Assembly: GCF_034259325.1 (NCBI RefSeq)
Contig: NZ_JAXIVS010000001.1
Span: 496,001-560,000 of the forward strand
Length of the DNA stretch: 64,000 nucleotides
Source: Hyalangium ruber
Lineage (GTDB): Bacteria; Myxococcota; Myxococcia; Myxococcales; Myxococcaceae
Reading direction: 5' to 3'
Below, in pieces: positions 1 to 64,000 of this stretch. The notes under the pieces were generated by a model. The model saw nothing but the letters and a program-made list of their open reading frames with translations. It was not told where the DNA came from and made no database searches. Both the position numbers and the translations under genes were made by a program. Position 1 is the first letter of the stretch. Every line of letters begins with the position of its first letter.

Positions 1-355
1 GCGCATCTCCGCCAACACGCCGCTGTCCTTCGATCGCGCTGATCCGCCCTCCAACCAGGACCGCACCATCGGCTTCGTCACCGTGGTGCCGGTGAGCGCC
101 AGCGGCCAGCAGGGACAGCCCACCTACAGTAACGTGCCCACGGCGCCGCTCGACTTCATCAAGCTCGTGGCGTTCCCCGCGGAGTGGAAGGAGAAGACCG
201 TCAGCATCCCCGGCACGGCCTTCCCCGATCCGCAGCAGACGTACCTCGTCACCTTCCAGGCGGTGCGCACGGGCGGCCCCGAGTCCAGCAACCTCTTCCT
301 GGGCAGCGCCATCCTCACGGGCACGGCGGACGTGGGCGTGGTGCGCACGCAGTAG
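1..355 (+). CDS. C-terminal part of a hypothetical protein
   Basis: An open frame enters the window in phase with base 2 and ends at the TAG at 353-355, giving about 117 residues. The tail has no transmembrane segment and alternates short polar and hydrophobic stretches, as in an extracytoplasmic beta-rich domain; it ends in VVRTQ. I recognise no family. The start lies upstream of the window. It is convergent with the histidine kinase gene, with only 10 bp between the two stop codons. Myxobacterial lipoproteins often end this way, but without the N-terminus this is a guess. Confidence 0.6.
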   Translation, partial: RISANTPLSFDRADPPSNQDRTIGFVTVVPVSASGQQGQPTYSNVPTAPLDFIKLVAFPAEWKEKTVSIPGTAFPDPQQTYLVTFQAVRTGGPESSNLFLGSAILTGTADVGVVRTQ

Positions 356-365
356 CCGCGCGTCC

Positions 366-3300
366 TCACTCCTCGGAGCCGAGGGAGGCCGCGCTGGCGG
401 CCACCTCATGCGAGGGGTGGGCGCCCAGCAGGGGGAGCTCGATGGTGAAGGTGCTCCCCCTCCCCGGCTGGCTCTCCACCTGGATGGTGCCTCCCAGGGC
501 CAGGACGATCTGCCGGCTGATGTAGAGCCCCAGGCCCAGCCCTCCGTAGTTGAGGGGGGAGACGGCGCGCTCGAACTTCTCGAAGACCCGCCCCAGCTTC
601 TCGGGCGCGATGCCGATGCCCTCGTCCACCACGCTGAGCAGGGCCCGGCCCTCGCGGCGCTCCACGCGCATCACCACCGGCCTGCCAGGCCCGTACTTGA
701 TGGCATTGGAGAGCAGGTTGGCGACGACCTGCTCGAGGCGCGAACTATCCCAGGCGCCCACCACGGCCTCCGGAGCCTGAACGATGAGGGGGCACTGGGC
801 GCGGCGGGCCTGAGGCTCGAAGCGCCTGGCCACCTCGCGCACGACGGCGGCCAGGTCCAGGGGCTCGAGGCTCAGCGACAGCCGGCCCTCCGTCAGCCTG
901 CCGACGTCGAGCAGATCGTTGATGAGCTCGACGAGCTTGCGGACCTGCGCGGACGAGCTCTCCGCCGCCTTGCGCACCCGCTCGCGGAGCTCCTCGGACG
1001 ACAGCTCGGCCGTGGAGTCCCGCATCAGCGCGTGGAGCCGCATCTGCAGCGGCGTCAGGGGGGTCTTCAGCTCATGGGAGGCCACGGTGAGGAACTCGTC
1101 GCGCAGCCGCACCGCCGCCTGGAGCTGGGCCTGCATCTGCTTGAGCTGGGTCACGTCCTGAAGAACCAGCAGGGCCGTGGCCGGGTGACCATGGGAGGCG
1201 GGAATCATCGTTGAGTCGATGAGGAGGAAGTGGCGCCCCGAGGGCGTCTTCCAGATCACCCCCGCTCCCTGGACGCGCTCTCCCCGCGCGGCGCGAACCC
1301 CCGGCACCTGCTCGAGGGGCATGGGCGTGCCATCCTCGCGCAGCAGCTCGTAGAAGCGGTCGTATTCCTCCGTGGGAACGCCCATGGGGAAGGTGCCTCC
1401 CGCCATCCGGTGGGCGATCTGGTTGGCGAAGAGGACACGGCCCGTCCCCGGCTCCAGCAGCAGCAGCGCGACGGGCATGAAATCGAGGACCGAGCGCAGC
1501 CACTCCTCCTGGCTGGCGAGGTGGTGGGCCCACTCCTCCAGCTTCTGGCGCGTCCGCACCTTGTCGGTCACGTCGATCGCGAAGCTCATGACGGAGTCCA
1601 CATGTCCCTGAGCGTCGCGCAACGGCTGGTAGCGGACGTCGAAGAAGCGCTCCTCCTGCGTCCCTGGGCGGGGGCTGGCCCTGAAGGCGACCTCCGTGGT
1701 GACGATGGGTTCTCCCGTCTCGTAGGCGCGGCGAACCATCTCGGAGAAGGAGTTGGAGCCCGTCGCGGAGAACACCTCTTCCAGCGAACGCCCCAGCAGC
1801 TCCCTGTCATGCGACAAGCGCCTGAAGATGGGATTGACCAGGGTGAAGACCTGCTCCGGACCACTCAGGATGCTGATGGAGGCAGGCGTGCTCATGAGGA
1901 TGTCCTGGAGGCGCGCGCGCTCGGCCTCCACCTCCGCCTCTGCCTGCTTGCGGTCGGTGATGTCGTGGACGTGGGCCACGAAGCCCTGCACTTCTCCGTG
2001 GGCGTCGCGAATGGGCGAATACGTGCATTGCACACAGACCCGCTGTCCGTCCTTCCTCTGGTAGGAGGTGTCGTAGCGAACGGTCTCGCCGTCGAGAGCC
2101 TTGCGGGTCCAGTCCTTCACGGTCACATAGCGCTCCCGGAAGATCTCGCGCACCGTCTTGCCCAGGAGTTGCTCCGGAGGGACACCGAACCACGTCTCGT
2201 GAACCTGATTGCAGAAGAGCACGCGCTCGTCTCGATCGATGTAGCTCACCAGGGCCGGAAGGGCGTCGGTGATGTTGCGCAGCTGCTGCTCGCTCCGGCG
2301 GGCCTCCTCCTTGCTGAACTCCAGCTCCTGCTGGGCGAGGCTCTGCTCCGTCACATCCCGCTGGGTTCCCCACGCACGAACGAGACAGCCCTCCTCCACC
2401 ACCCCGACCAGGCTGCAGAGGAACATCTTCAGCTTGCCGTCACGCCCCTGCTCATTCGAGGCCGCGTTCTCCAACCGGTACCCGCTGCGGATGAAGGCTC
2501 GCAGGAACCCGACGTCCGCCGGGCGGGTGCGGACGAAGACCTGATCCAACCTGCGTCCCACCAGGGCAGAGGGGGAATGGAGGCCATGCATCCTCGCCAT
2601 CGCGGCATTGCCCTCGGCGAGGTAGCCCCTGCGGAGCATGGCTTCGATCTGTTCGTCCTCGGGCAGGTCCACGGCGATGGGCGGGGTCAGCTCCATGCGC
2701 CAGATGCCCTCGGTGCTCTGATTGATGAAGGTACGGTAGTGCTCTTCACTCAGCCGGAGCGCCTGGGTGGTCCTCTGCAGCGACCGCTCGACCTGCTTGC
2801 GGGAGGAGATGTCCTCGGCCACGCCAATCCACTCGAGCACGGAGCCATCGTCATGGAAGACCGGGACACAGCGGACGCTGACGTCGCGGTACAGGGTGCG
2901 ATGGTGCTGAAGCTGGAACTCCCCTTGATAGGGCTCGCGCCGCTGCTGGGCAGCGGTCCACTCGGCCACCACCCGAGGCTTGTCCTCCGGATGGATGGCG
3001 GCGAGCCACCCCTGGCCCCGCTGCTCCGCCTGGGTCTGGCCCGTGAAGGCCTGCCAACTCGAAGCAGGCTCGGTGATTTCCCCCTGGACGTTGAGCGTCC
3101 ATACCGTCTGGGCCGTTGCCTCCACGAGGGAGCGGTAGCGCCGCTCGCTTGCCTTGAGGGCCTCGTCCGCCTGCTTCTGCTCGGTCACATCCGTGATGAC
3201 CGTGCCTATTCCACACAGGGCCCCTGCCCTGTCGTGTATCGGGTAGAAGTTGACGCGCCAGTTGCGGCGAACCCCGGGCGCCTTGGGCATCTCCGCCAGG

Positions 3301-3599
3301 AACTCCAGGTCGACGAGCGGCCGCACCTCCTTCAGGACCTGGCGGTAATGGGATTCCAGCAGGCACCAGAGGTCCGGCATGACCTCCTTCACCTCGCGCC
3401 CCAGGTGAGCCTCGATGGGAATACCGGTGTAGCCCGCCAGGGTCGCGTTGAGGTGAAGGATCCGGAGCCGCGGGTCCACGAAGACCAACCCCATGGGGGC
3501 GAGCGCCGCCATGGTCTTCAGAAACACCCAGGTGGGCGCCTCGGTGTTGTCCTCGATCGCCAGCGATGGGACCGAGGGCTCTAGGGCCTTCTGCGGCAT
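366..3599 (-). CDS. Soluble multi-PAS sensor histidine kinase
   Basis: Predicted sensor kinase of 1,077 residues that autophosphorylates on His and would pass phosphate to an unlinked response regulator. About six PAS domains follow one another (roughly 28-145, 150-270, 285-425, 435-560, 570-690, 705-830). Next come HisKA (about 845-915, His842 within SHELKTPL) and a HATPase domain with N box NLLSNAIKYG, G1 DEGIGI, F box FEKFER and G2 GLGLGL. No transmembrane segment or signal peptide is visible, so it should sense a cytosolic ligand, redox state or partner. The ATG at 3599 is chosen over an in-frame start 84 bp upstream because GAGGAGG lies 9 bp before it. No response regulator is adjacent (orphan kinase), which is common in myxobacteria. 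Confidence 0.9.
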   Translation of the reverse strand: MPQKALEPSVPSLAIEDNTEAPTWVFLKTMAALAPMGLVFVDPRLRILHLNATLAGYTGIPIEAHLGREVKEVMPDLWCLLESHYRQVLKEVRPLVDLEFLAEMPKAPGVRRNWRVNFYPIHDRAGALCGIGTVITDVTEQKQADEALKASERRYRSLVEATAQTVWTLNVQGEITEPASSWQAFTGQTQAEQRGQGWLAAIHPEDKPRVVAEWTAAQQRREPYQGEFQLQHHRTLYRDVSVRCVPVFHDDGSVLEWIGVAEDISSRKQVERSLQRTTQALRLSEEHYRTFINQSTEGIWRMELTPPIAVDLPEDEQIEAMLRRGYLAEGNAAMARMHGLHSPSALVGRRLDQVFVRTRPADVGFLRAFIRSGYRLENAASNEQGRDGKLKMFLCSLVGVVEEGCLVRAWGTQRDVTEQSLAQQELEFSKEEARRSEQQLRNITDALPALVSYIDRDERVLFCNQVHETWFGVPPEQLLGKTVREIFRERYVTVKDWTRKALDGETVRYDTSYQRKDGQRVCVQCTYSPIRDAHGEVQGFVAHVHDITDRKQAEAEVEAERARLQDILMSTPASISILSGPEQVFTLVNPIFRRLSHDRELLGRSLEEVFSATGSNSFSEMVRRAYETGEPIVTTEVAFRASPRPGTQEERFFDVRYQPLRDAQGHVDSVMSFAIDVTDKVRTRQKLEEWAHHLASQEEWLRSVLDFMPVALLLLEPGTGRVLFANQIAHRMAGGTFPMGVPTEEYDRFYELLREDGTPMPLEQVPGVRAARGERVQGAGVIWKTPSGRHFLLIDSTMIPASHGHPATALLVLQDVTQLKQMQAQLQAAVRLRDEFLTVASHELKTPLTPLQMRLHALMRDSTAELSSEELRERVRKAAESSSAQVRKLVELINDLLDVGRLTEGRLSLSLEPLDLAAVVREVARRFEPQARRAQCPLIVQAPEAVVGAWDSSRLEQVVANLLSNAIKYGPGRPVVMRVERREGRALLSVVDEGIGIAPEKLGRVFEKFERAVSPLNYGGLGLGLYISRQIVLALGGTIQVESQPGRGSTFTIELPLLGAHPSHEVAASAASLGSEE

Positions 3600-3690
3600 G
3601 ACCCGGTTCCCTCCTCGTGGAGATCTCCTTGTCAAAGGTTCCAATCGCGACAAGGGGCAGCAACGAGGGGCCGTTGGGGGCAATCGTGCG

Positions 3691-3727
3691 GACGCCCCTC
3701 CGGGAGCGTGCGGGCTGGAGGGGCGTC
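3691..3727 (-). terminator. Hairpin after the 3806-4921 gene
   Basis: A perfect 11-bp inverted repeat (GACGCCCCTCC at 3691-3701 and its complement at 3717-3727) with a 15-nt loop lies about 80 bp past the stop of the minus-strand hypothetical gene. No T-tract follows, so it may be a Rho-assisted terminator or part of the leader of the downstream kinase gene. Confidence 0.45.
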
Positions 3728-3805
3728 ACGGCGAGTGGCTGGCTGACCTCACGCTGGAGGGGCGCGGGCGGCAGGCAGGCGATCGCCAGCAGCCGGGCTC
3801 GGCGC

Positions 3806-4921
3806 CTACCCTGCTTCGATCTCCAGCTCGATCTTCTCCTCGAGCTTGAGGCGCAGCAGGTGGCCCGCGAAACGCTCTGCCTCCTCGCGCGAGAGGATGT
3901 TGCGGAACTCCGAGCCCTCGGCGACCTCGACCTCCATCACCGGCCCGCGCTGCAGCAGCCGGAAGAAGTCCTCGCCGCCTTCCGGGCGGGGCACGAAGAG
4001 TGGCAGGAAGCCCTTGAGGGGCAGCACCTGGCTGGGCGCGCGCACGCGGGCCTCGAGCGCGGTGGCGCTGGGACGAACCTCCGCCTCGGTGACGCCCTCA
4101 TCGGCATAGAGGGGCGCGGGCGGCAGCGAGACGTCCTCGGTGGAGTCATCGAAGAGGAAGCCGTAGCGGGAGGGGATCCGGCCACAGAGCAGGAAACAGA
4201 GCAGCACGGCCTCATCACTGCCCACGCGGGCGATATGGAGGATGGAGCGCGTGGCCCCCACCTTGCGCAGGAGCAGTTGGAGGCTGGGGCGCGAGGCCGA
4301 GAGGTAGCGGCGGACGCGATCGGTCAGGGTGGCGCGAAGCTCTCCGAAGGCCTCCTGATAGAGGGCCTCGGACTCCGCCGCCTTGCGCTCGAGCTCCGCT
4401 CGGGACTGGGAGATGCGCCCCTCGGCCTGGCGCAGGAATCCGTCGGCCGGGGAGGCGGGCACAAGCGCCGTGTCCGTGCTCGGCTTGGGCTCGACGCCGG
4501 CGGCGCGCACGGCGCCGATGAGGAAGGAGCCCTGTTGATCCAGCCGCTCGCGCTCCTCGCGGAAGCGCGACCGGGCGGCGGCATGCTCCAGCTTCAGCTC
4601 CAGCCAGGCCTCGTACGCGGTCTCCAGGGTCTCCAGGGTGCGCATCCGGGCCAGGAGCGCTTGAGGTCCCTGGCTGCCCGGCGTGGTGGGCGCCTCGGTG
4701 ACGGCGGGCAGATCGCGCGGGGTGTCCCGGCGATCACTCTCACCGGCCTGAGGCTGTTCGGATGCCCCCGCCTTCTCGGCGCGTGGGCCCGGAACGGTCC
4801 TCTTGCGTCCGGAGGTGACGACGCCACCCGAGGAAGCCGGGGACTTCTTCGGCGCCCGGGTCTCGGACTTCGACTTGCTCCCCGACCCCGAGCGGCGCTT
4901 CGAGGTCTTGTCCTTGGCCAT
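3806..4921 (-). CDS. Hypothetical protein with basic N-terminus and coiled coil
   Basis: 371 residues, function unknown. The first 45 residues are rich in Lys, Ser and Arg (it starts MAKDKTSKRR), followed by a Pro/Thr-rich stretch to about 85. Two Ala/Glu/Arg-rich helical segments likely to form coiled coils follow (about 90-130 and 160-205), then a mixed alpha/beta region ending in a highly charged helix (LRLKLEEKIELEIEAG). No signal peptide or transmembrane segment is seen. The ATG at 4921 is preferred over an ORF start 261 bp upstream because the longer version would overlap the divergent toxin gene, and the sequence before Met88 is not protein-like. It is divergent from the toxin gene with 70 bp between starts; whether they are functionally linked is unknown. 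Confidence 0.75.
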   Translation of the reverse strand: MAKDKTSKRRSGSGSKSKSETRAPKKSPASSGGVVTSGRKRTVPGPRAEKAGASEQPQAGESDRRDTPRDLPAVTEAPTTPGSQGPQALLARMRTLETLETAYEAWLELKLEHAAARSRFREERERLDQQGSFLIGAVRAAGVEPKPSTDTALVPASPADGFLRQAEGRISQSRAELERKAAESEALYQEAFGELRATLTDRVRRYLSASRPSLQLLLRKVGATRSILHIARVGSDEAVLLCFLLCGRIPSRYGFLFDDSTEDVSLPPAPLYADEGVTEAEVRPSATALEARVRAPSQVLPLKGFLPLFVPRPEGGEDFFRLLQRGPVMEVEVAEGSEFRNILSREEAERFAGHLLRLKLEEKIELEIEAG

Positions 4922-4991
4922 GCCCCGGAGTCTACCCCCGAGACCCCCTGGGTTCTCCAGTGTCGCGCACGCGCCTGCGTAACGTGGCGTC

Positions 4992-6743
4992 ATGACACTG
5001 CGAACGCTTCGACGGATAGCGCTCGTGCTGCTGAGCCTCTGGGGAGCGGGCTGCGCGGGGGGCTCCCGGTACGATGACGGCTGCGGCTTCATCGCGGGCT
5101 GCGGGCAGCTACGGGCCCACCGGAGGCAGATGCGCACGCTCCAGCAGAGGAGGGACGCGCTCACGCTGCCGAACGAAGGCACCTCTGGAGCAAAGACACC
5201 CGGCAGATCCGTGCTGGGGACCTATCTGGAGTTCCTGCGCGAGCGAGAGGAGCAAGTGCAGCGCTCCAAGGTAGCGGAGGAGCCCAGAAGGCGAGAGCGA
5301 CGGGTGCTGTGGGAGATGCAGTTATGGACGCTGCGCCAGAGCGACCGGGAGCTGCGGCGTCGCACGCCGGAAGAGGTGTACCGGGAGTTCAAGGTGGCCC
5401 GGGAGCTTCAGGACCGCCATGAAGCGGAGCGCCAGGCAGCGGTGGATGCGAAGCTGGAGGAGTTCTTCCAGTGGGGTGAGCGACGCTGGGCGGAGGTGGC
5501 CCGAGAGCGAGTGCGGCGGGTGGCTCCCAGGCACCTGCTGACGGAACATCCGCTGCGCACCCAGTCCCAGGACGCGCTCACCGGAGCGGTGTTGGACTGG
5601 GCGTTGACCCACACGAGGGACGAAGACTTCGTGCGTAAGAGTCCCAGCGAGGTAGCGCTCTACCTGCTGGCGCGGCGCGGTGCCCTGGCCACGGCGCTGG
5701 AGCTGGGACGGTATGCCCCGCCGCACCTGGACTACACGCCCCCGGAGGACCACCGACCTCCTCCCGAGGAGCTGGTGGTGGAGTTGCTGTACGGCATGTT
5801 GCCCGTCGTGGGCGAGGTAACGGACGCCGCCGGCCTGCTGGTGGGCTACAGCGTGACGGGCCGCGAGTTGGACGCGAACGAGCGGCTGTTGTGCGCGGTG
5901 GGCGTGCTGGTGCCTTTCGTGCCGGGACGAGCGCTTTCGGGTGGAGGGGAGCTGCTGGAGCGGGCTGCGCTGCTGACGGGCCGGAGCCTGGACGAGGTGC
6001 GGGTGTTGCAGCGGGTGGCCTCCCACCTCAGTCCGGCTGAAGCGGCCCAGGTGGAGACGCTGGTGCGCCAGGCAGCCCGGGGCCAGCGACTGAGCGAGGA
6101 AGACGTGGCCTTCCTGCGGCGGGTGGCGGCGGGGCTGGAGGCTCCCCTGCGTGAAGCCGCGGAGGCATTGCGACGCGGAGGCAAGGTGCCGCTGGTGGGC
6201 TCGCGACTGGGAGAGGCGGGAATCCGCCTGGAGCCGGGCAGCGCCGAGCACATGGCGCAGGCGTGGGTGGACTACCAGTTCCGCCATCCGGACCGGTACC
6301 CCCGCTTCCGCTTCGACATCGACGGGAGCTGGCGCAAGCAGTACGAGACCATCCTCAAGAACAAGGAGAAGGGCACCGCATTCGAGCAGTCGGTACTCCA
6401 GGCCCGAGGGCACGAAAAGAACCGGGCGCTGATGATGCCGCCGCCTGGGGGTACGGAGCGCGGCTTCATCCCGGATGCGGTCTCCAGCAACCCCACCCCT
6501 GGAGAGCTGGTGTGGGGCCAGCCCTATCATTTCATCGAGGTAAAGGGACGTCAGGAGCTGGCGCTCACGGGGAACCTTCAAGCCATGCTCGACTATGTGA
6601 CCGAGCATGGGGGTTCCATCGAACTCTGGATTCGCTCCAAAAAACATCCTGAAAGCTCGACACGATTGACTTCCCCCCTCATCAAGCGATTGCGTGAAAT
6701 GGAAGAACGTGGGCAAGCGACGGTACGTTCCTTCCCTCTCTGA
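4992..6743 (+). CDS. SitA-like lipoprotein polymorphic toxin, PD-(D/E)XK nuclease-type C-terminus
   Basis: 583 residues. A type II signal peptide (MTLRTLRRIALVLLSL) leads to a lipobox-like GAGC with Cys21, so the protein should be lipidated; Gly at -3 is slightly atypical. Residues 25-200 are charged and helical. About 262-310 resembles the pre-toxin TG domain (LLYGMLPVVGEV, then SVTGREL) that precedes toxin domains in polymorphic toxins. The last 120 residues carry FIPDAV (Asp495) and HFIEVKGR (Glu516, Lys518), the D...ExK layout of restriction-endonuclease-fold nucleases. A lipoprotein with a nuclease tail and an adjacent immunity gene is the layout of Myxococcus SitA toxins, which pass between kin by TraA/TraB outer membrane exchange. 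Family and delivery route are inferred; a sitB homologue is not adjacent. Confidence 0.75.
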   Translation: MTLRTLRRIALVLLSLWGAGCAGGSRYDDGCGFIAGCGQLRAHRRQMRTLQQRRDALTLPNEGTSGAKTPGRSVLGTYLEFLREREEQVQRSKVAEEPRRRERRVLWEMQLWTLRQSDRELRRRTPEEVYREFKVARELQDRHEAERQAAVDAKLEEFFQWGERRWAEVARERVRRVAPRHLLTEHPLRTQSQDALTGAVLDWALTHTRDEDFVRKSPSEVALYLLARRGALATALELGRYAPPHLDYTPPEDHRPPPEELVVELLYGMLPVVGEVTDAAGLLVGYSVTGRELDANERLLCAVGVLVPFVPGRALSGGGELLERAALLTGRSLDEVRVLQRVASHLSPAEAAQVETLVRQAARGQRLSEEDVAFLRRVAAGLEAPLREAAEALRRGGKVPLVGSRLGEAGIRLEPGSAEHMAQAWVDYQFRHPDRYPRFRFDIDGSWRKQYETILKNKEKGTAFEQSVLQARGHEKNRALMMPPPGGTERGFIPDAVSSNPTPGELVWGQPYHFIEVKGRQELALTGNLQAMLDYVTEHGGSIELWIRSKKHPESSTRLTSPLIKRLREMEERGQATVRSFPL

Positions 6744-6752
6744 TCAGGCCCG

Positions 6753-7520
6753 ATGAAGCACGTCACGACCTACATCACCTTTCCGCCGGGTGTTCCATCG
6801 GGCGCGGTGGTTCGCGAAATCCTCCAGCGGGCCTTCGAAACGTACCGCTGGTTCCGGCCCATGAAATACGGGCAGGCCTCTCTCGATGGCCGTCTCGATC
6901 CTGACCGCATCGACTTCGACGCGCTCGTGAACCTGTACGAGCGGAAAAGCAATCTCACCGTCACGACCCGCACGGATCGTGACTACCTCATTCTGTATCC
7001 AGCAAAGCCCATCGACCCTCCCTACACAGGCAAGCTCATCTGGGCCACCTCCGCTGCGGAGGCCTCGAAAGCCGCCTGGAGGTCCAACCACCTGCAGCAA
7101 GTCCTCACGCTCATGCGGCTCGTCGGCTCACCCCTGGCGCAGGCCGGACTGGATGCGGACTACGAGCGCAAGAAGTGGCGCCTCGTGCCAGACCCCGATG
7201 GCTTGGCCGCGACAGAGGTCTACACCGTGCGCGACTACAGCGAAGGGCTGGTGGGGCTCACCTGGCGTAACTTCCTCGGTCCTCCCTTCGTTCGCCTCTT
7301 TGGCGAGCGCCTCGCCTCCCTCCCCTCGGAGACCCGGCAGGAGCTCGGAGACGACACCGTCCTGATCCAACCCTACGCGCTGCCCGCTCAGGCCGGCACG
7401 TCCGAAGCCACCGCGCGTGAGCGCCAGCTCATCGCGCACCTGGGCCCCGAGTGCTTCTACGATCACGAGCACCACCGCAAGCCCACCCGGCTCCCGGAAC
7501 TCCCCTCCCCGCCCGCGTAG
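6753..7520 (+). CDS. Probable immunity protein for the upstream toxin
   Basis: 255 residues, starting 9 bp after the toxin stop and therefore co-transcribed. It lacks a signal peptide and membrane segments, as expected for a cytosolic immunity protein that neutralises an incoming nuclease. Recognisable stretches are LTWRNFLGPPFVRLFGERL near 170 and GPECFYDHEHH near 230. I do not recognise the family with confidence. I considered Imm52, often mentioned with REase-type toxins in myxobacteria, but its characteristic N-terminal YWGPR-type motif is not seen here. The function is inferred from position and topology only. In a SitA-type system this would be SitI. Confidence 0.6.
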   Translation: MKHVTTYITFPPGVPSGAVVREILQRAFETYRWFRPMKYGQASLDGRLDPDRIDFDALVNLYERKSNLTVTTRTDRDYLILYPAKPIDPPYTGKLIWATSAAEASKAAWRSNHLQQVLTLMRLVGSPLAQAGLDADYERKKWRLVPDPDGLAATEVYTVRDYSEGLVGLTWRNFLGPPFVRLFGERLASLPSETRQELGDDTVLIQPYALPAQAGTSEATARERQLIAHLGPECFYDHEHHRKPTRLPELPSPPA

Positions 7521-7544
7521 CGCCCTCTCCGCCCCGCAAAGCAA

Positions 7545-7588
7545 CGGGCCTCTGCCCGAGCGCGAAAGCCGCGCCCGAGAGAGGCCCG
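7545..7588. terminator. Bidirectional terminator hairpin between convergent genes
   Basis: A 9-bp perfect stem (CGGGCCTCT at 7545-7553 with its complement at 7580-7588) sits in the 95-bp gap between the convergent immunity gene and the YtxH-like gene. The loop contains further short GC self-complementarity. No T-run is present on either side. Confidence 0.5.
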
Positions 7589-7615
7589 AAGGATGCCGGC
7601 CCGTGGCCCGGCGAA

Positions 7616-7900
7616 TCAGACGTTGCGCGAGACGTTCTCGCTCGTGCGCGAGGTGCCCGCGCCCGTGAGCGCGTCCTGGCCGCCCTGGATGCGGTTGCGC
7701 AGATCATTGCGCAGCTCGTTGCCAGGCTTGGGAGCGAGCATCAGCCCGACGCCCACGCCCAGGAGCACACCCACCGTGAAAGCGCCCAGCGCGGGCAGCA
7801 GCTGGTCGGTGGCGCCCTTACGGGTCTCGAGGCCGATCAGGCTGAGCAGATCGTCCTTGTCCATCTTCTTGAGGTCTCGAATGTCGCGGGTACTGAACAT
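7616..7900 (-). CDS. YtxH-like small membrane protein
   Basis: 94 residues. The first 30 residues are charged (MFSTRDIRDLKKMDKDDLL), followed by one glycine-rich transmembrane segment (about 37-57) and the GLMLAPKPGNELRNDL stretch, close to the YtxH hallmark of a Gly-rich helix followed by APxxGxELR. The tail is hydrophilic. The role of YtxH-like proteins is general stress or envelope related and not defined biochemically. The ATG at 7900 is chosen because the upstream frame overlaps the next gene's coding sequence and is low-complexity shadow. It is the last gene of a run of five small minus-strand membrane-protein genes. Confidence 0.75.
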   Translation of the reverse strand: MFSTRDIRDLKKMDKDDLLSLIGLETRKGATDQLLPALGAFTVGVLLGVGVGLMLAPKPGNELRNDLRNRIQGGQDALTGAGTSRTSENVSRNV

Positions 7901-7950
7901 GCGGAAGGTCTCCGGGTTACGAGGGGAAGTTGTGGTGCGCGTGCGACGGA

Positions 7951-8391
7951 TCAGCTGATGTTGCCAGGACCGCCCGTCCGGGGCGAGGTTCCGATGCCCG
8001 AGGCACCCGTCTGGCCGCCGGCGCCACTCTGGCTGCCGACACCGGCCTGGTAACCCTGGAGCGCCGCCTCGGCCATGCCGACCAGCTCGTCCTTGACAAA
8101 GGGCAGCGCCGCCAGGCGCACGCCGAGCCGGAGGATGCGCGCCGTCAGCGGGGTGAAGAGCCCACCGCCCAGCACGTAGCCCACGCCGAGCGCGGCCGCC
8201 ACCATGCCGTACGGGTGGCGATCCACGCGGCCCTTGATGTCCAGCGTCTGGCCCAGGTCGCTCACCGCGCTGCGCGCGTTGCCCCACAGCTCCGCCGCTT
8301 CCGAGCCGATCTGATCCACGCGCTGGCCGAAGCCGGCGTCCTCGCCGCTGGCCTGCGAGCCGTTGTTCGGAATGCCCTGATAATTCGCCAT
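7951..8391 (-). CDS. Small membrane-associated hypothetical protein
   Basis: 146 residues. A soluble N-terminal helix (about 20-50) precedes one Gly-rich hydrophobic segment (YGMVAAALGVGYVLGGGL, about 61-80) and a second weaker amphipathic segment (about 83-100). The Gly/Ser/Gln-rich tail (about 112-146) looks disordered. I recognise no Pfam family, although the layout resembles other myxobacterial proteins found beside ElaB/YqjD-type genes. It probably sits in the inner membrane. It shares strand and context with the DUF3618 and holin-like genes upstream, so the five probably form one transcription unit. Confidence 0.75.
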   Translation of the reverse strand: MANYQGIPNNGSQASGEDAGFGQRVDQIGSEAAELWGNARSAVSDLGQTLDIKGRVDRHPYGMVAAALGVGYVLGGGLFTPLTARILRLGVRLAALPFVKDELVGMAEAALQGYQAGVGSQSGAGGQTGASGIGTSPRTGGPGNIS

Positions 8392-8421
8392 GGTTGTCTC
8401 TCGTTTGACCGAAGGAAGGGG

Positions 8422-8631
8422 TTAGCGGCGCGCGGCGATCTTGCCGATGAGGAAGCCCACGGCCACGGCGCCGATGAGGCAGGTGCCCGGGTTGGCGCGG
8501 ATGAAGCTCACCGCGCGGCTGTTCAGATCCACCAGGTTGCGCCGCGCCTCCTCAATCTGAGGGACGATACGCTCCTGGATCTCACGCGCCCGGTCCTGGA
8601 TCTGCTGCGGATTCATCTCCATCGAGGCCAT
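8422..8631 (-). CDS. ElaB/YqjD (DUF883)-like tail-anchored protein
   Basis: 69 residues. An amphipathic, charged N-terminal helix (about 6-40, with an EIQERIVPQIEEARR-type pattern) is followed by RANPG and a single C-terminal hydrophobic segment ending GKIAARR. This matches the ElaB/YqjD/DUF883 layout, in which a C-terminal GxxxG-type helix after an ENP/ANP turn anchors the protein in the inner membrane. In enterobacteria such proteins bind stationary-phase ribosomes at the membrane, but that role is not shown here. A good purine-rich ribosome site is not obvious before the ATG at 8631; an internal ATG four codons later is possible. Confidence 0.7.
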   Translation of the reverse strand: MASMEMNPQQIQDRAREIQERIVPQIEEARRNLVDLNSRAVSFIRANPGTCLIGAVAVGFLIGKIAARR

Positions 8632-8677
8632 CTCCTATCGGTTGGGAAATACGTTGGTTGGGTGAAGGAAGGGTCGA

Positions 8678-8893
8678 TCAACGGCGCTGAGCGATCAGAA
8701 AGCCGACCATGAAGGCCGCGCTCACGCACAGCAGCGGGCGCTTGTGGACCCAGGCGCGCCAGTCGGTGGCCTGGGCGACTTCGTGGCGCAGGGCGCTGAC
8801 CGAGGTGGCCAGCTCCGCGCGGGTGCGCTCGATCTCCGCGCGCACGGCGGCGGGGGTACGAGGCTCGGCCTTGGGTTGTCCATTACTGGGCAT
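8678..8893 (-). CDS. DUF3618 domain protein
   Basis: 71 residues starting MPSNGQPK. The stretch AAVRAEIERTRAELATSVSALR is the DUF3618 signature, normally followed by one transmembrane helix, present here as LCVSAAFMVGFLIA at the C-terminus. The ATG at 8893 lies 11 bp inside the upstream holin-like gene, an overlap that argues for co-translation and for this start rather than the longer frame. The function of DUF3618 proteins is unknown; they recur beside YqjE-like and YtxH-like genes, as here. Confidence 0.75.
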   Translation of the reverse strand: MPSNGQPKAEPRTPAAVRAEIERTRAELATSVSALRHEVAQATDWRAWVHKRPLLCVSAAFMVGFLIAQRR

Positions 8894-9332
8894 GAGGGGG
8901 CTCCTTGAGCACGTTCCGGGGCTGCGGCGGCGCGGCGATGGCGTTCGGCGTGGTGAGCGCCGCCATGCTGCGCGAAAGTTCCTCGGCGCTGTCATTCATG
9001 ACCTGCCGAGCCTTGATGCGGGACAGCGCCGTCAGGATGCCGACGATGCCTCCCACGAGGTTGAGGGCCCCCACCAGCGCCAGCCCGCCGGCGTAGCCCA
9101 GCCACGGGGCGAGCGCCACCGAGAGCGCGCCACACATGAAGAAGTAGCCCACCAGCAGGAAGGGCACGAACACGGCGATCCGCGCCACGTCCAGCCCCAT
9201 GGCCTTCGCATCCTCGGCCAGCTCCATCCGCGCCAGGGTGATGTGCTGAGACACCAGGCGGCTGAATCCATCCGCCATCCGTCCGACGATCGCGGAGATG
9301 CCGCGATCCGTCTGTTCCGTCCCCAAGTTCAT
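8883..9332 (-). CDS. Holin-superfamily (YqjE-like) membrane protein
   Basis: 149 residues. After an amphipathic region (GRMADGFSRLVSQHITLARMELAED, about 17-40) come two strong transmembrane segments (about 48-76 and 80-105), then a charged tail. This is the layout of the phage-holin 3_6/YqjE family. Despite the family name these are chromosomal, non-lytic proteins of unknown function. It is first in the five-gene block, and its 3' end overlaps the DUF3618 gene by 11 bp. The 139 bp upstream holds no promoter I would commit to. Confidence 0.75.
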   Translation of the reverse strand: MNLGTEQTDRGISAIVGRMADGFSRLVSQHITLARMELAEDAKAMGLDVARIAVFVPFLLVGYFFMCGALSVALAPWLGYAGGLALVGALNLVGGIVGILTALSRIKARQVMNDSAEELSRSMAALTTPNAIAAPPQPRNVLKEPPHAQ

Positions 9333-9471
9333 CTGCTCTCCGGCCGGCGCAGCATCTGTCCCACAGACGGAGCCAACCTAGGCACCCGTCCCCGCCACGA
9401 CAACCCATCGCGCGGCGAAAGTGTCCAGCGGACGCAAGCGTCGGCCAATGAACGCCGCTGGAGCGCCTAGG

Positions 9472-10239
9472 CTAGCCGATGAGCTGGACCGGTGCCGAGA
9501 CCACCGGGGACTCCTCCCGCACCGGCGCCTCGAAGCGCATCACCAGGGGCAGATGGTCCGAGGCGACCCCCGCCAGCGCCGAGCGGTGTGGCCGGATGGA
9601 GAGCGGCCGAACGCCCGTGTCCACGAAGATGCGGTCCAGCCGCAGCAGGGGCACCCGCGAGGGGTAGGTGCGCGCCGGGGACTGCAGCTCCAGCGCCGCG
9701 TCGTGGATCGCCCGGCGCACCAGCGAGGGCACCGGCTTGTTGCCCCAGTAGTTGAAGTCGCCGCACACCACCACCGGATCCTTGCGCACCGCATCCCGGA
9801 GGATGTCCGCCGACAGCAGCAGCTCCTCCTGGGCCCGGCGCTCACCGATGGACAGCCCCAGGTGCAGGCAGAAGACGTGAAGCTGCTTGCCTGCCCCCAG
9901 GTCCAGATCGCACCGCAGCGCGCCGCGAGGCTCGCGGCGGGGCACGCTCAAGTCGTAGTTCTTCGACTTGAGGATCGGCAGCCGCGTGAGGATGGCGTTG
10001 CCATAGCGGCGGCCCTGGCGCACGACGTTCGGCCCGAAGGCCATGTGCATGCCCAGCAGATCCGCCAGGTGCTCGGGTTGATCCTCGCGTGTCGTCTGCC
10101 CCCGGAAGTCCCCCACTTCCTGGAGCGCGATGACGTCCGCGTCGATCTCCCGGAGCACCTCTCCGATGCGCTGCAGATCGAAGTGCCCGTCCGTGCCGAT
10201 GCCGCTGTGGATGTTGTACGAGACGAGGGTCAGCTCCAC
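9472..10239 (-). CDS. Endonuclease/exonuclease/phosphatase family hydrolase
   Basis: 255 residues covering the EEP (DNase I-like) fold. Motifs in order: VSYNIHSG near 6-13 (active-site Asn), ALQEVGD with Glu41 as metal ligand, CLHLG near 125, CGDFNYWGN near 158-166 and the C-terminal SDHLPLV. No signal peptide is visible, so it is probably cytoplasmic. Members cleave phosphodiester bonds in nucleic acids, phosphoinositides or sphingomyelin; the substrate cannot be told from the motifs. It lies 12 bp after the stop of the hypothetical gene upstream, so the two are likely co-transcribed. Confidence 0.85.
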   Translation of the reverse strand: MELTLVSYNIHSGIGTDGHFDLQRIGEVLREIDADVIALQEVGDFRGQTTREDQPEHLADLLGMHMAFGPNVVRQGRRYGNAILTRLPILKSKNYDLSVPRREPRGALRCDLDLGAGKQLHVFCLHLGLSIGERRAQEELLLSADILRDAVRKDPVVVCGDFNYWGNKPVPSLVRRAIHDAALELQSPARTYPSRVPLLRLDRIFVDTGVRPLSIRPHRSALAGVASDHLPLVMRFEAPVREESPVVSAPVQLIG

Positions 10240-10251
10240 GCCCGCAAGCCC

Positions 10252-10752
10252 TCAGCCGTGGACGAGACGCAGGCGACGGGCGGCCAGCCGCACCACCTCG
10301 ACCGGCAGCGAGGCCAGGCGCGTGGCGGCCTTGGTCACATCGCCGATGCCCCCCTGGATCGCCTCCAGCTGACGCGACGCTTCATCCAGCAAGTCCTGGA
10401 AGCGTCCGCGCGGCGGCAGCTCCTCGGTCATCGGCAGCGCGCCAATGGGCTGGGTGTTGCGGTTGAGCCGAGGCGTGGCCGCGGGCGACTCCACGCGAGG
10501 CGCGGCCTGGATCGGCGGCTCCTCGGGGAGCACGTCATCCGAGACCTCTGGGGCCTCGCGGCGCATGGCGGCGCGGGCCTTGAGGATCTCCTCCGTCTCC
10601 GCGTGGCTCTTGCCGTAGTGGACGCCCCCGTCCTGCTCCGGGTGCGAGTGGCGCGAGTCCGCCAGGTGCTGCTTGTCCTGGCGCCGCATGCTGCGGCTGC
10701 GAGGCTCCGAGGCCGGCACCTGGAAATGATCGAAGCTATAGGAACGAGGCAT
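10252..10752 (-). CDS. Hypothetical hydrophilic protein
   Basis: 166 residues beginning MPRSYSFDHFQVP, with no signal peptide or membrane segment. Residues 20-60 are rich in Arg, His, Gln and Asp; 70-115 are Pro/Glu/Ala-rich and probably disordered. The C-terminal 50 residues form an amphipathic helix (FQDLLDEASRQLEAIQGGI, then VVRLAARRLRLV) that could mediate oligomerisation or membrane contact. I do not recognise it. The ATG at 10752 is favoured by a purine-rich run 8-14 bp upstream and because the longer frame runs into the divergent promoter region of the M23 peptidase gene. Confidence 0.6.
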   Translation of the reverse strand: MPRSYSFDHFQVPASEPRSRSMRRQDKQHLADSRHSHPEQDGGVHYGKSHAETEEILKARAAMRREAPEVSDDVLPEEPPIQAAPRVESPAATPRLNRNTQPIGALPMTEELPPRGRFQDLLDEASRQLEAIQGGIGDVTKAATRLASLPVEVVRLAARRLRLVHG

Positions 10753-10928
10753 CCAGCATCCCCCCATTGATGGAAGCGAGTTCGTCCAAGAAGCTAGGCA
10801 GCCCCTCCTTCCATCGGAACGCCACCCACCCACATTTGACGCTTGGACGTTCGCTCTTCGACCATCCAAACGAGCCTTGCCGTCTTGGGGTCGGAGTAGC
10901 GACCAAGCCGGTGTACAACTGCGCCCCA

Positions 10929-11930
10929 ATGGCGTCTCCCGCGATCTCCCGTTCTCGGACCTCGTCCCCCTTCTCCCTCACCCGCCTCTCCCTTCTGGCC
11001 TTCGGCCTCGTGGCCCTCGGCGCCCAGGCCGGCACCCCGAGCCTCTCCGTGCAACCGGGGACGGCCAAGCCGGGCGATCCCGTGCTCGTCACCGTGAGCG
11101 GCCTGGGCGGCGCTCCCACGGGCACGATCAATGGCAAGGCCCTGCGCTTCTACCAGGCCGAAGGCGTCTGGCAGGCCATCACCGGGCTCGGCGTGGAGCA
11201 CCCCGTGGGCACCACCGAGGTGAAGGTGGTGGGCAAATCCGAGACCGAGGGCACCCCGGTGGAGCTCGCGGGCACCCTGGACGTGATGGAGCCGGGCTAC
11301 CCCGAGCGCCAGCTCAAGGTGGCGGGCAAGTACGTCAAGCCGCCCGAGTCGGTGAAGGCCCGTATGGCCGAGGATCGCGCCGCGTTCGCCGCCGCCTTCT
11401 CCCAGTCCTTCCGCGCGCCGCTGTTCCAGAGCAACTTCGCCTGGCCGCGCCAGGATCGCATCACCGCGCCCTACGGCGACCGGCGCTCCTTCAACGGCAA
11501 GCTCCAGAGCCAGCACTTCGGCGTGGACATCGACGGCGACACGGGCACCCCCATCACCGCCGCCAATGACGGCGTGGTGGTGATGACGCGCGAGAACTAC
11601 AGCGCGGGCAACACCGTCATCGTCCACCACGGCGGCGGGCTCTACACCAGCTACTTCCACCTCTCGAAGATCGACGTGAAGAAGGGCGCCAAGGTGAAGC
11701 AGGGCCAGAAGCTGGGCCTGGTGGGCAAGACGGGCCGTGTCACCGGTCCGCACCTGCACTGGGGCGTGAAGGTGGATGACCTCTGGGTGGACGGGCTGAC
11801 GCTGCTCAAGCTCGACTTCTTCGCCCCGACGGAGCCGCGCCTGGCCACCACCGCGGGCGAGCCCGCGGCTACCCCGGTGCCCGCCGCCGTCCAGGGCGAG
11901 GGCGCGTCGGCCCTCACCTCCAGCCCGTGA
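10929..11930 (+). CDS. Secreted M23-family (LytM-type) metallopeptidase
   Basis: 333 residues. A Sec signal peptide (LSLLAFGLVALGAQA, cleavage near residue 35) precedes a beta-rich domain (about 37-130, Ig-like), a linker, then a peptidase M23 domain (about 185-300). Zinc-site residues are in HFGVDIDGD and HLHWG, and VIVHHGGGLYTSYFHLS is the canonical core. M23 enzymes cut peptide cross-links in peptidoglycan, here in the periplasm, for wall remodelling or division. All expected residues appear intact, so it is not obviously a degenerate activator. The ATG at 10929 is chosen because the signal peptide starts there; the longer frame would reach into the divergent promoter. No Shine-Dalgarno is apparent, and TACAAC nine bases upstream could be a -10 box for a nearly leaderless transcript. 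Confidence 0.9.
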   Translation: MASPAISRSRTSSPFSLTRLSLLAFGLVALGAQAGTPSLSVQPGTAKPGDPVLVTVSGLGGAPTGTINGKALRFYQAEGVWQAITGLGVEHPVGTTEVKVVGKSETEGTPVELAGTLDVMEPGYPERQLKVAGKYVKPPESVKARMAEDRAAFAAAFSQSFRAPLFQSNFAWPRQDRITAPYGDRRSFNGKLQSQHFGVDIDGDTGTPITAANDGVVVMTRENYSAGNTVIVHHGGGLYTSYFHLSKIDVKKGAKVKQGQKLGLVGKTGRVTGPHLHWGVKVDDLWVDGLTLLKLDFFAPTEPRLATTAGEPAATPVPAAVQGEGASALTSSP

Positions 11931-11948
11931 CGGCGGGCCTCGTCCGCC

Positions 11949-12734
11949 TCAGCGGTCGTTCCACTTCGGAGGACGCTTCTCCAGGAAGGCGGTGATGCCC
12001 TCGGCGGCATCCTCCGCCATCACGTTGAGCGAGAGCTGCGAGGAGAGCAGCTCCAGCGCCGCCGGCAGCGGCAGATCCTCCGCGGTGAAGAAGGCCCGCT
12101 TGCCCAGGGCCAGCACCGCCTGACTCTTGCCGGCGAGCTTCTCGGCCAGCGCGCCCACGGCCGCGTCCAGCTCCGCCGCCGGCACCACCCGGTTGACCAG
12201 CCCCAGCGTCAGCGCCTCGCGCGAGGGCAGCCGGTCTCCCGTCATGACGAGCTCCAGCGCGCGCTTGCGGCCCACGTGCCGCTGCAGCAGCGCCATCATC
12301 ATCATCGGGAACAGCCCCACGTCGATCTCCGGGGTGCCAAACTCCGCGGACTCGGCGGCCACGGCCAGGTCACACGCCAGCACCAGGCCCAGCCCTCCGG
12401 CCAGCGCGTGCCCGTTTACCCGCGCCACCGTGGGCTTGCGGCAACCCTGGAGGCGCGTGAGCAGCGCCGCATAGGCGCGCCGGCCCTCGTGCATGCCCAG
12501 GAAGCCCCCCTCGCCCATCTGCCCCAGGTCTCCGCCCGCGCAGAACACCTTCTCCCCGGCGCCGGTGAGCACCAACACCCGGGCCTCGGGGTCGGCCTCG
12601 GCCCGGGAGATGGCCTCCATCAGCTCCTGGACCACCGAGGCGGACAGGGCGTTGCGCGCCCGGGGCCGGTCGATGGTTACGAGCGCTTGGCGACCTTGGG
12701 TCGCGTAGCGGACTTCTCGCGTTCCTTCTTCCAT
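11949..12734 (-). CDS. Crotonase-fold enoyl-CoA hydratase/isomerase family protein
   Basis: 261 residues. Oxyanion-hole motifs are present (ARNALSA near 26, FCAGGDL at 64-70, GHALAGGLGL at 108-117), as is the second catalytic glutamate (PEIDVG, Glu136). The position of the first hydratase glutamate (Glu144 of rat crotonase) appears to be Gly116, so simple hydratase chemistry is doubtful; isomerase, thioesterase or C-C cleaving activity is possible. The substrate is unknown. The start overlaps the 3' end of the upstream TetR gene by 58 bp, so the two are translated as a pair, and regulation of acyl-CoA metabolism by that regulator is plausible. Confidence 0.85.
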   Translation of the reverse strand: MEEGTREVRYATQGRQALVTIDRPRARNALSASVVQELMEAISRAEADPEARVLVLTGAGEKVFCAGGDLGQMGEGGFLGMHEGRRAYAALLTRLQGCRKPTVARVNGHALAGGLGLVLACDLAVAAESAEFGTPEIDVGLFPMMMMALLQRHVGRKRALELVMTGDRLPSREALTLGLVNRVVPAAELDAAVGALAEKLAGKSQAVLALGKRAFFTAEDLPLPAALELLSSQLSLNVMAEDAAEGITAFLEKRPPKWNDR

Positions 12735-13381
12735 GACACCTCCGAGACGGCCTCCTGCGTGAGCACGCCCTGCAGGAAGGAGCTCGCGATCTGCTGCTTG
12801 GCCTGCTCCAGCTTGTCCGAATCCTTGGTGTCCACCACGCCCATGACGAGCGAGGTGAAGCCCATCTCGATGGTGCCGAAGAGCAGCATCGCCGACAGGC
12901 GAGGGTCCACGTCCTCGCGCAGCTCGCCCGCGGCCTGGGCCCGCACGAGCATGTCCGAGCACAGCTTGAGGGTGTCGGAGAAGGCGGTCTGCCGGTTCAC
13001 CCGGCCCACGGGGCTACGCGCCACCTCGACCACCAGCACCTTGACCGCCCGGGGATCCACCCGGAAGGCCTCGAACACCACGTCGGTGATGCGCTGGAGC
13101 TTCTGCGCCAGCGTCCCCTCACCCTCGGAGATCGCCTGCACGCGCGTGAAGAAGCCGCTCCAACACGCATCGAAGACGGTCTCGAGCAGCTCGTCCTTGT
13201 TCTTGAAGTAGTGGTAGACGAGCCCGTAGGCCACGCCCGCCTCTTTCGCCACGTCCGCGATGCGGCACCCGTGGTAGCCCTTGCGAGCGAACACATCGAT
13301 GGCGGCACGAAGGATGGTGCGGCGTCGGTCTCCCTCGCGCGCACCCGCCTCGGCCGTCTTGCTGCTCTGCTGCTGGCTCAA
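12677..13381 (-). CDS. TetR/AcrR family transcriptional regulator
   Basis: 234 residues. The N-terminal helix-turn-helix (about 20-66) reads ILRAAIDVFARKGYHGCRIADVAKEAG with the hallmark YHYFKNKDELL; a ligand-binding helical domain follows to the end. The basic tail (KSATRPKVAKRS) is encoded inside the crotonase gene's 5' end. Regulators of this type next to crotonase genes often respond to acyl-CoA (FadR/PsrA/LiuR-like). Here that is inference from context. It probably represses its own operon; a candidate operator lies at 13397-13418. Confidence 0.88.
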   Translation of the reverse strand: MSQQQSSKTAEAGAREGDRRRTILRAAIDVFARKGYHGCRIADVAKEAGVAYGLVYHYFKNKDELLETVFDACWSGFFTRVQAISEGEGTLAQKLQRITDVVFEAFRVDPRAVKVLVVEVARSPVGRVNRQTAFSDTLKLCSDMLVRAQAAGELREDVDPRLSAMLLFGTIEMGFTSLVMGVVDTKDSDKLEQAKQQIASSFLQGVLTQEAVSEVSWKKEREKSATRPKVAKRS

Positions 13382-13396
13382 CTCGCCCTCCGCGAC

Positions 13397-13418
13397 CGAC
13401 TGACTCGGAAATCAGCCG
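13397..13418. promoter_or_regulatory. Candidate TetR operator
   Basis: An imperfect dyad CGACTGA-N8-TCAGCCG (one mismatch between arms) lies 16-37 bp upstream of the TetR start, a suitable place for autorepression. It is supported only by symmetry and position. Confidence 0.3.
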
Positions 13419-13465
13419 CGGAGGACGGTACGGACGGCGAGGCCGCCGGTCAATGGCCTTGCGCG

Positions 13466-14998
13466 TTACTCCACCTGGCCCTTGATGGTCGGAGCGCTCA
13501 CCAGCACCTGGTGGCCGCCCTCCTGGGAGGCCGTGTAGAGGCAGGAAGCGTTGACCTCGAAGGGGATCATCGGCACGAACTTGGGCTGGTCACCCTGGGG
13601 ATCGTGCGTGTCGCGGAACAGGTAGCGCTCCACGTTGAAGGCCGGGTAGGTGAAGGCCACGCCCTTGGGCAGGTTCTCCACGACGACCGGGCCGATGGCG
13701 CCGCCCGAGCAGCCGTCGCCGCCCTCGTTCTGGGCGATGCGGTTGTACCAGGGGTCGGCCAGGAGGAACGTGGAGCCGGCGGCCTGGAAGTGCAGGATGG
13801 TGACGAGCGCGCCCGGCACGGGGTCCAGCTGGCGCACCACGGGGGTGGGGTTGATCGGGCTCTCGGTGCGGTCGGTCGGGTGCGGCCAGCCCGTCCACAG
13901 CAGGCGCTCCTGTACCCAGATGAGGGTGCTGGAGTCGAACACGCCGTTCTTGCCGTCCCAGCGGGTGTTGCCGTTGGTGTCCACGAAGCGCTCGTTCACG
14001 TCCCAGGTGCCGTTGTCGTTGTTGTCGACGAAGGGCTCGGTCAGGTCGATGAACGGCTCGCCGGGATCGTACTGGCCGTTGTTGTTGTTGTCGTCGTAGC
14101 CCTCCTCGCCCGTGGTGACGGCGATCATCGCCACCAGGTTGTCACGCGGGTTGTTCACGCGGTTGGGGCGCAGCGGGTCCACGCGCCGGGGCTCCGGGCG
14201 GTTCTCCTGCGGGTTGATGGGGATGCCGTAGTCGCGGATCGGGTTCTCCGTCCAGAAGAACGGCTGCATCCACAGCGGGGCCAGGTACTCGCCGGTGTGC
14301 GTGGCGTCGTTGTTGGTCGTCCAGCTGAAGGTGCCCGGCTGCGTCTCCTCCGGCAGCGGGTAGGACGTCTTGTAGAGGATCTCCGCGTTGCCAATCACGT
14401 TGGTGACCGAGCTGGCGCTGGGCCCGATGGTGCCCGCCTCGGTGATGAAGGAGACCTGGGCGCCGGCGATGCCGTCACCGTTGCGGTCGGCCACGTGGGC
14501 GATGCAGCTCGCCTTCACGCCGGCGATCAGGTAGCGCGTCTCGTCGTAGGCGCCGATGGCGTGCAGACCGCCCGAGCCCTCGCCCGAGAACTTGCCGCAC
14601 TGGAAGGTGAACTGCTCGGCGTTGGCGGCAGCGCCCGCGAAGCTCACGGCCGGGCTGAGGGCCACCTTGTCGCCCGCGGTGGCGACCACCACCACCGAGG
14701 CCACGCGGCCCGTGGCGGTGATCTGCGTGGAGGCGACACCATCACCCACATTGGTGATGGCTTCCTTGGGGTTGAGCAACACCCCCGGAACCTCCGACTG
14801 CAGCCTGAAAATAACCGTGGTCCCCGCCTGGGGGATGCCGCGGCTGTCGACCGCCCGGAAGCGCACCGTGGTGATCTCTCCCAGCTTCGGCTGAAGGGGA
14901 GATTGATCCACGAACTCCAGCGTTGCGGGGGCCGGGGGCTCGCACGCCATAAGAAGGGCGCTCGCGAGCACCACACATGAGGCCAGACCCAGACGCAT
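13466..14998 (-). CDS. Large lipoprotein with Ig-like and Ca-binding-type repeats
   Basis: 510 residues. A lipoprotein signal (ASALLMAC, Cys19) indicates an outer-membrane or surface lipoprotein. Residues 25-125 look like a bacterial Ig-like (Big-type) domain with GIPQAGTTVIF and DGVASTQITA, and a second such domain follows at about 150-220. Around 298-360 are several Asp/Asn-rich motifs (DDNNNNGQYD, DNNDNGTWD, DTNGNTRWD) of the dockerin/EF-hand calcium-loop type. The C-terminal 130 residues are unrecognised and contain paired cysteines. AAGGAG lies before the ATG. It probably has an adhesion, matrix or scaffold role on the cell surface; no enzyme motif is seen. Confidence 0.8.
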   Translation of the reverse strand: MRLGLASCVVLASALLMACEPPAPATLEFVDQSPLQPKLGEITTVRFRAVDSRGIPQAGTTVIFRLQSEVPGVLLNPKEAITNVGDGVASTQITATGRVASVVVVATAGDKVALSPAVSFAGAAANAEQFTFQCGKFSGEGSGGLHAIGAYDETRYLIAGVKASCIAHVADRNGDGIAGAQVSFITEAGTIGPSASSVTNVIGNAEILYKTSYPLPEETQPGTFSWTTNNDATHTGEYLAPLWMQPFFWTENPIRDYGIPINPQENRPEPRRVDPLRPNRVNNPRDNLVAMIAVTTGEEGYDDNNNNGQYDPGEPFIDLTEPFVDNNDNGTWDVNERFVDTNGNTRWDGKNGVFDSSTLIWVQERLLWTGWPHPTDRTESPINPTPVVRQLDPVPGALVTILHFQAAGSTFLLADPWYNRIAQNEGGDGCSGGAIGPVVVENLPKGVAFTYPAFNVERYLFRDTHDPQGDQPKFVPMIPFEVNASCLYTASQEGGHQVLVSAPTIKGQVE

Positions 14999-15109
14999 CA
15001 GAGGTCACTCCTTAAAAGAAAGGGAACAGGGCCGTGCGTCGGGGATGACGCCCAGCCAACAATTCCCCATCTTCCAGGGCTGCCCTGCGTCCAGTCAAGG
15101 ACAGGCCAC

Positions 15110-15144
15110 GGCGCCGCGGTGCTTGTAAGCGGGCCCGCGGCGCC
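15110..15144 (-). terminator. Terminator hairpin after the XRE regulator gene
   Basis: A perfect 10-bp stem (GGCGCCGCGG at 15110-15119 with its complement at 15135-15144) and 15-nt loop begin 5 bp after the regulator's stop. The strongly GC stem lacks a T-tract. Confidence 0.55.
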
Positions 15145-15148
15145 GATC

Positions 15149-15553
15149 TTAGGCAGGCGTCCCGTTGAACATCACCCGGGCGACACCGAGCAGACGGTCT
15201 ACATCCCGCGCCGTCAGGCCTCGCGCACGCGCGAAATCCGACAGCGGCCGGAGCAGATCCTCGGTCTGGGCGAGGGACTGCTCCGTACCTGCGAACAGCT
15301 CACCCAGGCTTACGCCCAGGGCATTGGAGAGAGCGGCGAGCGTCTCCACGTGGGCGACGCGCTCCCCTCGCTCGATCATTGAAAGAAACGACACACTGAT
15401 TTGAGCCCGTTCCGCAAGCTCTTCCTGAGTCCAACGCTCCGGCCGCTGCGTGCGAAGCTCGCGGATGCGCTGGCCGATACGTTTTCCGAGTTCCGACACG
15501 AAGATATCGCCCTCCTGGCGAGATAATTGGCTTGAGACAACCACTGGGGGCAT
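15149..15553 (-). CDS. XRE-family helix-turn-helix regulator
   Basis: 134 residues. The HTH_3/XRE domain covers about 22-88 (LGKRIGQRIRELR, WTQEELAERAQISVSFLSMIERGERVAHVETL), and a C-terminal helical segment (about 90-134) may dimerise. There is no ligand-binding cupin domain, so it is a minimal regulator. It starts 26 bp after the lptD stop on the same strand and is probably the last gene of the AMIN-lptD-XRE unit. The ATG at 15553 gives an N-terminal extension of about 20 residues before the HTH; an internal GTG (at VSELGKR) is an alternative. Targets are unknown. Confidence 0.85.
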   Translation of the reverse strand: MPPVVVSSQLSRQEGDIFVSELGKRIGQRIRELRTQRPERWTQEELAERAQISVSFLSMIERGERVAHVETLAALSNALGVSLGELFAGTEQSLAQTEDLLRPLSDFARARGLTARDVDRLLGVARVMFNGTPA

Positions 15554-15579
15554 CTCGGGATTCCTCTGTCCGTCAACTT

Positions 15580-18138
15580 CTAGGACCCGAAAGCTCCGAC
15601 CCCGGCCACACTGAGGTTGAGCCCAAAGTCAGGACGACTCTGGCCTCTGCGCAGCGTGGCCACACCCTCGATACGCCAGCAGTCACACGCCGGACCGTAC
15701 GACACCCCCAGCACCTGCTGGGCCAGTGGCGACTGCATCTGAGCGAGTGGCTGCACCAGCGCCTCGTACCGCAGACCGAGCCCGATTCCGAGCGACATTC
15801 GCACGCCCGTCACGAGCAACTGAGCACGGGCCTGGCTTTCAGCCGCTGGACCAACCAGGGCGTCAATCCCTCGGCGGAGTCGATCCGAACCCTCTGCCAA
15901 CAGGTCGTCATAACGGACATAGAGCGCCTCCCCTTCCCCATTATCAATCCATGTATCGAGGCTGAACTGGGCGATCTTGGAGGTATTGGGATCGAAGCGT
16001 GCCAGGGCTCCGGCATTGAAGACACCGGCACTGGCGTTGAGACGGGCATAGGTGTCCCGAAGGACGGGTCCTTCCTGCCCCGCTGGGGAACGCGCGCCGA
16101 AGGTAGGAGCGTGACGCGTCAGGTCGAATCCCTGACCCAAGCGAAGGCGCAACACCTCGCTCCGCTGGTCTCCCCTTTTGACTTCGAGGGCCTGGCTCAC
16201 CTCTACCACCGCGTGGAGGAAGCCTTGCCCTCGTCCATCGGGTCCCACGGGGACCGCGGAGTCGATCTCGTCATAGATCTGCGGCGCGCGATCGGGCGAG
16301 GCGCCAGGCGAGGGTACCCCTCCCCACACCCCCGGGACGTACCGCAGCTGCACGGAGGGGATGAGGGTATGGCGATACCCCGTGGTGCGAGGCTGGTAGG
16401 TGCGCGCCAGCTCCGAGTCCACCATGAGGTCCACCAGCGGATAGCCGCGCTGCGCGAAGCGCCCGGAGACCTCGCCGAGATAGAGGTCCTGCCGGAGCGC
16501 CAGCGAAGGGGTCATCCGCACGAACGGCCCCAGCCCGAAGGAGGTGGACAGGCGGGGTGAGAAGTCGAGGCGGTTGCGGGCCTCGCGGTCCGAGGCGTCG
16601 AAAATGCCATTGGACTGGGTGGGGTCCGGCACGCCCTGCGGCAGACCGTCCGGGCCGGTGATGACCTGGGCCCGGTTGGGATCGAAGAGCCCGTCCTCGC
16701 CCTCGTCTCCAAAGGTCCGGGTCATCGGCGCCAGGCGGGCGAACTCCATGCGCAGCGCGGCCGCCCACCGGCCGGCGATCCGCCGCTCGGGCAGCGCGAA
16801 GGTGATGGAGGGCAGGCGCTGAAGCGTGATGGGACCGAGGATGGAGCGCTGTTCGGCGGGAACATCGATCGCGTCAGGCACGCGGTCATCGCGAAAGAAA
16901 TGGAAACCCCAGCGGATGTCCTGGCGGAGGGACACGTCCAGCCCGGCATAGTGATCCTCGCCCCGGTGGTACACCACGCCGGTGCTGCGCAGGTACTGGG
17001 CCTCTCGGGCGACGAGGTCCGCGGTGAGATCGCGCGTGTAGAAGCCGTCCGAGACGAAGCCGGCGTCAATGCGATTGTAGAAGCCACTGCCCATCTCCTG
17101 GACGTGCTGCCAGGAGGCCTCTCCCCGTAGCCCGCGCGAAACATCGAGGGCCTGGGCATCCCCCACCCCACCCTCTCGGAAGAAGTTCCCGCTTCGGGGG
17201 TCTCGCAGCGGGTTCAAGTCATAGACGAGGCCCAGCGTCGCCCGGCCGCGGGTGCGCTCGCTGGGCACATAGCGGAACTCGTTGAGCAGGCGCGGCCCGC
17301 GCAGGCCGTTGAAGCGGGGCTCCCGGCGGGTAACGGCCTCGGAGAGCCTGTGGTCCTCCTGACCGCCGCCCGTGTAGTAGCCGGGGGTGAAGGTGAGGTC
17401 GTAGCTGCGCCCCAGGGTGAGGAAGACGGGCTGTTCGATGCCAAAGCCGCTGAGCCCGGAGGAGGTGGGGCGCGGCACGAGCAGGCCGGAGCGCCGCTCG
17501 GCCAGGGGCAGGTACAGCCAGGGCAGCGCGAACACGGGCACCGAGTGGACGTAGACGACCGGCCAGGTGAGCACGGCGCGCTCGCCCATGACCACCGAGG
17601 CCTCGTTGGCCTCCACGCGCCAGCTGGGCTCACCGGGGCCGCACTCGCACGGGGTGAAGGCCAGGTCATCCACCACGAAGCCGTTGGGTCCGGTGCGCTT
17701 GATGCGCGTGCCGCTGATGAGCACGGGCGTCTCGCCCATCTGCCGGAGCTGCTCGGGGGTCTCCGCGCTGCGCAGCGCCTCCTCGGTGACGCCGCGCTTC
17801 TGCATGAAGAGGCCACCCTTGACGTTGGCCTCGTTGGACTTCATGTCCACGTCGACTTCGTCCGCCACCGCGGCGAACAGGCCGCTGACGAACATCACCT
17901 TGCCGGCGGCCCGGGCCTTCTGCGCGCCCTGGTCGTACGTGACTTCATCCGCGCGCAGCACCACCTCGGCGGTGCGCAGTTCGGTATGGCCCCGGGCGGT
18001 GAGCAGCTGTTGGTCCGGCTCGTAGACGACGTAGTCGGCCGCCAGCTCGACCGTCTCGCCGGTGGGCAACTGGATCTGCGTGGCCAGGGGGATCTGCGCC
18101 GAGACGAGCAGCGCAACGGTCACCGGGAGGAGCATCAT
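15580..18138 (-). CDS. lptD: LPS-assembly outer membrane protein LptD
   Basis: 852 residues. A short signal peptide (MMLLPVTVALLVSAQIPLA) is followed by the OstA/LptA-type beta-jellyroll (about 20-150; VELAADYVVYEPDQQLLTARG, ADEVTYDQGAQKARAAGKV) and then the C-terminal LptD beta-barrel (about 190-852), including VYVHSVPVFALPWLYLPL and many alternating aromatic strands. LptD with LptE inserts lipopolysaccharide into the outer leaflet. Cysteines are few (one pair near CECGPG, about 163-165, and another near CDCW at about 830). They could form an intramolecular disulfide between N- and C-terminal domains, as in other LptD proteins, although the positions differ from the E. coli pattern. An AMIN-domain envelope protein lies immediately upstream. 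Confidence 0.88.
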   Translation of the reverse strand: MMLLPVTVALLVSAQIPLATQIQLPTGETVELAADYVVYEPDQQLLTARGHTELRTAEVVLRADEVTYDQGAQKARAAGKVMFVSGLFAAVADEVDVDMKSNEANVKGGLFMQKRGVTEEALRSAETPEQLRQMGETPVLISGTRIKRTGPNGFVVDDLAFTPCECGPGEPSWRVEANEASVVMGERAVLTWPVVYVHSVPVFALPWLYLPLAERRSGLLVPRPTSSGLSGFGIEQPVFLTLGRSYDLTFTPGYYTGGGQEDHRLSEAVTRREPRFNGLRGPRLLNEFRYVPSERTRGRATLGLVYDLNPLRDPRSGNFFREGGVGDAQALDVSRGLRGEASWQHVQEMGSGFYNRIDAGFVSDGFYTRDLTADLVAREAQYLRSTGVVYHRGEDHYAGLDVSLRQDIRWGFHFFRDDRVPDAIDVPAEQRSILGPITLQRLPSITFALPERRIAGRWAAALRMEFARLAPMTRTFGDEGEDGLFDPNRAQVITGPDGLPQGVPDPTQSNGIFDASDREARNRLDFSPRLSTSFGLGPFVRMTPSLALRQDLYLGEVSGRFAQRGYPLVDLMVDSELARTYQPRTTGYRHTLIPSVQLRYVPGVWGGVPSPGASPDRAPQIYDEIDSAVPVGPDGRGQGFLHAVVEVSQALEVKRGDQRSEVLRLRLGQGFDLTRHAPTFGARSPAGQEGPVLRDTYARLNASAGVFNAGALARFDPNTSKIAQFSLDTWIDNGEGEALYVRYDDLLAEGSDRLRRGIDALVGPAAESQARAQLLVTGVRMSLGIGLGLRYEALVQPLAQMQSPLAQQVLGVSYGPACDCWRIEGVATLRRGQSRPDFGLNLSVAGVGAFGS

Positions 18139-18186
18139 GTCCCTTGCGTCTCAGCGGCGGCGAGCGCGCCGGAGCGGGCACCCGGC

Positions 18187-19737
18187 TCAGGGACGAGGCG
18201 GGCGGGGGAAGTCCAGGGAGATGGTGTTGCCCTCCTGGCGCGTCTGCACGGGCACATCCGCCTTGAGCTTGATGGACACGCGCACGGAGCGGTCCGGCCC
18301 CACGGTGGGGTCCACGCGAGCCACGGCGGTATCGAAGAAGGACGTGTCGAGCGCACGGGTGTTGTTGCCCTTGCCGATCTGCGTGTTCTCCAGCTCGAGG
18401 ACGATCTCGTTGCGGCCCTCGGAGACTTTGTAGCGCACCGGCTCGCTGGTGCGAATGTAAACGCGAGAGGCACCCGCCTGCTGCTGGAAGCCGACGATCT
18501 CCAGCGTCTTGCGGCGGACAGAGATGCTCGCCTCCGCGGAGGACGGAGCGCTCACGGGCTCCTCGCGGCGCGACGGGGGCGCGACGTTGGCCACGCGCGT
18601 GGCCTCCCGGCGGTTGCGCTCATCCACCACGGCCAGCCGTGCCGCCTCGGCCTCGGCGGCCCTGCGGCGCTTCTCCTCGGCCTCGGCGTCCTTCTTGGCC
18701 TCGGCCGTGGCACGCGCCTCGTCCTCCCGGCGCCTCTTCTCCTCGGCGGCGGCCACGCGGCGGGCCTCGACTTCGTCCGCCTTGCGCTGCCGCGCCTCTT
18801 CCTCCTGGCGCTTCTTCTCCTCGGCAACGGCCAAGCGGCGGGCCTCGGCTTCGTCCGCCTTGCGCTTCTTCTCCTCCGCCTCGGCCAGCTTCTTGGCCTC
18901 GGCCTCGGAACGCGCCTCTTCTTCCTGGCGCTTCTTCTCCTCGGCGGCGGCCACGCGACGGGCCTCGGCCTCGTCCGCCTTGCGCTTCTTCTCCTCGGCT
19001 TCGGCCAGCTTCTTGGCCTCGAGCGTGGCGCGCGCCTCGTCCTCCTGGCGCTTCTTCTCCTCGGCGGCGGCCAGCTCTCGCGCGCGGCGCTCGCCCTCGA
19101 CCTTCTGGGTCGCCTCCGCGCGCGCGGCCTCCTCCTGCTTGCGGCGCTCCTCCTCGGACAGCTTCGCCGTGGCCGCACCCTGCTCCTGGGTCTCACGCCC
19201 CGCCTGGGCCGTGGTGGCCGCCTCCGCCGCCGCCTGCTGCTGGGCGCCGCGCTCGGCCTGGGCCGCCTCAGTGGCGGCGATCTCCGTCTGCCGGGGGCTC
19301 GTGTCCGTCGGGAAGGTCTCGGTGGGCGCCTGGGCCACGCGCGTGCCCCCCGCCGGGTCCAGCACCTTCACCACCAGCACGCTGCCGGACACCTGGATGT
19401 CCGTCTCCACCTCGCGCACATAGCCGATGAGCACCCGGGCGATGGCCGAGCCCTCCGCGCCGTAGTTCGCCGTGCGCAGGCCGGTGATGAAGCCGTTGTT
19501 CACCGCCAGCTCGTCCGGCACCTGGGTGAGCACCGCCTCGGAGATGTCGATGACCAGCCGCGGCGGATCCGGCATGGTGAAGGTGGTGAAGTTCGGCTTC
19601 TTGCTGCCGGTGATCTCCACCGTGGTGCCGCTCACCTTCACCGCGGTGATGGTGTTGAGCTCCACCTTCTCCTGCGCGAGCGCGTGGAGGGGCGCCAGCA
19701 GCACCCATCCCAGCACCCACAGCGCGAGGGCCTTCAT
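18187..19737 (-). CDS. Periplasmic AMIN-coiled-coil-AMIN protein
   Basis: 516 residues. A signal peptide (MKALALWVLGWVLLAPLHALA) precedes an N-terminal AMIN domain (about 22-125; VKVSGTTVEITGSKKPNFTTF, RLVIDISEAVL). Next is a long Ala/Glu/Lys/Arg-rich region (about 150-390) predicted to be a coiled coil and resembling the stalk of TolA. A second AMIN domain (about 405-510; RVYIRTSEPVRYKV) ends the protein. AMIN domains bind peptidoglycan or localise envelope machines (AmiC, PilQ). The protein could bridge wall and outer membrane beside LptD, which is inference. AGAAGGAG lies before the ATG at 19737. No secretin or amidase domain is present, so it is not PilQ or AmiC. Confidence 0.8.
   Translation of the reverse strand: MKALALWVLGWVLLAPLHALAQEKVELNTITAVKVSGTTVEITGSKKPNFTTFTMPDPPRLVIDISEAVLTQVPDELAVNNGFITGLRTANYGAEGSAIARVLIGYVREVETDIQVSGSVLVVKVLDPAGGTRVAQAPTETFPTDTSPRQTEIAATEAAQAERGAQQQAAAEAATTAQAGRETQEQGAATAKLSEEERRKQEEAARAEATQKVEGERRARELAAAEEKKRQEDEARATLEAKKLAEAEEKKRKADEAEARRVAAAEEKKRQEEEARSEAEAKKLAEAEEKKRKADEAEARRLAVAEEKKRQEEEARQRKADEVEARRVAAAEEKRRREDEARATAEAKKDAEAEEKRRRAAEAEAARLAVVDERNRREATRVANVAPPSRREEPVSAPSSAEASISVRRKTLEIVGFQQQAGASRVYIRTSEPVRYKVSEGRNEIVLELENTQIGKGNNTRALDTSFFDTAVARVDPTVGPDRSVRVSIKLKADVPVQTRQEGNTISLDFPRPPRP
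18640..19060 (-). repeat. Imperfect coiled-coil repeats within the AMIN protein
   Basis: About three and a half imperfect units of roughly 39 codons encode alternating Lys/Glu/Ala/Arg segments such as AKKLAEAEEKKRKADEAEAR, which occurs twice unchanged, and related variants. They probably arose by internal duplication and could vary in copy number between strains. Confidence 0.7.
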
Positions 19738-19767
19738 CGAAACCACGCTCCTTCTGCAGAGGGCGTG

Positions 19768-19796
19768 AATGTAGAGCAAGCCCGCCCTGGCTCCAA
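19768..19796 (-). promoter_or_regulatory. Candidate sigma-70-type promoter for the AMIN-lptD-XRE unit
   Basis: Read on the minus strand, TTGGAG (19791-19796) and TACATT (19768-19773) are separated by exactly 17 bp, and the start codon is about 30 bp downstream with a good ribosome site. The boxes match consensus only in part (3/6 and 4/6). Confidence 0.3.
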
Positions 19797-19824
19797 TTTT
19801 CCACCCGGCGTGCCCGCCTGGCGC

Positions 19825-21108
19825 CTAACGGATGCGCGGCAGCACCGGCGTCCGAGCCTGGGCGCGGTGGGTCCTCGCGTACTCCATGAGGTTCTTGATG
19901 TCGTAACAGATCTGCCGGATGTCATGCCCCATCGTCAGCTCGATGTGGCTGTTGCCCTTCACCGGTCGCCACAGCAGGTACTCGCTCTTGGCGGCGCGGT
20001 ACACGCTCCGGGTGGACTCGACCGAAGCCAGCGGATCCAGGTCCCCGAAGATGATGGCCATGGGGATGGCGATCTTCGAGAAGCCGCGCTTGAAGTCATA
20101 GTCGGTGCGGTAACAGACCATCTCGCCACGGCGGATCCACCGGGCGAACTGCTCCAGCACCTTGCGCGGCTCGCGCTCGCCGCCCTCGCGCAACAGCCAG
20201 CGGATGTCCTGGGCGCTGACCCGGGCGGGATTGCTCAGTCGGTTGATGCGCGCGGCGAGCCGCTCGTAGAGCGGGTGTCCCTCGGCGCGGGCGAGCTGCT
20301 TCTCGGCGTACTTCAACCACGTGTCCACGGGCACGTACTTGAACTGGGTGTCGCGGTGATCCTCCTGGGGCGCCAGCCGCTTGCCCAGCTCCTTGTTCAC
20401 CACCTGGGCCCCGCGCGACAGCAGCGAGCGGCCCAGGTGCCCCAACCGACTCTGGGTGTTGAGCCCCACCAGCGTCATGTCGATGGCGCTGGCCAGCGCC
20501 GGAGCGCTCATCGCCAGCGCCTTGAGCAGGAAGAAGCCCCGCCCCAGGTCCGCCGGCGAGCCGATGGTGATGAGGCCCTCGAAGTCGTCGTGGATGCCGG
20601 CGTAGCCGTAGCCCAGCATCCCGCCCATGGAGTGCCCGCAGTAGAAGATGCGGTCGCGCCGGGTGATGCGCTTGACCCCCGAGACCGCCGCGGGCAGGTC
20701 GTAGAGGAAGTAGCTGTCGATGTCCCAGCCGTAGTCCAGGTCCGGAGGCAGCGGCCGGCGGAAGCGCGCGGCCCGCTCGCGCTGGAAGGCCACCGAGCTC
20801 TTGCCGTGCCCGCGCAGCTCCAGGATGTGGATGTCCACGCCGAAGAAGAGCAGGTTCTTCACGAACTGCCCGCTCGTCCACGCGTGCCGGTTCTGCGAGA
20901 AGCCGTGGACCAGCAGCAGCACTTCGCCGAACAGCGGCTGCGGGAAGGGCTGCTTCACCGGCCGGTAGCGCGTCATCATCAGCGACCAGCCGTCCGCCGT
21001 CTCCACCACGTACTTCGTCTTCTGATACAGCGCCCGGAAGTCGACTTCATCGACGGTAGGCATTCGCGGGCCGGGAGCCGCGGATCTCCAATCGTCCGGG
21101 AGGCGCAT
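19825..21108 (-). CDS. Alpha/beta hydrolase (lipase-like)
   Basis: 427 residues. The core shows VLLLVHGFSQNRHAW (oxyanion strand, about 63-77), the nucleophile elbow GHSMGG (about 158-163), FGDLDPLAS (candidate acid, about 358) and a late histidine in NSHIELTMGHD (about 392). This resembles the eukaryotic acid-lipase-like alpha/beta hydrolases with an alpha-helical cap between core halves (about 180-330). No signal peptide is seen. Substrate unknown; esters or lipids are likely. The gene starts 9 bp after the folC stop, so it is in the same transcription unit. The ATG at 21063 is an alternative start; neither has a clear ribosome site. Confidence 0.8.
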   Translation of the reverse strand: MRLPDDWRSAAPGPRMPTVDEVDFRALYQKTKYVVETADGWSLMMTRYRPVKQPFPQPLFGEVLLLVHGFSQNRHAWTSGQFVKNLLFFGVDIHILELRGHGKSSVAFQRERAARFRRPLPPDLDYGWDIDSYFLYDLPAAVSGVKRITRRDRIFYCGHSMGGMLGYGYAGIHDDFEGLITIGSPADLGRGFFLLKALAMSAPALASAIDMTLVGLNTQSRLGHLGRSLLSRGAQVVNKELGKRLAPQEDHRDTQFKYVPVDTWLKYAEKQLARAEGHPLYERLAARINRLSNPARVSAQDIRWLLREGGEREPRKVLEQFARWIRRGEMVCYRTDYDFKRGFSKIAIPMAIIFGDLDPLASVESTRSVYRAAKSEYLLWRPVKGNSHIELTMGHDIRQICYDIKNLMEYARTHRAQARTPVLPRIR

Positions 21109-21117
21109 ACCGAGAAT

Positions 21118-22431
21118 TTACGGCTGCTGCTGCAATGCGCCAAGGTTTCGTGACAATCGGGCGCGGGCCGCTCCCACCAGGAACAGGGAGCCCGTACACA
21201 AAAGGACGTCTTCCGCTCCCGCTGTAGCCCTTGCGCCTGCCAGGGCCTCGTCCAAGGTGGCATACGCACGTGCATCCGCACACAGAGCACGCGCCTCCGC
21301 GAGGTAGCGCTCGGGGGCCAGGGAGCGCGGAGTGTCCAGAGGCGTGAGGTGGACGGAGGCACAGCGCGGGAAGAGCGCGCGCATCATCGGCGCGCGGTCC
21401 TTGTCGGCCACCACGCCAAAGACGGCGTGGATGCGGCGGCCCGGGTACAGGGCGTCCAGGGAGGCGAGCAGCACGGCCACGCCGCCAGGATTGTGGGCTC
21501 CGTCGAGCAGCACGGCTGGCCGCTCGCCCAGTTGCTCCATGCGCCCGGGCCAGCGCGCGGTGGCCAACCCCGAGATGGCGGCCTCGGGAGGCACGGCCAT
21601 GCCTCGTTGGTCGAGCTGTCCGAGAACGGCGAGCGCCACCGCCGCGTTCTGCGTCTGGTGGGGTCCGCGCAGCGAGAGGGACAGGCCCCTCAAGGTCCGC
21701 TCCGGCCCTCGGTAGACGAACCCGCCCTCGGGATCAGGCTCCACATGGAAGTCCCGCCCCTCCAGCAACAGAGGCGCCCCCACCTGCCCCGCCACGCGGG
21801 AGATGGCGTCGAGGGCCTCCGGCTCCTGGCGGCTGACCACCACCGGCACGCCCGGCTTGAGGATGCCCGCCTTCTCTCCGGCGATGGCCCCCAGGGTGTG
21901 CCCCAGGTACTCCATATGATCGAAGGAGATGGGGGTGATGGCGGTAACGAGCGGCTGGGTGGCGTTGGTGGCGTCCAGGCGCCCGCCGAGCCCCGTCTCC
22001 AGCACGGCCACGTCCACGGCCTCCTGGGCGAAGTGCCAGAGCGCCACCACGGTGCCGAACTCGAAGTACGTGAGCATCCCGGAGGCGGAGGCTGCGTCCG
22101 GGCAGCGCTCCAGCACCTCGAGGATGCGGCACCCCAGCACCTCATCGGAGATGTCGGCGCCATCCACCTGGAAGCGCTCGTTGACGCGCTCCAGGTGCGG
22201 CGAGGTGTAGAGGCCCACCTTGTGCCCGGCGGCGCGCAAGGCGGAGGCGGCGAAGGCGCAGGTGCTGCCCTTGCCGTTGGTGCCCGCCACGTGGAGCACC
22301 CGGTAGCGGCGCTCCGGGTGGCCCAGGGCCTCCAAGGTCGCGTGTACCCGCTCCAGCCCCAGCTTGATGCCGGAGGGGTTCAGCCCAGCGAGGAAGGCCA
22401 GCGCCTCTTGCGGCGTGCGCGGAGGCGCCAT
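21118..22431 (-). CDS. folC: Bifunctional dihydrofolate/folylpolyglutamate synthase
   Basis: 437 residues, usual for FolC. The Mur-ligase-like ATP-binding loop HVAGTNGKGST is at about 46-56, followed by the FolC-typical SPHLERVNERF, LETGLGGRLDATN and ITPISFDHMEYLGHT. The C-terminal domain has LLDGAHNPGG. The enzyme adds glutamate to dihydropteroate and to folates in the cytosol. It lies 10 bp downstream of accD, the classic accD-folC order in many bacteria, which supports both assignments. Confidence 0.95.
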   Translation of the reverse strand: MAPPRTPQEALAFLAGLNPSGIKLGLERVHATLEALGHPERRYRVLHVAGTNGKGSTCAFAASALRAAGHKVGLYTSPHLERVNERFQVDGADISDEVLGCRILEVLERCPDAASASGMLTYFEFGTVVALWHFAQEAVDVAVLETGLGGRLDATNATQPLVTAITPISFDHMEYLGHTLGAIAGEKAGILKPGVPVVVSRQEPEALDAISRVAGQVGAPLLLEGRDFHVEPDPEGGFVYRGPERTLRGLSLSLRGPHQTQNAAVALAVLGQLDQRGMAVPPEAAISGLATARWPGRMEQLGERPAVLLDGAHNPGGVAVLLASLDALYPGRRIHAVFGVVADKDRAPMMRALFPRCASVHLTPLDTPRSLAPERYLAEARALCADARAYATLDEALAGARATAGAEDVLLCTGSLFLVGAARARLSRNLGALQQQP

Positions 22432-22441
22432 GGCCCGAGCG

Positions 22442-23290
22442 CTAGCCCACCAGCCCCAGCACCTGCCCCAGCTTCGCGCGCAGATCCTTGCGCGGGACGA
22501 TGGCGTCGATCATCCCGTGATCCAGGAGGAACTCGGAGCGCTGGAAGCCCTCTGGCAGCTTCTGGCGAATGGTCTGTTCAATCACGCGCGGGCCCGCGAA
22601 GCCGATGAGCGCCTTGGGCTCGGCGAGGATGATGTCGCCCAGCCACGCGAACGAGGCCGCCACGCCACCCGTGGTGGGGTGCAGCATGACGGAGATGTAG
22701 GGCTTGTTGCCGGTGCGGAAGCGGGCGATGGCCGCCGACGTCTTGGCCATCTGCATGAGGGAGAAGATGCCCTCCTGCATGCGGGCGCCGCCCGAGGCCG
22801 AGAACAGCAGGGCCGAGCACTTCAGCTCGTAGGCGCGCTCGAACACGCGCGTCACCTTCTCGCCCACCACCGAGCCCATGGAGCCGCCCATGAACTCGAA
22901 CACGAAGCAGCCCACCGACACCTGGTGGCCTTCAATCCGGCCCACACCGGAGATGAAGGCGTCGTTCTCGCCCAGGTTCTTGCGCGTGGACTTCAGCCGG
23001 TCCTTGTACTTCTTCGAGTCGGAGAACCCGAGCGGATCCAACGGCTCCAGCTCCTTGTCGAACTCCTCGAAGCTGTCGGGATCCAGCAGGCCCGCGAGGC
23101 GCGAGCGCGCCGTCCACGGGAGGTGGTGGTCGCAGTGCGGACACACCATCAAGTTCTTCTCGAGCTCCTGCCGGTAGATGATCTCGTCACAGCTCTCGCA
23201 CTTGGCCCACAGGCCCTGCATGCGAGAAGGCTGCTCCTCGGCGGGCTCCTGACGGGTGGCAATACGGGGCTTTTTGGAGAACCAGGCCAT
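22442..23290 (-). CDS. accD: Acetyl-CoA carboxylase carboxyltransferase subunit beta
   Basis: 282 residues. The N-terminal C4 zinc ribbon (Cys31, Cys34, Cys50, Cys53) and the crotonase-like carboxyltransferase domain (SASGGARMQEG near 165, FAWLGDIILAEPKALIGFAGPRVI near 225) are complete. AccD pairs with AccA, not in this window, to transfer carboxyl from biotin to acetyl-CoA, the first step of fatty acid synthesis. The start MAWFSKKPR is typical of this family. It is followed after 10 bp by folC. Confidence 0.95.
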   Translation of the reverse strand: MAWFSKKPRIATRQEPAEEQPSRMQGLWAKCESCDEIIYRQELEKNLMVCPHCDHHLPWTARSRLAGLLDPDSFEEFDKELEPLDPLGFSDSKKYKDRLKSTRKNLGENDAFISGVGRIEGHQVSVGCFVFEFMGGSMGSVVGEKVTRVFERAYELKCSALLFSASGGARMQEGIFSLMQMAKTSAAIARFRTGNKPYISVMLHPTTGGVAASFAWLGDIILAEPKALIGFAGPRVIEQTIRQKLPEGFQRSEFLLDHGMIDAIVPRKDLRAKLGQVLGLVG

Positions 23291-23337
23291 GGGGGCGCGG
23301 GGTTAGTCCGGCTCGCCCCGGCCGTCAACCCCTACCC

Positions 23338-24093
23338 TCAAAACTCGAAGGTGTCGCCCAGCTCCAGGATGTTCACTGGCAGTTCAGCCAGCTCGCGCTT
23401 GAGCTGGCTCACGAAGGCCGGCTTGAGGTGGTAGAGCAGCACATCCGTGCCGTTGCGCTCGAACTTGGTCAGCTCCGACTGGAGCGTGCGGGGCGTAAGG
23501 TGCCCAGACAGGTCCGCCAGCTGCTGCAACGCGTTCGGGAAGCTCGTCTCCAGCAGCAGCGCCTTGAGGTTCTTGGCCTGGTTGAGCGCCTTCCAGAGCT
23601 TTTCCGTGGGGCCCGTGTCACCGCTCATGGCCAGGGAGGACTGGCCGTTGGAGACGATGAACGCGCAGGACTCCACCGGGTGGCTGACGGGGATCGACTG
23701 CACCGTGTAGCGGCCCACCTGGAAGGTGCTGCCGGCGCGGAACGCCTTGATGCGCAGCACCGGGTCCTTCTTGGTGGGAATGCGGGTGAAGTCCGGCCAC
23801 AGCGCGTTGTTGAACATGTACTCGCGCAGGGAGCGGGCACACTCGCGCGAGGCGTGAATGGTGACGGGCGTGTCACGCCGGCCGATCACCAGGTCGGCCA
23901 GCAGGGGCAGGTCCTTGACGTGGTCGAAGTGGCTGTGGCCGACGAGAATGTCGTCCACCTTACAGAGCTGCTCCAGCGTGAGGGTACTCGTGAGCGCGCC
24001 CGCGTCGAGCGCGAGCACGTCATCCACGAGGAAGCATGTGGTCCGACACGAGGGCAGCTCGCCGCCGTGACAGCCGAGGACGTGCAGCTTCAC
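23338..24093 (-). CDS. Metallo-beta-lactamase-fold hydrolase, class II cAMP phosphodiesterase-like
   Basis: 251 residues. The metal-binding motif is GHSHFDHV (His53, His55, Asp57, His58), close to the HxHLDH signature of class II (PDE1/CpdP-type) cyclic nucleotide phosphodiesterases. Further ligands are in PVSHPVES (His about 160) and SGDTGP, and LSGHLTP provides a late histidine. No signal peptide. The start codon lies 1 bp beyond the stop of a Crp-like regulator gene, and an adenylate cyclase is encoded just upstream of that. The context makes cAMP or cGMP hydrolysis the best guess, though MBL hydrolases are diverse. Confidence 0.78.
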   Translation of the reverse strand: MKLHVLGCHGGELPSCRTTCFLVDDVLALDAGALTSTLTLEQLCKVDDILVGHSHFDHVKDLPLLADLVIGRRDTPVTIHASRECARSLREYMFNNALWPDFTRIPTKKDPVLRIKAFRAGSTFQVGRYTVQSIPVSHPVESCAFIVSNGQSSLAMSGDTGPTEKLWKALNQAKNLKALLLETSFPNALQQLADLSGHLTPRTLQSELTKFERNGTDVLLYHLKPAFVSQLKRELAELPVNILELGDTFEF

Positions 24094-24094
24094 A

Positions 24095-24745
24095 CTAGAG
24101 GTCTCCGAACTTCCACTTCATCTCCAGGTACTGGAGGAAATCGTGCAGCCGGGCCGTGTCATACACGGTCAGTCTGTCACCGCTGCGCTCGATGAGACCG
24201 GCTCGCTCCAGCCGATCGAGCATGTGGCGGATGGCGGGCTCTCCCACGCCGATCTGCCGAGGCAGCTCGCGCACGGGGAAGTCCACCTCGATGCCCTCTT
24301 CCATGGGCCGGCCGCGCGCCTGGCAGAACTGGAGCACCTGATGCACCACGCGGCTGGCGGGGTCGGCCAGCAGCAGATTCTCGATCTGGGCGTCCGCCTC
24401 GGAGAGCCGCTCGGCCAGCTTCTTGATCATCCGGACGGCGATCTCGGAGTTGCCGCGGATCATCGCCTCGAACGTCTTCGGGTCGATGACCAGGAGCTTG
24501 GCGTCCTCGGTGACCGCGGCGGTGGCATTGCGCGGCTTGTTGGAGATGATGGCCATCTCCCCGAAGAACTCGCCCGGCCCCAGCACCGCGAGCACCTTCT
24601 CCACATCCCGGACCTTCTTGGAAATGGAGATACGGCCCGCCTGGACGACGAACATGTCCTTGCCAGGCTCGCCCTCCTGGAAGAGGACCGTGCCCTTGGG
24701 GAACTCCTTGCCGAAACGCTGAAAGAGGGTTTCCTCGGCGCCCAT
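24095..24745 (-). CDS. Crp/Fnr-family cyclic-nucleotide-responsive regulator
   Basis: 216 residues. The cyclic-nucleotide-binding domain (about 8-120) has an intact phosphate-binding cassette of the protein-kinase-A type, FGEMAIISNKPRNATA, with Glu63 and Arg72 for ribose and phosphate, so cAMP binding is expected. A dimerisation helix follows, then a Crp-type winged helix (about 145-205; ELPRQIGVGEPAIRHMLDRLERAGLI). It sits between the adenylate cyclase gene (72-bp gap) and the phosphodiesterase-like gene (1-bp gap), suggesting synthesis, reading and removal of cAMP are encoded together. A dyad in the 72-bp gap may be its own binding site. Confidence 0.88.
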   Translation of the reverse strand: MGAEETLFQRFGKEFPKGTVLFQEGEPGKDMFVVQAGRISISKKVRDVEKVLAVLGPGEFFGEMAIISNKPRNATAAVTEDAKLLVIDPKTFEAMIRGNSEIAVRMIKKLAERLSEADAQIENLLLADPASRVVHQVLQFCQARGRPMEEGIEVDFPVRELPRQIGVGEPAIRHMLDRLERAGLIERSGDRLTVYDTARLHDFLQYLEMKWKFGDL

Positions 24746-24784
24746 CTGAATTCCGAGTCAAGCAGCCCCCATCCCCCGGGTCAA

Positions 24785-24802
24785 ATTTCGCGGGGCCGAA
24801 AT
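24785..24802. promoter_or_regulatory. Dyad ATTTCG-N6-CGAAAT, candidate Crp-like operator
   Basis: A perfect 6-bp inverted repeat with a 6-nt spacer lies in the gap between the adenylate cyclase stop and the Crp-like gene start. The half-site/N6/half-site geometry is that of Crp sites (TGTGA-N6-TCACA), though the sequence differs. A terminator role is a rival reading. Confidence 0.35.
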
Positions 24803-24817
24803 ATCGAGGGTGAGGGC

Positions 24818-27178
24818 CTACTTCGTGGTCGCGGTGAACACCCCATCCCATTCCGGGCCAGGGCGCTTCCAGCGCAGGGTGTTGAGTTCCTCCAGGTAGC
24901 GGAGGCTGGGGCCGTCCTCGGGCCAGAGGGTGAGCACCTCGCGGAAGGAGGCCTCGGCGGCGGTGAAGTCCCGGCCGATGAAGTGCGCCACCCCCGCCTC
25001 GAAGACCTGGATGGCCCGGGCGTTGATGCCGGTGGGCCGCCCCAGCGCGCGCAACTCATAGATGTCAGTCACTGCGCTTTTGCCCACCACGCGCACCACG
25101 CCCAGGCGGCGGGCGGTGACGTGGCCCTGAACCTGGGCGTAGGTGCCCGCGGAGATGATGATCCGGGTGTCATACGTCTTGTTGAGGCCCTCCAGGCGGG
25201 AGCCCAGGTTCACCGCGTCGCCCATCACCGTGTAGTTGAAGCGGTTGGCGGTGCCCATGTGGCCCACGTTCATGGGCCCGCTGTTGATGCCCACGCCGAT
25301 GTCCACCTCGGGCAGGCCGGCCTTGCGCCAGCGCCCGCGCATCTCTCCGAGGCGCTCCAGGAAGCCCAGGGCGGCGCTACAGGCCCGTAGCGCGTGGTCG
25401 GGCTGATCCACCGGCGCGCCCCAAAAGGCCATGATGGCGTCGCCGATGTACTTGTCGAGCGTGCCCCCGTTCTCGAAGACGACGTCGGTCATCGGCGTGA
25501 GGTACTCGTTGACGAAGCCGACGAGCTGCTCGGGCGACAGGCTCTCGGAGAGCGTGGTGAAGCCGCGGATGTCGGAGAAGAGGACGGTGAGCTCCTTGCG
25601 CTCGCCGCCGAGCTTGAGCTTCTCGGGGTGCTCGATCACCTGCTCCATCACGCTGGCGTCCAGGTAGTGCTGGAAGGTCTCGCGCAGCCGCTGCTTCTCC
25701 GCGTCCACGGAGAAGTAGCCGAGGAAGACGACACCGAACACCGAGGCGACGAGGCTCAACAGCGGCAGCACCGTGGCCACCTGAATGCCTCGGGAGAAGA
25801 GGAGCTGATCCACCGCGAGCCAGCCGGCGCCCAACAACACCATGGCGCCCAGCTTCCAGGCGAAGCGGACCCGGGGCAGCAGGCGGGCGAGCAGCAGGGC
25901 CGCGCCGAGCATGAAGAGCATCTCCAGCGGCAGCGCGGCGAGGGGCCGGGTGAGGAAGTCCTGGGAGAGGATGTTGGAGAGGAAGGCGGCGTGGACGTAG
26001 ACGCCGGGCTCCAGCTCGCTGAAGGGGGTAACGCGCTGGTCGAAGTTGCCCACCAGCGTCACGCCCACCAGCACCGCCTTGCCTCGCACCGCCGCCGGGT
26101 CGAAGCGCCCCTCCACCACGTCTGACAGGCTCAGCGTGGGGAACACCTTCGCCGGGCCCGGGTAGTTGACGGGGATGAACGGATCATTGATGGGCACGGG
26201 CACATAGAGGGGCAGCAGCGATCCGTCCGGGCGGCGCAGACGGGCGCCGGTGAGCTGGCGCAGGTCGGCGTCGTACTCCGGCTGCACCTCCGCGCCGAAG
26301 TAGGCCGCCGCGGTCTGGAGCTCCAGCATGGGCAGCAGCCCGCGCGGCCCCTCCAAGAGGGCGAACACCGGCACGCGGCGCACGGCGCCGTCGAAGTCCG
26401 GGGCGAAGTTGAAGTGGCCCAGGCGCTTGCCGGCCTGGACGAACGCCGGCAGCGGCACCTGGATGGAGTGGCCGCGCCAGACGCGCAGCGTGTCAGGGTC
26501 CACCTCGTGGAGGGAGCCCGGCACGCTCCCGGGAAACTGACGCACCAGGTGGCCTGCGAGCATCGGCTCCCGCTCCTGGGCCTGGAGGGCGAACTGCTCC
26601 AGGTCCGTGTCGGGGTAGACGATGACGCCCTGGACGACCTGGGGAGTGCGCGCCAGAGCGGCGGCGAGCGCGGCGTCTCCGCTGTCCACGCTGCGGCCCT
26701 TCAGCTCCTCTCGGAGCGCCAGGAGCGCGGGAGACGGCTCGGACGTCTGCGCGAGCGCGCTGTCGAGCGTCTCCAGCGCATCCGCAAATGCATCGGCGCG
26801 CTCGTCGCGCACCTCATCAGTGAAGGTCATGTCCAGGCCGACAGCGCCCACCCCGGCCTCGCGGAGCTGATCAAGGGCGCGGGCCACGTGCTGGCGCGGC
26901 CACGGCCAGCGGCCAAAGTCCTGGACGCTCTTCTCGTCCACGGCCACCACCACTACGTCCGGGTGGGGCGGGCGCACGCCTCGAATCCGGAACTGCAGGT
27001 CCGTGGCGCGTCCCTCGAAGATGTGCAGGCTACGGAGGATGACATTGTCCCCCGAGCCGCTGCCCACCTGGAGACCGACGGAGGGCGAGCGCTCCACCCA
27101 GGCATGCAAGGCGCAGAACAGGGAGGCGAGCCCGAGGGCGAGCACCTCGAAGCGATGGCGGGAAAGGAACGTTTTCAT
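24818..27178 (-). CDS. CHASE2-domain class III adenylate cyclase
   Basis: 786 residues. The first transmembrane helix (about 8-25) is followed by a large periplasmic CHASE2 sensor (about 35-370; VVVVAVDEKSVQDFGRWPWPR). Three more transmembrane helices (about 385-465) lead to a cytoplasmic class III cyclase domain (about 525-710). Metal-binding Asp536 (FSDIRG) and Asp580 (IGDAIMAFWG) are intact. Lys576 and the Asp in VMGDAVNLGSRLEG fit ATP rather than GTP as substrate. It should make cAMP in response to an envelope signal. The ATG at 27178 is used; the longer frame overlaps the divergent purM promoter. It heads the cAMP cassette. Confidence 0.9.
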   Translation of the reverse strand: MKTFLSRHRFEVLALGLASLFCALHAWVERSPSVGLQVGSGSGDNVILRSLHIFEGRATDLQFRIRGVRPPHPDVVVVAVDEKSVQDFGRWPWPRQHVARALDQLREAGVGAVGLDMTFTDEVRDERADAFADALETLDSALAQTSEPSPALLALREELKGRSVDSGDAALAAALARTPQVVQGVIVYPDTDLEQFALQAQEREPMLAGHLVRQFPGSVPGSLHEVDPDTLRVWRGHSIQVPLPAFVQAGKRLGHFNFAPDFDGAVRRVPVFALLEGPRGLLPMLELQTAAAYFGAEVQPEYDADLRQLTGARLRRPDGSLLPLYVPVPINDPFIPVNYPGPAKVFPTLSLSDVVEGRFDPAAVRGKAVLVGVTLVGNFDQRVTPFSELEPGVYVHAAFLSNILSQDFLTRPLAALPLEMLFMLGAALLLARLLPRVRFAWKLGAMVLLGAGWLAVDQLLFSRGIQVATVLPLLSLVASVFGVVFLGYFSVDAEKQRLRETFQHYLDASVMEQVIEHPEKLKLGGERKELTVLFSDIRGFTTLSESLSPEQLVGFVNEYLTPMTDVVFENGGTLDKYIGDAIMAFWGAPVDQPDHALRACSAALGFLERLGEMRGRWRKAGLPEVDIGVGINSGPMNVGHMGTANRFNYTVMGDAVNLGSRLEGLNKTYDTRIIISAGTYAQVQGHVTARRLGVVRVVGKSAVTDIYELRALGRPTGINARAIQVFEAGVAHFIGRDFTAAEASFREVLTLWPEDGPSLRYLEELNTLRWKRPGPEWDGVFTATTK

Positions 27179-27267
27179 CCGGCGGGGAGGGCATGGTAGC
27201 CGCAAACGCGACACCCGCGCTTCGGGGGCCGAGACAAGGGCGGGGGCTTGCCGGTAGAAGGCCGCCC

Positions 27268-28302
27268 GTGACGACCTACAAGCAGGCGGGAGTGGACATC
27301 GACGCGGGGGATGCCTTCGTCGAGCGGATCAAGCCCTACGCGGCGCGCACGGTCCGGCCGGAGGTGGTGGCCGGCGTGGGTGGCTTTGGCGGCCTGTTCG
27401 CCCTGCCGCCGGGCAAGTACCGCGAGCCGGTGCTGGTGGCGGGGACGGACGGGGTAGGCACGAAGCTGAAGGTGGCCTTCCTCGCGGGGCGGCACGACAC
27501 GGTGGGCGTGGACCTGGTGGCCATGTCGGTGAACGACATCCTCACCTGTGGTGCCGAGCCCCTGTTCTTCCTGGACTACTTCGCCACCTCGCGGCTGGAG
27601 GTGGACGCGGCCTCCGAGGTGGTCAAGGGCATCGCCCTGGGCTGCGAGCAGGCCGGGTGTACGCTGCTGGGCGGCGAGACGGCGGAGATGCCGGGCTTCT
27701 ACTCGCGGGGCGAGTACGATCTGGCCGGCTTCTGCGTGGGCGTGGTGGAGCGCTCGGAGCTCATCGATGGGCGGACCATCGCCCCGGGGGATGTGCTCAT
27801 CGGCCTGCCCTCCTCGGGGCTGCACTCCAACGGCTACTCGCTGGCGCGCAAGGTGCTGCTGGATGACCGGAAGCTGTCGCTGACGGAGAAACCCGAGGGC
27901 CTGGACCGGCCGCTGGCGGACGCGCTGCTGGAGCCCACGCGCATCTACGTGCGGGACATGCAGGCGCTGATGAAGGCGGTGAAGGTGAAGGGCATGGCGC
28001 ACATCACCGGCAGCGGGATTCCGGGCAACCTGCCGCGCTGCCTGCCGGATGGGACGCGCGCGGTGCTGAGCGAGAAGACGTGGACGAAGCCTCCCATCTT
28101 CGAGCTCATCGCCCGGCTGGGCGGAGTGGCACGCGACGAGATGTTCTCCACCTTCAACATGGGCCTGGGACTCATCGCGGTGGTGGCGAAAGAGGACGTG
28201 GCGCAGGCGCTGAGCACGCTGAACGCGAGGGGCGTGAAGGCCACGGAGGTGGGGCGCGTGGAGCAGGGCCAGGGCGAGGCCACGGCGGTCATCGAGCCAT
28301 GA
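27268..28302 (+). CDS. purM: Phosphoribosylformylglycinamidine cyclo-ligase
   Basis: 344 residues from a GTG start. The AIR synthase fold is complete: AGTDGVGTKLKVAF (about 65-78), VDLVAMSVNDIL, ALGCEQAGCTLLGGETAEMP and the C-terminal NMGLGL. PurM closes the imidazole ring of aminoimidazole ribotide (step 5 of purine synthesis). The GTG at 27268 matches the usual PurM N-terminus TTYKQAGVDIDAG; the upstream in-frame ATG lies in the divergent promoter region. The stop overlaps the start of purN (ATGA). Confidence 0.95.
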   Translation: MTTYKQAGVDIDAGDAFVERIKPYAARTVRPEVVAGVGGFGGLFALPPGKYREPVLVAGTDGVGTKLKVAFLAGRHDTVGVDLVAMSVNDILTCGAEPLFFLDYFATSRLEVDAASEVVKGIALGCEQAGCTLLGGETAEMPGFYSRGEYDLAGFCVGVVERSELIDGRTIAPGDVLIGLPSSGLHSNGYSLARKVLLDDRKLSLTEKPEGLDRPLADALLEPTRIYVRDMQALMKAVKVKGMAHITGSGIPGNLPRCLPDGTRAVLSEKTWTKPPIFELIARLGGVARDEMFSTFNMGLGLIAVVAKEDVAQALSTLNARGVKATEVGRVEQGQGEATAVIEP

Positions 28303-28967
28303 GCGCGGCGCGACGGGCCCGGCTGGGAGTGCTCGTCTCGGGCAGTGGCAGCAACCTGCAGGCGCTGCTGGATGCGTGCGCGCAGGCGGACTTCCCGGCG
28401 GAGGTGGCCTGCGTCGTGTCCAACGTGCCCACTGCGTTCGGGCTGGAGCGGGCGCGCAAGGCGGGCGTAAGCGCGGTGGCGCTGGACCACAAGGCCTTCG
28501 GCTCGCGGGCCGACTTCGAGCGGGCGCTGGGAGAGACGCTGCGCGCTTCGGGCGTGGAGTGGGTGTGCCTGGCGGGCTTCATGCGCCTGCTGAGCGCGGA
28601 CTTCCTGGCGGGCTTTCCGGGGCGGGTGCTGAACATCCACCCTGCCCTGCTGCCGGCGTTCCCGGGGCTGCACGCACAGCGTCAGGCGCTGGAGCGCGGG
28701 GTGAAGATCACCGGGTGTACGGTCCACTTCGTGGACGCGGGCACGGACACGGGCCCGATCATCGCGCAGGCGGCGGTGCCGGTGCTGCCGGATGACACCG
28801 AGGCGAGCCTGAGCGCGCGGATCCTCGCGGAGGAGCACCGGCTGTACCCGTTGGCCGTGCGGCTGGCGGTGACGGGCAAGGTGACGCTGGAGGGCACGCG
28901 CACGCGGGTGGACGCGCAAGCCGCAGTGGGAGATCAGAGCCTCCGCAGCCCGGGAGCCCCCAAATGA
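28299..28967 (+). CDS. purN: Phosphoribosylglycinamide formyltransferase
   Basis: 222 residues. Landmarks are SGSGSNLQAL (phosphate loop, about 14-23), the catalytic Asn112 and His114 in LNIHPALLPAFPGLHA, and Asp150 in DAGTDTGPII. It formylates GAR from 10-formyl-tetrahydrofolate in purine synthesis. The ATGA overlap with purM indicates translational coupling, and another ATGA overlap leads into the DUF523 gene. Confidence 0.95.
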   Translation: MSAARRARLGVLVSGSGSNLQALLDACAQADFPAEVACVVSNVPTAFGLERARKAGVSAVALDHKAFGSRADFERALGETLRASGVEWVCLAGFMRLLSADFLAGFPGRVLNIHPALLPAFPGLHAQRQALERGVKITGCTVHFVDAGTDTGPIIAQAAVPVLPDDTEASLSARILAEEHRLYPLAVRLAVTGKVTLEGTRTRVDAQAAVGDQSLRSPGAPK

Positions 28968-29452
28968 CGCGAGAGGAACGGCTGGCGGCCCTGCGCGAGG
29001 CCCGGGTGGTACTGGTGAGCGCCTGTCTGCTGGGCGAGGCGTGCCGGTACGACGGCAAGTCCAAGGGCTCGAGCCGGGTGATGCAGGCGCTGGAGGGCAA
29101 GGAGGTCGTGCCCGTATGCCCGGAGACGGGGGCTGGGCTGGGCATCCCCCGTCCGGCGGTGGTGCTCAGCGGCGGCACGGGCGAGGCGGTGCTGGCGGGC
29201 CGGGCGCGTGCGGTGGTAGCCGGTACGGGCGAGGACCGGACGGAGGCGTTCCGGCGCGGCGCGGAGCTGGCGCTGGAGGCGGCGCGACGCTTCGGAGCAA
29301 CGGTGGCGGTGCTCAAGGAGCGCAGCCCTTCATGCGGCAGCCAGGGCACCCACGTGGATGACAAGGTGGTGGCGGGACGAGGCGTGACCGCCGCCCTGCT
29401 CCACGCCGAGGGGCTCATCATCCTTAGTGACGAGGAGTTGAGCCCGCCGTAA
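28964..29452 (+). CDS. DUF523 domain protein
   Basis: 162 residues covering a complete DUF523 domain: VSACLLGEACRYDGKSK near 18-34, CPETGAGLGIPRP near 51-63 and the late KERSPSCGSQGTHVD with conserved cysteine. Conserved cysteines suggest metal or thiol chemistry, but no activity is established for the family. The gene overlaps the purN stop by ATGA, so it is translationally coupled to purine biosynthesis; a functional link is plausible but unproven. Tandem inverted repeats follow. Confidence 0.88.
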   Translation: MTREERLAALREARVVLVSACLLGEACRYDGKSKGSSRVMQALEGKEVVPVCPETGAGLGIPRPAVVLSGGTGEAVLAGRARAVVAGTGEDRTEAFRRGAELALEAARRFGATVAVLKERSPSCGSQGTHVDDKVVAGRGVTAALLHAEGLIILSDEELSPP

Positions 29453-29460
29453 GGCAACGG

Positions 29461-29515
29461 CTGTTCGAAAATGTCGGGACTTTTGAGGCGCAAAACCCCC
29501 GACATTTCCGAACAG
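29461..29515. terminator. Long hairpin after the pur operon
   Basis: An 18-bp inverted repeat with one mismatch (29461-29478 and 29498-29515) and a 19-nt loop follows the DUF523 stop by 8 bp. Stem arms contain ATGTCGGG and CCCGACAT. It probably ends the purM-purN-DUF523 transcript, though its length and AT content also fit a dispersed palindromic repeat. Confidence 0.5.
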
Positions 29516-29522
29516 GCACGCC

Positions 29523-29552
29523 CAAGGCAGCGGCTCTGGACCGGCTGCCTTG
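29523..29552. repeat. Second inverted repeat in the same gap
   Basis: A perfect 9-bp inverted repeat CAAGGCAGC/GCTGCCTTG with a 12-nt loop begins 7 bp after the preceding hairpin. The two could act as tandem terminators or form a small repeat unit. Confidence 0.5.
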
Positions 29553-29630
29553 CCATGCACCCAGGCGAGCGAGGAGCCTCCCGGGCACTTCCCGGTCCCA
29601 TCCGGCAACCAGACGCGGTAAGCCAGGGCC

Positions 29631-30332
29631 ATGACCGCGCCTTCTCCTCTGCTCGCCGCCATCTTCGACATGGACGGGACTCTCGTCGACAACATGCGTT
29701 TCCACTCCGAGGCGTGGGTCGCCCTCTCCCAGCGCCTGGGCCTCAACGCCACCGCCGAGCGGTTCGAGCGCGAGTTCGCCGGCAAGAAGAACGAGGAGAT
29801 CCTCCCGATCCTCCTCGGCCGCCCCTTGGCCGCGGAGGAGCTGGCCCAGCTGGCGGAGGAGAAGGAGACCCACTACCGGGCGCTCTACAAGCCGCATCTG
29901 GCGCTCATTCGTGGGGCCGAGGCGTTCCTGGGCCGGATCCGCGAGACGGAGATCCGCCTCGCCGTGGCCACCGCCGCGCCTAGCGGCAACCGCACGCTGG
30001 TGCTCGATGGGCTCGGCATCCGCTCGATCTTCCGGCGGGTCGTCGGCGCCGAGGAGGTGACCCGGGGCAAGCCCGCGCCGGACATCTTCCTCGCGGCGGC
30101 GCGCTCACTCGAGGTGGAGCCCGCGATGTGCGTGGTCTTCGAGGACGCGGTGAACGGCATCCTCGCGGCGCGCGCGGCTGGCATGTTCGCGGTGGGCATC
30201 ACCTCAACGACACCCGCCGAGGTGCTGCGCGAGGCCGGCGCTCACTGGACGGCCCCGGACTTCGCCTCACTGCCTCCGGACCTCGAGGCCCGGCTCTTCG
30301 GGGCAAGCCCTCACGCCCCCGGGCGCCCCTGA
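29631..30332 (+). CDS. HAD-superfamily hydrolase, beta-phosphoglucomutase-like
   Basis: 233 residues. HAD motif I is IFDMDGTLVDN (Asp13, Asp15), a helical cap follows (about 20-80), then motif II in VATAAPSG, motif III in RGKPAPDIFLAA and motif IV in VFEDAVNGILAARAAG. The subfamily includes beta-phosphoglucomutase and phosphoglycolate-type phosphatases; the substrate cannot be set. It has its own upstream region with two inverted repeats and appears monocistronic. Confidence 0.87.
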   Translation: MTAPSPLLAAIFDMDGTLVDNMRFHSEAWVALSQRLGLNATAERFEREFAGKKNEEILPILLGRPLAAEELAQLAEEKETHYRALYKPHLALIRGAEAFLGRIRETEIRLAVATAAPSGNRTLVLDGLGIRSIFRRVVGAEEVTRGKPAPDIFLAAARSLEVEPAMCVVFEDAVNGILAARAAGMFAVGITSTTPAEVLREAGAHWTAPDFASLPPDLEARLFGASPHAPGRP

Positions 30333-30337
30333 GTCCA

Positions 30338-30538
30338 TCACGCGGAAGCGGGGATCTTGATCCCCAGGGATGCCGCCTTCTTCACGGCGGCATTCGCGAG
30401 GTCCTGCTGCTCCTTGCACAGCTCTGCCTTGGTTGCCGCACAGTCCTTCGCGGCATCCCCCGCCTCGTTCAGCTCGAACGCGCGCTGCGTCCTCCGTCGA
30501 CGCAGCCCCACGTCACACCGAGAATGAGCCCACTCCAT
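30338..30538 (-). pseudogene. Possible remnant or small gene, Ala/Lys-rich C-terminus
   Basis: The minus-strand frame ending at 30338 reads as natural protein over its last 45 residues (AAKDCAATKAELCKEQQ, then DLANAAVKKAASLGIKIP), with helix-like composition unlike the Arg/Gly/Ala noise typical of shadow frames. An ATG at 30538 would give 66 residues, but the N-terminal third looks non-coding and the frame then runs into the GNAT gene. It may be the tail of a gene truncated when the neighbouring acetyltransferase or HAD gene arrived, or an unannotated small protein. Confidence 0.35.
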
Positions 30539-30556
30539 CCTCCGGAGGATCCCCCC

Positions 30557-31093
30557 ATGCTGGAACTCCGCACGGCTCGCCTTCTGCTCCGTCCCTTCCA
30601 CACGAGTGACGAAGAGGCGCTCTTCCACCTCTGGAACGAGCCGCAGGTGCGCCGCTACCTCTGGGATGATCAGCCCGTCGCCCGTGAGGTCGTCCGGGAG
30701 CAGGTCACCGTGAGCGAGCAGGACTTCCGAGAGCGGGGCTTCGGGGAGTTCGGTCTCTTCCTGGCCGAGCGTCCGGGAGCGCTCATGGGCTTCTGCGGGC
30801 TCCGCTGCATCGACGGTGGCGAGGACGTCGAGTTGCTCTACGGCCTCCTGCCCGCCTTCTGGGGCCGGGGGCTGGCGACCGAGGCGGCCCAGGCCGTGCT
30901 CCGCTTCGCCTTCGAGCAGGTGGGACTGCGGGAACTCTGGGCAGGGGCCGACTTCGGCAACACCGCTTCCCTGCGCTGCCTCCACCGCCTGGGGATGACC
31001 GACGCGGGCGTGCGGCGCGTAGGGCCCGAGCAGCTTCCCGCCCAGTACTATCGCCTGCGGAGGCTGGACTTCGCCGCGAGTGCGGGGGCCTGA
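30557..31093 (+). CDS. GNAT-family N-acetyltransferase (RimJ/RimL-like)
   Basis: 178 residues. It begins MLELRTARLLLRPFHTSDEEA, the hallmark of RimJ/RimL-type Acetyltransf_3 proteins, with the acetyl-CoA loop in LPAFWGRGLATEAAQAVLRF (about 98-117) and the late NTASLRCLHRLGM. It transfers acetyl to an amine on a protein or small molecule; the acceptor is unknown. The ATG at 30557 has GGAGG about 7 bp upstream, preferred over the longer frame. It sits alone between the HAD and FAD oxidoreductase genes. Confidence 0.88.
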   Translation: MLELRTARLLLRPFHTSDEEALFHLWNEPQVRRYLWDDQPVAREVVREQVTVSEQDFRERGFGEFGLFLAERPGALMGFCGLRCIDGGEDVELLYGLLPAFWGRGLATEAAQAVLRFAFEQVGLRELWAGADFGNTASLRCLHRLGMTDAGVRRVGPEQLPAQYYRLRRLDFAASAGA

Positions 31094-31179
31094 GACAGCT
31101 CCGACCTGCCCTCCTCCTATCCGACACCCCTCATCAGAAAGACGCCAGAAGCGGGGACGTTGTGTAGTGTGCGAGGCGC

Positions 31180-32691
31180 ATGGCGACGCAAGCAGCCAGA
31201 CTCCAGGTTCCCTCCGGTCCCTCCCGGCACGTCTACGACGTGATCGTCATGGGCAGCCAGGTCGGTGGGGCGCTCGCGGCCGCGCTCCTGGCCAAGCGCA
31301 GCCACCGGGTGCTGCTCATTGATCACGACGGCACGGGCACCGGCTACGAGCACGGCGGCTTCGTGCTGCCCTACGTCCCCTCCATTGCCCCGGGCCTCAA
31401 GACGATGCCCGTGGTGGAGGAGGCGTTCACCGAGCTGGGCATCACCACCACGGTGCAGCGCGCCCTGCGCCCCCACACCCCCGAGCTGCAGCTGATCCTC
31501 CCGCGCCACCGGGTGGACCTGCACACCGACCCCACCCGCCGCCGGGGGGAGCTGACGCGCGAGTTCGGAGAGACGGCCGAGGGCCTCTTCTCCGCGCTCA
31601 CCGCCACCGCCAGCCAGCACGAGGCGAGCGATGCCTTCTTCAAGGAGCAGCCGCACCTGCCCCCCGAGGGCTTCTTCGAGACGTGGGGCCTGAAGAAGAA
31701 GATCGGCCAGCACCCGGGCCTGGAGACGCACCCCCGGCTGTCCAACAACACCCCGCCCGGAGCGCTGCTGCGCGGGCTGCTGCCCTTCCTCACCTTCCTG
31801 GACGAGCCCTCCTCGCCGCTGGCGCTCACCCGGCCCCTGTCCCAGACGCTCCAGGCGCCCCAACGCTACCCGGGCGGCAACGATGGCCTGCGCGAGCTGC
31901 TCGTCAGGCGCCTGTCCGAGCTGGGCGGCGACGTGCTCACCCGAGAGAACTCCGACAGCTACATCGTCGAGGAGCTCTCCTTTGATGGGCCCCGCTTCGC
32001 CGGAGTGAAGCTCCTGCGCTCGGACGTGCTCTACCGGGCCTCGTGCCTGGTGGCGGCCACGGACTCGGGGGCGATCCGGCGGCTGATCAAGGACCGCAAG
32101 CGGCACCGCGGCCTGCTGGAGCAACTGGACTCTTCCTCCACCAAGTCCATCCTCTTCGCGGTGAACTGGGTGGTGCCGGTGGAAGCCCTGCCCCGAGGCA
32201 TGGGCGAGTTGCTCCTGGTGGAGACCGGAGACAAGGAGCTGCAGCCGCTCATGGTCCAGGTACACCCGGCCCGCACGCCCAGTGGCAAGGAGGACGAGTC
32301 GCTGCGCGTGGTGTGCGCCGGAGCCTTCGTGCCCGCCAGCGTGCGCGAGCTGGGCGAGGAGCACATGCAGGCCCTGGCCCACCGCATCGATGAGCAGCTC
32401 GACGCGCTGATGCCCTTCACCAAGCAGAAGCGGGTGCTGCGCTCGGCCCCTTACCTGGACGCCGGGGAGGTTCGCGGCAGCCGGCTGATGCCCCATCCGC
32501 TCTACTCCTTCGAGGCGGAAGCCTTCCTGGGGATCACGGGGTTGAAGCAGCGCACGCCGGCGAAGAACATCCTCCTCGCCGGCCGCGAGGTGCTGCCCGG
32601 CCTGGGGCTGGAGGGCGAGCTCCTTTCAGGGATGCGCGCCGCGCGGCTCGTGCAGGAGATGCTCAAGAAGAAGAATCCCCTCAAGGGATAG
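31180..32691 (+). CDS. FAD-dependent oxidoreductase (phytoene-desaturase-like fold)
   Basis: 503 residues. An N-terminal Rossmann motif VYDVIVMGSQVGGALAAALLAKR leads to LLIDHD (FAD adenosine site, about 18-47), with the second dinucleotide region GGNDGLRELLVRRLSELGG (about 230) and a C-terminal FAD motif with LLAGREVLPGLGLEGEL. The size and RYPGGNDGL-type motif resemble CrtI/CrtN-like oxidoreductases and amine oxidases. The first motif is GSxxGG rather than GxGxxG. No carotenoid genes are nearby, so a pigment role is not supported. There is no clear Shine-Dalgarno; TAGTGT nine bases before the ATG could be a -10 box of a leaderless message. Confidence 0.82.
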   Translation: MATQAARLQVPSGPSRHVYDVIVMGSQVGGALAAALLAKRSHRVLLIDHDGTGTGYEHGGFVLPYVPSIAPGLKTMPVVEEAFTELGITTTVQRALRPHTPELQLILPRHRVDLHTDPTRRRGELTREFGETAEGLFSALTATASQHEASDAFFKEQPHLPPEGFFETWGLKKKIGQHPGLETHPRLSNNTPPGALLRGLLPFLTFLDEPSSPLALTRPLSQTLQAPQRYPGGNDGLRELLVRRLSELGGDVLTRENSDSYIVEELSFDGPRFAGVKLLRSDVLYRASCLVAATDSGAIRRLIKDRKRHRGLLEQLDSSSTKSILFAVNWVVPVEALPRGMGELLLVETGDKELQPLMVQVHPARTPSGKEDESLRVVCAGAFVPASVRELGEEHMQALAHRIDEQLDALMPFTKQKRVLRSAPYLDAGEVRGSRLMPHPLYSFEAEAFLGITGLKQRTPAKNILLAGREVLPGLGLEGELLSGMRAARLVQEMLKKKNPLKG

Positions 32692-32789
32692 CGGCGGATC
32701 GGCTGGATTTTCGGGTGATTTCTGGTAGGTTCCGCCGCTCTTTTCGGGCCTAGGACTACATCGCCCCTGTTTTCAAGGAGTTAGCTGTC

Positions 32790-32981
32790 ATGGCGTGGAA
32801 GTGTGACATCTGTGGGAAGAGGCCGCTGGTGGGCAACAACGTCTCCCACGCGAACAACAAGACCAAGCGTCGGACCCTGCCGAACCTCCAGAAGGTTCGG
32901 GCCAACGTCGAGGGCCGCACGGAGCGCGTTCTGGCCTGCACCCGCTGCATCAAAGCGGGCAAGGTGGTGAAGGCCGCTTAG
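32790..32981 (+). CDS. rpmB: 50S ribosomal protein L28
   Basis: 63 residues, full length for L28. It starts [28 protein letters not shown], and the zinc-ribbon cysteines are Cys5, Cys8, Cys50 and Cys53 (the C+ form). AAGGAG lies 10 bp upstream of the ATG. The usual partner rpmG is not adjacent. murQ begins 16 bp after the stop, so the two may be co-transcribed. Confidence 0.97.
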
Positions 32982-32997
32982 CCGCGGGCGCTCGAGG

Positions 32998-33954
32998 GTG
33001 GGAAAGTCGCGTCCGAGCTCGCTCGCGCTCCCGCCCACCGAGCGGCTTCACCCCCTGGCGGATGATCTGGATCTCCTCTCCATCGAGGCGATCGTCCGTC
33101 GGTTGCATCAAGAAGACCTGGCGGCTGTCCGAGCGGTCCGTACCGCGCTGCCTTCCCTGGCGGAAGCGGCACGGGCCGTAGCGGATGCGTTGCGGGTCGG
33201 AGGCCGGCTGCTCTACGTGGGCGCCGGCACCAGTGGGCGACTCGGAGTGCTCGACGCGAGCGAGTGCCCCCCCACCTTTGGCACCCCACCCTCTCGAGTC
33301 CAAGCCCACATCGCCGGAGGCCGCCGGGCGCTGACCCGCGCCGTGGAGGGCGCGGAGGATGATCAATCCGCCGGAGCCAAGGCGGTGCGCCGCTTCCGGG
33401 CCGGGCCCAAGGACGTGGTGTGCGGCATCTCCGCCAGCGCGTCCACGCCCTACGTGCTCGGAGCGTTGGAGGAGGCGCGGAAGCGTGGGGCGCGGACGGT
33501 GCTCGTCTGCTGCAACCCGCCTGGAGAGCGTGCGCGGGCGGAAATCCTGATCCTGGCGCCGACGGGGCCCGAGCTGGTGGCGGGCTCCACCCGCTTGAAG
33601 GCGGGCACGGCCACCAAGCTGATCCTCAACGCGCTGACCACGGCGGCCTTCGTGTCCCTGGGCAAGGTGTACCGGGGGCGGATGGTGGACGTGCGGCCTG
33701 CGAACGCGAAGCTCCAGGCCCGCGCGGCGCGGATGGTGGCGGAGCTGACGGAGCTGCCCGCCCCCGAGGCGCGCCGGCTGCTGGAGGCGGCGGAGGGCTC
33801 GGTGAAGGTGGCGGTCGCGATGCACTTCACGGGGTTGGGGCCGAAGGAGGTCCGCGGGAAGCTGAGGACCCAGACCCTGCGCACCCTGGTCAATGCCAGG
33901 AAGCCAGGGGCCCGAAGGAATGCCCCCTCGCGCAAACGTTCCCAGCGAGCGTGA
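32998..33954 (+). CDS. murQ: N-acetylmuramic acid 6-phosphate etherase
   Basis: 318 residues from a GTG start. The SIS domain shows YVGAGTSGRLGVLDASECPPTF, with Glu89 and Glu120 (AVEGAED) matching the catalytic pair of MurQ, then CGISASASTPYV and AGSTRLKAGTATKLILNALTT. It cleaves the lactyl ether of MurNAc-6-phosphate to give GlcNAc-6-phosphate during peptidoglycan recycling. Its substrate is made by AnmK, the next gene 24 bp downstream. The C-terminus is a basic tail. A later start cannot be excluded since no ribosome site is clear. Confidence 0.93.
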   Translation: MGKSRPSSLALPPTERLHPLADDLDLLSIEAIVRRLHQEDLAAVRAVRTALPSLAEAARAVADALRVGGRLLYVGAGTSGRLGVLDASECPPTFGTPPSRVQAHIAGGRRALTRAVEGAEDDQSAGAKAVRRFRAGPKDVVCGISASASTPYVLGALEEARKRGARTVLVCCNPPGERARAEILILAPTGPELVAGSTRLKAGTATKLILNALTTAAFVSLGKVYRGRMVDVRPANAKLQARAARMVAELTELPAPEARRLLEAAEGSVKVAVAMHFTGLGPKEVRGKLRTQTLRTLVNARKPGARRNAPSRKRSQRA

Positions 33955-33978
33955 GACACAGCGCATACACTCCGGAGC

Positions 33979-35133
33979 ATGAGCCGGCGTCCCATCAAAG
34001 CTGATCCCAGTCGCTCGCGCCTGTGCGTAGGGCTGCTCTCCGGAACGAGCGTGGACGCGGTCGAAGCGGTGCTCTGTCAAATCGAAGAGACGGGCGCGCA
34101 GGCACAGCTCAAGCTCGTGGCCCACCTCTCGCGCCCCTTCCCGCCAGACTTCATCCAGCGCGTCCTCTCCGTCAGCGACCCGCGCACCTTGTGCGAGCTC
34201 AACTTCGAGCTGGGCGAGCGCTTCGCCGAGGCGGCCCTGGCGGTCATCGCCCACGCGGGCCTGCGCCCCGGAGACGTGGACATCATCGGCTCGCATGGGC
34301 AGACGGTGGCGCACCTGCCCTCGAGCCTCTCGGCCACCCCCTCCACGCTGCAGATCGGCGAGGCCTCCGTCATCGCCGAGCGCACGGGCATCCCCGTGGT
34401 GAGCGATTTCCGCACACGGGACATGGCCGCGGGAGGGCAAGGCGCGCCGCTGGTCCCCTACTTCGACTGGGTGGTGTTCCGAAAGCCTGGGGCGGTGCGG
34501 GCGTTCCAGAACATCGGCGGCATCGCCAACGTGAGCGTGGTGGGAGACCGGCTGGACGACATCCTCGCCTTCGACACCGGGCCGGGGAACATGGTGCTGG
34601 ACGGGTTGGCGCGCCGCATCACCCAGGGTCAGCTCCAGTGTGACTTGGACGGGCAACTGTCCCGGCAGGGCACGGTCATCCCCTCCATCCTGGCGGAGCT
34701 GCTCACCCACCCATTCTTCGCGCTGCCACCGCCGCGCAGCGCCGGCCGCGAGGGCTTCGGCGAGGCGCTGGTGACATGGCTGTGGGAGCAGCCCCGGAAC
34801 AAGCCCGAGGACCTCATCACCACGGCGCTGGCCTTCACGGTGGAGGCCACGGCCCGGGCCTACGAGGCCTATGTGCTGCCCCGGTACGGGTCCTTGGAGG
34901 CGGTGTACGTCTCTGGAGGTGGAAGCCGCAACCCGACGCTGATGGAGCGGTTCTCGGCGCGGCTGGCCCCGCTGCCGGTGAGAACGTTGGACGCCCTAGG
35001 TTTCCCGGAAGGTGCCAAAGAGGCGGCCTGTTTCGCCCTACTGGCGGCCGAGCACCTGGTGGGGACCCCCACCAATGTGCCGTCGGCGACTGGCGCAAGG
35101 CGCCGAGTCGTTCTAGGTAAGCTTACACCGTGA
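33979..35133 (+). CDS. anmK: Anhydro-N-acetylmuramic acid kinase
   Basis: 384 residues. The ATP-binding motif GLLSGTSVDAVEAVL (about 17-31), HGQTVAHLP (about 97-105), the FDTGPGNMVLDGL segment (about 197-209) and VYVSGGGSRNP (about 310) are typical of AnmK. It phosphorylates and hydrates 1,6-anhydroMurNAc to MurNAc-6-phosphate, the MurQ substrate. TACACT seven bases before the ATG may be a -10 box, with CGGAG closer still. The stop overlaps the start of the GTPase gene (GTGA), so translation of kinase and GTPase is coupled. Confidence 0.95.
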   Translation: MSRRPIKADPSRSRLCVGLLSGTSVDAVEAVLCQIEETGAQAQLKLVAHLSRPFPPDFIQRVLSVSDPRTLCELNFELGERFAEAALAVIAHAGLRPGDVDIIGSHGQTVAHLPSSLSATPSTLQIGEASVIAERTGIPVVSDFRTRDMAAGGQGAPLVPYFDWVVFRKPGAVRAFQNIGGIANVSVVGDRLDDILAFDTGPGNMVLDGLARRITQGQLQCDLDGQLSRQGTVIPSILAELLTHPFFALPPPRSAGREGFGEALVTWLWEQPRNKPEDLITTALAFTVEATARAYEAYVLPRYGSLEAVYVSGGGSRNPTLMERFSARLAPLPVRTLDALGFPEGAKEAACFALLAAEHLVGTPTNVPSATGARRRVVLGKLTP

Positions 35134-36281
35134 GCAGCGTGAACCTGTTGGCCCGCGAAGTGGCCGCCAAAATCGTCTTTTACGGACCGGGGTTGTCGGG
35201 CAAGACGACGACCCTCCGGAAGATCTACGAGACGGTCCGACCGGCGCACCGCGGCGAGATGATGTCCATCGCCACCGAGGGAGATCGGACGCTCTTCTTC
35301 GACTTCCTGCCGGTGAAGGTGGAGCGGGTGAACGACTGCTCCGTGCGGCTGGCGCTCTACACCGTGCCCGGGCAGGTCTTCTACAACGCCACGCGCAAGC
35401 TGGTGCTGCAGGGGGCCGACGGCGTGGTGTTCGTGGCGGACTCGCAGCCGGAGGCGTTGGACTCCAACCGCGAGTCCTTCCAGAACCTGGAGGAGAACCT
35501 GCTCGAGCAGGGCATCCGCCTGGACCGCTTCCCGCTGGTGATCCAGTGGAACAAGCGGGACATCGAGAACGTACTGCCAGTGGAGCAACTCCGCGCTGCG
35601 ATCAACACGCGCGGAGTGCCCGAGTTCGAGACGGCGGCCACCAGCGGCCGGGGCGTGCTGGACGCGCTCAAGGCCATCACCCGGCTGGTCATCAAGGATC
35701 TGCGGGCCAAGCGCATCGTCCCCGCGCCTCGCCCCACGCCGACGCCGGTGGCGCCAGGCGCCGGGCTGGAGGCGCAGCTGAGCCAGCACCTGCCGATGCG
35801 GCCCTCGCAGACGATGGCGGCGATCCAACCGCCCGCGATGACGCCGCGCCAGCACCCGCAGTCCGCGGTGGCGGGCGCCACGGCGATGGCGCCACGGATG
35901 GATGCAGCGGTGGCGACGCCTCCGCCCACGCCCGCGCAAGCTCCCTCCGGGCAGCGCGCGCTGGGTCCCGCGACGGCGCTGGCTCCGGGGCTGTTGTTCG
36001 ACCATGCGCGCGCCGCCGAGGCGGCCTTCGCGGGCGCGCAGTACGGCACGTGCGTGACGGCCTGCATGGACGCGGTGCGCCGGGCGCTGGCCTTCGCGGG
36101 TGAGGGCTCGCTGGCGCAACAGGGCTTCCTGCTGCGCGTGGACGGCGCGGATCTGCTCCGGCTGCAGGGGCTCTCCAACAAGGTGGACGCCCTGCGGGTG
36201 GACGACGCGGCCTTCGCGCTCTACTTCCTGATGCAGGTCTTCACCCGGCTGAACGCCGTGGGGCTGCCCGAGTCGGCGTAG
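35130..36281 (+). CDS. MglA-like Ras-family GTPase with long C-terminal extension
   Basis: 383 residues. The G domain (about 1-195) is close to MglA: P-loop GPGLSGKTT (19-27), FFDFLPVKV, switch II TVPGQVFYNATRKLVLQGADGVVFVADSQ (quoted in part: TVPGQVFYNATRKL), NKRD for guanine specificity and AATSGRG. Residues 200-285 are Pro/Ala/Gln-rich and probably flexible; the last 95 residues form a helical domain I do not recognise. MglA itself is about 195 residues and sets gliding polarity at the leading pole with MglB. This is a paralogue, not MglA, and no mglB-like gene is next to it. Its GTG start overlaps the anmK stop. Confidence 0.88.
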   Translation: MSSVNLLAREVAAKIVFYGPGLSGKTTTLRKIYETVRPAHRGEMMSIATEGDRTLFFDFLPVKVERVNDCSVRLALYTVPGQVFYNATRKLVLQGADGVVFVADSQPEALDSNRESFQNLEENLLEQGIRLDRFPLVIQWNKRDIENVLPVEQLRAAINTRGVPEFETAATSGRGVLDALKAITRLVIKDLRAKRIVPAPRPTPTPVAPGAGLEAQLSQHLPMRPSQTMAAIQPPAMTPRQHPQSAVAGATAMAPRMDAAVATPPPTPAQAPSGQRALGPATALAPGLLFDHARAAEAAFAGAQYGTCVTACMDAVRRALAFAGEGSLAQQGFLLRVDGADLLRLQGLSNKVDALRVDDAAFALYFLMQVFTRLNAVGLPESA

Positions 36282-36286
36282 CCCCC

Positions 36287-37375
36287 TCAGCGCAGGGGCA
36301 TGGTGAGCTGCACCAGGCCCATGCGCACCAGCTTCGCCAGCGTGCGCAGGGTGTCCAGCTCGCGCGCGGGCACGGCCAGCACGAGCGTGGACACGTCCCA
36401 GCTCCCGTTGACCAGCCCGGCGATCTGCCGCTCCTCGGGCTTGAGCAGCGACATGGACTCCGGGTCGTGGACCGGCACCGGCACCGCCACCGGAGGCAGC
36501 TCCCCGTAGAGCGCCGCCACGTGCTCGCGCTGCACCATGCGCGCGAACTCGCGCACCCGCCGGTCCGCGGGGTCACTCGCCAGCAGCGAGGCGCAGATGA
36601 TGCCCGCCGAGTCGTACTGCCCCTCGCGCACCAGCACCGCGCCCTTCTCCAGCATCTCCGCCACCGGATCGGCCTCCACCTGCGGAGCGCCCTCCACCTC
36701 CACCAGCTTCAGGCGCAGCAGGTCGAAGACGCGCCGGGTGACCGAGGAGCGCGACACACCCATGGACAGCCGCAGCCGCCCCAGGTTCTGCGGGGTGGCG
36801 CACAGCGTGAGGATGGCCCGGTGCAACAGCGGCTGGCTCGCGCTCGGCGGCCCCAGGGCGCGCACGCTCATGGCGTCGATGGGCAGGGCCTGGTCCACGT
36901 CCCCGTGCTCGTCCACCCAGCGCAAGGACTCGAAGAGCAGCTCGCGGATGCTCATGTCCGAGGGCACCCAGTCCTCGCCGGTGCGGTCCGCGTCCTCCGT
37001 CCAGTGGAACGAGCCCCGGCCCGCGATGGTCAGGTCCATCATCGCGCTGAACAGCTCCTCGCGACCGATCTCTCGCACCAACCGCACATCCACCCCATGC
37101 GTGGAGAAGGCCTGCTCCACATCGGGTGTGCGCTGCGTCTCATCGAAGGCCGCCAGCACGCGGCTGCCCTTGGCCAGCCGGGCCAGCTCCAGCAGCCGGG
37201 CCACGCGCTCGCGAAGCCCCCGGCTGGCGGTCGCCATGACCTGGCCGGAGAGAACGAAGATCTTTCGCTCGCCTGCCTCCCACGAGAGCTGCAACGTCCC
37301 CGTCTTGCGGGAGCCGTCCAGCCACTGCAGGAGTTCAGGAAGCGGATAACTGAAGAGGTCGCCTTGGAGGGCCAT
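36287..37375 (-). CDS. DUF4388 domain protein
   Basis: 362 residues. It opens with the conserved DUF4388 start MALQGDLFSYPLPELLQWLD and RKTGTLQLSW, a domain frequent in myxobacterial signalling proteins. The rest is mostly helical, with a winged-helix-like stretch near 250-280 (GRLRLSMGVSRSSVTRRVFDLL) and a C-terminal helix-turn-helix-like region (EERQIAGLVNGSWDVSTLV). No membrane segment. It may be a regulator or scaffold; biochemical function is unknown. It is convergent with the GTPase gene, 5 bp apart, and divergent from the metalloenzyme gene with 40 bp between starts. The ATG at 37375 is the family start. Confidence 0.83.
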   Translation of the reverse strand: MALQGDLFSYPLPELLQWLDGSRKTGTLQLSWEAGERKIFVLSGQVMATASRGLRERVARLLELARLAKGSRVLAAFDETQRTPDVEQAFSTHGVDVRLVREIGREELFSAMMDLTIAGRGSFHWTEDADRTGEDWVPSDMSIRELLFESLRWVDEHGDVDQALPIDAMSVRALGPPSASQPLLHRAILTLCATPQNLGRLRLSMGVSRSSVTRRVFDLLRLKLVEVEGAPQVEADPVAEMLEKGAVLVREGQYDSAGIICASLLASDPADRRVREFARMVQREHVAALYGELPPVAVPVPVHDPESMSLLKPEERQIAGLVNGSWDVSTLVLAVPARELDTLRTLAKLVRMGLVQLTMPLR

Positions 37376-37401
37376 GGTGACGGGGTCCCGAAATTCAAGG
37401 A

Positions 37402-37407
37402 TACAGT
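37402..37407 (+). promoter_or_regulatory. Candidate -10 box (TACAGT) for the metalloenzyme gene
   Basis: GGATACAGT at 37399-37407 lies 8 bp before the GTG at 37416, the distance of a leaderless transcript. The same nine bases precede the TldD-like gene by 6 bp (40957-40965). No -35 box is evident. Confidence 0.3.
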
Positions 37408-37415
37408 CAGAGACC

Positions 37416-38351
37416 GTGCGCGTCGCGCTCCTCTTCATCGATGGTGTGGGTGTAGGCCGGAAGGACCCGGCGGTGAACCCACTTGCCAGCAGGGCCCACC
37501 TGCTCTCCCATTTCGGAGACGCTCCGGGCAACCCCTTGCCCGAAGGGGGGAGCTACACCCCTGTAGACACCACCTTCGGCGTGGAGGGCCGCCCCCAGTC
37601 GGCCTCCAACCAGACGGCCATCCTCACCGGCGACCCCGCCCCGGTCCTCATCCAGGGCCACGTGCTGGGCTACCCCAACCCGCCCCTGCGCGCGCTGCTC
37701 GCCGAGCGCTCCCTGGTCAAGCGATTGGTGGCCGCCGGACGCACGGCGACCTTCGCCAACAGCTACGCGACGGCGTACCTGGACGCGCTGAAGCTGCCCC
37801 GCCGCGCCTCCGCCACGCCCCCCGAGTTCGTCCTGCCACCAGCGGCGCTGCGGCGGCTGAAGCCCTCCGCCTCCACCCTGGCCTTCGCTGCGGGAGGCGT
37901 GCCGCTGCGCACGCTGGACGACGCACGCGCGGGAGAGGGCCTCACGCATGACATCACCGGAGCGAAGGCGGGCGCCCGAGGCTTCGAGGTGCCCCAGCGC
38001 ACGCCCGAGGAGGCCGCGCGTGTCTTCTGGCGGGTGGCTGAGGGCGCGGACTTCACCTTCTTCGAGCACTACCTCGCGGACGAGGCGGGCCACGCGCGGG
38101 ACTTCCCGCTGGCCCTGGAGGCCCTGGACACATTCGACGCCTTCGCCCGCGCTGTGGTGGCCACACGCCCGCCGGAGGCCCGAGTGCTCATTTGTAGTGA
38201 TCACGGCAACGTGGAGGATCTCTCCACGCGCAGCCACACCCTCAACCCCGTCCCCGTGCTCTACTTCGGCCCGCCGGCGCCGGAGGTGGAGGCGCTGGCC
38301 ACCGTGGCGGACGTGGGCCGCACGGTGTTGCGCTGGCTGAACGTGGAGTGA
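37416..38351 (+). CDS. Alkaline-phosphatase-superfamily metalloenzyme
   Basis: 311 residues from a GTG start. The N-terminal LLFIDGVGVGRKD (Asp and Gly of the first metal site), the SASNQTAILTGDPAP region with the phospho-acceptor Ser/Thr position, the late FFEHYLADEAGHARD and the metal motif ICSDHGNVEDLSTRSHT identify the Metalloenzyme family (phosphoglycerate mutase iPGM and phosphopentomutase relatives). It is shorter than iPGM (about 510), lacking the inserted transferase domain. It could be a phosphatase or mutase; substrate unknown. It is followed 1 bp later by a zinc-protease lipoprotein. Confidence 0.85.
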   Translation: MRVALLFIDGVGVGRKDPAVNPLASRAHLLSHFGDAPGNPLPEGGSYTPVDTTFGVEGRPQSASNQTAILTGDPAPVLIQGHVLGYPNPPLRALLAERSLVKRLVAAGRTATFANSYATAYLDALKLPRRASATPPEFVLPPAALRRLKPSASTLAFAAGGVPLRTLDDARAGEGLTHDITGAKAGARGFEVPQRTPEEAARVFWRVAEGADFTFFEHYLADEAGHARDFPLALEALDTFDAFARAVVATRPPEARVLICSDHGNVEDLSTRSHTLNPVPVLYFGPPAPEVEALATVADVGRTVLRWLNVE

Positions 38352-38352
38352 G

Positions 38353-39222
38353 GTGCGCGTGACGGTGGGCAGGAGCCACAGGCGAGCGACGTGGGCCGCG
38401 ATGCTCGCATTGCTGCTGGGGACAGGGTGTACCTTCCCCCGAGTGGCGATGTTCCAGGAGCAACAGCCGCTGGAGACGCCGGTGGGCGCCTTCCGCCTGG
38501 AGTACCCACCCCAGGACACGAAGAGCGCGGCCATGGTCCGCGAGGCCATCGAGCGGGCGAGCCCCCTGCTCACCCGCTGGGGCATGCTCCAGCAGCCCGT
38601 CACGGTGCGAATCCACCCGGATCACCGCTCCCTGGAGCGGGCGGCGCGGCGCACCGATCTGCGCTGGCTGAGGGCCTGGTCGCGCTACGACGCCGTGGAC
38701 GTGCAGGCACCGGGCAGCTGGACCCCTCTGGCGGGCAGCCAGCGAGACATGGATGAACTGCTGCTCCACGAGCTGACGCACAGCCTGATGTACCAACAGG
38801 CGGCGGACGAGGGGGTGTGGCGCCAGAAGAAGATCCCCGCGTGGTTCCGCGAGGGCATGGCCTCGTTCACGGCCAACCAGGGCTACCGCTGGCCCACGCT
38901 GGAGCAGCTGGCCCGCCTCATGGCGGAGCACCCCACGTGGGAGCCTCTACTGCGGCCCGAAGAGCTGCACGCCGACCAGATGCCCGTGGCCTATGGCGCG
39001 GCCCACCACGCCTTCACCTTCCTGGTGAACCGGTACGGTGAGGACCGGGTGCGCGCGCTCCTTCAGGAGATGAGCAAGGGCCCGGACTTCCCGGTGGCCT
39101 TCACGTCGATCGTGGGGCTGCAGCCCGAGCTCTTCCTTCGGGACTTCAGCCGCTACGTCCGCCTGCGGGGCTTCAAGGGGGGGCGACTGCTACAACCCAC
39201 GCAGCCTCCGCCTCCCCCGTGA
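38353..39222 (+). CDS. Gluzincin zinc-protease lipoprotein
   Basis: 289 residues from a GTG start. A lipoprotein signal ends LLGTGC (Cys26). The zinc site is HELTH (His139, Glu140, His143) with the third ligand Glu167 in WFREGMASF, the HExxH-x23-E pattern of the peptidase MA clan. The rest is helical with a proline-rich tail (QPPPPP). It should be a periplasmic or surface-anchored protease; substrate unknown. It begins 1 bp after the metalloenzyme stop, so the two are co-translated, though no functional link is obvious. Confidence 0.82.
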   Translation: MRVTVGRSHRRATWAAMLALLLGTGCTFPRVAMFQEQQPLETPVGAFRLEYPPQDTKSAAMVREAIERASPLLTRWGMLQQPVTVRIHPDHRSLERAARRTDLRWLRAWSRYDAVDVQAPGSWTPLAGSQRDMDELLLHELTHSLMYQQAADEGVWRQKKIPAWFREGMASFTANQGYRWPTLEQLARLMAEHPTWEPLLRPEELHADQMPVAYGAAHHAFTFLVNRYGEDRVRALLQEMSKGPDFPVAFTSIVGLQPELFLRDFSRYVRLRGFKGGRLLQPTQPPPPP

Positions 39223-39231
39223 CGATGTTCT

Positions 39232-40950
39232 CTACTTCTTCGCCTCCGGCTGAGCCGCGGCCGCCGAGGGGCTGGTGAGCAGGGGCGGACGGTCCTTGCC
39301 CTCCATCGTGCGCTGCAGCTCGATCTCCTGCAGCAGCACGGCGGGCGACACGGTGGACACCGGCACGTTGCCGCTCTCCGCGCCGCAGAAGCCGTTGAAG
39401 ATGCCCTGCTTGGCACCCGTGGCCAGGATGCGGTTGATCGAGGACAGCGGCGTGCCGACGATCTCCACCCCGCGCACCAGGGACTCCTTCCCGTCCCGCA
39501 CATCCACCCGGTACACCATGCGCGGCACGCCCTTGAAGGCCTGGTAGCCGTAACCCGAGGTGTTGGTATTGCCCCCGGTGATGTCGCGGATGATGAGCCC
39601 GTAGGGCTTGCCCTGCCGCTTCGCCTCCTCGATCAGCATCTTCTTGAGCTGCTCGTCGCTCACCTGCTTCGAGGACTCCACGAGCAGGTTCGCCATGCGG
39701 GCCACCGGCCGACGGTTGCCCTGGCTGCGCCCGTGTCCGTTCGACTGCAGGAAGCCCTCCACCGGCTGGCGCGACAGCAGATAGCTCTTGAGCACGCCCT
39801 TCTCCACCAGCGTCACCCTCTGCCCCTTCACGCCCTCCTCATCGAAGAGGTAGTAGCCGTTGAGCGGATCACCCTTCAGCGCCCGCAGGGTCGGATCGTC
39901 GTACATGGAGATGAAGGGCGGCAGGATCTGCTTGTTCTCCTGCCCGCGGAACGTCTTGCCCTCGCGATCATCCCCCTGCCGGTGTCCCTCGAGCCGGTGC
40001 CCGATGGTCTCGTGGAAGAGCACCCCCGCCGCCTCGGGCGCCAGGATGGCAGGGCCCGTGTACGGATCGATCGCCGGCGCCTTGCGCAGCGCCAGCAGCT
40101 CCGAGATGACCTTGCCCGCCGCCTCCGCCATCTCCTTCTCGTTCGGCAGGCCCGCCTCGGTGGGCGAGTAGAAGATGCGCGCGTCATCGAGCAACTGCCC
40201 ATCCTCCGCCCGTGCCACGGCGGTGATCTGCAACCCGTACAGCGTCTCCTCCGTCACGATGCGGCTGCCCTCGGTGGAGACGAAGACGCGCACCATCTTG
40301 TCGGCGGTGACTCGCACGTCCGAGTCGAAGATCTCCGGGTGGGCGTTGAACTGGGCCGACAGCTCGCGCGCCACGCGCTTCCACCGCTCGCGGTCGAACG
40401 GGAACGCCACCGGCGGCTGCACGTGCGTGCCCGGCTTCTCGCGCGAGAAGGACGGCGGGCGCTTGGGGTCCTCCACCGTGTAGACGTCCTCGCCCTTCTT
40501 CTTGAGGAACTGCACGAGCGCCGACTTGTACTTCTCGTCCGTCATCAGCCACAGCGAGGTGCGCAGCGCCACCGACGAGTCATCGATGGGGCCCTCCGGC
40601 CGGGCGAAGTAGCTGGTGCCCTTGGTGGAGACCAGGAAGTCCATCTCCTCGGGCACCGAGCTGTCGAAGTCGTACGAGCCCACGCGCACATCCACGGCGA
40701 GCTGGCGGTTGCGGTAATTGTCGTCGAGGAAGAGCGCGCCGTAGCGGGCGGAGATGACGGACTGGTCGTAGTCCTTGAGCTGGTAGCTCATGAAGTACGG
40801 CGCGTCATGGCCCTGGAGCTTGAGCTGCTGCTGGTTGCGAGTCATCTCCGCCGACATGGCCTCGAGCAGCGACTGGCGAGGGTCGGCTGGCGGCGCGGCG
40901 GCCAGGAGGACGGCGGAGGCGGTCAACAGGGGGAGGAGTCGGAGTCTCAC
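39232..40950 (-). CDS. Secreted TldD/PmbA-family metalloprotease
   Basis: 572 residues. Begins with a Sec signal peptide (LRLLPLLTASAVLLAAA, cleavage near 21), whereas canonical TldD and TldE are cytosolic. The catalytic core shows FHETIGHRLEGHRQGDD (HExxxH with His313, Glu314, His318), the zinc-binding arrangement of TldD. The C-terminal half has IRDITGGNTNTSG and GVPRMVYRVDVRDGKE, typical of the family. Canonical TldD/E forms a heterodimer that trims peptides; no TldE partner is nearby. Export argues for an extracellular or periplasmic peptide substrate. The GTG start is preceded by GGATACAGT. Confidence 0.83.
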   Translation of the reverse strand: MRLRLLPLLTASAVLLAAAPPADPRQSLLEAMSAEMTRNQQQLKLQGHDAPYFMSYQLKDYDQSVISARYGALFLDDNYRNRQLAVDVRVGSYDFDSSVPEEMDFLVSTKGTSYFARPEGPIDDSSVALRTSLWLMTDEKYKSALVQFLKKKGEDVYTVEDPKRPPSFSREKPGTHVQPPVAFPFDRERWKRVARELSAQFNAHPEIFDSDVRVTADKMVRVFVSTEGSRIVTEETLYGLQITAVARAEDGQLLDDARIFYSPTEAGLPNEKEMAEAAGKVISELLALRKAPAIDPYTGPAILAPEAAGVLFHETIGHRLEGHRQGDDREGKTFRGQENKQILPPFISMYDDPTLRALKGDPLNGYYLFDEEGVKGQRVTLVEKGVLKSYLLSRQPVEGFLQSNGHGRSQGNRRPVARMANLLVESSKQVSDEQLKKMLIEEAKRQGKPYGLIIRDITGGNTNTSGYGYQAFKGVPRMVYRVDVRDGKESLVRGVEIVGTPLSSINRILATGAKQGIFNGFCGAESGNVPVSTVSPAVLLQEIELQRTMEGKDRPPLLTSPSAAAAQPEAKK

Positions 40951-40956
40951 GCGCCC

Positions 40957-40962
40957 ACTGTA
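40957..40962 (-). promoter_or_regulatory. Candidate -10 box (TACAGT) for the TldD-like gene
   Basis: On the minus strand GGATACAGT lies 6 bp before the GTG start codon, consistent with a leaderless message; there is no Shine-Dalgarno sequence in between. Confidence 0.3.
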
Positions 40963-40988
40963 TCCAAACCACCCCGCAATGCATCGAA

Positions 40989-41023
40989 GGTCCTCACCGC
41001 CCCACGTGGGAGCGGCGAGGACC
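40989..41023 (-). terminator. Terminator after the nucleotide-sugar dehydrogenase gene
   Basis: A 12-bp stem with one mismatch (40989-41000 and 41012-41023), capped by CCCACGTGGG, follows the dehydrogenase stop by about 30 bp. A short T-containing stretch follows on the minus strand. Confidence 0.55.
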
Positions 41024-41052
41024 CTCGTCTGGGAGGCTGACAGCCGGGAAGG

Positions 41053-42378
41053 CTAGGCCTTCGTCACCTTCTCACGGCCCGGGCCAACCATCTTCGTGGC
41101 GTTGCGCGTGTCGATGACGCACTGGGCCTTCTGCACCACCATCGCGTAGTCGATGGAGGAGTGGTCGGTGAGGATCAGCACCGCGTCGTACTCGCCGATG
41201 GTCTCCGGCGACAGCGGCACGGAGCTCATCTCGAAGTGGAAGCCGTGGCCCTTCTCCAGCTTGGGCACGTACGGATCGTGGTAGCTGACCTCGGCGCCCT
41301 TCTCATTGAGCAGCGAGATGACGCGCAGGCTCGGGCTCTCGCGCATGTCATCGATGTCCTTCTTGTAGGCCGCCCCGAGGCACAGCACCTTGGCGCCGTT
41401 CAGCGTCTTCTTGTGCTTGTTGAGCGCCTCCATGGTGCGCTGCACCACGTAGTACGGCATCTGCGTGTTCACCTCGCCGGCCAGCTCGATGAACTTGGTG
41501 TGGAACTCGTACTCGCGCGCCTTCCACGTCAGGTAGAACGGGTCGATCGGGATGCAGTGCCCGCCCAGGCCGGGGCCGGGGAAGAAGGGCATGAAGCCGA
41601 ACGGCTTGGTGCTCGCCGCCTGGATGACCTCCCAGACGTCGATGTTCATCCGGTCGCAGAGCATCTTCATCTCGTTGACCATGGCGATGTTCACGCAGCG
41701 GAAGATGTTCTCCAGCAGCTTGGAGAGCTCCGCCACGCGCGTGGAGGACACCGCCACCGTCTCCTTCAGCGCGCTGGAGTACAGCGCCTGCGCCACCTCG
41801 AGGCACGCCGGGGTGAAGCCGCCGACGATCTTCGGGATGGTCTTCGTGTTGAAGCTCTTGTTGCCCGGGTCCTCGCGCTCGGGGCTGAAGGCCAGGTGGA
41901 AGTCCACGCCCGCCTTCAGGCCGTTCTTCTCCAGCAGCGGCTTGAGCACCTCCTCGGTGGTGCCCGGGTACGTGGTGGACTCCAGCACGAAGAGCTGGTT
42001 GCGCCGCACGTACGGGGCCAGCGCCTCGCCCGTCTGAATGATGTACGTCATGTCCGGCTCACGCGAGGCCGTCAGCGGCGTGGGCACGCAGATGACGATG
42101 CAGTCCATCTCCGTGGCCTTGGCGAAGTCCGTCGTCGCCTTGAGCTTGCCCTCGTTGCTGAGCTTCGCCAGCGGCTCGCTGGGGATGTGCTTGATGTAGC
42201 TCTCCCCCTTGCCGATCTTCTCGATCTTGCGCTTGTCGATGTCGAGACCCGTCACCGGGAAGCCGGCCTCCGCGAACGCCATGCCCAGCGGCAGTCCCAC
42301 GTAGCCCAGCCCCACCACCCCCACCTTCGCCTCCCGCTTGCGAATCATCTCGACCAGCGGGCTCACCATCACTCGCAT
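41053..42378 (-). CDS. Nucleotide-sugar dehydrogenase (UDP-GlcNAc/ManNAc type)
   Basis: 441 residues, the usual length. The N-terminal NAD fold is GVVGLGYVGLPLGMAFAEAG (about 19-38), the catalytic cysteine is in GPGLGGHCIPIDPFYLTWKA and the C-terminal NAD-like fold has VLCLGAAYKKDIDDMRESPSL. The GGHCIP motif and GYVGLPLA start place it with WbpA/WecC/TviB-type enzymes that make UDP-sugar uronic acids, rather than UDP-glucose dehydrogenase. It probably supplies a uronic acid for an extracellular polysaccharide, and shares an operon with a heparinase-like protein 62 bp upstream. Confidence 0.93.
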   Translation of the reverse strand: MRVMVSPLVEMIRKREAKVGVVGLGYVGLPLGMAFAEAGFPVTGLDIDKRKIEKIGKGESYIKHIPSEPLAKLSNEGKLKATTDFAKATEMDCIVICVPTPLTASREPDMTYIIQTGEALAPYVRRNQLFVLESTTYPGTTEEVLKPLLEKNGLKAGVDFHLAFSPEREDPGNKSFNTKTIPKIVGGFTPACLEVAQALYSSALKETVAVSSTRVAELSKLLENIFRCVNIAMVNEMKMLCDRMNIDVWEVIQAASTKPFGFMPFFPGPGLGGHCIPIDPFYLTWKAREYEFHTKFIELAGEVNTQMPYYVVQRTMEALNKHKKTLNGAKVLCLGAAYKKDIDDMRESPSLRVISLLNEKGAEVSYHDPYVPKLEKGHGFHFEMSSVPLSPETIGEYDAVLILTDHSSIDYAMVVQKAQCVIDTRNATKMVGPGREKVTKA

Positions 42379-42440
42379 CTTCTTGCCCTCCCAGAGGGGC
42401 GCCGCGCCACACGGTCAGCCCCAGCCCAACCACCTTGAAC

Positions 42441-44516
42441 TCACAGGAAAACGACAACCCACCTCAGCCACGCGGGGGGCACCAGCTGCACCCCGTAAAC
42501 CACTGCCATCGCCGGCTCCACGCGCCCGTACCCTGGCGAGTACCGGGATGGCTCCAGCCGCGGTGACAACCCCACCGCGAAGAGCACCAGCGCCCGGGCC
42601 GCACCCGCCGGCCCCAGCTCCATTCCGAGCGGTTCGAAGGTGCGCGGTGCCTCCGGTACGCGCAAGGCCCTCCGCAACTCTTCTTGCGAGGGAGCCCGCA
42701 TCCGCACATGGGTGTCCGGCAGGTGCAGCCGGCCCACCACGTCATGCGTCCCCGTACCCACGAGCCGATCCGTCACCGAGAGCACGCGCTCGCGCTTGTC
42801 CAGGTAGAAGGTCCGCTCCACGCCCACGGGCGCCGGCAGGCTTCGGTAGCCATCGTGCCGCACGGAGAGTCGATCCAGCTCCGGCCCGGCCTGGAACACC
42901 TCCACCCGCGCGCGCGCCGCCTCGGGCAGCGCGAAGAGGCGCTCCGGCACGATGGGTACCTGCTCCACGCCATCCAACTGGAGCGTGTTGTGCAGGGCGG
43001 TGCCGCGGAACGCGTTGCGCACGTTCGGATCCCGCGTGTACGTGCCGGTGCCGGGATCCACGATGACGGGTACGCCGCCCAGGTGCAGCTCGAAGGAGAG
43101 CTTGTCGTTGTGGTTGTGTCCGCCTACCCCGCCCTGCCCCTGAGGGCCCGCGCTGACGGTAACGACCGCCCCCGCGCCGCGCAGCACGTGGAAGCCTCCC
43201 TCGGGGAAGCACACCGAAACCGGCGGAGGTGCGGGAGGAAGCGCCTGGAAGCGCTCCAGCCCCGGCAGACCGAGCAACCAGGCTGCCTCGTCCGGGAACT
43301 CGCCCCCCGCCAGGCTCCCATCCGAGAAGAGCGCGGCACCCAGCGGCGCCAGGTAGCCATGGTCCAGGTCGGCCCTGTCCCGAAGCGGGAAGACGCGGCC
43401 CGAATCATTGTCGCCCACCTGAGGAGCCAGCCCCTGCTCCGAGCACCACGCGCGGGCGGCTCCGTACATCCGCCGCAGCCGCTCCGTGTAGCTGTCGCCC
43501 AGGGAGGTCCCCGCCCCGAGCCCCACCACATAGGCCAGGGTGAACAGCTCCACCGAGAGCCGGTGGTAGGGCGTGGAGCCCTCGAAGGAAGTGCCCTCCG
43601 CGTGTACCTGCGCCTCCATCTGCGCGCGCAGGCCGTTCACCGCGAGCGCCACCTGGCTCGGCGCGTTCGGCAGCTCCGGGAAGAGCAGGCCCACCACCAG
43701 CAGGCCCACGAAGTTGGAGACGAGGTGGTTGTTGGGAACGGCGCCCCGGTCCTCCAGGTGCGCCTCCACCCACGCGGTGTGCTCGGTGAGCGCGCTCAGC
43801 ACGGGCACGAGGAACTCGGGCCGCTGCACCTCGGGCGCCTCGGCGAACATGGCCAGCGCCTGCGCCACGTTGGCCGCACGCAGCGCCACCTCCATGGGGC
43901 AGGTCCAATGCACGCCCATGCCCGTCGGGTTGGCCTGGAGGAAGTCGATCACCTGCAGCACGAAGGCCCGCGCGAACCGCGAGCGCGCCGCCTCGTCCTG
44001 CTCCACCCAGTAGCCCTGCGCGAGCGCCACCAGGCTGTCGAGCCGCCCGAGCTCCCACGCGTACTTCGGATCCGAGCCGTGCCGCTGCAGCTTCAGCTGC
44101 TCCACCGGCTCCAGCGGGAAGCGGTAGCCGCTCCACACATCCAAGGACCAGTCCACCGGCTTGCCTTCACCGAAGGCCACGCACGTACCGAAGACATTGA
44201 ACTCCTGGCGGAGCGCCGTCTGTGCCCGCTCGAGCGCCCTTTCCTTCGCGCCAGGGATGGCCGCGAGCGCCTGGAGCACGGACGAACGCTGCTGAGGCTC
44301 GCACCACGCGCCGGTGTGGCGCGTCTCCAGGAACCGGCTCGCCAGCTCCGTGGCGGAGGCGGCACCATAGGCCTGCAGGATCCGCAGCTCATCCACAGGA
44401 TACCGGCGGCGATAGAGCGCCTGCCGAGCCGCGCCCTGAACCCGTCGCACCGCGCTCTTTGCTACAGCGGCAGGCGCGAGACGAACCAGCGCCGTGTAGT
44501 AATCGAGAGTTCCCAT
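42441..44516 (-). CDS. Heparinase II/III-family polysaccharide lyase-like protein
   Basis: 691 residues. The N-terminal 330 residues are helical (an alpha/alpha toroid), and the C-terminal half is beta-rich with the family signature QGGVGGHNHNDKLSFEL (His and Asn of the active site), VIVDPGTGTYTRDP and GTALHNTLQLDG. No signal peptide is visible, though the first residues (LDYYTALVRLAPAAV) are hydrophobic. Such proteins in polysaccharide clusters cut or epimerise uronate-containing glycans during export. The ATG at 44516 has GGAAGGGG upstream, and a sigma-54 promoter is in place at 44547-44562. It is followed by the sugar dehydrogenase gene. Confidence 0.87.
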   Translation of the reverse strand: MGTLDYYTALVRLAPAAVAKSAVRRVQGAARQALYRRRYPVDELRILQAYGAASATELASRFLETRHTGAWCEPQQRSSVLQALAAIPGAKERALERAQTALRQEFNVFGTCVAFGEGKPVDWSLDVWSGYRFPLEPVEQLKLQRHGSDPKYAWELGRLDSLVALAQGYWVEQDEAARSRFARAFVLQVIDFLQANPTGMGVHWTCPMEVALRAANVAQALAMFAEAPEVQRPEFLVPVLSALTEHTAWVEAHLEDRGAVPNNHLVSNFVGLLVVGLLFPELPNAPSQVALAVNGLRAQMEAQVHAEGTSFEGSTPYHRLSVELFTLAYVVGLGAGTSLGDSYTERLRRMYGAARAWCSEQGLAPQVGDNDSGRVFPLRDRADLDHGYLAPLGAALFSDGSLAGGEFPDEAAWLLGLPGLERFQALPPAPPPVSVCFPEGGFHVLRGAGAVVTVSAGPQGQGGVGGHNHNDKLSFELHLGGVPVIVDPGTGTYTRDPNVRNAFRGTALHNTLQLDGVEQVPIVPERLFALPEAARARVEVFQAGPELDRLSVRHDGYRSLPAPVGVERTFYLDKRERVLSVTDRLVGTGTHDVVGRLHLPDTHVRMRAPSQEELRRALRVPEAPRTFEPLGMELGPAGAARALVLFAVGLSPRLEPSRYSPGYGRVEPAMAVVYGVQLVPPAWLRWVVVFL

Positions 44517-44546
44517 CCAACCCCTTCCACCGTCCGTACTTGTGTT

Positions 44547-44562
44547 AGCAATCGCCCGGCCA
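44547..44562 (-). promoter_or_regulatory. Sigma-54 (-24/-12) promoter of the heparinase-dehydrogenase operon
   Basis: Read on the minus strand, TGGCCGGGCGATTGCT matches TGGCACG-N4-TTGC(A/T) at all four TGGC, G7 and all five TTGCT positions with exact spacing. Transcription would start near 44536, 20 bp before the ATG, leaving room for the GGAAGGGG ribosome site. Sigma-54 promoters with enhancer-binding proteins drive many developmental genes in myxobacteria. Confidence 0.7.
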
Positions 44563-44694
44563 GCGCAAACCCCTTGAAGTTGCTGGGAACGCGAGTACCG
44601 CTGCCCCAGAGGGCCGGTAAAAAGTGCTGTAGCGCGCGGACCTCATGAGAAGTTCCGTTCCCTGGCTGATGTCGCGCGGTACCTCAGGTAGGCA

Positions 44695-45744
44695 GTGTTG
44701 CGCCGCACTCGGTGCGTGCCCATTCCTTGGCGCGTGCGTGTCAGAGCGTTGAGCGAGCGGCGTGCCCAGGGAGTTTCCGGGGCATCGGGGGTGGAGGGGG
44801 TACTCGCGGCGGTAGCCGAGCGAGCGCTTCAGAAGGGGGCGCGGGCGGGGATGGACGCCCTCCTTCAGGAGGCGCTGCGGCTCACGGGCGCGCTGGGCAT
44901 CGCCCTCCATGAGGGTCGGGACCGGGTGGCGCAGGCGGGGCTGAAGCCGCCCCCTCTCTCCAAGGCACGCGCGCTCCAAGTGATTCACGCGCCGGATCAA
45001 CGGACGGCCCTGGTGGTGGTGCCGGAGCGCGGCAGTCCGGAGGAGCGGGAAGCGTTGGCGAAGTTCGCCCGCCTCGCGAGCACCCTGTTGGCTACCCAGA
45101 GACGGGAAGCGGCGGCCCAGGCTCGACAGGCACACCTGTCTCGGGAGCTGCGGCAGTTGGAGCAGGCCGTGGCGTACCGGGAACGCAACCGCTCGCGGGC
45201 CTCGCACGATCTCAGGACGCCCCTGCTCGTCATGAAGGGCTACGTGGACATGATGCGCAAGGGGATGACGGGCGAGCTCACCCCCACCATGGAGCGCTAC
45301 CTGGAGCGCATCCACGGCGCGACCCAGGACATGAGCGCGCTCATCTCGCAGCGCCTCGCGGCCGGCGATGCGCCCGAGGATCTGCTCTCGCTGCTGCGCG
45401 GAGCCTTCGAGCGACTCGCGCGCACCCAGAACCTCTCCCTGCGCTCCGAGGGCGCCCCACCCGCCGTGCCGGTGCGTGGACTCCACTCCGAGCTGCTCCT
45501 GCTGACCCGGACCCTAGCCCGAAGCCTGGCCGCCACGGGGACTCCTCAGGTGGACCTCGGTATCGAGGCCCGGGAGACCGTGAAGATGTGGAGAGTGAGC
45601 CTGAGCACGACTTCGGATCAGCCGCTCCCGGCGAGGATGATGCAGCGCTTGGACGGGCTGGTTCAGAAGCTGGGCGGCACACTGGCGGTACGGCTCTCGC
45701 CTTGCCTCGAGCTGACCCTGCAACTGCCCGCGGCGATGACCTGA
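44695..45744 (+). CDS. HisKA protein with degenerate ATPase lobe (pseudo-histidine-kinase)
   Basis: 349 residues from a GTG start that is uncertain. Residues 60-150 suggest a small GAF-like sensor. A HisKA dimerisation domain follows with RASHDLRTPLLVMKGYVDMM (His171) and LERIHGATQDMSALI. The C-terminal 110 residues keep an ATPase-like end (LVQKLGGTLAV, then LELTLQLP) but have no N-box Asn, no DxGxG and no GxG lid, so ATP binding is unlikely. It may act as a phosphotransfer or scaffold partner for another kinase. It is divergent from the heparinase operon. No cognate response regulator is adjacent. Confidence 0.78.
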   Translation: MLRRTRCVPIPWRVRVRALSERRAQGVSGASGVEGVLAAVAERALQKGARAGMDALLQEALRLTGALGIALHEGRDRVAQAGLKPPPLSKARALQVIHAPDQRTALVVVPERGSPEEREALAKFARLASTLLATQRREAAAQARQAHLSRELRQLEQAVAYRERNRSRASHDLRTPLLVMKGYVDMMRKGMTGELTPTMERYLERIHGATQDMSALISQRLAAGDAPEDLLSLLRGAFERLARTQNLSLRSEGAPPAVPVRGLHSELLLLTRTLARSLAATGTPQVDLGIEARETVKMWRVSLSTTSDQPLPARMMQRLDGLVQKLGGTLAVRLSPCLELTLQLPAAMT

Positions 45745-45811
45745 TACACGGGCGTGGACGCACGCGCGCGGATGTTCCAATGATGTGGCCCCCGCTTTGC
45801 CGAGGCCCATC

Positions 45812-46720
45812 ATGGAGCTGCGAATCCAGAACCTGTCCAAGCGCTATCCCAACGGGACGCAGGCGCTCGCGGACGTAACGCTCACCGTGAAGCCGGGGAT
45901 GTTCGGGCTGCTGGGCCCCAACGGCGCCGGCAAGTCCACGCTGATGCGCACCCTGGCCACGCTCCAGGAGGCCGACAGCGGCAGCGCCACCCTGGGCGAG
46001 ATCAACGTGCTGCGGGACAAGGACGCGGTCCGCCAGGTGCTGGGCTACCTGCCCCAGGACTTCGGCCTCTACCCGAAGGTAGCCGCCGAGGACCTGCTGG
46101 AGCACCTGGCCACCCTCAAGGGCATCCGGAACGCGAAGGAGCGCAAGCAGGTGGTCGCGGCGCTCTTGCAGCAGACCAACCTCCACGCCGCGCGCAAGAA
46201 GCCGCTGGGCAGCTTCTCGGGCGGCATGCGCCAGCGCTTCGGCATCGCCCAGGCGCTCCTGGGCAACCCGCGCCTGCTCATCGTGGACGAACCCACCGCG
46301 GGCTTGGATCCCGAGGAGCGCGTGCGCTTCCACAACCTGCTGTCGGAGATCGGCCGCGACGTCATCGTCATCCTCTCCACGCACATCGTCTCGGATGTCC
46401 ACGAGCTGTGCGCGCAGATGGCGGTGATGAACGGGGGCCGGGTGCTACTCACCGGTGAGCCCCAGGCCGTCATCTCCCAGTTGTCCGGCCGCATCTGGCG
46501 GCGCTTCGTGGAGAAGGCGGAGCTGCCCACGCTCCAATCCCAGTATCAGATCATCTCCACGCGGCTGGTGACGGGGCGCACCCGCGTCCACGTCTACAGC
46601 GAGAGCGCGCCGGGCGCGGGCTTCGAGCCGGTGGAGCCAGATCTCGAGGACGCCTACTTCGCCACCATCAAGGGCCACGTGCGGGACGCGCCGGCCCCCT
46701 CGCTCCAGGCCCAGGGCTGA
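45812..46720 (+). CDS. ABC transporter ATP-binding protein
   Basis: 302 residues. Walker A is GPNGAGKST, the signature SGGMRQRFGIAQALLG, Walker B LLIVDEP with switch His in STHIVSDV. The C-terminal part (about 230-302) is a DrrA-like extension. It should energise the downstream permease fused to a peptidase, 11 bp away. The ATG at 45812 (MELRIQNLSKRYPNG) is chosen with GAGG 6 bp before it; the alternative start 27 bp upstream is less typical. Confidence 0.92.
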   Translation: MELRIQNLSKRYPNGTQALADVTLTVKPGMFGLLGPNGAGKSTLMRTLATLQEADSGSATLGEINVLRDKDAVRQVLGYLPQDFGLYPKVAAEDLLEHLATLKGIRNAKERKQVVAALLQQTNLHAARKKPLGSFSGGMRQRFGIAQALLGNPRLLIVDEPTAGLDPEERVRFHNLLSEIGRDVIVILSTHIVSDVHELCAQMAVMNGGRVLLTGEPQAVISQLSGRIWRRFVEKAELPTLQSQYQIISTRLVTGRTRVHVYSESAPGAGFEPVEPDLEDAYFATIKGHVRDAPAPSLQAQG

Positions 46721-46731
46721 GGAGGCACGCC

Positions 46732-49700
46732 ATGCTCGCCATCGCCCTCTTCGAGCTGCGTCGCCGGCTGGGGATGCTGTCCACCTGGGTCTACTTCGGC
46801 GTCTACCTGGCGCTCGGCTTCATCACGATGAACGCGGCGGGTGGCGCCTGGGAGGGCGTCGTCTTCAGCGCGGGAGGCGGCGGCAAGGTGCTCGCCAACT
46901 CGCCCCACTCGCTCGGGATGATGATGGCCTTCCTGGGCTACACCGGCGTCATCATCACCGGCGCGATGATGGGGCAGGCCGTCTACCAGGACTTCGCCGC
47001 GGGCACCCATACCCTCTTCTTCACCACGCCCATCTCCAAGGCCCAGTATCTCTTCGGCCGCTTCCTGGGGGCCTTCCTCGTCCTGCTCGTCATCTTCAGC
47101 AGCCTGGGACTGGGCGCCTTCGTGGGCAGCCACATGCCCTGGCTCCAGAAGCATCTGGTGGGGCCCACCCTGCCCGCCGCCTACCTGCGGCCGTACCTGC
47201 TGAGCGTGCTGCCCAACCTGATCATCACCGGCTCGCTCTTCTTCGCGCTGGCCACGCTCACCCGGCGCATCCTCCCCGTCTACGTCGCCAGCGTGGTGCT
47301 CTTCATCGGCTACCTCGTCGGCAGCAACCTGCTGGCCGAGCTGGACACCAAGTGGATCGCCGCGCTGGTGGATCCCTTCGGCCTGTCCGCGCAAGGCTTC
47401 GCGAGCGAGTACTGGACGGTGGCCGAGAAGAACACGCAGCTCCTGCCCCTGGAGGGCTGGTTCCTCGTCAACCGGCTCGTGTGGCTGGCCATCGGCATGG
47501 GCGCCCTCGCCTTCACCTACCTGCGCTTCCAGCGCACCCATGCCCTGGATCTGAAGGGCGCGAAGGAGCAGACGCCCCGCGAGGCCGAGACCGCCACGGC
47601 CGTTCTCGTGCCACCACCCGCCACCCGGGACTTCCGGTCCACCACCTTCCTGGGGCTGCTGCCCCGACTGGCGTGGCTCGATCTGAAGGAGACGGTGAAG
47701 AACGTCTACTTCGTGGTGATGGTGCTCGCGGGCGTGCTCTTCGTCCTCATCAGCTCGCGCGCGCTGGGGAGCATCTACGGCACGAACACCTGGCCGGTGA
47801 CGTACATGGTGCTGGAGCTGGTGGGCGGCACCTTCTCCCTCTTCCACGTCATCATCATCACCTTCTACTCGGGCGAGCTCATCTGGCGGGAGCGCGACGC
47901 GCACATGAGCGGGTTGATGGACACGCTGCCCACTCCCGGCTGGCTGCCCTATGTCACCAAGCTGCTGGCGCTGATGGGCGTGCAGGTGCTGCTCACCTTC
48001 GTGGTGCTCGCCTGCGGCATGCTCGTCCAGCTCACGCGGGGCTACACCCAGTTCGAACTGGGGCTCTATCTGCAAGAGCTGTTCGGCATGCGGCTGCTGG
48101 ACCTGTGGCTGTTGTGCGTGCTCGCCGTGTTCATCCACGTGGTGGTCAACCACAAGTACCTGGGGCACTTCGTCATGGTGCTCTACCTGATGGTGAGCAC
48201 CTTCGCCGCGCAGCTCGGCTTCGAGCACAACCTGTACCGGTTCGGCGGCACGCCTCCGTATACGTACTCGGACATGAACGGCTATGGGCCGTTCCTCCGG
48301 CCGTTCTACTGGTTCCAGGGGTACTGGGCGCTGACAGCCGTGGTGCTCGCGCTGGTGGCGCACCTGGGCTGGGTGCGCGGTACGGAGGAGGGCCGGCGCT
48401 CGCGGCTCCTGAGCGTGCGGGCGCGCCTGTCCCACCCAGTGCGCTTCGGACTGGCGCTGTCGCTGCTCGCCTTGGCCCTGGTGGGTACCTACATCTTCCA
48501 CAACACCAACCGCCTCAACCGCTTCACCACCGAGCGCGAGGAGCAGGAGGAGCTCGCCGAGTACGAGCGAAAGTACAAGGCCCTCGAAAAGGAGCCTCAG
48601 CCGCGCATCGTCGCGGTGAAGGTACAGACGGACCTCTACCCCCAGGAGGCCCGCGTCCACTTCCAGGGTACCTACGGCCTGGAGAACCGCTCAGGCCAGC
48701 CGGTGAAAGCCATCTACGTGGCGCTCCCCGCCACCAAGGAGCTCACCGTGAAGCGACTCTCGGTGGCAGGCATGGAGGCGCCGAGCGAGCAGGACGCGAA
48801 GCACGGCCTCTCCACCTACCGCCTGTCCGAGCCGCTACCGCCGGGCGCGAAGGCGGAGCTGCACTTCGACCTCGAATACACCTCGCGTGGCTTCAAGAAC
48901 GACGCTCAGAACACCGAGGTGGTGGAGAACGGCAGCTTCCTCAACAGCAACCTGCTGCCACACCTGGGCTACTCGGAAGGCGCCGAGCTCAGCGATGAGG
49001 ACATCCGCAAGCGCATGGGCCTGCCCCACAAGGAGCGCATGGCGGACGTGAACGACCTGAACGCCCGGATGAACACGTACATCACCTCGGACTCGGACTG
49101 GGTGACGTTCGAGGCCACGGTGAGCACCAGCCCTGATCAGATCGCGCTGGCGCCCGGCTACCTGGAGCGGGAGTGGACCGAAGGGGGGCGGCGCTACTTC
49201 CACTACAAGATGGACCGCCCCATCCTGAACTTCTACTCGTTCCTCTCCGCGCGCTGGCAGGTGCGGCGCGACAAGTGGAACGACGTGGCCATCGAGGTCT
49301 ATTACCACCCCGGCCACGAGTACAACGTGGAGCGGATGGTGGACGCGGTGAAGGCCTCGCTGGACTACTACACGCAGGCCTTCAGCCCATACCAGCACCG
49401 GCAGGTGCGCATCCTCGAGTTCCCCCGCTACGCCACCTTCGCCCAGTCGTTCCCCAACACCATCCCCTACTCGGAGAGCATCGGCTTCATCGCGCGGGTG
49501 GACCCGGACGATCCGGAGGACGTGGACTACCCCTACTACGTCACGGCGCACGAGGTGGCGCACCAGTGGTGGGCGCACCAGGTCATCGGTGGCAACGTGC
49601 AGGGCGCCACGCTCCTGTCGGAGACGCTGTCGCAGTACTCGGCCCTCATGGTGATGAAGCGCAAGTACGGCGCCGAGCGCATGGGCCGCTTCCTCCGCCA

Positions 49701-50316
49701 TGAGCTGGACCGGTACCTGCGCAGCCGTGCCATCGAGCGCAACAAGGAGATGCCCCTGGCGCGCGTCGAGAACCAGGCGTACGTCCACTACAACAAGGGC
49801 AGCCTGGTGATGTACGCGCTGCAGGACTACGTCGGCGAGGACAAGGTGAACCAGGCGCTCGCGGCCTTCCTCAAGAAGACGGCGTACCAGCAGCCGCCCT
49901 TCACCCACTCGCCCGAGCTGATCGCCGAGCTGCGCGCGGTGACGCCCGAGCACCTGCGCTACCTCATCGAGGATCTCTTCGAGCGCATCACCCTCTACGA
50001 GAACCGAGCCGTCACGGCCACCTCCACCGCGCGGCCGGACGGCAAGTTCGAGGTGAAGCTCACGGCCAAGGCGCGCAAGGTGGAGGCCAATGGCCTGGGC
50101 GAGGAGAAGGACCTCTCGCTCGACGACTGGGTGGACGTGGGCGTGCTCGACAAGGACGGCAAGCCGCTCTACCTGGAGCGGCACCGCGTGCAGGCCCAGG
50201 ACGTGAGCTTCACCGTGGTGGTGGACCAGCAGCCCTTCAAGGCCGGGCTGGATCCGCTCTACAAGCTCATCGACCGCAAGCCGGACGACAACACGGTGCG
50301 GGTGGAGGCGCTCTGA
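46732..50316 (+). CDS. ABC-2 permease fused to M1-family aminopeptidase
   Basis: 1,194 residues. The N-terminal half (about 1-585) has two ABC-2-type permease blocks with about twelve hydrophobic segments (ELRRRLGMLSTWVYFGVYLALG; GTYIF-type helix near 580). The C-terminal half (about 600-1194) is an M1 zinc peptidase with HEVAHQWW (His940, Glu941, His944) and a third ligand Glu964 in LLSETLSQYSALM. The gap between the HExxH motif and the glutamate is one residue longer than in leukotriene A4 hydrolase, as seen in this fusion family. A peptide substrate exported or processed at the membrane is suggested. It pairs with the ATP-binding gene just upstream. Confidence 0.9.
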   Translation: MLAIALFELRRRLGMLSTWVYFGVYLALGFITMNAAGGAWEGVVFSAGGGGKVLANSPHSLGMMMAFLGYTGVIITGAMMGQAVYQDFAAGTHTLFFTTPISKAQYLFGRFLGAFLVLLVIFSSLGLGAFVGSHMPWLQKHLVGPTLPAAYLRPYLLSVLPNLIITGSLFFALATLTRRILPVYVASVVLFIGYLVGSNLLAELDTKWIAALVDPFGLSAQGFASEYWTVAEKNTQLLPLEGWFLVNRLVWLAIGMGALAFTYLRFQRTHALDLKGAKEQTPREAETATAVLVPPPATRDFRSTTFLGLLPRLAWLDLKETVKNVYFVVMVLAGVLFVLISSRALGSIYGTNTWPVTYMVLELVGGTFSLFHVIIITFYSGELIWRERDAHMSGLMDTLPTPGWLPYVTKLLALMGVQVLLTFVVLACGMLVQLTRGYTQFELGLYLQELFGMRLLDLWLLCVLAVFIHVVVNHKYLGHFVMVLYLMVSTFAAQLGFEHNLYRFGGTPPYTYSDMNGYGPFLRPFYWFQGYWALTAVVLALVAHLGWVRGTEEGRRSRLLSVRARLSHPVRFGLALSLLALALVGTYIFHNTNRLNRFTTEREEQEELAEYERKYKALEKEPQPRIVAVKVQTDLYPQEARVHFQGTYGLENRSGQPVKAIYVALPATKELTVKRLSVAGMEAPSEQDAKHGLSTYRLSEPLPPGAKAELHFDLEYTSRGFKNDAQNTEVVENGSFLNSNLLPHLGYSEGAELSDEDIRKRMGLPHKERMADVNDLNARMNTYITSDSDWVTFEATVSTSPDQIALAPGYLEREWTEGGRRYFHYKMDRPILNFYSFLSARWQVRRDKWNDVAIEVYYHPGHEYNVERMVDAVKASLDYYTQAFSPYQHRQVRILEFPRYATFAQSFPNTIPYSESIGFIARVDPDDPEDVDYPYYVTAHEVAHQWWAHQVIGGNVQGATLLSETLSQYSALMVMKRKYGAERMGRFLRHELDRYLRSRAIERNKEMPLARVENQAYVHYNKGSLVMYALQDYVGEDKVNQALAAFLKKTAYQQPPFTHSPELIAELRAVTPEHLRYLIEDLFERITLYENRAVTATSTARPDGKFEVKLTAKARKVEANGLGEEKDLSLDDWVDVGVLDKDGKPLYLERHRVQAQDVSFTVVVDQQPFKAGLDPLYKLIDRKPDDNTVRVEAL

Positions 50317-50329
50317 CTCCGAGCGCCTC
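50305..50329. terminator. Hairpin between convergent genes
   Basis: A perfect 9-bp stem (GAGGCGCTC at 50305-50313 and its complement at 50321-50329) with a 7-nt loop spans the stop of the permease-peptidase gene, with the cheA stop just beyond. It could terminate both transcripts; there is no T-run. Confidence 0.5.
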
Positions 50330-50332
50330 GGC

Positions 50333-52918
50333 TCAGCGCGAGGGCAGGAGCTGCCGGACGAGCTCGAGCAGCTTGCCGCGCTCCACCTCGCGCTTGACGA
50401 TGTAGCCGTCCGCGCCGGCCTCGAGGCCCTCGGCCCGCTCCTCGGGGCTGTCGAGCGAGGTGACGAGGATGATGGGCGTGCGCTGCAGCGTCGGGTGGGA
50501 CTTGATGCGTCGCGCCAGCCCCACGCCGTCCAGCCGCGGCATCTGCCAGTCGCTGACCACGAGCTGGCAGGGCGTCCGCTCCAGCACGCTCCAGGCCTCC
50601 TCGCCGTCGGCGGCGGTGACCACCGGGTAGCCGGCGATCTCCAGCAGCGACTTCATCGCGAAGCGGGTGGTGAGCGCGTCGTCGCACACGAGGATGCGCG
50701 GGCGGCGCACCTCGCTGCCCGTGCCAATCCCGCGCGTGCTGGGCGAGGCGGCGCGCAGCAGCTCCGGCGCGTTGAGCACGGGCACCAGGCGACCGTCATC
50801 CAGCACGGCGGCGCCCGCCAGATGCGACACGGCGCGCAGGTGCTGGCCGAGCGAGCGGACGACGATCTCCTGCTGACCCGTCACCTCGTCGATGGCGTAC
50901 ACCACGCGCTCGGTGCCGAGCGCCAGCAGCATCACCGGCTGCATCCGCCCGTTCTCCAGCGCCAGCGGCAGCCGGGGCAGGCCAATGGCCTCCGAGAGCG
51001 AGAGGAAGGTGAGCTGCTCGCCATCCACGCGCGCCACGACACGCCCGGCCACCGTGCCCACATCCTCTGGCGCCAGCCGGAACACGCGCTCGACGACGTC
51101 GGAGGCGATGGCGACCACCGTGGTGCCCACGCGAACCAGCAGCCCCAGCGCGGAGGCGAGCGTGAGCGGCAGGTCGATGGTGAAGCGCGTGCCCTGCCCT
51201 TCCGTGTAGCCGATATCGACCGCGCCCTGGAGGCGCTGCGCCGTGGCCAGCACCACGTCCAGGCCCACGCCGCGTCCAGAGGTAGCCGTCACCTCGTCAC
51301 GGGTGGAGAAGCCGGGCTGGAAGATGAGCCGCGCCGCCTGGGCGTCGGTGAGCTTGGCGGCGGACTCGGCCGTCAGCAGGCCGCGCTTGATGGCGGTGGC
51401 GCGCACCTTGGCGGGAGACAGACCGCTACCGTCATCCTCCACCACCACGGCGATGCGCGTGCCACGGGCCTCCACGCGGACCCAGAGCCGGCCCACCTCG
51501 GACTTGCCCGCCTCGCGACGCGCCTCTGGCGACTCGATGCCATGGTCGATGGCATTGCGCACCAGGTGCAGCAGCGGATCCTTCAGGGCGTCCAGGATGC
51601 GCCGGTCCAGCCGCACATCACCGCCGGTGACGTAGAGCTCCACTTGCTTGTCCAGGCGCGAGCTCACCTCGCGCACGGTGCGCCGCAGCGGCTCGAGCAC
51701 CTGGCTGGAGGGCACCATGCGCAGGTCACGCAGGTCGTCGCGCACCACCTGGGCTACTAGGTTGAGCTGCTCGCCCTCGCGGGTGGAGTCCTTCAGGAGT
51801 TCCACCAGCTTCTTCTGCATGCCGCGCAGGCCCGTCACTCCGGTGCGCAGGGACTCCAGCGCGGGGCTGCCTCCCGCCAGCGACAGCTGGGACGAGGAGC
51901 GCTCCAGGTTCACGATCGCGTCGTGGGTATTCTCGAGCAGATCCCTCAGGGACTCGGTGCGGCGCGCCTGCTGCGAGCGCCCCGCGATGAGGTGCTCCAC
52001 CTGGAGCCCTAGCGACTCCAGCGTCTTCACCGAGACGCGGATGGCGTGGTCCACGCCCTTGTCCGCGCCCTTGGAAGCGCTCGAGGCCGAATTCGAGGCC
52101 GAACCCGCCTCGGAAGTCGCCTTCAGCGCCTTGGCGGCCTGCTTCACCGGAGACGGAGGCGGCTCGGCGTGCGCCTTGGGCTCCGGGGGCGCCGCGGGAG
52201 CCTCGGGCTCGGCGGCGGCGAGCATGAGCCGCATGTCGACGAGGATGGCGGACAGGTCCGAGGCGGCGATGCTCGCCACGTCCCCCGGCTCCTCCATCTT
52301 CGCGAAGCCCACCGCCGTCAGCTCCGCGAGCGGAACGACGCGGGCCTCCTTCGCGGACTCGGCCCCGGTCTTCAGCGAGCGCGCCAGCGCCACCGCCGCG
52401 CGCACCGTGCCGGCCCGGTCCTCCACGTTCGGAGAGACGAGGCGGATCAGCGAGGCCTCCAGCTTGTCCAGGGCCTCCAGCGCCTCCTTTCGGAAGCGCT
52501 CGGCCCCAGCGCGAGGCGCGGCCTGGGCCGTCTCGCCCCAGCGCAGCGCCGTCACCAGCTTCGCCAGGTCCTCGATTCCGGGCTCCTCGCCCGCGTCCCC
52601 GCGCGTCAGCGCTCTCTCGATGGCGTCCAGCCCGGTGAGGGTCGCCCCTACCACCTGGCGCGGCAGCTGGTCCTCGCTGCGGAAGCGCGCCAGCCCATCC
52701 TCGATGGCGTGGACGATCTCTTCGATCTCCGAGAGGCCCAGACTCGCCGCGGAGCCCTTCAGGCTGTGTACCAGCCGCTTGAGCGAAGGGAGCAGATCCG
52801 GATCGCGTCCGGTCGGATCCTCCTCCAACCCCATCAACTTCGAACCGATGGCCTGGATCTGCTCACGCGTCTCCGCGGAGAAGATCGGCCAGATGCTGCG
52901 GAGCACCTGCGGATCCAT
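50333..52918 (-). CDS. Hybrid CheA histidine kinase with C-terminal receiver (FrzE-like)
   Basis: 861 residues. An Hpt domain has the phospho-accepting His51 (RLVHSLKGSAASL). A long linker (about 130-290, with a charged Pro/Ala/Ser-rich part) precedes the dimerisation and HATPase domain (NAIDHGIESPEARREAGK, VEDDGSGL, TSGRGVGLDVV). A CheW-like domain (about 590-725) and a C-terminal receiver (about 745-861, Asp790 in VSDWQMPRLDG) follow. The fused receiver is the FrzE arrangement and may act as phosphate sink or output. It is last in the operon, 9 bp after cheW. Confidence 0.92.
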   Translation of the reverse strand: MDPQVLRSIWPIFSAETREQIQAIGSKLMGLEEDPTGRDPDLLPSLKRLVHSLKGSAASLGLSEIEEIVHAIEDGLARFRSEDQLPRQVVGATLTGLDAIERALTRGDAGEEPGIEDLAKLVTALRWGETAQAAPRAGAERFRKEALEALDKLEASLIRLVSPNVEDRAGTVRAAVALARSLKTGAESAKEARVVPLAELTAVGFAKMEEPGDVASIAASDLSAILVDMRLMLAAAEPEAPAAPPEPKAHAEPPPSPVKQAAKALKATSEAGSASNSASSASKGADKGVDHAIRVSVKTLESLGLQVEHLIAGRSQQARRTESLRDLLENTHDAIVNLERSSSQLSLAGGSPALESLRTGVTGLRGMQKKLVELLKDSTREGEQLNLVAQVVRDDLRDLRMVPSSQVLEPLRRTVREVSSRLDKQVELYVTGGDVRLDRRILDALKDPLLHLVRNAIDHGIESPEARREAGKSEVGRLWVRVEARGTRIAVVVEDDGSGLSPAKVRATAIKRGLLTAESAAKLTDAQAARLIFQPGFSTRDEVTATSGRGVGLDVVLATAQRLQGAVDIGYTEGQGTRFTIDLPLTLASALGLLVRVGTTVVAIASDVVERVFRLAPEDVGTVAGRVVARVDGEQLTFLSLSEAIGLPRLPLALENGRMQPVMLLALGTERVVYAIDEVTGQQEIVVRSLGQHLRAVSHLAGAAVLDDGRLVPVLNAPELLRAASPSTRGIGTGSEVRRPRILVCDDALTTRFAMKSLLEIAGYPVVTAADGEEAWSVLERTPCQLVVSDWQMPRLDGVGLARRIKSHPTLQRTPIILVTSLDSPEERAEGLEAGADGYIVKREVERGKLLELVRQLLPSR

Positions 52919-52927
52919 GCGCCGTGC

Positions 52928-53503
52928 CTACCCTCTCCTCTCGGCGGCGGGGATGCCGAGCTGCACCACGTCGAGCACCGTCAACCGGTCCGGCGTGAGA
53001 AACTGGAAGGGGCCCGGCGGCGGCTGCGAGAGCGAGGAGCGCAACAGCTCCTGGCGCCCATCCACCATCTCCGCCGCGATGCCGAAGGCCTCTCCCGCCA
53101 CGTCCACCACCACCACCTTGCTCAGGTCGGACATGCCGCCGCCCTCCAGCCCCAGCAGCTGGCGGAGGTCCAGCACCGGCACCACCCGAGACCGGGAGAC
53201 GAGCGCACCCAGCACATGCCGCGGCGCGCCCGGCAGCCCGCAGAGGCCACGCGACTCCAGCACGTGGTCCACCTGCTCGATGGGGACCGCATAGCGCTCG
53301 CCGCCCACGTGGAAGGCGAGCACCGTGAGTACCGCGGGGCGCACCTCCTCACGCGAGCCCGCGAGCGCCTGGGCACGTGCGGACAGCACGGCCTTGCGCT
53401 TCTCCGGAGTCACCTGGGCGTCTTCAATCAGCGCCTTCGCCTCGTCGAGGCGGCGCATGAGCCCGGAGTAGTCGATCTCCACCTTCTCTTCGGTACCGGA
53501 CAT
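52928..53503 (-). CDS. CheW-like coupling protein (second copy in operon)
   Basis: 191 residues. The CheW domain (about 55-185) contains VLAFHVGGERYAVPIEQVDHVL and LDLRQLLGL, preceded by about 50 helical residues (MRRLDEAKALIEDAQ) that are unusual for CheW and could add a protein contact. It couples CheA to the MCP. It lies 9 bp after the response regulator stop and 9 bp before cheA, in the same operon. Confidence 0.9.
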   Translation of the reverse strand: MSGTEEKVEIDYSGLMRRLDEAKALIEDAQVTPEKRKAVLSARAQALAGSREEVRPAVLTVLAFHVGGERYAVPIEQVDHVLESRGLCGLPGAPRHVLGALVSRSRVVPVLDLRQLLGLEGGGMSDLSKVVVVDVAGEAFGIAAEMVDGRQELLRSSLSQPPPGPFQFLTPDRLTVLDVVQLGIPAAERRG

Positions 53504-53512
53504 CTGGCGTGC

Positions 53513-53926
53513 TCAGCGCCCCGTCGGGCTCTTGGCGGGCAGCTTCAGCAGCTCGCGCACCCGCTCGCGCAGCTCGTCCACCGAGACGGGCTTGTTGAGG
53601 AACGCGCTGGCGCCCACCATCCGTCCCCGCTGCCGGCTCGCCTCATCCTTGAGCGAGGTCAGCAGCAGGAAGGGCGTGCTGTGCAGCGAGGGGTCGCCCC
53701 TCACCGCCGCGCACAACGCGAAGCCGTCCATCTCCGGCATCTGCACGTCGGAGATGATGAGATCCGGCTTGAGTTCACGGGCCTTCGCCAACCCCTGGAC
53801 GCCGTTGCCCGCGTCGAAGAATTGAAGCCCCCAGCCCATCAAGTACACCTGCAGCAGGTTGGTGATCGTCTTCGTGTCCTCGACGATCAACACCTTCATC
53901 GGGCTGCGCGATCCGGCCAAGTTCAT
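53513..53926 (-). CDS. CheY-like single-domain response regulator
   Basis: 137 residues. The receiver shows KVLIVEDTKT (acidic pocket), the phospho-acceptor Asp60 in LIISDVQMPEMDG, LLTSLKD (Thr) and FLNKPVS (Lys). There is no output domain. The start at 53926 overlaps the MCP stop by ATGA, supporting coupled translation; an in-frame ATG at 53899 (MKVLIVED) would give a more usual CheY start. It is probably phosphorylated by the CheA of this operon. Confidence 0.92.
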   Translation of the reverse strand: MNLAGSRSPMKVLIVEDTKTITNLLQVYLMGWGLQFFDAGNGVQGLAKARELKPDLIISDVQMPEMDGFALCAAVRGDPSLHSTPFLLLTSLKDEASRQRGRMVGASAFLNKPVSVDELRERVRELLKLPAKSPTGR

Positions 53927-55581
53927 AGCTGATACCTACCTACGAGCTCCGAGAAACGCTTCGATAGATTCGTGAGATTGCCCGCGACCTGTTCAATCTG
54001 GCGGGTGCCGCTGACGGTATCCGTCATCGCCGAGGATAGCTCGCTCATTGCGGTGGCGATCTGCTCAACACCAATCGTCTGCTGCCGGGTGTTGCCCGCA
54101 ATCTGCCGCGCGGCGGCCGAGGACTCGCGGATGACCTCCGCCAGCCCGAGGATGGCGGAGCCAGCGCTCTGCGCCAGCGCCATGGCCGCCGAGGCACGGC
54201 GGCTGCCCTCGTCCGTGGCGGCCACGGCCGCCTTGGTGCCCTTCTGCACCTCGCCCAGCAGGGCGCGCACCTGGTTGGCGGCCACCTTGGACTGCTCGGC
54301 CAGGGCGCGCATCTCCATGGCCACCACCGCGAAGCCGCGGCCGTGGTCCCCCGCCTTGGCCGCCTCGATGGCGGCGTTGAGGGCCAGCAGGTTGGACTGC
54401 TCGGCCACGTCGCGCACCGTGGTGATGATGTCGCTGATCTGCAGGGCGCGCTCGTTGAGCTCGGCGATGGCCACCGCGATGGCTCGCACCTGCTCGCCGA
54501 GCTTCTCCATGCCGGCCACGCTCTCGGACACCACCTTCTGGCCTTCGGTGGACAGGGCCTCGGAGCGCTGGGTGCCGCTGATCACCGAGTCGGCGTAGGT
54601 GGTCGCCTGCTTCGACGTCTGGGCGATCTCGGCCACCGTGGTGCTCGTCTCGTTGATGGCGGAGGCCTGCTCGTGCGCCATGGCCGACTGCTGGGTGGAG
54701 GTGGTCAGCGCGCTGGTCGCCTCGCGCTCGATGTCCGCCGCGGCGCTGCGCAGGTCCGTCAGCAGGTGCGTCACCGTGGCCGCCATCTTGGCGAAGCTGC
54801 GCGCCAACTCGCTGATCTCGTCACTGCCCCGCGCGTCGATCTGCTGGCGAAGGTCTCCCGCGGCGATGCCCGCCGCCGCATGCGCCAGCCGCTCCAGCGG
54901 CACCGTCAACAGCCGGGACACCTGGAACGCGGCGGCCAGGCACACCGCGAGCACCAGCAGGGACAGGCCCAGCGCCTGCCACGCCACGCTTCGGACGGCC
55001 GAGGTGAGCGAGTCGAGCTTGATGCCCACCTGCACCGTGCCCACCCGGACCGGCTCGCCCGCGGGCACCGTCTTCTGGGGGTCGACCGGATCGACGCCCC
55101 CGCGCCAAGCGAAGAAGATGGGCTCGGAGTTCTCCAGCGCCTGCAGGTGGCCGATGCGCACGTCCCGGCTCTCGGTGCCGTCCTTCGGCGGCGCGGCCAC
55201 GGGGTCCGCCTTGGCGAACTCCTCGTCGGCCGCCTGCGCCAGCACCACGTCATTGCGGTCGCGCACCACGACGTACGCCACCTCGGGCATGGTGCGCCGC
55301 GTGGCGTCGACCGCGTGCTGCAGGCTGGCCTTCTCGTTGCCGACCGTCGCGGCCGCCAGATTGGTCGCCAGCTGGAGGCTCACCACCTTGGCGCGCGTGG
55401 CCAGCTCGCTGCGCAGCGCCCCACGCATCTGGATGGAGAACACCACGCTCAAGATGGCCGCCACCAGGGCGCCGGTCAGGCCCGTGATGAAGAGGATCTT
55501 GGTGCGCAGGCTGAGCCGTCCCACCGCTTCCTGCCCCGGTACGGACAGCTTGATGCCTTGGACTTCCACGTTACCTCCCAA
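53923..55581 (-). CDS. Methyl-accepting chemotaxis protein
   Basis: 552 residues. TM1 (about 28-50) and TM2 (about 200-222) flank a periplasmic sensor of about 150 residues. A HAMP domain (about 222-275) and the cytoplasmic signalling hairpin with AEQSNLLALNAAIEAAKAGDHGRGFAVVA complete it. No C-terminal CheR-docking pentapeptide is seen (it ends GRYQL). The ligand is unknown. The start lies 18 bp after the cheR stop, and the stop overlaps the response regulator start. Confidence 0.93.
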   Translation of the reverse strand: MGGNVEVQGIKLSVPGQEAVGRLSLRTKILFITGLTGALVAAILSVVFSIQMRGALRSELATRAKVVSLQLATNLAAATVGNEKASLQHAVDATRRTMPEVAYVVVRDRNDVVLAQAADEEFAKADPVAAPPKDGTESRDVRIGHLQALENSEPIFFAWRGGVDPVDPQKTVPAGEPVRVGTVQVGIKLDSLTSAVRSVAWQALGLSLLVLAVCLAAAFQVSRLLTVPLERLAHAAAGIAAGDLRQQIDARGSDEISELARSFAKMAATVTHLLTDLRSAAADIEREATSALTTSTQQSAMAHEQASAINETSTTVAEIAQTSKQATTYADSVISGTQRSEALSTEGQKVVSESVAGMEKLGEQVRAIAVAIAELNERALQISDIITTVRDVAEQSNLLALNAAIEAAKAGDHGRGFAVVAMEMRALAEQSKVAANQVRALLGEVQKGTKAAVAATDEGSRRASAAMALAQSAGSAILGLAEVIRESSAAARQIAGNTRQQTIGVEQIATAMSELSSAMTDTVSGTRQIEQVAGNLTNLSKRFSELVGRYQL

Positions 55582-55599
55582 CTCTCGCGGGCATGCGCC

Positions 55600-57228
55600 T
55601 TACGACGCCCCCTGCCATCCAGACCGGCCCCTGGCCGCGAGGGCCTGCCGCAAACCGCCCGCCGTCACCGTCTCGACTCCCCTCAAGGGGTGGTCATCAT
55701 CCAACCCGTCCAACGCCCGAAGCGCATTCTGCCGCGCCCGATCCGCATCCTCTCGCCGATTCAGCCGCGTATAGAGCGTCATCAGCGTAGCGTGGCCCAG
55801 CGCCATCTGCGGATCCAGATACAGTGCCTTTCGCACCGCATCCACTGCCCCGTTCAAGTCTCCGCGCGCCTCGGCCACCATCGCCAACAACAGGTAGGCC
55901 TCTGGAACGAGCTTGCGCGCGGCCTCCTTCGCCATCAGTTCGGCGTGATCGTACTTGCCTTCCCGAGCGGCGGCGAGAGCCTGACGCAGCGCATCATCCG
56001 GCGTGAGCGCGGCCGGCGGAGGGGCAGGCGAGCCCGGAGGCGGTGCCACCACGGCTGCCTGGGCGGACGACAGCGCGGTCACGGACGCGGGGATGGGGCC
56101 GGTGATGGGCTTGGAGACGGGGCCGGTGATGGGCTTGGAAACGGGGCCGGTGATGGGCTTGGAGATAGGGCCAGTGATGGGCCCGGAACCCGAGCGCGGC
56201 GTGGACACCGTGGCGCTCACCGGCGGCAGGGAGGAGCCGGAGGTGGGAGGCGTGGCGAGCTTGGCGAAGGCCGCCAGCGGCGAGGCCGGCGGCGCCATGG
56301 GCGGCGGTGCCACGGGCTGCGGCACCGGCGGCGGCGTCATCTTCGGGGCGTACGACATCAGCCGGCGCACCTGATCCAGCTTGGGACGCCGCGAACCGGA
56401 CCGGTCGCCGTCGGAGGGCTTGTGGCGCGGCAGGCGGAGTATGGGCGTGCCCTGCACCTCGATGACCTCGAGGCCCATGTTGTTGGTGAGGGGCACCTCC
56501 GCGGGGGACAGGAAGAGCAGCCCGCCGGGCTTGAGGGCGCCCAGGAGCTTCACCAGCACCAGGCGCACCACCTCTTGAGGGAAGTAGATGAGAACGTTGC
56601 GGCAGAAGACGGCGTCCTGCTCGGACACCGGAGCCGAGTCCATCATCAGGTTGTGCTGCTGGAATTCCACCGGCTTGCAGGCCTGGGGGCTGACCGTCAC
56701 CACCTCGCCCTGGACGGACAGGAAGCGCCGCTCCATGGCCGGCTCGATGCGCCGCACGGACCAGGAGTTGTAGGAGGCGGCGCGCGCCCGCTGCAGCGCC
56801 CGGGAGGAGATGTCGGTGGCCGTCACCTTGATGTTGTCGAGTGACAGCCCCGCCGCGATCAGCGTCATCGAGATGCTGTAGGGCTCCTCGCCCGTCGCGC
56901 AGCCAGCGCTCCAGACGCGGAAGGGGCCGCTGTGCAGGCAGGCCTCGCGGGCCAGCTCGTGCAGGTGCTCGGGGTGGCGGAAGAAGTACGTCTCGCCGAT
57001 GACGGCGTACTCCACGAAGGAGGCGACCACCGACGGCTCCTTGGCCAGGAGCTGCTTGAGGAACGCCTGTGCATCCATCTTGCGCGCATCGGCGGCGCGC
57101 AGCAGTGCCGTGCTCAGCGAGCGGCGAACGCTGGTTGCCAGCGTCAGCCCACTCGCCTCGCGCAGCACGCTCTCGACCTTGCTGAGCGTGGCTTCATCGA
57201 GTTCTTCGACTCGCTCCACCTCGCTCAC
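55600..57228 (-). CDS. CheR methyltransferase with TPR tail (FrzF-like)
   Basis: 542 residues from a GTG start. The CheR N-terminal helical domain (about 10-80) and the SAM-binding domain (VWSAGCATGEEPYSISM near 105-121; FCRNVLIYF near 225) are complete. A Pro/Ala-rich linker (about 300-430) with four 8-residue repeats leads to a C-terminal tetratricopeptide region (about 450-540; PEAYLLLAMVAEARGDLNGAV). It methylates glutamates of the MCP. CheR-TPR architecture is shared with FrzF. There is no cheB in the operon, so the demethylating partner must be elsewhere or absent. The GTGA start overlaps the upstream cheW stop. Confidence 0.92.
   Translation of the reverse strand: MSEVERVEELDEATLSKVESVLREASGLTLATSVRRSLSTALLRAADARKMDAQAFLKQLLAKEPSVVASFVEYAVIGETYFFRHPEHLHELAREACLHSGPFRVWSAGCATGEEPYSISMTLIAAGLSLDNIKVTATDISSRALQRARAASYNSWSVRRIEPAMERRFLSVQGEVVTVSPQACKPVEFQQHNLMMDSAPVSEQDAVFCRNVLIYFPQEVVRLVLVKLLGALKPGGLLFLSPAEVPLTNNMGLEVIEVQGTPILRLPRHKPSDGDRSGSRRPKLDQVRRLMSYAPKMTPPPVPQPVAPPPMAPPASPLAAFAKLATPPTSGSSLPPVSATVSTPRSGSGPITGPISKPITGPVSKPITGPVSKPITGPIPASVTALSSAQAAVVAPPPGSPAPPPAALTPDDALRQALAAAREGKYDHAELMAKEAARKLVPEAYLLLAMVAEARGDLNGAVDAVRKALYLDPQMALGHATLMTLYTRLNRREDADRARQNALRALDGLDDDHPLRGVETVTAGGLRQALAARGRSGWQGAS
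56095..56190 (-). repeat. Tandem 24-bp repeat in the cheR linker
   Basis: Four consecutive 24-bp units (56095-56118, 56119-56142, 56143-56166, 56167-56190) encode (V/I)SKPITGP-type octapeptides. The first three differ by one or two bases; the last is more diverged. In-frame slippage could change linker length between strains. Confidence 0.85.
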
Positions 57229-57791
57229 GTCCCCTCCGGGATCGCGAGCAGGGCGGAGGTGCGCAGCAAGGGGCGCAGACTGCCCTCTTGCGTGCGGCAC
57301 AGGCCCGCCATCAAGCCCGTGGTGTCCCATGGAGAGCGGGCTTCCGCCTCGGTCCCACCATCGACCAGCAGCGGTGCCTCGACGATGTCACGCACGTGGT
57401 CCACCAGCAGCGCCACCGTACGGGTGCCGTTGCAGACCACGAGGTGCGCATCCAGCCCTGGATCACGGCGCGCCCCCAGCAGGGCCGCCAGGTCCAGTAC
57501 GACGGCTGTCACGCCGCGATAGGTGAAGACGCCCGCCAGATGTGGGGGAGCGCCCACCAGGGGTTGCAGTTCGACCAGTCGGACCACTTCCTGCACCACT
57601 TCGGAGGGCAGCAACACGTGAGTGTCCGCCACCTCGAGGGTGAGAAAGAGGCCCGGTAGGCGCTGCTCGACCGACATGGTGGCGAGCTCACGCCGCAACC
57701 GTGTCAGTTCATTCTCCAGGCTGATCAGCCGTTGCTGGACTGATGCGCGCCGCGCCTGGGCTTCCGCCGGGTTTGTTGGAATTTCGGCCAT
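57225..57791 (-). CDS. CheW-like coupling protein (first gene of the operon)
   Basis: 188 residues from the ATG at 57791. An N-terminal coiled segment (about 10-45; RRASVQQRLISLENELTRLRREL) precedes a CheW domain (about 50-185; LPGLFLTLEVADTHVLLPSEVV, VVLDLAALLGARR). It is first in the six-gene chemosensory operon and overlaps cheR. A start 24 bp upstream is possible. The 5' region is shared with the divergent Ser/Thr kinase gene and carries a dyad at 57937-57951. Confidence 0.85.
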   Translation of the reverse strand: MAEIPTNPAEAQARRASVQQRLISLENELTRLRRELATMSVEQRLPGLFLTLEVADTHVLLPSEVVQEVVRLVELQPLVGAPPHLAGVFTYRGVTAVVLDLAALLGARRDPGLDAHLVVCNGTRTVALLVDHVRDIVEAPLLVDGGTEAEARSPWDTTGLMAGLCRTQEGSLRPLLRTSALLAIPEGT

Positions 57792-57936
57792 CGGGGAGAT
57801 CCACCCGGCGCACACGCTCGGGCAGGTGCAGAACGTAATCTGTCGGACGGAGGACCGTCAATGCGGGCTTCAGCGCCAGGATGCTTCCTTGCCTGGCCTG
57901 GGGGTACAGGTCCGACCTGCTACGGTGGGCCCTTGC

Positions 57937-57951
57937 CCTCATCGCATGAGG
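57937..57951. promoter_or_regulatory. Dyad in the divergent chemosensory/kinase promoter region
   Basis: CCTCAT-CGC-ATGAGG is a perfect 6-bp dyad in the 238-bp gap between the cheW and Ser/Thr kinase starts. It is a candidate operator on symmetry alone; no sigma-54 match with correct spacing was found in this gap. Confidence 0.3.
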
Positions 57952-58029
57952 ACGGGGGATTGTGGTTTGATACGAGCGCTGGGCCACCGTGGATGGAGGC
58001 GTAATGTCGTTTGCAGGCAGGGGGCATGA

Positions 58030-60051
58030 ATGATCAAGAGTGACTCCCCGACCCCCGGAGCGCCGGGAACCCCTGGAGTGGACCCACTCATCGGCCGGAC
58101 GCTCAATGGCCGCTTCAGCATCACCGAGCCTATCGGTGTGGGCGGCATGGGCAAGGTGTACCGCGCCATGCAGGCGCCGCTGGATCGCGTGGTGGCCCTC
58201 AAGGTCCTCAACCCGAGCTACTCCAGCACGAAGGATCCGGGCTTCCAACAGCGCTTCCTGCGCGAGGCCTCGCTCACGTCCAAGCTCCGCCACCCCAACA
58301 CGGTGACGGTCATCGACTATGGGCAGACCGAGGACAACATCTTCTACATCGCGATGGAGTACCTGGAGGGTAGGACCCTCGCGCAGGTGCTCGCCCAGAC
58401 GGGGCCACTGCCCTGGAGCCGGGTCATCAACATCGCGCAACAGGTCTGTCGCTCGCTGCGCGAGGCGCACAGCCTGGGCATCGTCCACCGCGACCTGAAG
58501 CCGGCCAACATCATCCTGCTCAACGAGTCCGATCAGGATCTGGTGAAGGTGCTCGACTTCGGCCTGGTGAAGTCCATCGCGCCGGTGACCGAGGGCGAGG
58601 GGCAGCTCAGCCCGGAGATCACCCAGAGCGGCACCTTCCTGGGTTCGCCGCAGTACATGGCGCCCGAGCAGGCGCGCAACGTGGCCGACCCCCGCAGCGA
58701 CATCTACTCGCTGGGCGTGGTGCTCTACCAGATGCTGCAGGGGCGCCCGCCGTTCATCGCGCGAGACCACCTCGAGCTCATCTTCTCCCACTGCAAGGAG
58801 CCACCCCCGCCCTTCAACTCGCTGCGGCCGTACCTGCCGGTGCCCGCGGAGATCGAAGCGGTGGTGATGCGCTGCCTGGAGAAGGAGCCCGCGCGCCGCT
58901 TCCAGTCGATGGACGAATTGCTGGAGGCGATGCGCGGGGCCAACATGGCCGCCGGCGGCCACAGCGGCGTGTTCAAGCGCCCTGCTGGAGGCGCAACCAC
59001 GGGCCCTCACCCCTCGCCCCTGTTCGCCAACACGGCGCCTCAGGACACCAACGCCTCCACCCTCGCGCTGGACATCAGCGTGGAGGTACCCGAGGCGGTG
59101 GCCAAGGCGCGCCGGCGTCGGCTGCTGGCCGTGGGGCTCGGTAGCGGCTCGGTGATCGTCGGCCTGGCGGCGGCGTTCCTCTTCCTGCGCCCCACCGCTC
59201 CGCCGCCCGAGAAGCCCGTGGCGCCCGCGACGACGGCGGTGGTCGCCCCGCCGCCCGAGAAGCCCGCCACGCCCGAGCCGCAACCCGCTCCGGCCGCGCC
59301 GCAGATGGTCCGCCTGAGGATCATGAGCGAGCCGACCGGCGCGCGCGTCTACTACAAGGGCAAGGAGCGCGGCACGACGCCGTTCGTCCTGGAGATTCCC
59401 CCAGGGCAGGACGGCACCGTCACCGCCGAGATCACCTTCGCGCTCGAGGGCTACGTGACCGAGACCGTCATCACCGGCGGCTCGGGGGACGTGGTGCTCT
59501 CGCAGAAGCTCCAGAGGCGGCGCGGCGGGGGTGGGGGTGGTGGCGGCGGTGGAGGTGGCTCGAAGGTGGAGTTCGCCGGAGGGACGGCGGACCTGGAGCC
59601 GGCCGCGGTGATGCCCACCTCGCTCTCCCCCGCCGAGCCCATCGCTCCGGCGGCCCCCGCCAACGCCCCGGCCCCGCAGCCGGCCAAGGCTCCGGAGACG
59701 GGGAGCATCGCGGCGCCCGCGACGGGGGGTAAGGTGCTCGCCGCGGCGTCGAACCAGCCCCTGCCCTACGGCGAGGGCATGAGCCGTCCGGAGCAGGTCT
59801 CGGGGAGCCGGGAGATCACCTATACCCGTGAGGCGCTCGACGCGCGGGTGCAGGGCACGATGATGGTGAAATGCACCATCACCAAGGAAGGCCGCGTGCA
59901 GAACTGCCGCGTCGTCCAGCCGCTGCCGCACATGGAGCAAGCGGTCATCACGGCCCTCCAGTCCCGCGTCTACAAGCCCATCATCTACCAGGGCCAGCCG
60001 GTGGCGGTGGACTACCTCTTCCGCATCCGGCTGGCGCTGCCCCGGCGCTGA
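58030..60051 (+). CDS. Ser/Thr protein kinase with PEGA and TonB-C-like domains
   Basis: 673 residues. The kinase domain (about 23-290) is complete: GVGGMGKVY, Lys58 in VALKVLN, HRDLKPAN with Asp155, DFGLVKS and GSPQYMAPEQ. A transmembrane helix (about 365-387) leads to a Pro-rich stretch, a PEGA domain (about 430-490; RIMSEPTGARVYYKGKERG) and a Gly-rich linker with 12 consecutive glycines. A C-terminal segment (about 595-673; TREALDARVQGTMMVKCTITKEGRVQNCRVV) resembles the TonB C-terminal domain. The kinase is cytosolic and the PEGA/TonB-like part periplasmic, so it could sense or contact the wall or an outer-membrane partner. GGGGG lies before the ATG. Confidence 0.9.
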   Translation: MIKSDSPTPGAPGTPGVDPLIGRTLNGRFSITEPIGVGGMGKVYRAMQAPLDRVVALKVLNPSYSSTKDPGFQQRFLREASLTSKLRHPNTVTVIDYGQTEDNIFYIAMEYLEGRTLAQVLAQTGPLPWSRVINIAQQVCRSLREAHSLGIVHRDLKPANIILLNESDQDLVKVLDFGLVKSIAPVTEGEGQLSPEITQSGTFLGSPQYMAPEQARNVADPRSDIYSLGVVLYQMLQGRPPFIARDHLELIFSHCKEPPPPFNSLRPYLPVPAEIEAVVMRCLEKEPARRFQSMDELLEAMRGANMAAGGHSGVFKRPAGGATTGPHPSPLFANTAPQDTNASTLALDISVEVPEAVAKARRRRLLAVGLGSGSVIVGLAAAFLFLRPTAPPPEKPVAPATTAVVAPPPEKPATPEPQPAPAAPQMVRLRIMSEPTGARVYYKGKERGTTPFVLEIPPGQDGTVTAEITFALEGYVTETVITGGSGDVVLSQKLQRRRGGGGGGGGGGGGSKVEFAGGTADLEPAAVMPTSLSPAEPIAPAAPANAPAPQPAKAPETGSIAAPATGGKVLAAASNQPLPYGEGMSRPEQVSGSREITYTREALDARVQGTMMVKCTITKEGRVQNCRVVQPLPHMEQAVITALQSRVYKPIIYQGQPVAVDYLFRIRLALPRR

Positions 60052-60066
60052 GGAACCGCGGGCGTC

Positions 60067-60981
60067 TCAGGGTTCGAGGCGCCCGCGACGGGAGCGAAGG
60101 GCCCAGGCGAGCAGCAGCACTCCGGGCAGCAGCGAGCCCGGAGCCGCCGCGCAGCCGGTGCCGACGCTCTGGCTGGAGAGCTGCTTGCTCACGGTGGAGG
60201 TCTCGGTGCATTGGGTGGGCGGCAAGCCACGCGGGTACGTGTCGCAGAAGCCCGCGGCGGAGCCCGAGTCGATGATGCGCTTGTGCGTCTCCCCCGGAGG
60301 CGCGGAGGCCTCCATGGTGGACAGCGGCTCGAACACATGGTCCAGCCCGATGGCGTGACCCACCTCGTGGGTGACGGTGTTCTGGATGTCGGTGGCGACG
60401 CACTCCGGGGAGGAGAACCCCTCGCAAGGCGGCCAGCTCACGGTGGTGAAGAGGAAGCCGAAGTCTCCGAGGGGCTGGGAGGCGTTGAGCTCGATGTCCG
60501 CGTCCAGGATGACGCCATTCTTGAAGCTGAACGTGGTGGTGGTCAGCCCGATGGTCGCCCCGCCGTGATCCCAGCACGAGTAGGCGTTGCTGCAGTCATC
60601 CGCGAAGATGCACTCGTCCTCTTCGGGCACGACATCCGGGCACGACGTCTCCCGGAAGGTGATGATGTTCTTGTTGTCCGTGGCTCCCACCACATAGCCC
60701 ACGGCGGGGCGGCTCACGTCCTCGCCCCGGACGAAGGTGACGTCACTGCAGGAGTCGGACAGCGCCTGCCAGGTCTCGAAGGCGGCGTCGATGGCGGCGA
60801 ACTCGGTGTCGCGCGGGGTGCGCAGGCTGCCGGCGGAGTCCTGGTGGTAGCGGAACTCGCGGCTGAGCCAGTTCAGGCACAGCGGCTTGCCGGGCACCAC
60901 CGTGCGCCGGTAGTTGCCCTGCGCCCCGGCGACAGGCGCCAGGAGCAGGAGCACCAGCAGACTCGGCAGGGCCCGGATCAC
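60067..60981 (-). CDS. MYXO-CTERM metzincin-type secreted metalloprotease (second of tandem pair)
   Basis: 304 residues from a GTG start. A signal peptide (LLVLLLLAPVAGA) is followed by a matrixin-like catalytic domain with HEVGHAIGLDH (His205, Glu206, His209, His215) and a Met-turn in STMEA (Met223). The C-terminus is the MYXO-CTERM type: GTGC (Cys277), a hydrophobic helix and RSRRGR, the signal for sorting to the surface by myxosortase. Many cysteines suggest disulfides. The GTG start overlaps the stop of its paralogue. A role in degrading extracellular protein, for predation or processing, is likely. Confidence 0.9.
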   Translation of the reverse strand: MIRALPSLLVLLLLAPVAGAQGNYRRTVVPGKPLCLNWLSREFRYHQDSAGSLRTPRDTEFAAIDAAFETWQALSDSCSDVTFVRGEDVSRPAVGYVVGATDNKNIITFRETSCPDVVPEEDECIFADDCSNAYSCWDHGGATIGLTTTTFSFKNGVILDADIELNASQPLGDFGFLFTTVSWPPCEGFSSPECVATDIQNTVTHEVGHAIGLDHVFEPLSTMEASAPPGETHKRIIDSGSAAGFCDTYPRGLPPTQCTETSTVSKQLSSQSVGTGCAAAPGSLLPGVLLLAWALRSRRGRLEP

Positions 60982-61892
60982 CCTCGGCGCTCCTTGCGAC
61001 GGCGGGCCCCCAGCAATAGCGCCCACCCGGCCAGAGCGGGCAGCCAGGCCTGGGCCCCAGTGCTGGCACAGCCGGTGGCCGCCTTGCGCCCCAGGAGCGA
61101 AGAGGAGCCATCGCTGTCCATGGCGTTGGGAGCGATGCAGCCCTGGCTGGCGATGCCCCTCGGGTAGGTCGTACACACGAAGTCGTGCGAGCCGGTGTCG
61201 ATGCTGCGCTTGGAGATCTCCCCCGAGGGAGCCCGCGGGTTCATCGTCGAGCCCAGCGCGTTCGTGTGGTCCAGGCCCACGAGGTGGCCGATCTCGTGCG
61301 TCATGGTGTTCTGCACGTCGGTGGACACGCAGTTCAGCCCGCCGCGCGCGGTAGGACAGGAGGGGCCGTCGGCGGTCGTGAAGTAGAAGCCGAAGGAGTT
61401 CAGCTCGATGTCGGAGTCGTAGATGATGCCGGACTTCTCGTCGTACGTGGTGAGGGTGACGGCGATGGTCTGGCTGTCATTGCTCCAGCAATCGTAGAGG
61501 TTGCCGCACGTGTCCTCCTTCCAGCACGCATCGGTGGACGGGGCGATGTCCGAGCAGCGCTTGGTGCGGAAGAGCACGAGGTTGCGGTTGTCATCGGCCT
61601 TCACGTCGTAGCCAACGTCGCGGTCATCCACCAAGCCCCCCTCCTCGAAGGTGAGGTTGCCGCAGCCGGCGAAGAGCGTCTGCCAGCTCTGGAAGGAGCG
61701 GCGCACGGCATCGAACTCGGAGCCCGAGGGCTTCGTCTCCGCATTGCCGGCGCGGTTCTGGTACCAGGTAATCTTCGGCACCGTCCAGAAGAGGCACTGG
61801 GTGGTCGGATCCCCCGCCTCCACCCGGCTGCGCACATAGGGAGCCGAGCTCTGCCCCAGCGTAAGCGCCACCATCAACGCGGCGATCTTCAC
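60978..61892 (-). CDS. MYXO-CTERM metzincin-type secreted metalloprotease (first of tandem pair)
   Basis: 304 residues from a GTG start, the same length as its downstream paralogue. A short signal peptide (VKIAALMVALTLG) precedes the catalytic domain with HEIGHLVGLDH (His199, Glu200, His203, His209) and the Met-turn in STMNP (Met217). The tail has TGC (Cys275), a hydrophobic helix and GARRRKERRG, a MYXO-CTERM sorting signal. The pair arose by tandem duplication and has diverged well beyond the zinc motif. GTGA overlaps on both sides tie it to the neighbouring genes. Confidence 0.9.
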   Translation of the reverse strand: MKIAALMVALTLGQSSAPYVRSRVEAGDPTTQCLFWTVPKITWYQNRAGNAETKPSGSEFDAVRRSFQSWQTLFAGCGNLTFEEGGLVDDRDVGYDVKADDNRNLVLFRTKRCSDIAPSTDACWKEDTCGNLYDCWSNDSQTIAVTLTTYDEKSGIIYDSDIELNSFGFYFTTADGPSCPTARGGLNCVSTDVQNTMTHEIGHLVGLDHTNALGSTMNPRAPSGEISKRSIDTGSHDFVCTTYPRGIASQGCIAPNAMDSDGSSSLLGRKAATGCASTGAQAWLPALAGWALLLGARRRKERRG

Positions 61893-62464
61893 TGGGCCTT
61901 CTCCTGCGCGGGCTGCTGGAGGGCCGTGCGGATGGCGGCCTTCAGCTCCTGCAGCGTGAGCGTGCGCTGAGTGGAAGCGGTGGGCTGGCGCGTGTCCGGG
62001 TCCAGCAGGAGCACGTCCTGGGTGTTCTCGGGCACCGCGAGCGCCGAGCGGGTGTCCGCAGCATGCCGCACCTGGTACTTGCCCTGCGCCATGCCGGTCA
62101 GTTGGAAGGCCGAGGCCCCGCGGCGATCCAGGAAGACCACCACCTCCTCGCCCTGCGTGAAGGAGGCCGAGCCGTGGGCGATCTGCCCGATGTCCCCTAC
62201 CCGTCCCCCCGCCTGGATGAGGAGCACCGTGCTGCCGGGCTTGCCCTTGAGGGCCTCGGTGACCTCGATCTCGACGTCGGTGAGGATGCGGCGACGGTCG
62301 CCGCTCCACCGGCTCTCGACGCGGCGGACCGTCCCGTGGACGACGGTGTCGGCGGTCTGGGAGAGCTCGGTAATGCCGAGCCGGAGCATCGTCGTGGCGG
62401 CCGAGGGCAGCCCTACCAGCAGCAGGGCGGCCAGGAGCGCGCGGAGCATGGAGCGCAGTGTCAT
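61889..62464 (-). CDS. Small secreted protein of the protease operon
   Basis: 191 residues. A signal peptide (MLRALLAALLLVGLPSAA) precedes a beta-rich domain (about 30-135; VHGTVRRVESRWSGDRRRILTDVEIEV, then GEEVVVFLDRRG) and a charged helical tail. No protease or binding motif is recognised. As first gene of the operon, overlapping the first protease by GTGA, it could be an inhibitor, chaperone or partner of the two proteases. The ATG at 62464 begins the signal peptide; the longer frame crosses the divergent gltX promoter. Confidence 0.75.
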   Translation of the reverse strand: MTLRSMLRALLAALLLVGLPSAATTMLRLGITELSQTADTVVHGTVRRVESRWSGDRRRILTDVEIEVTEALKGKPGSTVLLIQAGGRVGDIGQIAHGSASFTQGEEVVVFLDRRGASAFQLTGMAQGKYQVRHAADTRSALAVPENTQDVLLLDPDTRQPTASTQRTLTLQELKAAIRTALQQPAQEKAQ

Positions 62465-62496
62465 GGGGTGTACCTTCCTATGCGTCCATTGTAACC

Positions 62497-62524
62497 CATG
62501 GGCCCAGCCGCGCGCGGGCCCATG
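62497..62524. promoter_or_regulatory. Palindrome between the protease operon and gltX
   Basis: A perfect 9-bp inverted repeat (CATGGGCCC at 62497-62505 and GGGCCCATG at 62516-62524) with a 10-nt GC loop lies between the divergent starts, just upstream of the candidate gltX -35 box. It could be an operator or an RNA hairpin in the protease leader. Confidence 0.4.
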
Positions 62525-62535
62525 TTGGACGTGCG

Positions 62536-62565
62536 TTGACCATCTATCCCGCCCCTTGCTATCCC
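62536..62565 (+). promoter_or_regulatory. Candidate promoter for gltX
   Basis: TTGACC (62536-62541) and a weak TATCCC (62560-62565) are 18 bp apart. Transcription would begin close to the ATG at 62577, and no Shine-Dalgarno sequence precedes that ATG, so a leaderless or near-leaderless message is suggested. Confidence 0.3.
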
Positions 62566-62576
62566 GCGCCTCCTCT

Positions 62577-64000
62577 ATGGCCTCCGTTCCTCGCGTACGC
62601 TTCGCACCCTCTCCCACCGGCTACCTCCATATTGGCGGCGCCCGGACCGCGCTCTTCAACTACCTCTATGCGCGGCGCTTCGGCGGCGTCTTCATCCTGC
62701 GCATCGAGGACACGGACCAGGAGCGCTCCACCCCTGAGTCGCTCAAGGCCATCCTGGATGGCCTCAAGTGGCTCGGCATCGACTGGGACGAGGGCCCCGA
62801 CAAGAACGGCCCCCACGCCCCCTACTTCCAGACGCAGCGGCTGGACACCTACCGCCAGCACGCCGACCAGCTCATCGCCCAGGGCAAGGCCTACCGCTGC
62901 TACTGCACCCAGGAGGAGCTCCGCGAGCGCCGCGCCCAGGCCGAGAAGGAAGGCCGCGCCTACAAGTACGAGGGCACCTGCCGCGACCGCAAGGACGTGC
63001 CCGAGGGGCGCACTGCCGTGGTGCGCTTCAAGATGCCCTCCCAGGAGGGCACCGTCTCGTTCGATGACCTGGTGCTGGGGAAGATCTCCAAGGAGTACTC
63101 GGACCTGGATGACTGGGTCATGCTGCGCGCCGACGGCATCCCGCTCTACAACTACGGCTGCGTCATCGATGACCACCTGATGGAAATCACCCTGGTGTCG
63201 CGCGGGCAGGAGCACGTCAACTCCACCTTCCCGCAGCTGATGCTCTACCAGTCGCTCGGGTGGCAGCCGCCCCGGTTCGCCCACCTGCCGCTCATCCTCG
63301 GCGCGGACCGCGAGAAGCTCTCCAAGCGCAAGCACCCCGAGGCGGACGTCATGCAGCACGCGCGCAACGGCATCCTCCCGGAGGCGCTGCTCAACTTCGT
63401 CATCCGCCTGGGCTGGAGCCATGGCAATGACGAGGTCATCACCCGCCAGCAGATGATGGAGTGGTTCGACTTCAAGGACGTGGGCTCCACCTCGGGCGTG
63501 TGGAACCCGGACAAGCTGCAGTGGCTCAACCAGCAGTACTTCAAGACACTGCCCCCGGCGCAGATCGCCACGCGCCTGGCCACCTTCCTCGACCGTCGCG
63601 GCTTCCGCCTCGACTGGGGTGACCCCCGAGGCCCTCAGTTCGTGATGGCCTTCCGCGAGCGCGCCAAGACGCTCGAGGAGATGGCCGACATGGCCGTGCC
63701 CTACCTCAAGCAGGGTGTGACGCTGGACGAGAAGGCGGCCGCCAAGCACCTCACGGCGGAGTCCCTGCCGCTGGTGCGCCAGGTGCGCGAGGCCGTGGCC
63801 GCCCTGACCGACTGGAACGTGCCGGCGCTGGATGCCGTCATCAAGTCCGTGAGCGAGCGGGCAAGCGTGGGCATGGGCAAGGTGGCCCAGCCGGTGCGCG
63901 TGGCGGTGACGGGCAACACCACCAGCCCGGGCATCGGCGAGACGCTCCTGCTGATGGGCAGGGACGAGGCGCTGCGCCGCCTGGACGCCGCGCTGTCGCG
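62577..64000 (+). CDS. gltX: Glutamyl-tRNA synthetase (3' end outside window)
   Basis: 474 codons are visible without a stop, close to full length (about 470-490). The class I motif FAPSPTGYLHIGGARTALFN begins at residue 9, with FILRIEDTDQERS near 38-50, zinc-type cysteines (YRCYC near 108 and TCRD near 133) and the KLSKRK variant of KMSKS near 250. The enzyme charges tRNA-Glu. The start MASVPRVRFAPSPTG is typical. It is divergent from the protease operon with 112 bp between starts. Confidence 0.95.
   Translation, partial: MASVPRVRFAPSPTGYLHIGGARTALFNYLYARRFGGVFILRIEDTDQERSTPESLKAILDGLKWLGIDWDEGPDKNGPHAPYFQTQRLDTYRQHADQLIAQGKAYRCYCTQEELRERRAQAEKEGRAYKYEGTCRDRKDVPEGRTAVVRFKMPSQEGTVSFDDLVLGKISKEYSDLDDWVMLRADGIPLYNYGCVIDDHLMEITLVSRGQEHVNSTFPQLMLYQSLGWQPPRFAHLPLILGADREKLSKRKHPEADVMQHARNGILPEALLNFVIRLGWSHGNDEVITRQQMMEWFDFKDVGSTSGVWNPDKLQWLNQQYFKTLPPAQIATRLATFLDRRGFRLDWGDPRGPQFVMAFRERAKTLEEMADMAVPYLKQGVTLDEKAAAKHLTAESLPLVRQVREAVAALTDWNVPALDAVIKSVSERASVGMGKVAQPVRVAVTGNTTSPGIGETLLLMGRDEALRRLDAALS

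Follow-up and report, generated by a model that had tools for sequence, protein, structure and literature searches.

Do three neighbouring genes of Hyalangium ruber encode a closed cAMP circuit, or parts that work on the cell's wider cyclic nucleotide pool? They lie on the minus strand between positions 27178 and 23338 of the window, the whole stretch of 64,000 nucleotides analysed here, and encode in order a CHASE2 adenylate cyclase, a Crp-like protein and a hydrolase with an MBL fold. The original prediction placed the three genes in this order on one strand with the last two 1 bp apart, and the open reading frames (ORFs) agree. The features are as follows.

24818..27178, minus strand: CHASE2 class III adenylate cyclase, 786 aa (Pfam, hydropathy, conserved catalytic residues)
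25892..27028, minus strand: CHASE2 domain of the cyclase, residues 51-429, predicted extracytoplasmic (Pfam, hydrophobic segments on either side)
25070..25597, minus strand: cyclase catalytic domain, residues 528-703 (Pfam; D536, K576, D580, T650, N657, R661)
24756..24784, minus strand: promoter-like element of the crp-like/MBL pair, TTGACC (24784-24779), 17 bp, TTGACT (24761-24756) (comparison of loci)
24095..24745, minus strand: predicted cyclic-nucleotide sensor of the Crp superfamily, 216 aa (Pfam, AF2 model)
24455..24709, minus strand: cNMP-binding domain with phosphate-binding cassette, residues 13-97 (Pfam, alignments)
24140..24352, minus strand: variant winged helix-turn-helix (wHTH), residues 132-202, without the DNA-reading residues of CRP (Pfam, alignments)
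23338..24093, minus strand: predicted class-II-like cyclic nucleotide phosphodiesterase (PDE), MBL fold, 251 aa, GTG start (PF02112, AF2, Foldseek)
23920..23937, minus strand: metal motif HSHFDH, residues 53-58 (H53, H55, D57 and H58 invariant)
23791..23814, minus strand: FN-x3-WPD motif, residues 94-101, common to yeast PDE1 (alignments) and conserved in 80 loci

Predicted cyclase, hydrolase and sensor

The cyclase, for which the program-made ORF list gives a GTG start 36 bp upstream of 27178, matches CHASE2 (PF05226, 179 bits) and Guanylate_cyc (PF00211, 80 bits). Its hydrophobic segments cover residues 10-28 and approximately 412-493, and by hydropathy CHASE2 sits between predicted transmembrane segments. 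The metal-binding aspartates (D536 and D580) and the ATP-type pair (K576 and T650) are intact, as had been claimed, and the transition-state residues N657 and R661 are present as well. All six are invariant in 53 of 53 family members, except N657, which is N in 52 and H in one. Judging from its sequence, the CHASE2 cyclase probably makes cAMP.

The third gene had been read as a class II phosphodiesterase-like hydrolase, and this assignment is borne out by motifs common to yeast PDE1 and by a match to PF02112 (PDEase_II) of 56 bits, above the curated cut-off of 23.7. PF02112 is also matched by 31 of the 34 members of the MBL family. In family alignments the dinuclear metal ligands (H53, H55, D57, H58, H138, D159 and H222) are all invariant; the strict HxHLDH signature is absent from the window protein and most relatives, which carry HSHFDH instead. 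Alignments with yeast PDE1 show the GHL(T/S)P motif and the metal ligands in common, in addition to FN-x3-WPD. The AF2 model has a pLDDT of 97, and yeast PDE1 ranks first when it is compared to the PDB with Foldseek (TMq 0.83). A second aligner, VIA-align, also places yeast PDE1 at the top (Z 28.0, rmsd 2.2, 246 residues), tied with BA1088, YhfI and RNase Z. Because of this tie the substrate cannot be assigned from the fold alone, and fold comparison was dropped as proof of it. Together, motifs and model suggest that the MBL protein probably destroys cAMP; the making and removing steps of the locus are both supported by sequence and predicted fold. The protein scores 41 bits against NF041851, for which the cut-off is 400, a difference from the atypical class II PDEs compared below. 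In a Coatesbacteria contig, of which 279 bp of upstream sequence was covered, an MBL homologue directly adjoins accD.

The Crp-like protein matches cNMP_binding with 85 bits, and its AF2 model (pLDDT 83) finds its best PDB matches in Mtb CRP. The PKA/CRP-type cassette, G62-E63...R72-N73-A74, is intact, as originally predicted. Across the labelled loci, G62 and E63 are kept in 80 of 80 and R72 in 79 of 80 (G71, E72 and R82 in CRP), a pocket through which the protein probably senses cAMP. At the C-helix contact and switch pair T127/S128 of CRP stand A117 and D118, positions that hold A in 78 and D or N in all of the 80 labelled loci; with this replacement the ligand may be another one, or the protein may bind none.

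Against HTH_Crp_2 (cut-off 27) the C-terminal domain reaches 26 bits on the protein and 28 bits, just above the cut-off, in the whole-genome search, a borderline match that the original prediction leaves out. The equivalents of R180/E181/R185 in CRP are E169/P170/H174, and the aligned family holds one R at the position of R180 and none at that of R185. Identity is 23% in the wHTH against 66% in the sensor part, compared to 34% and 42% in the canonical Crp of the same genome, which served as a control, and the wHTH is deleted in loci L057 and L062. By sequence, the domain is a marginal Pfam match that diverges quickly and has been lost in some relatives, and the residues with which a classical CRP would read DNA are missing from the sensor or altered. 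The earlier claim that the messenger is read out to transcription therefore divides: the pocket is supported, while transcriptional output is doubtful because the protein lacks T127/S128 and R180/E181/R185 and its wHTH shows weak conservation and, in some relatives, deletion.

Conservation, loss and the upstream region

Conservation of the trio, proposed at the outset as a check, is borne out in 15 of 20 deep-branching Myxococcota neighbourhoods, which carry cyclase, crp-like and MBL genes in order, with inserted signalling genes in four of the 15. By coordinates, the crp-like and MBL genes adjoin throughout the order, and in most loci their junction is a gap of 0-5 bp or a 4-bp overlap. The pair is not an obligatory one, since some genomes of the order retain the crp-like gene and lack the MBL gene.

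In Myxococcus xanthus the locus lacks the cyclase, which makes the trio arrangement invisible in this model myxobacterium. In 27 loci the crp-like gene directly adjoins purM without a cyclase. The presence and absence of the cyclase require at least nine changes of state, a minimum that applies to a quick tree with open forks and long outgroup branches rather than an exact count of losses. Absence was established at the locus, while the genome-wide cyclase search scored eight candidates per genome. Loci with a cyclase and loci that lack it preserve the pocket residues (G/E/R/A) and all MBL ligands equally well. Sequence comparison describes an old trio that stands together across most of the phylum, in which the predicted sensor and destroyer form a stable core and the cyclase has been lost repeatedly.

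The pair has its own conserved promoter-like element, TTGAC, which 71 of 89 loci carry 25 to 75 nucleotides before the start of the crp-like gene, compared to 2.7% of random windows. Because a generic consensus promoter scan does not flag it, the element is defined by comparison alone. We considered a conserved Crp operator upstream of the window's crp-like gene and rejected it. The palindrome ATTTCG-N6-CGAAAT at 24785-24802 has a geometrical parallel, ATATCG-N6-CGATAT, in some Corallococcus but none in the closest relative (L015) or M. xanthus; palindromes of its kind show no clear excess over shuffles.

Competing readings of the locus

The reading we favour, with a probability of roughly 0.55, is a phylum-old pair for sensing and removing cAMP to which a dedicated cyclase is an optional addition. 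One unit would be the membrane CHASE2 cyclase, making cAMP presumably on an extracytoplasmic cue. The other would be the pair of sensor and phosphodiesterase, co-transcribed from a promoter of its own and probably coupled in translation. In this pair the cNMP protein would bind cAMP via the intact phosphate-binding cassette and the class-II-like MBL enzyme would hydrolyse it. As the core, the pair would work on cellular cAMP whichever cyclase had made it, the local one being an optional source. The output of the sensor would go not to a standard CRP box but to another DNA sequence or to a protein that it contacts, such as the phosphodiesterase. Reading of a different DNA sequence is most plausible in Myxococcaceae, where the helix is conserved in its own form. 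If these activities hold, a locus for cAMP synthesis, sensing and removal, with a class-II-type PDE, has been kept throughout a phylum of social, predatory bacteria, and it offers a test case of a Crp-family protein that changes or loses its DNA output while its ligand pocket stays. It is conceivable, if unlikely, that over most of the phylum the Crp-like protein has ceased to act as a transcription factor and, with its DNA-binding domain decaying or deleted, serves as a sensor subunit that tunes the PDE by direct contact, which would make this arrangement a bacterial equivalent of a regulated cAMP phosphodiesterase.

The self-contained circuit of the original prediction, in which the local cyclase feeds a local Crp-like transcription factor and the local PDE ends the signal, is unlikely. 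It would fit the phylum-wide order of the trio, the wHTH fold (predicted with pLDDT near 90), the Myxococcaceae form of the helix and HTH_Crp_2, which 20 of 26 family members still match at E 0.01. The absence of the CRP DNA-reading residues and the drift and deletion of the wHTH weigh against such a factor. Self-containment itself is not supported, because a separate promoter-like element precedes the pair, 30 cyclase-domain matches occur in the genome and the cyclase is repeatedly lost while the pair stays intact. Another doubtful alternative is that the MBL protein hydrolyses a different phosphodiester (2',3'-cNMP, an RNA end or another metabolite), insulating or salvaging rather than ending a cAMP signal. 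RNase Z, PhnP and YhfI have the same fold with tied or near Z scores, the homologue beside accD points the same way, and SpdA offers a precedent (PMC4222275); however, FN-x3-WPD and GHLxP are common to the window protein and yeast PDE1, and the MBL gene adjoins a cNMP sensor and cyclase phylum-wide. Chance neighbourhood in a signalling-rich genome has next to no probability. Although the genome has 26 cNMP-domain matches besides the 30 for cyclases, the MBL gene of the trio is the genome's single PF02112 match; for one genome the trio's upstream order has a rough chance of approximately 8e-6 (taking the gene total as about 9000 and the cNMP genes as 22), and its recurrence across the phylum led us to reject coincidence.

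Relation to known systems

The nearest precedent is the cyaD1-clr-smc02178-spdA locus of Sinorhizobium meliloti (PMC4222275, PMC5498481), which lies in a genome equally rich in cyclases and likewise groups a receptor-type adenylate cyclase (CyaD1, which carries CHASE2) with a cAMP receptor of the Crp family and the gene for a predicted PDE. Unlike that locus, the window has its receptor and PDE genes 1 bp apart. DNA binding and activation are proven for Clr, whose C-helix holds a TT motif, whereas the window receptor has A/D there and no canonical reading helix. The S. meliloti PDE, SpdA, is a class III metallophosphoesterase that acts on 2',3'-cNMP, while that of the window is a class-II-like MBL protein of PF02112. 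SpdA is inactive on 3',5'-cAMP (PMC4222275), which by analogy is a direct warning for the activity proposed here.

Among receptors of the CRP/GlxR type (Escherichia coli, Mycobacterium tuberculosis), which include the best structural matches, the cNMP fold and phosphate cassette are common to the window protein, but T127/S128 become A/D and the equivalents of R180/E181/R185 become E/P/H. Yeast PDE1 and other class II PDEs (PF02112; 4OJV), a type described as occurring mainly in unicellular eukaryotes (PMC9293780), have the MBL fold, HxHxDH, FN-x3-WPD and GHLxP in common with the window hydrolase; it differs from PDE1 in HSHFDH for HxHLDH and in length (251 versus 369 residues), with approximately 20-26% identity. 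The atypical class II PDEs Rv1339, YhfI and CpdA (PMC9293780) also have HxHxDH within an MBL fold; the model matches YhfI and BA1088 no worse than PDE1, yet these two lack FN-x3-WPD. Where PMC2887360 and PMC4222275 cite the known myxobacterial cAMP phosphodiesterases PdeA and PdeB of M. xanthus, these are discussed as class III metallophosphoesterases and not, like the window protein, as MBL-fold enzymes.

A cyclase, a Crp-like sensor and a hydrolase in one row

The original prediction described a self-contained cAMP circuit, in which a cyclase, a receptor and a phosphodiesterase would connect the envelope to transcription. Its coordinates and domain calls are correct by ORF and domain checks, and it correctly described the three genes, how they are ordered, which residues they carry and that they belong together. 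The features are:

27178-24818, minus strand: CHASE2 class III cyclase, 786 aa
24784-24756, minus strand: TTGACC-N17-TTGACT, promoter-like element of the crp-like/MBL pair with the conserved TTGAC
24745-24095, minus strand: cNMP-domain protein with a winged helix (Crp-like sensor), 216 aa
24093-23338, minus strand: MBL-fold hydrolase, 251 aa, GTG start

One base separates the crp-like and MBL genes. Judging by their translations, the upstream neighbour on the opposite strand is purM, and the genes downstream, on the trio's strand, are accD, folC, one for an alpha/beta hydrolase and one of AMIN type. The genome spans 10.77 Mb, and its nearest named relatives are Myxococcaceae.

In the cyclase, a CHASE2 domain (179 bits; catalytic domain, 80 bits; Pfam) is bracketed in the hydropathy profile by a single hydrophobic segment on its N-terminal side and a hydrophobic cluster on its C-terminal side. 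CHASE2 alone cannot fix the nucleotide, because Synechocystis Cya2, a CHASE2 protein, is described as a guanylate cyclase (PMC5995499). The metal aspartates D536 and D580, the ATP-type pair K576/T650 and R661 are present in 53 of 53 homologues and N657 in 52 of 53; by sequence the enzyme is adenylate-type.

The hydrolase is a predicted class-II-like phosphodiesterase. It is the only PF02112 protein in the genome (56 bits; cut-off 23.7), and 31 of 34 relatives match the same family. Its structure was predicted with very high confidence (pLDDT 97), and the top PDB match in Foldseek is yeast PDE1 (TMq 0.83). A second aligner tied PDE1 (Z 28.0, rmsd 2.2, 246 residues, 26% identity) with BA1088, YhfI and RNase Z, thus the substrate is not settled by fold alone. 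Where the fold does not separate PDE1 from YhfI and BA1088, sequence motifs do: in alignment the hydrolase shares with PDE1 the motif FN-x3-WPD, a stretch E-x-S-x-P...GHL(T/S)P and, near the C terminus, H-x-K, whereas neither YhfI nor BA1088 shows FN-x3-WPD when aligned. In place of the strict class II signature HxHLDH, the hydrolase has HSHFDH.

A sensor set apart from CRP

The phosphate-binding cassette of the sensor (G62-E63...R72) is essentially invariant across the family. Judged from its residues, the protein is set apart from CRP by three features: the C-helix pair, the reading residues and the winged helix. In Escherichia coli CRP, T127/S128 couples cAMP to the DNA-binding conformation, and Clr has TT there (PMC10127613). 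The sensor instead carries A117/D118, matched by gapless alignment with Mtb CRP and manual reading against E. coli CRP. At the R180/E181/R185 positions it has E/P/H; across the aligned family, Arg occurs at the R180 position in one sequence and at the R185 position in none. The conventional route to transcription assumed for this protein is therefore unproven and partly contradicted.

The winged helix scores 26 bits in the protein search (cut-off 27) and 28 bits in the genome search. The family's 30 invariant alignment columns all fall within residues 21-121. Against G007, the genome with the most distant pair that has a control, identity is 66% in the sensor part and 23% in the C-terminal part, versus 42% and 34% for the canonical Crp of the genome (recognition helix TRESANKWL). 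Among relatives' neighbourhoods (L-numbers), L057 and L062 lack the winged helix, the shortened crp-like gene overlapping the MBL start by 4 bp, and in L069 it is damaged. A recognition helix of distinct form, GEPA[IV]R, is conserved within Myxococcaceae, and the winged helix of the window's sensor folds well in the predicted model, so a new DNA specificity is possible for this protein.

An old pair with an expendable cyclase

The crp-like and MBL genes each occur in 101 of 117 genomes of the order, adjacent in nearly all coordinates listed. Cyclase, crp-like and MBL genes stand in this order in 15 of 20 deep-branching Myxococcota neighbourhoods (11 directly, four with signalling genes inserted), which makes the trio no younger than those lineages. 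One other neighbourhood has just cyclase and MBL; the remainder have no cyclase or are truncated at the contig end. One Myxococcota group (L127, L130, L134, L136) has a GAF-HD gene between cyclase and crp-like; L134 and L136 add a TPR-type gene there, with two cNMP-like stretches in L134. In two genomes of one genus in the order (L147, L148), crp-like lies between purM and accD with no MBL gene there.

The cyclase is missing from 27 labelled loci, where purM and crp-like are direct neighbours 106-486 bp apart; among them are most Corallococcus and Archangium and one record with the name Myxococcus xanthus (L027). Cyclase presence changes at least nine times on the tree of sensor and hydrolase and, given its presence in deep branches, repeated loss is the likely direction. 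Loci with and without the cyclase retain the sensor's pocket residues (G, E, R, A) and the full set of MBL ligands equally well, so no relaxation of the pair is visible after cyclase loss. Of the trio, the cyclase is the dispensable member, and any of the genome's 30 cyclase-domain matches could supply the cAMP pool.

In 71 of 89 loci, against 2.7% of random windows, TTGAC stands 25-75 bp upstream of the crp-like start, and a hexamer of TAA, GATA or TGACT type usually comes ~17 bp after it. Transcription of the pair is therefore probably separate from that of the cyclase, consistent with the pair outlasting cyclase loss. With this conserved element, the 30 cyclase-domain matches and the repeated loss, a self-contained circuit is unsupported. 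Instead, the module would be a phylum-old cAMP-handling unit, with a sensor-phosphodiesterase pair under a separate promoter as its core and a CHASE2 cyclase as an optional source of cAMP; we infer its enzyme activities, ligand and sensor output.

Related loci and upstream palindromes

Among described systems, the S. meliloti locus cyaD1-clr-smc02178-spdA comes nearest. Its predicted phosphodiesterase, SpdA, hydrolysed 2',3'-cNMP, but no activity on 3',5'-cAMP could be detected (PMC4222275), hence adjacency is no proof of the MBL hydrolase substrate.

A palindrome, ATTTCG-N6-CGAAAT (24785-24802), adjoins the -35-like element upstream of crp-like; some Corallococcus have one of similar geometry, and the closest relative has none. 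Exact CRP-type palindromes, GTGA-N6-TCAC, lie within 250 bp upstream of crp-like in 11 related, hence non-independent, loci (L056, L057, L062, L066-L069, L072, L146, L151, L154) versus 0.9 predicted from the remaining loci, with none upstream of crp-like in the window. The residues needed to read this palindrome are missing from the local Crp-like protein, so in those loci the pair may be under the control of a different Crp.

On a Candidatus Coatesbacteria contig (L076:280-2018), an MBL homologue lies directly 5' of accD, like the trio's downstream side. Betaproteobacterial MBL homologues (L075:3409-8245, L073, L077) adjoin a GAF-HD gene (HD_5). The L075 homologue also lies next to a CHASE2 cyclase of the same build, a separate association of a class-II-like phosphodiesterase with a CHASE2 cyclase.
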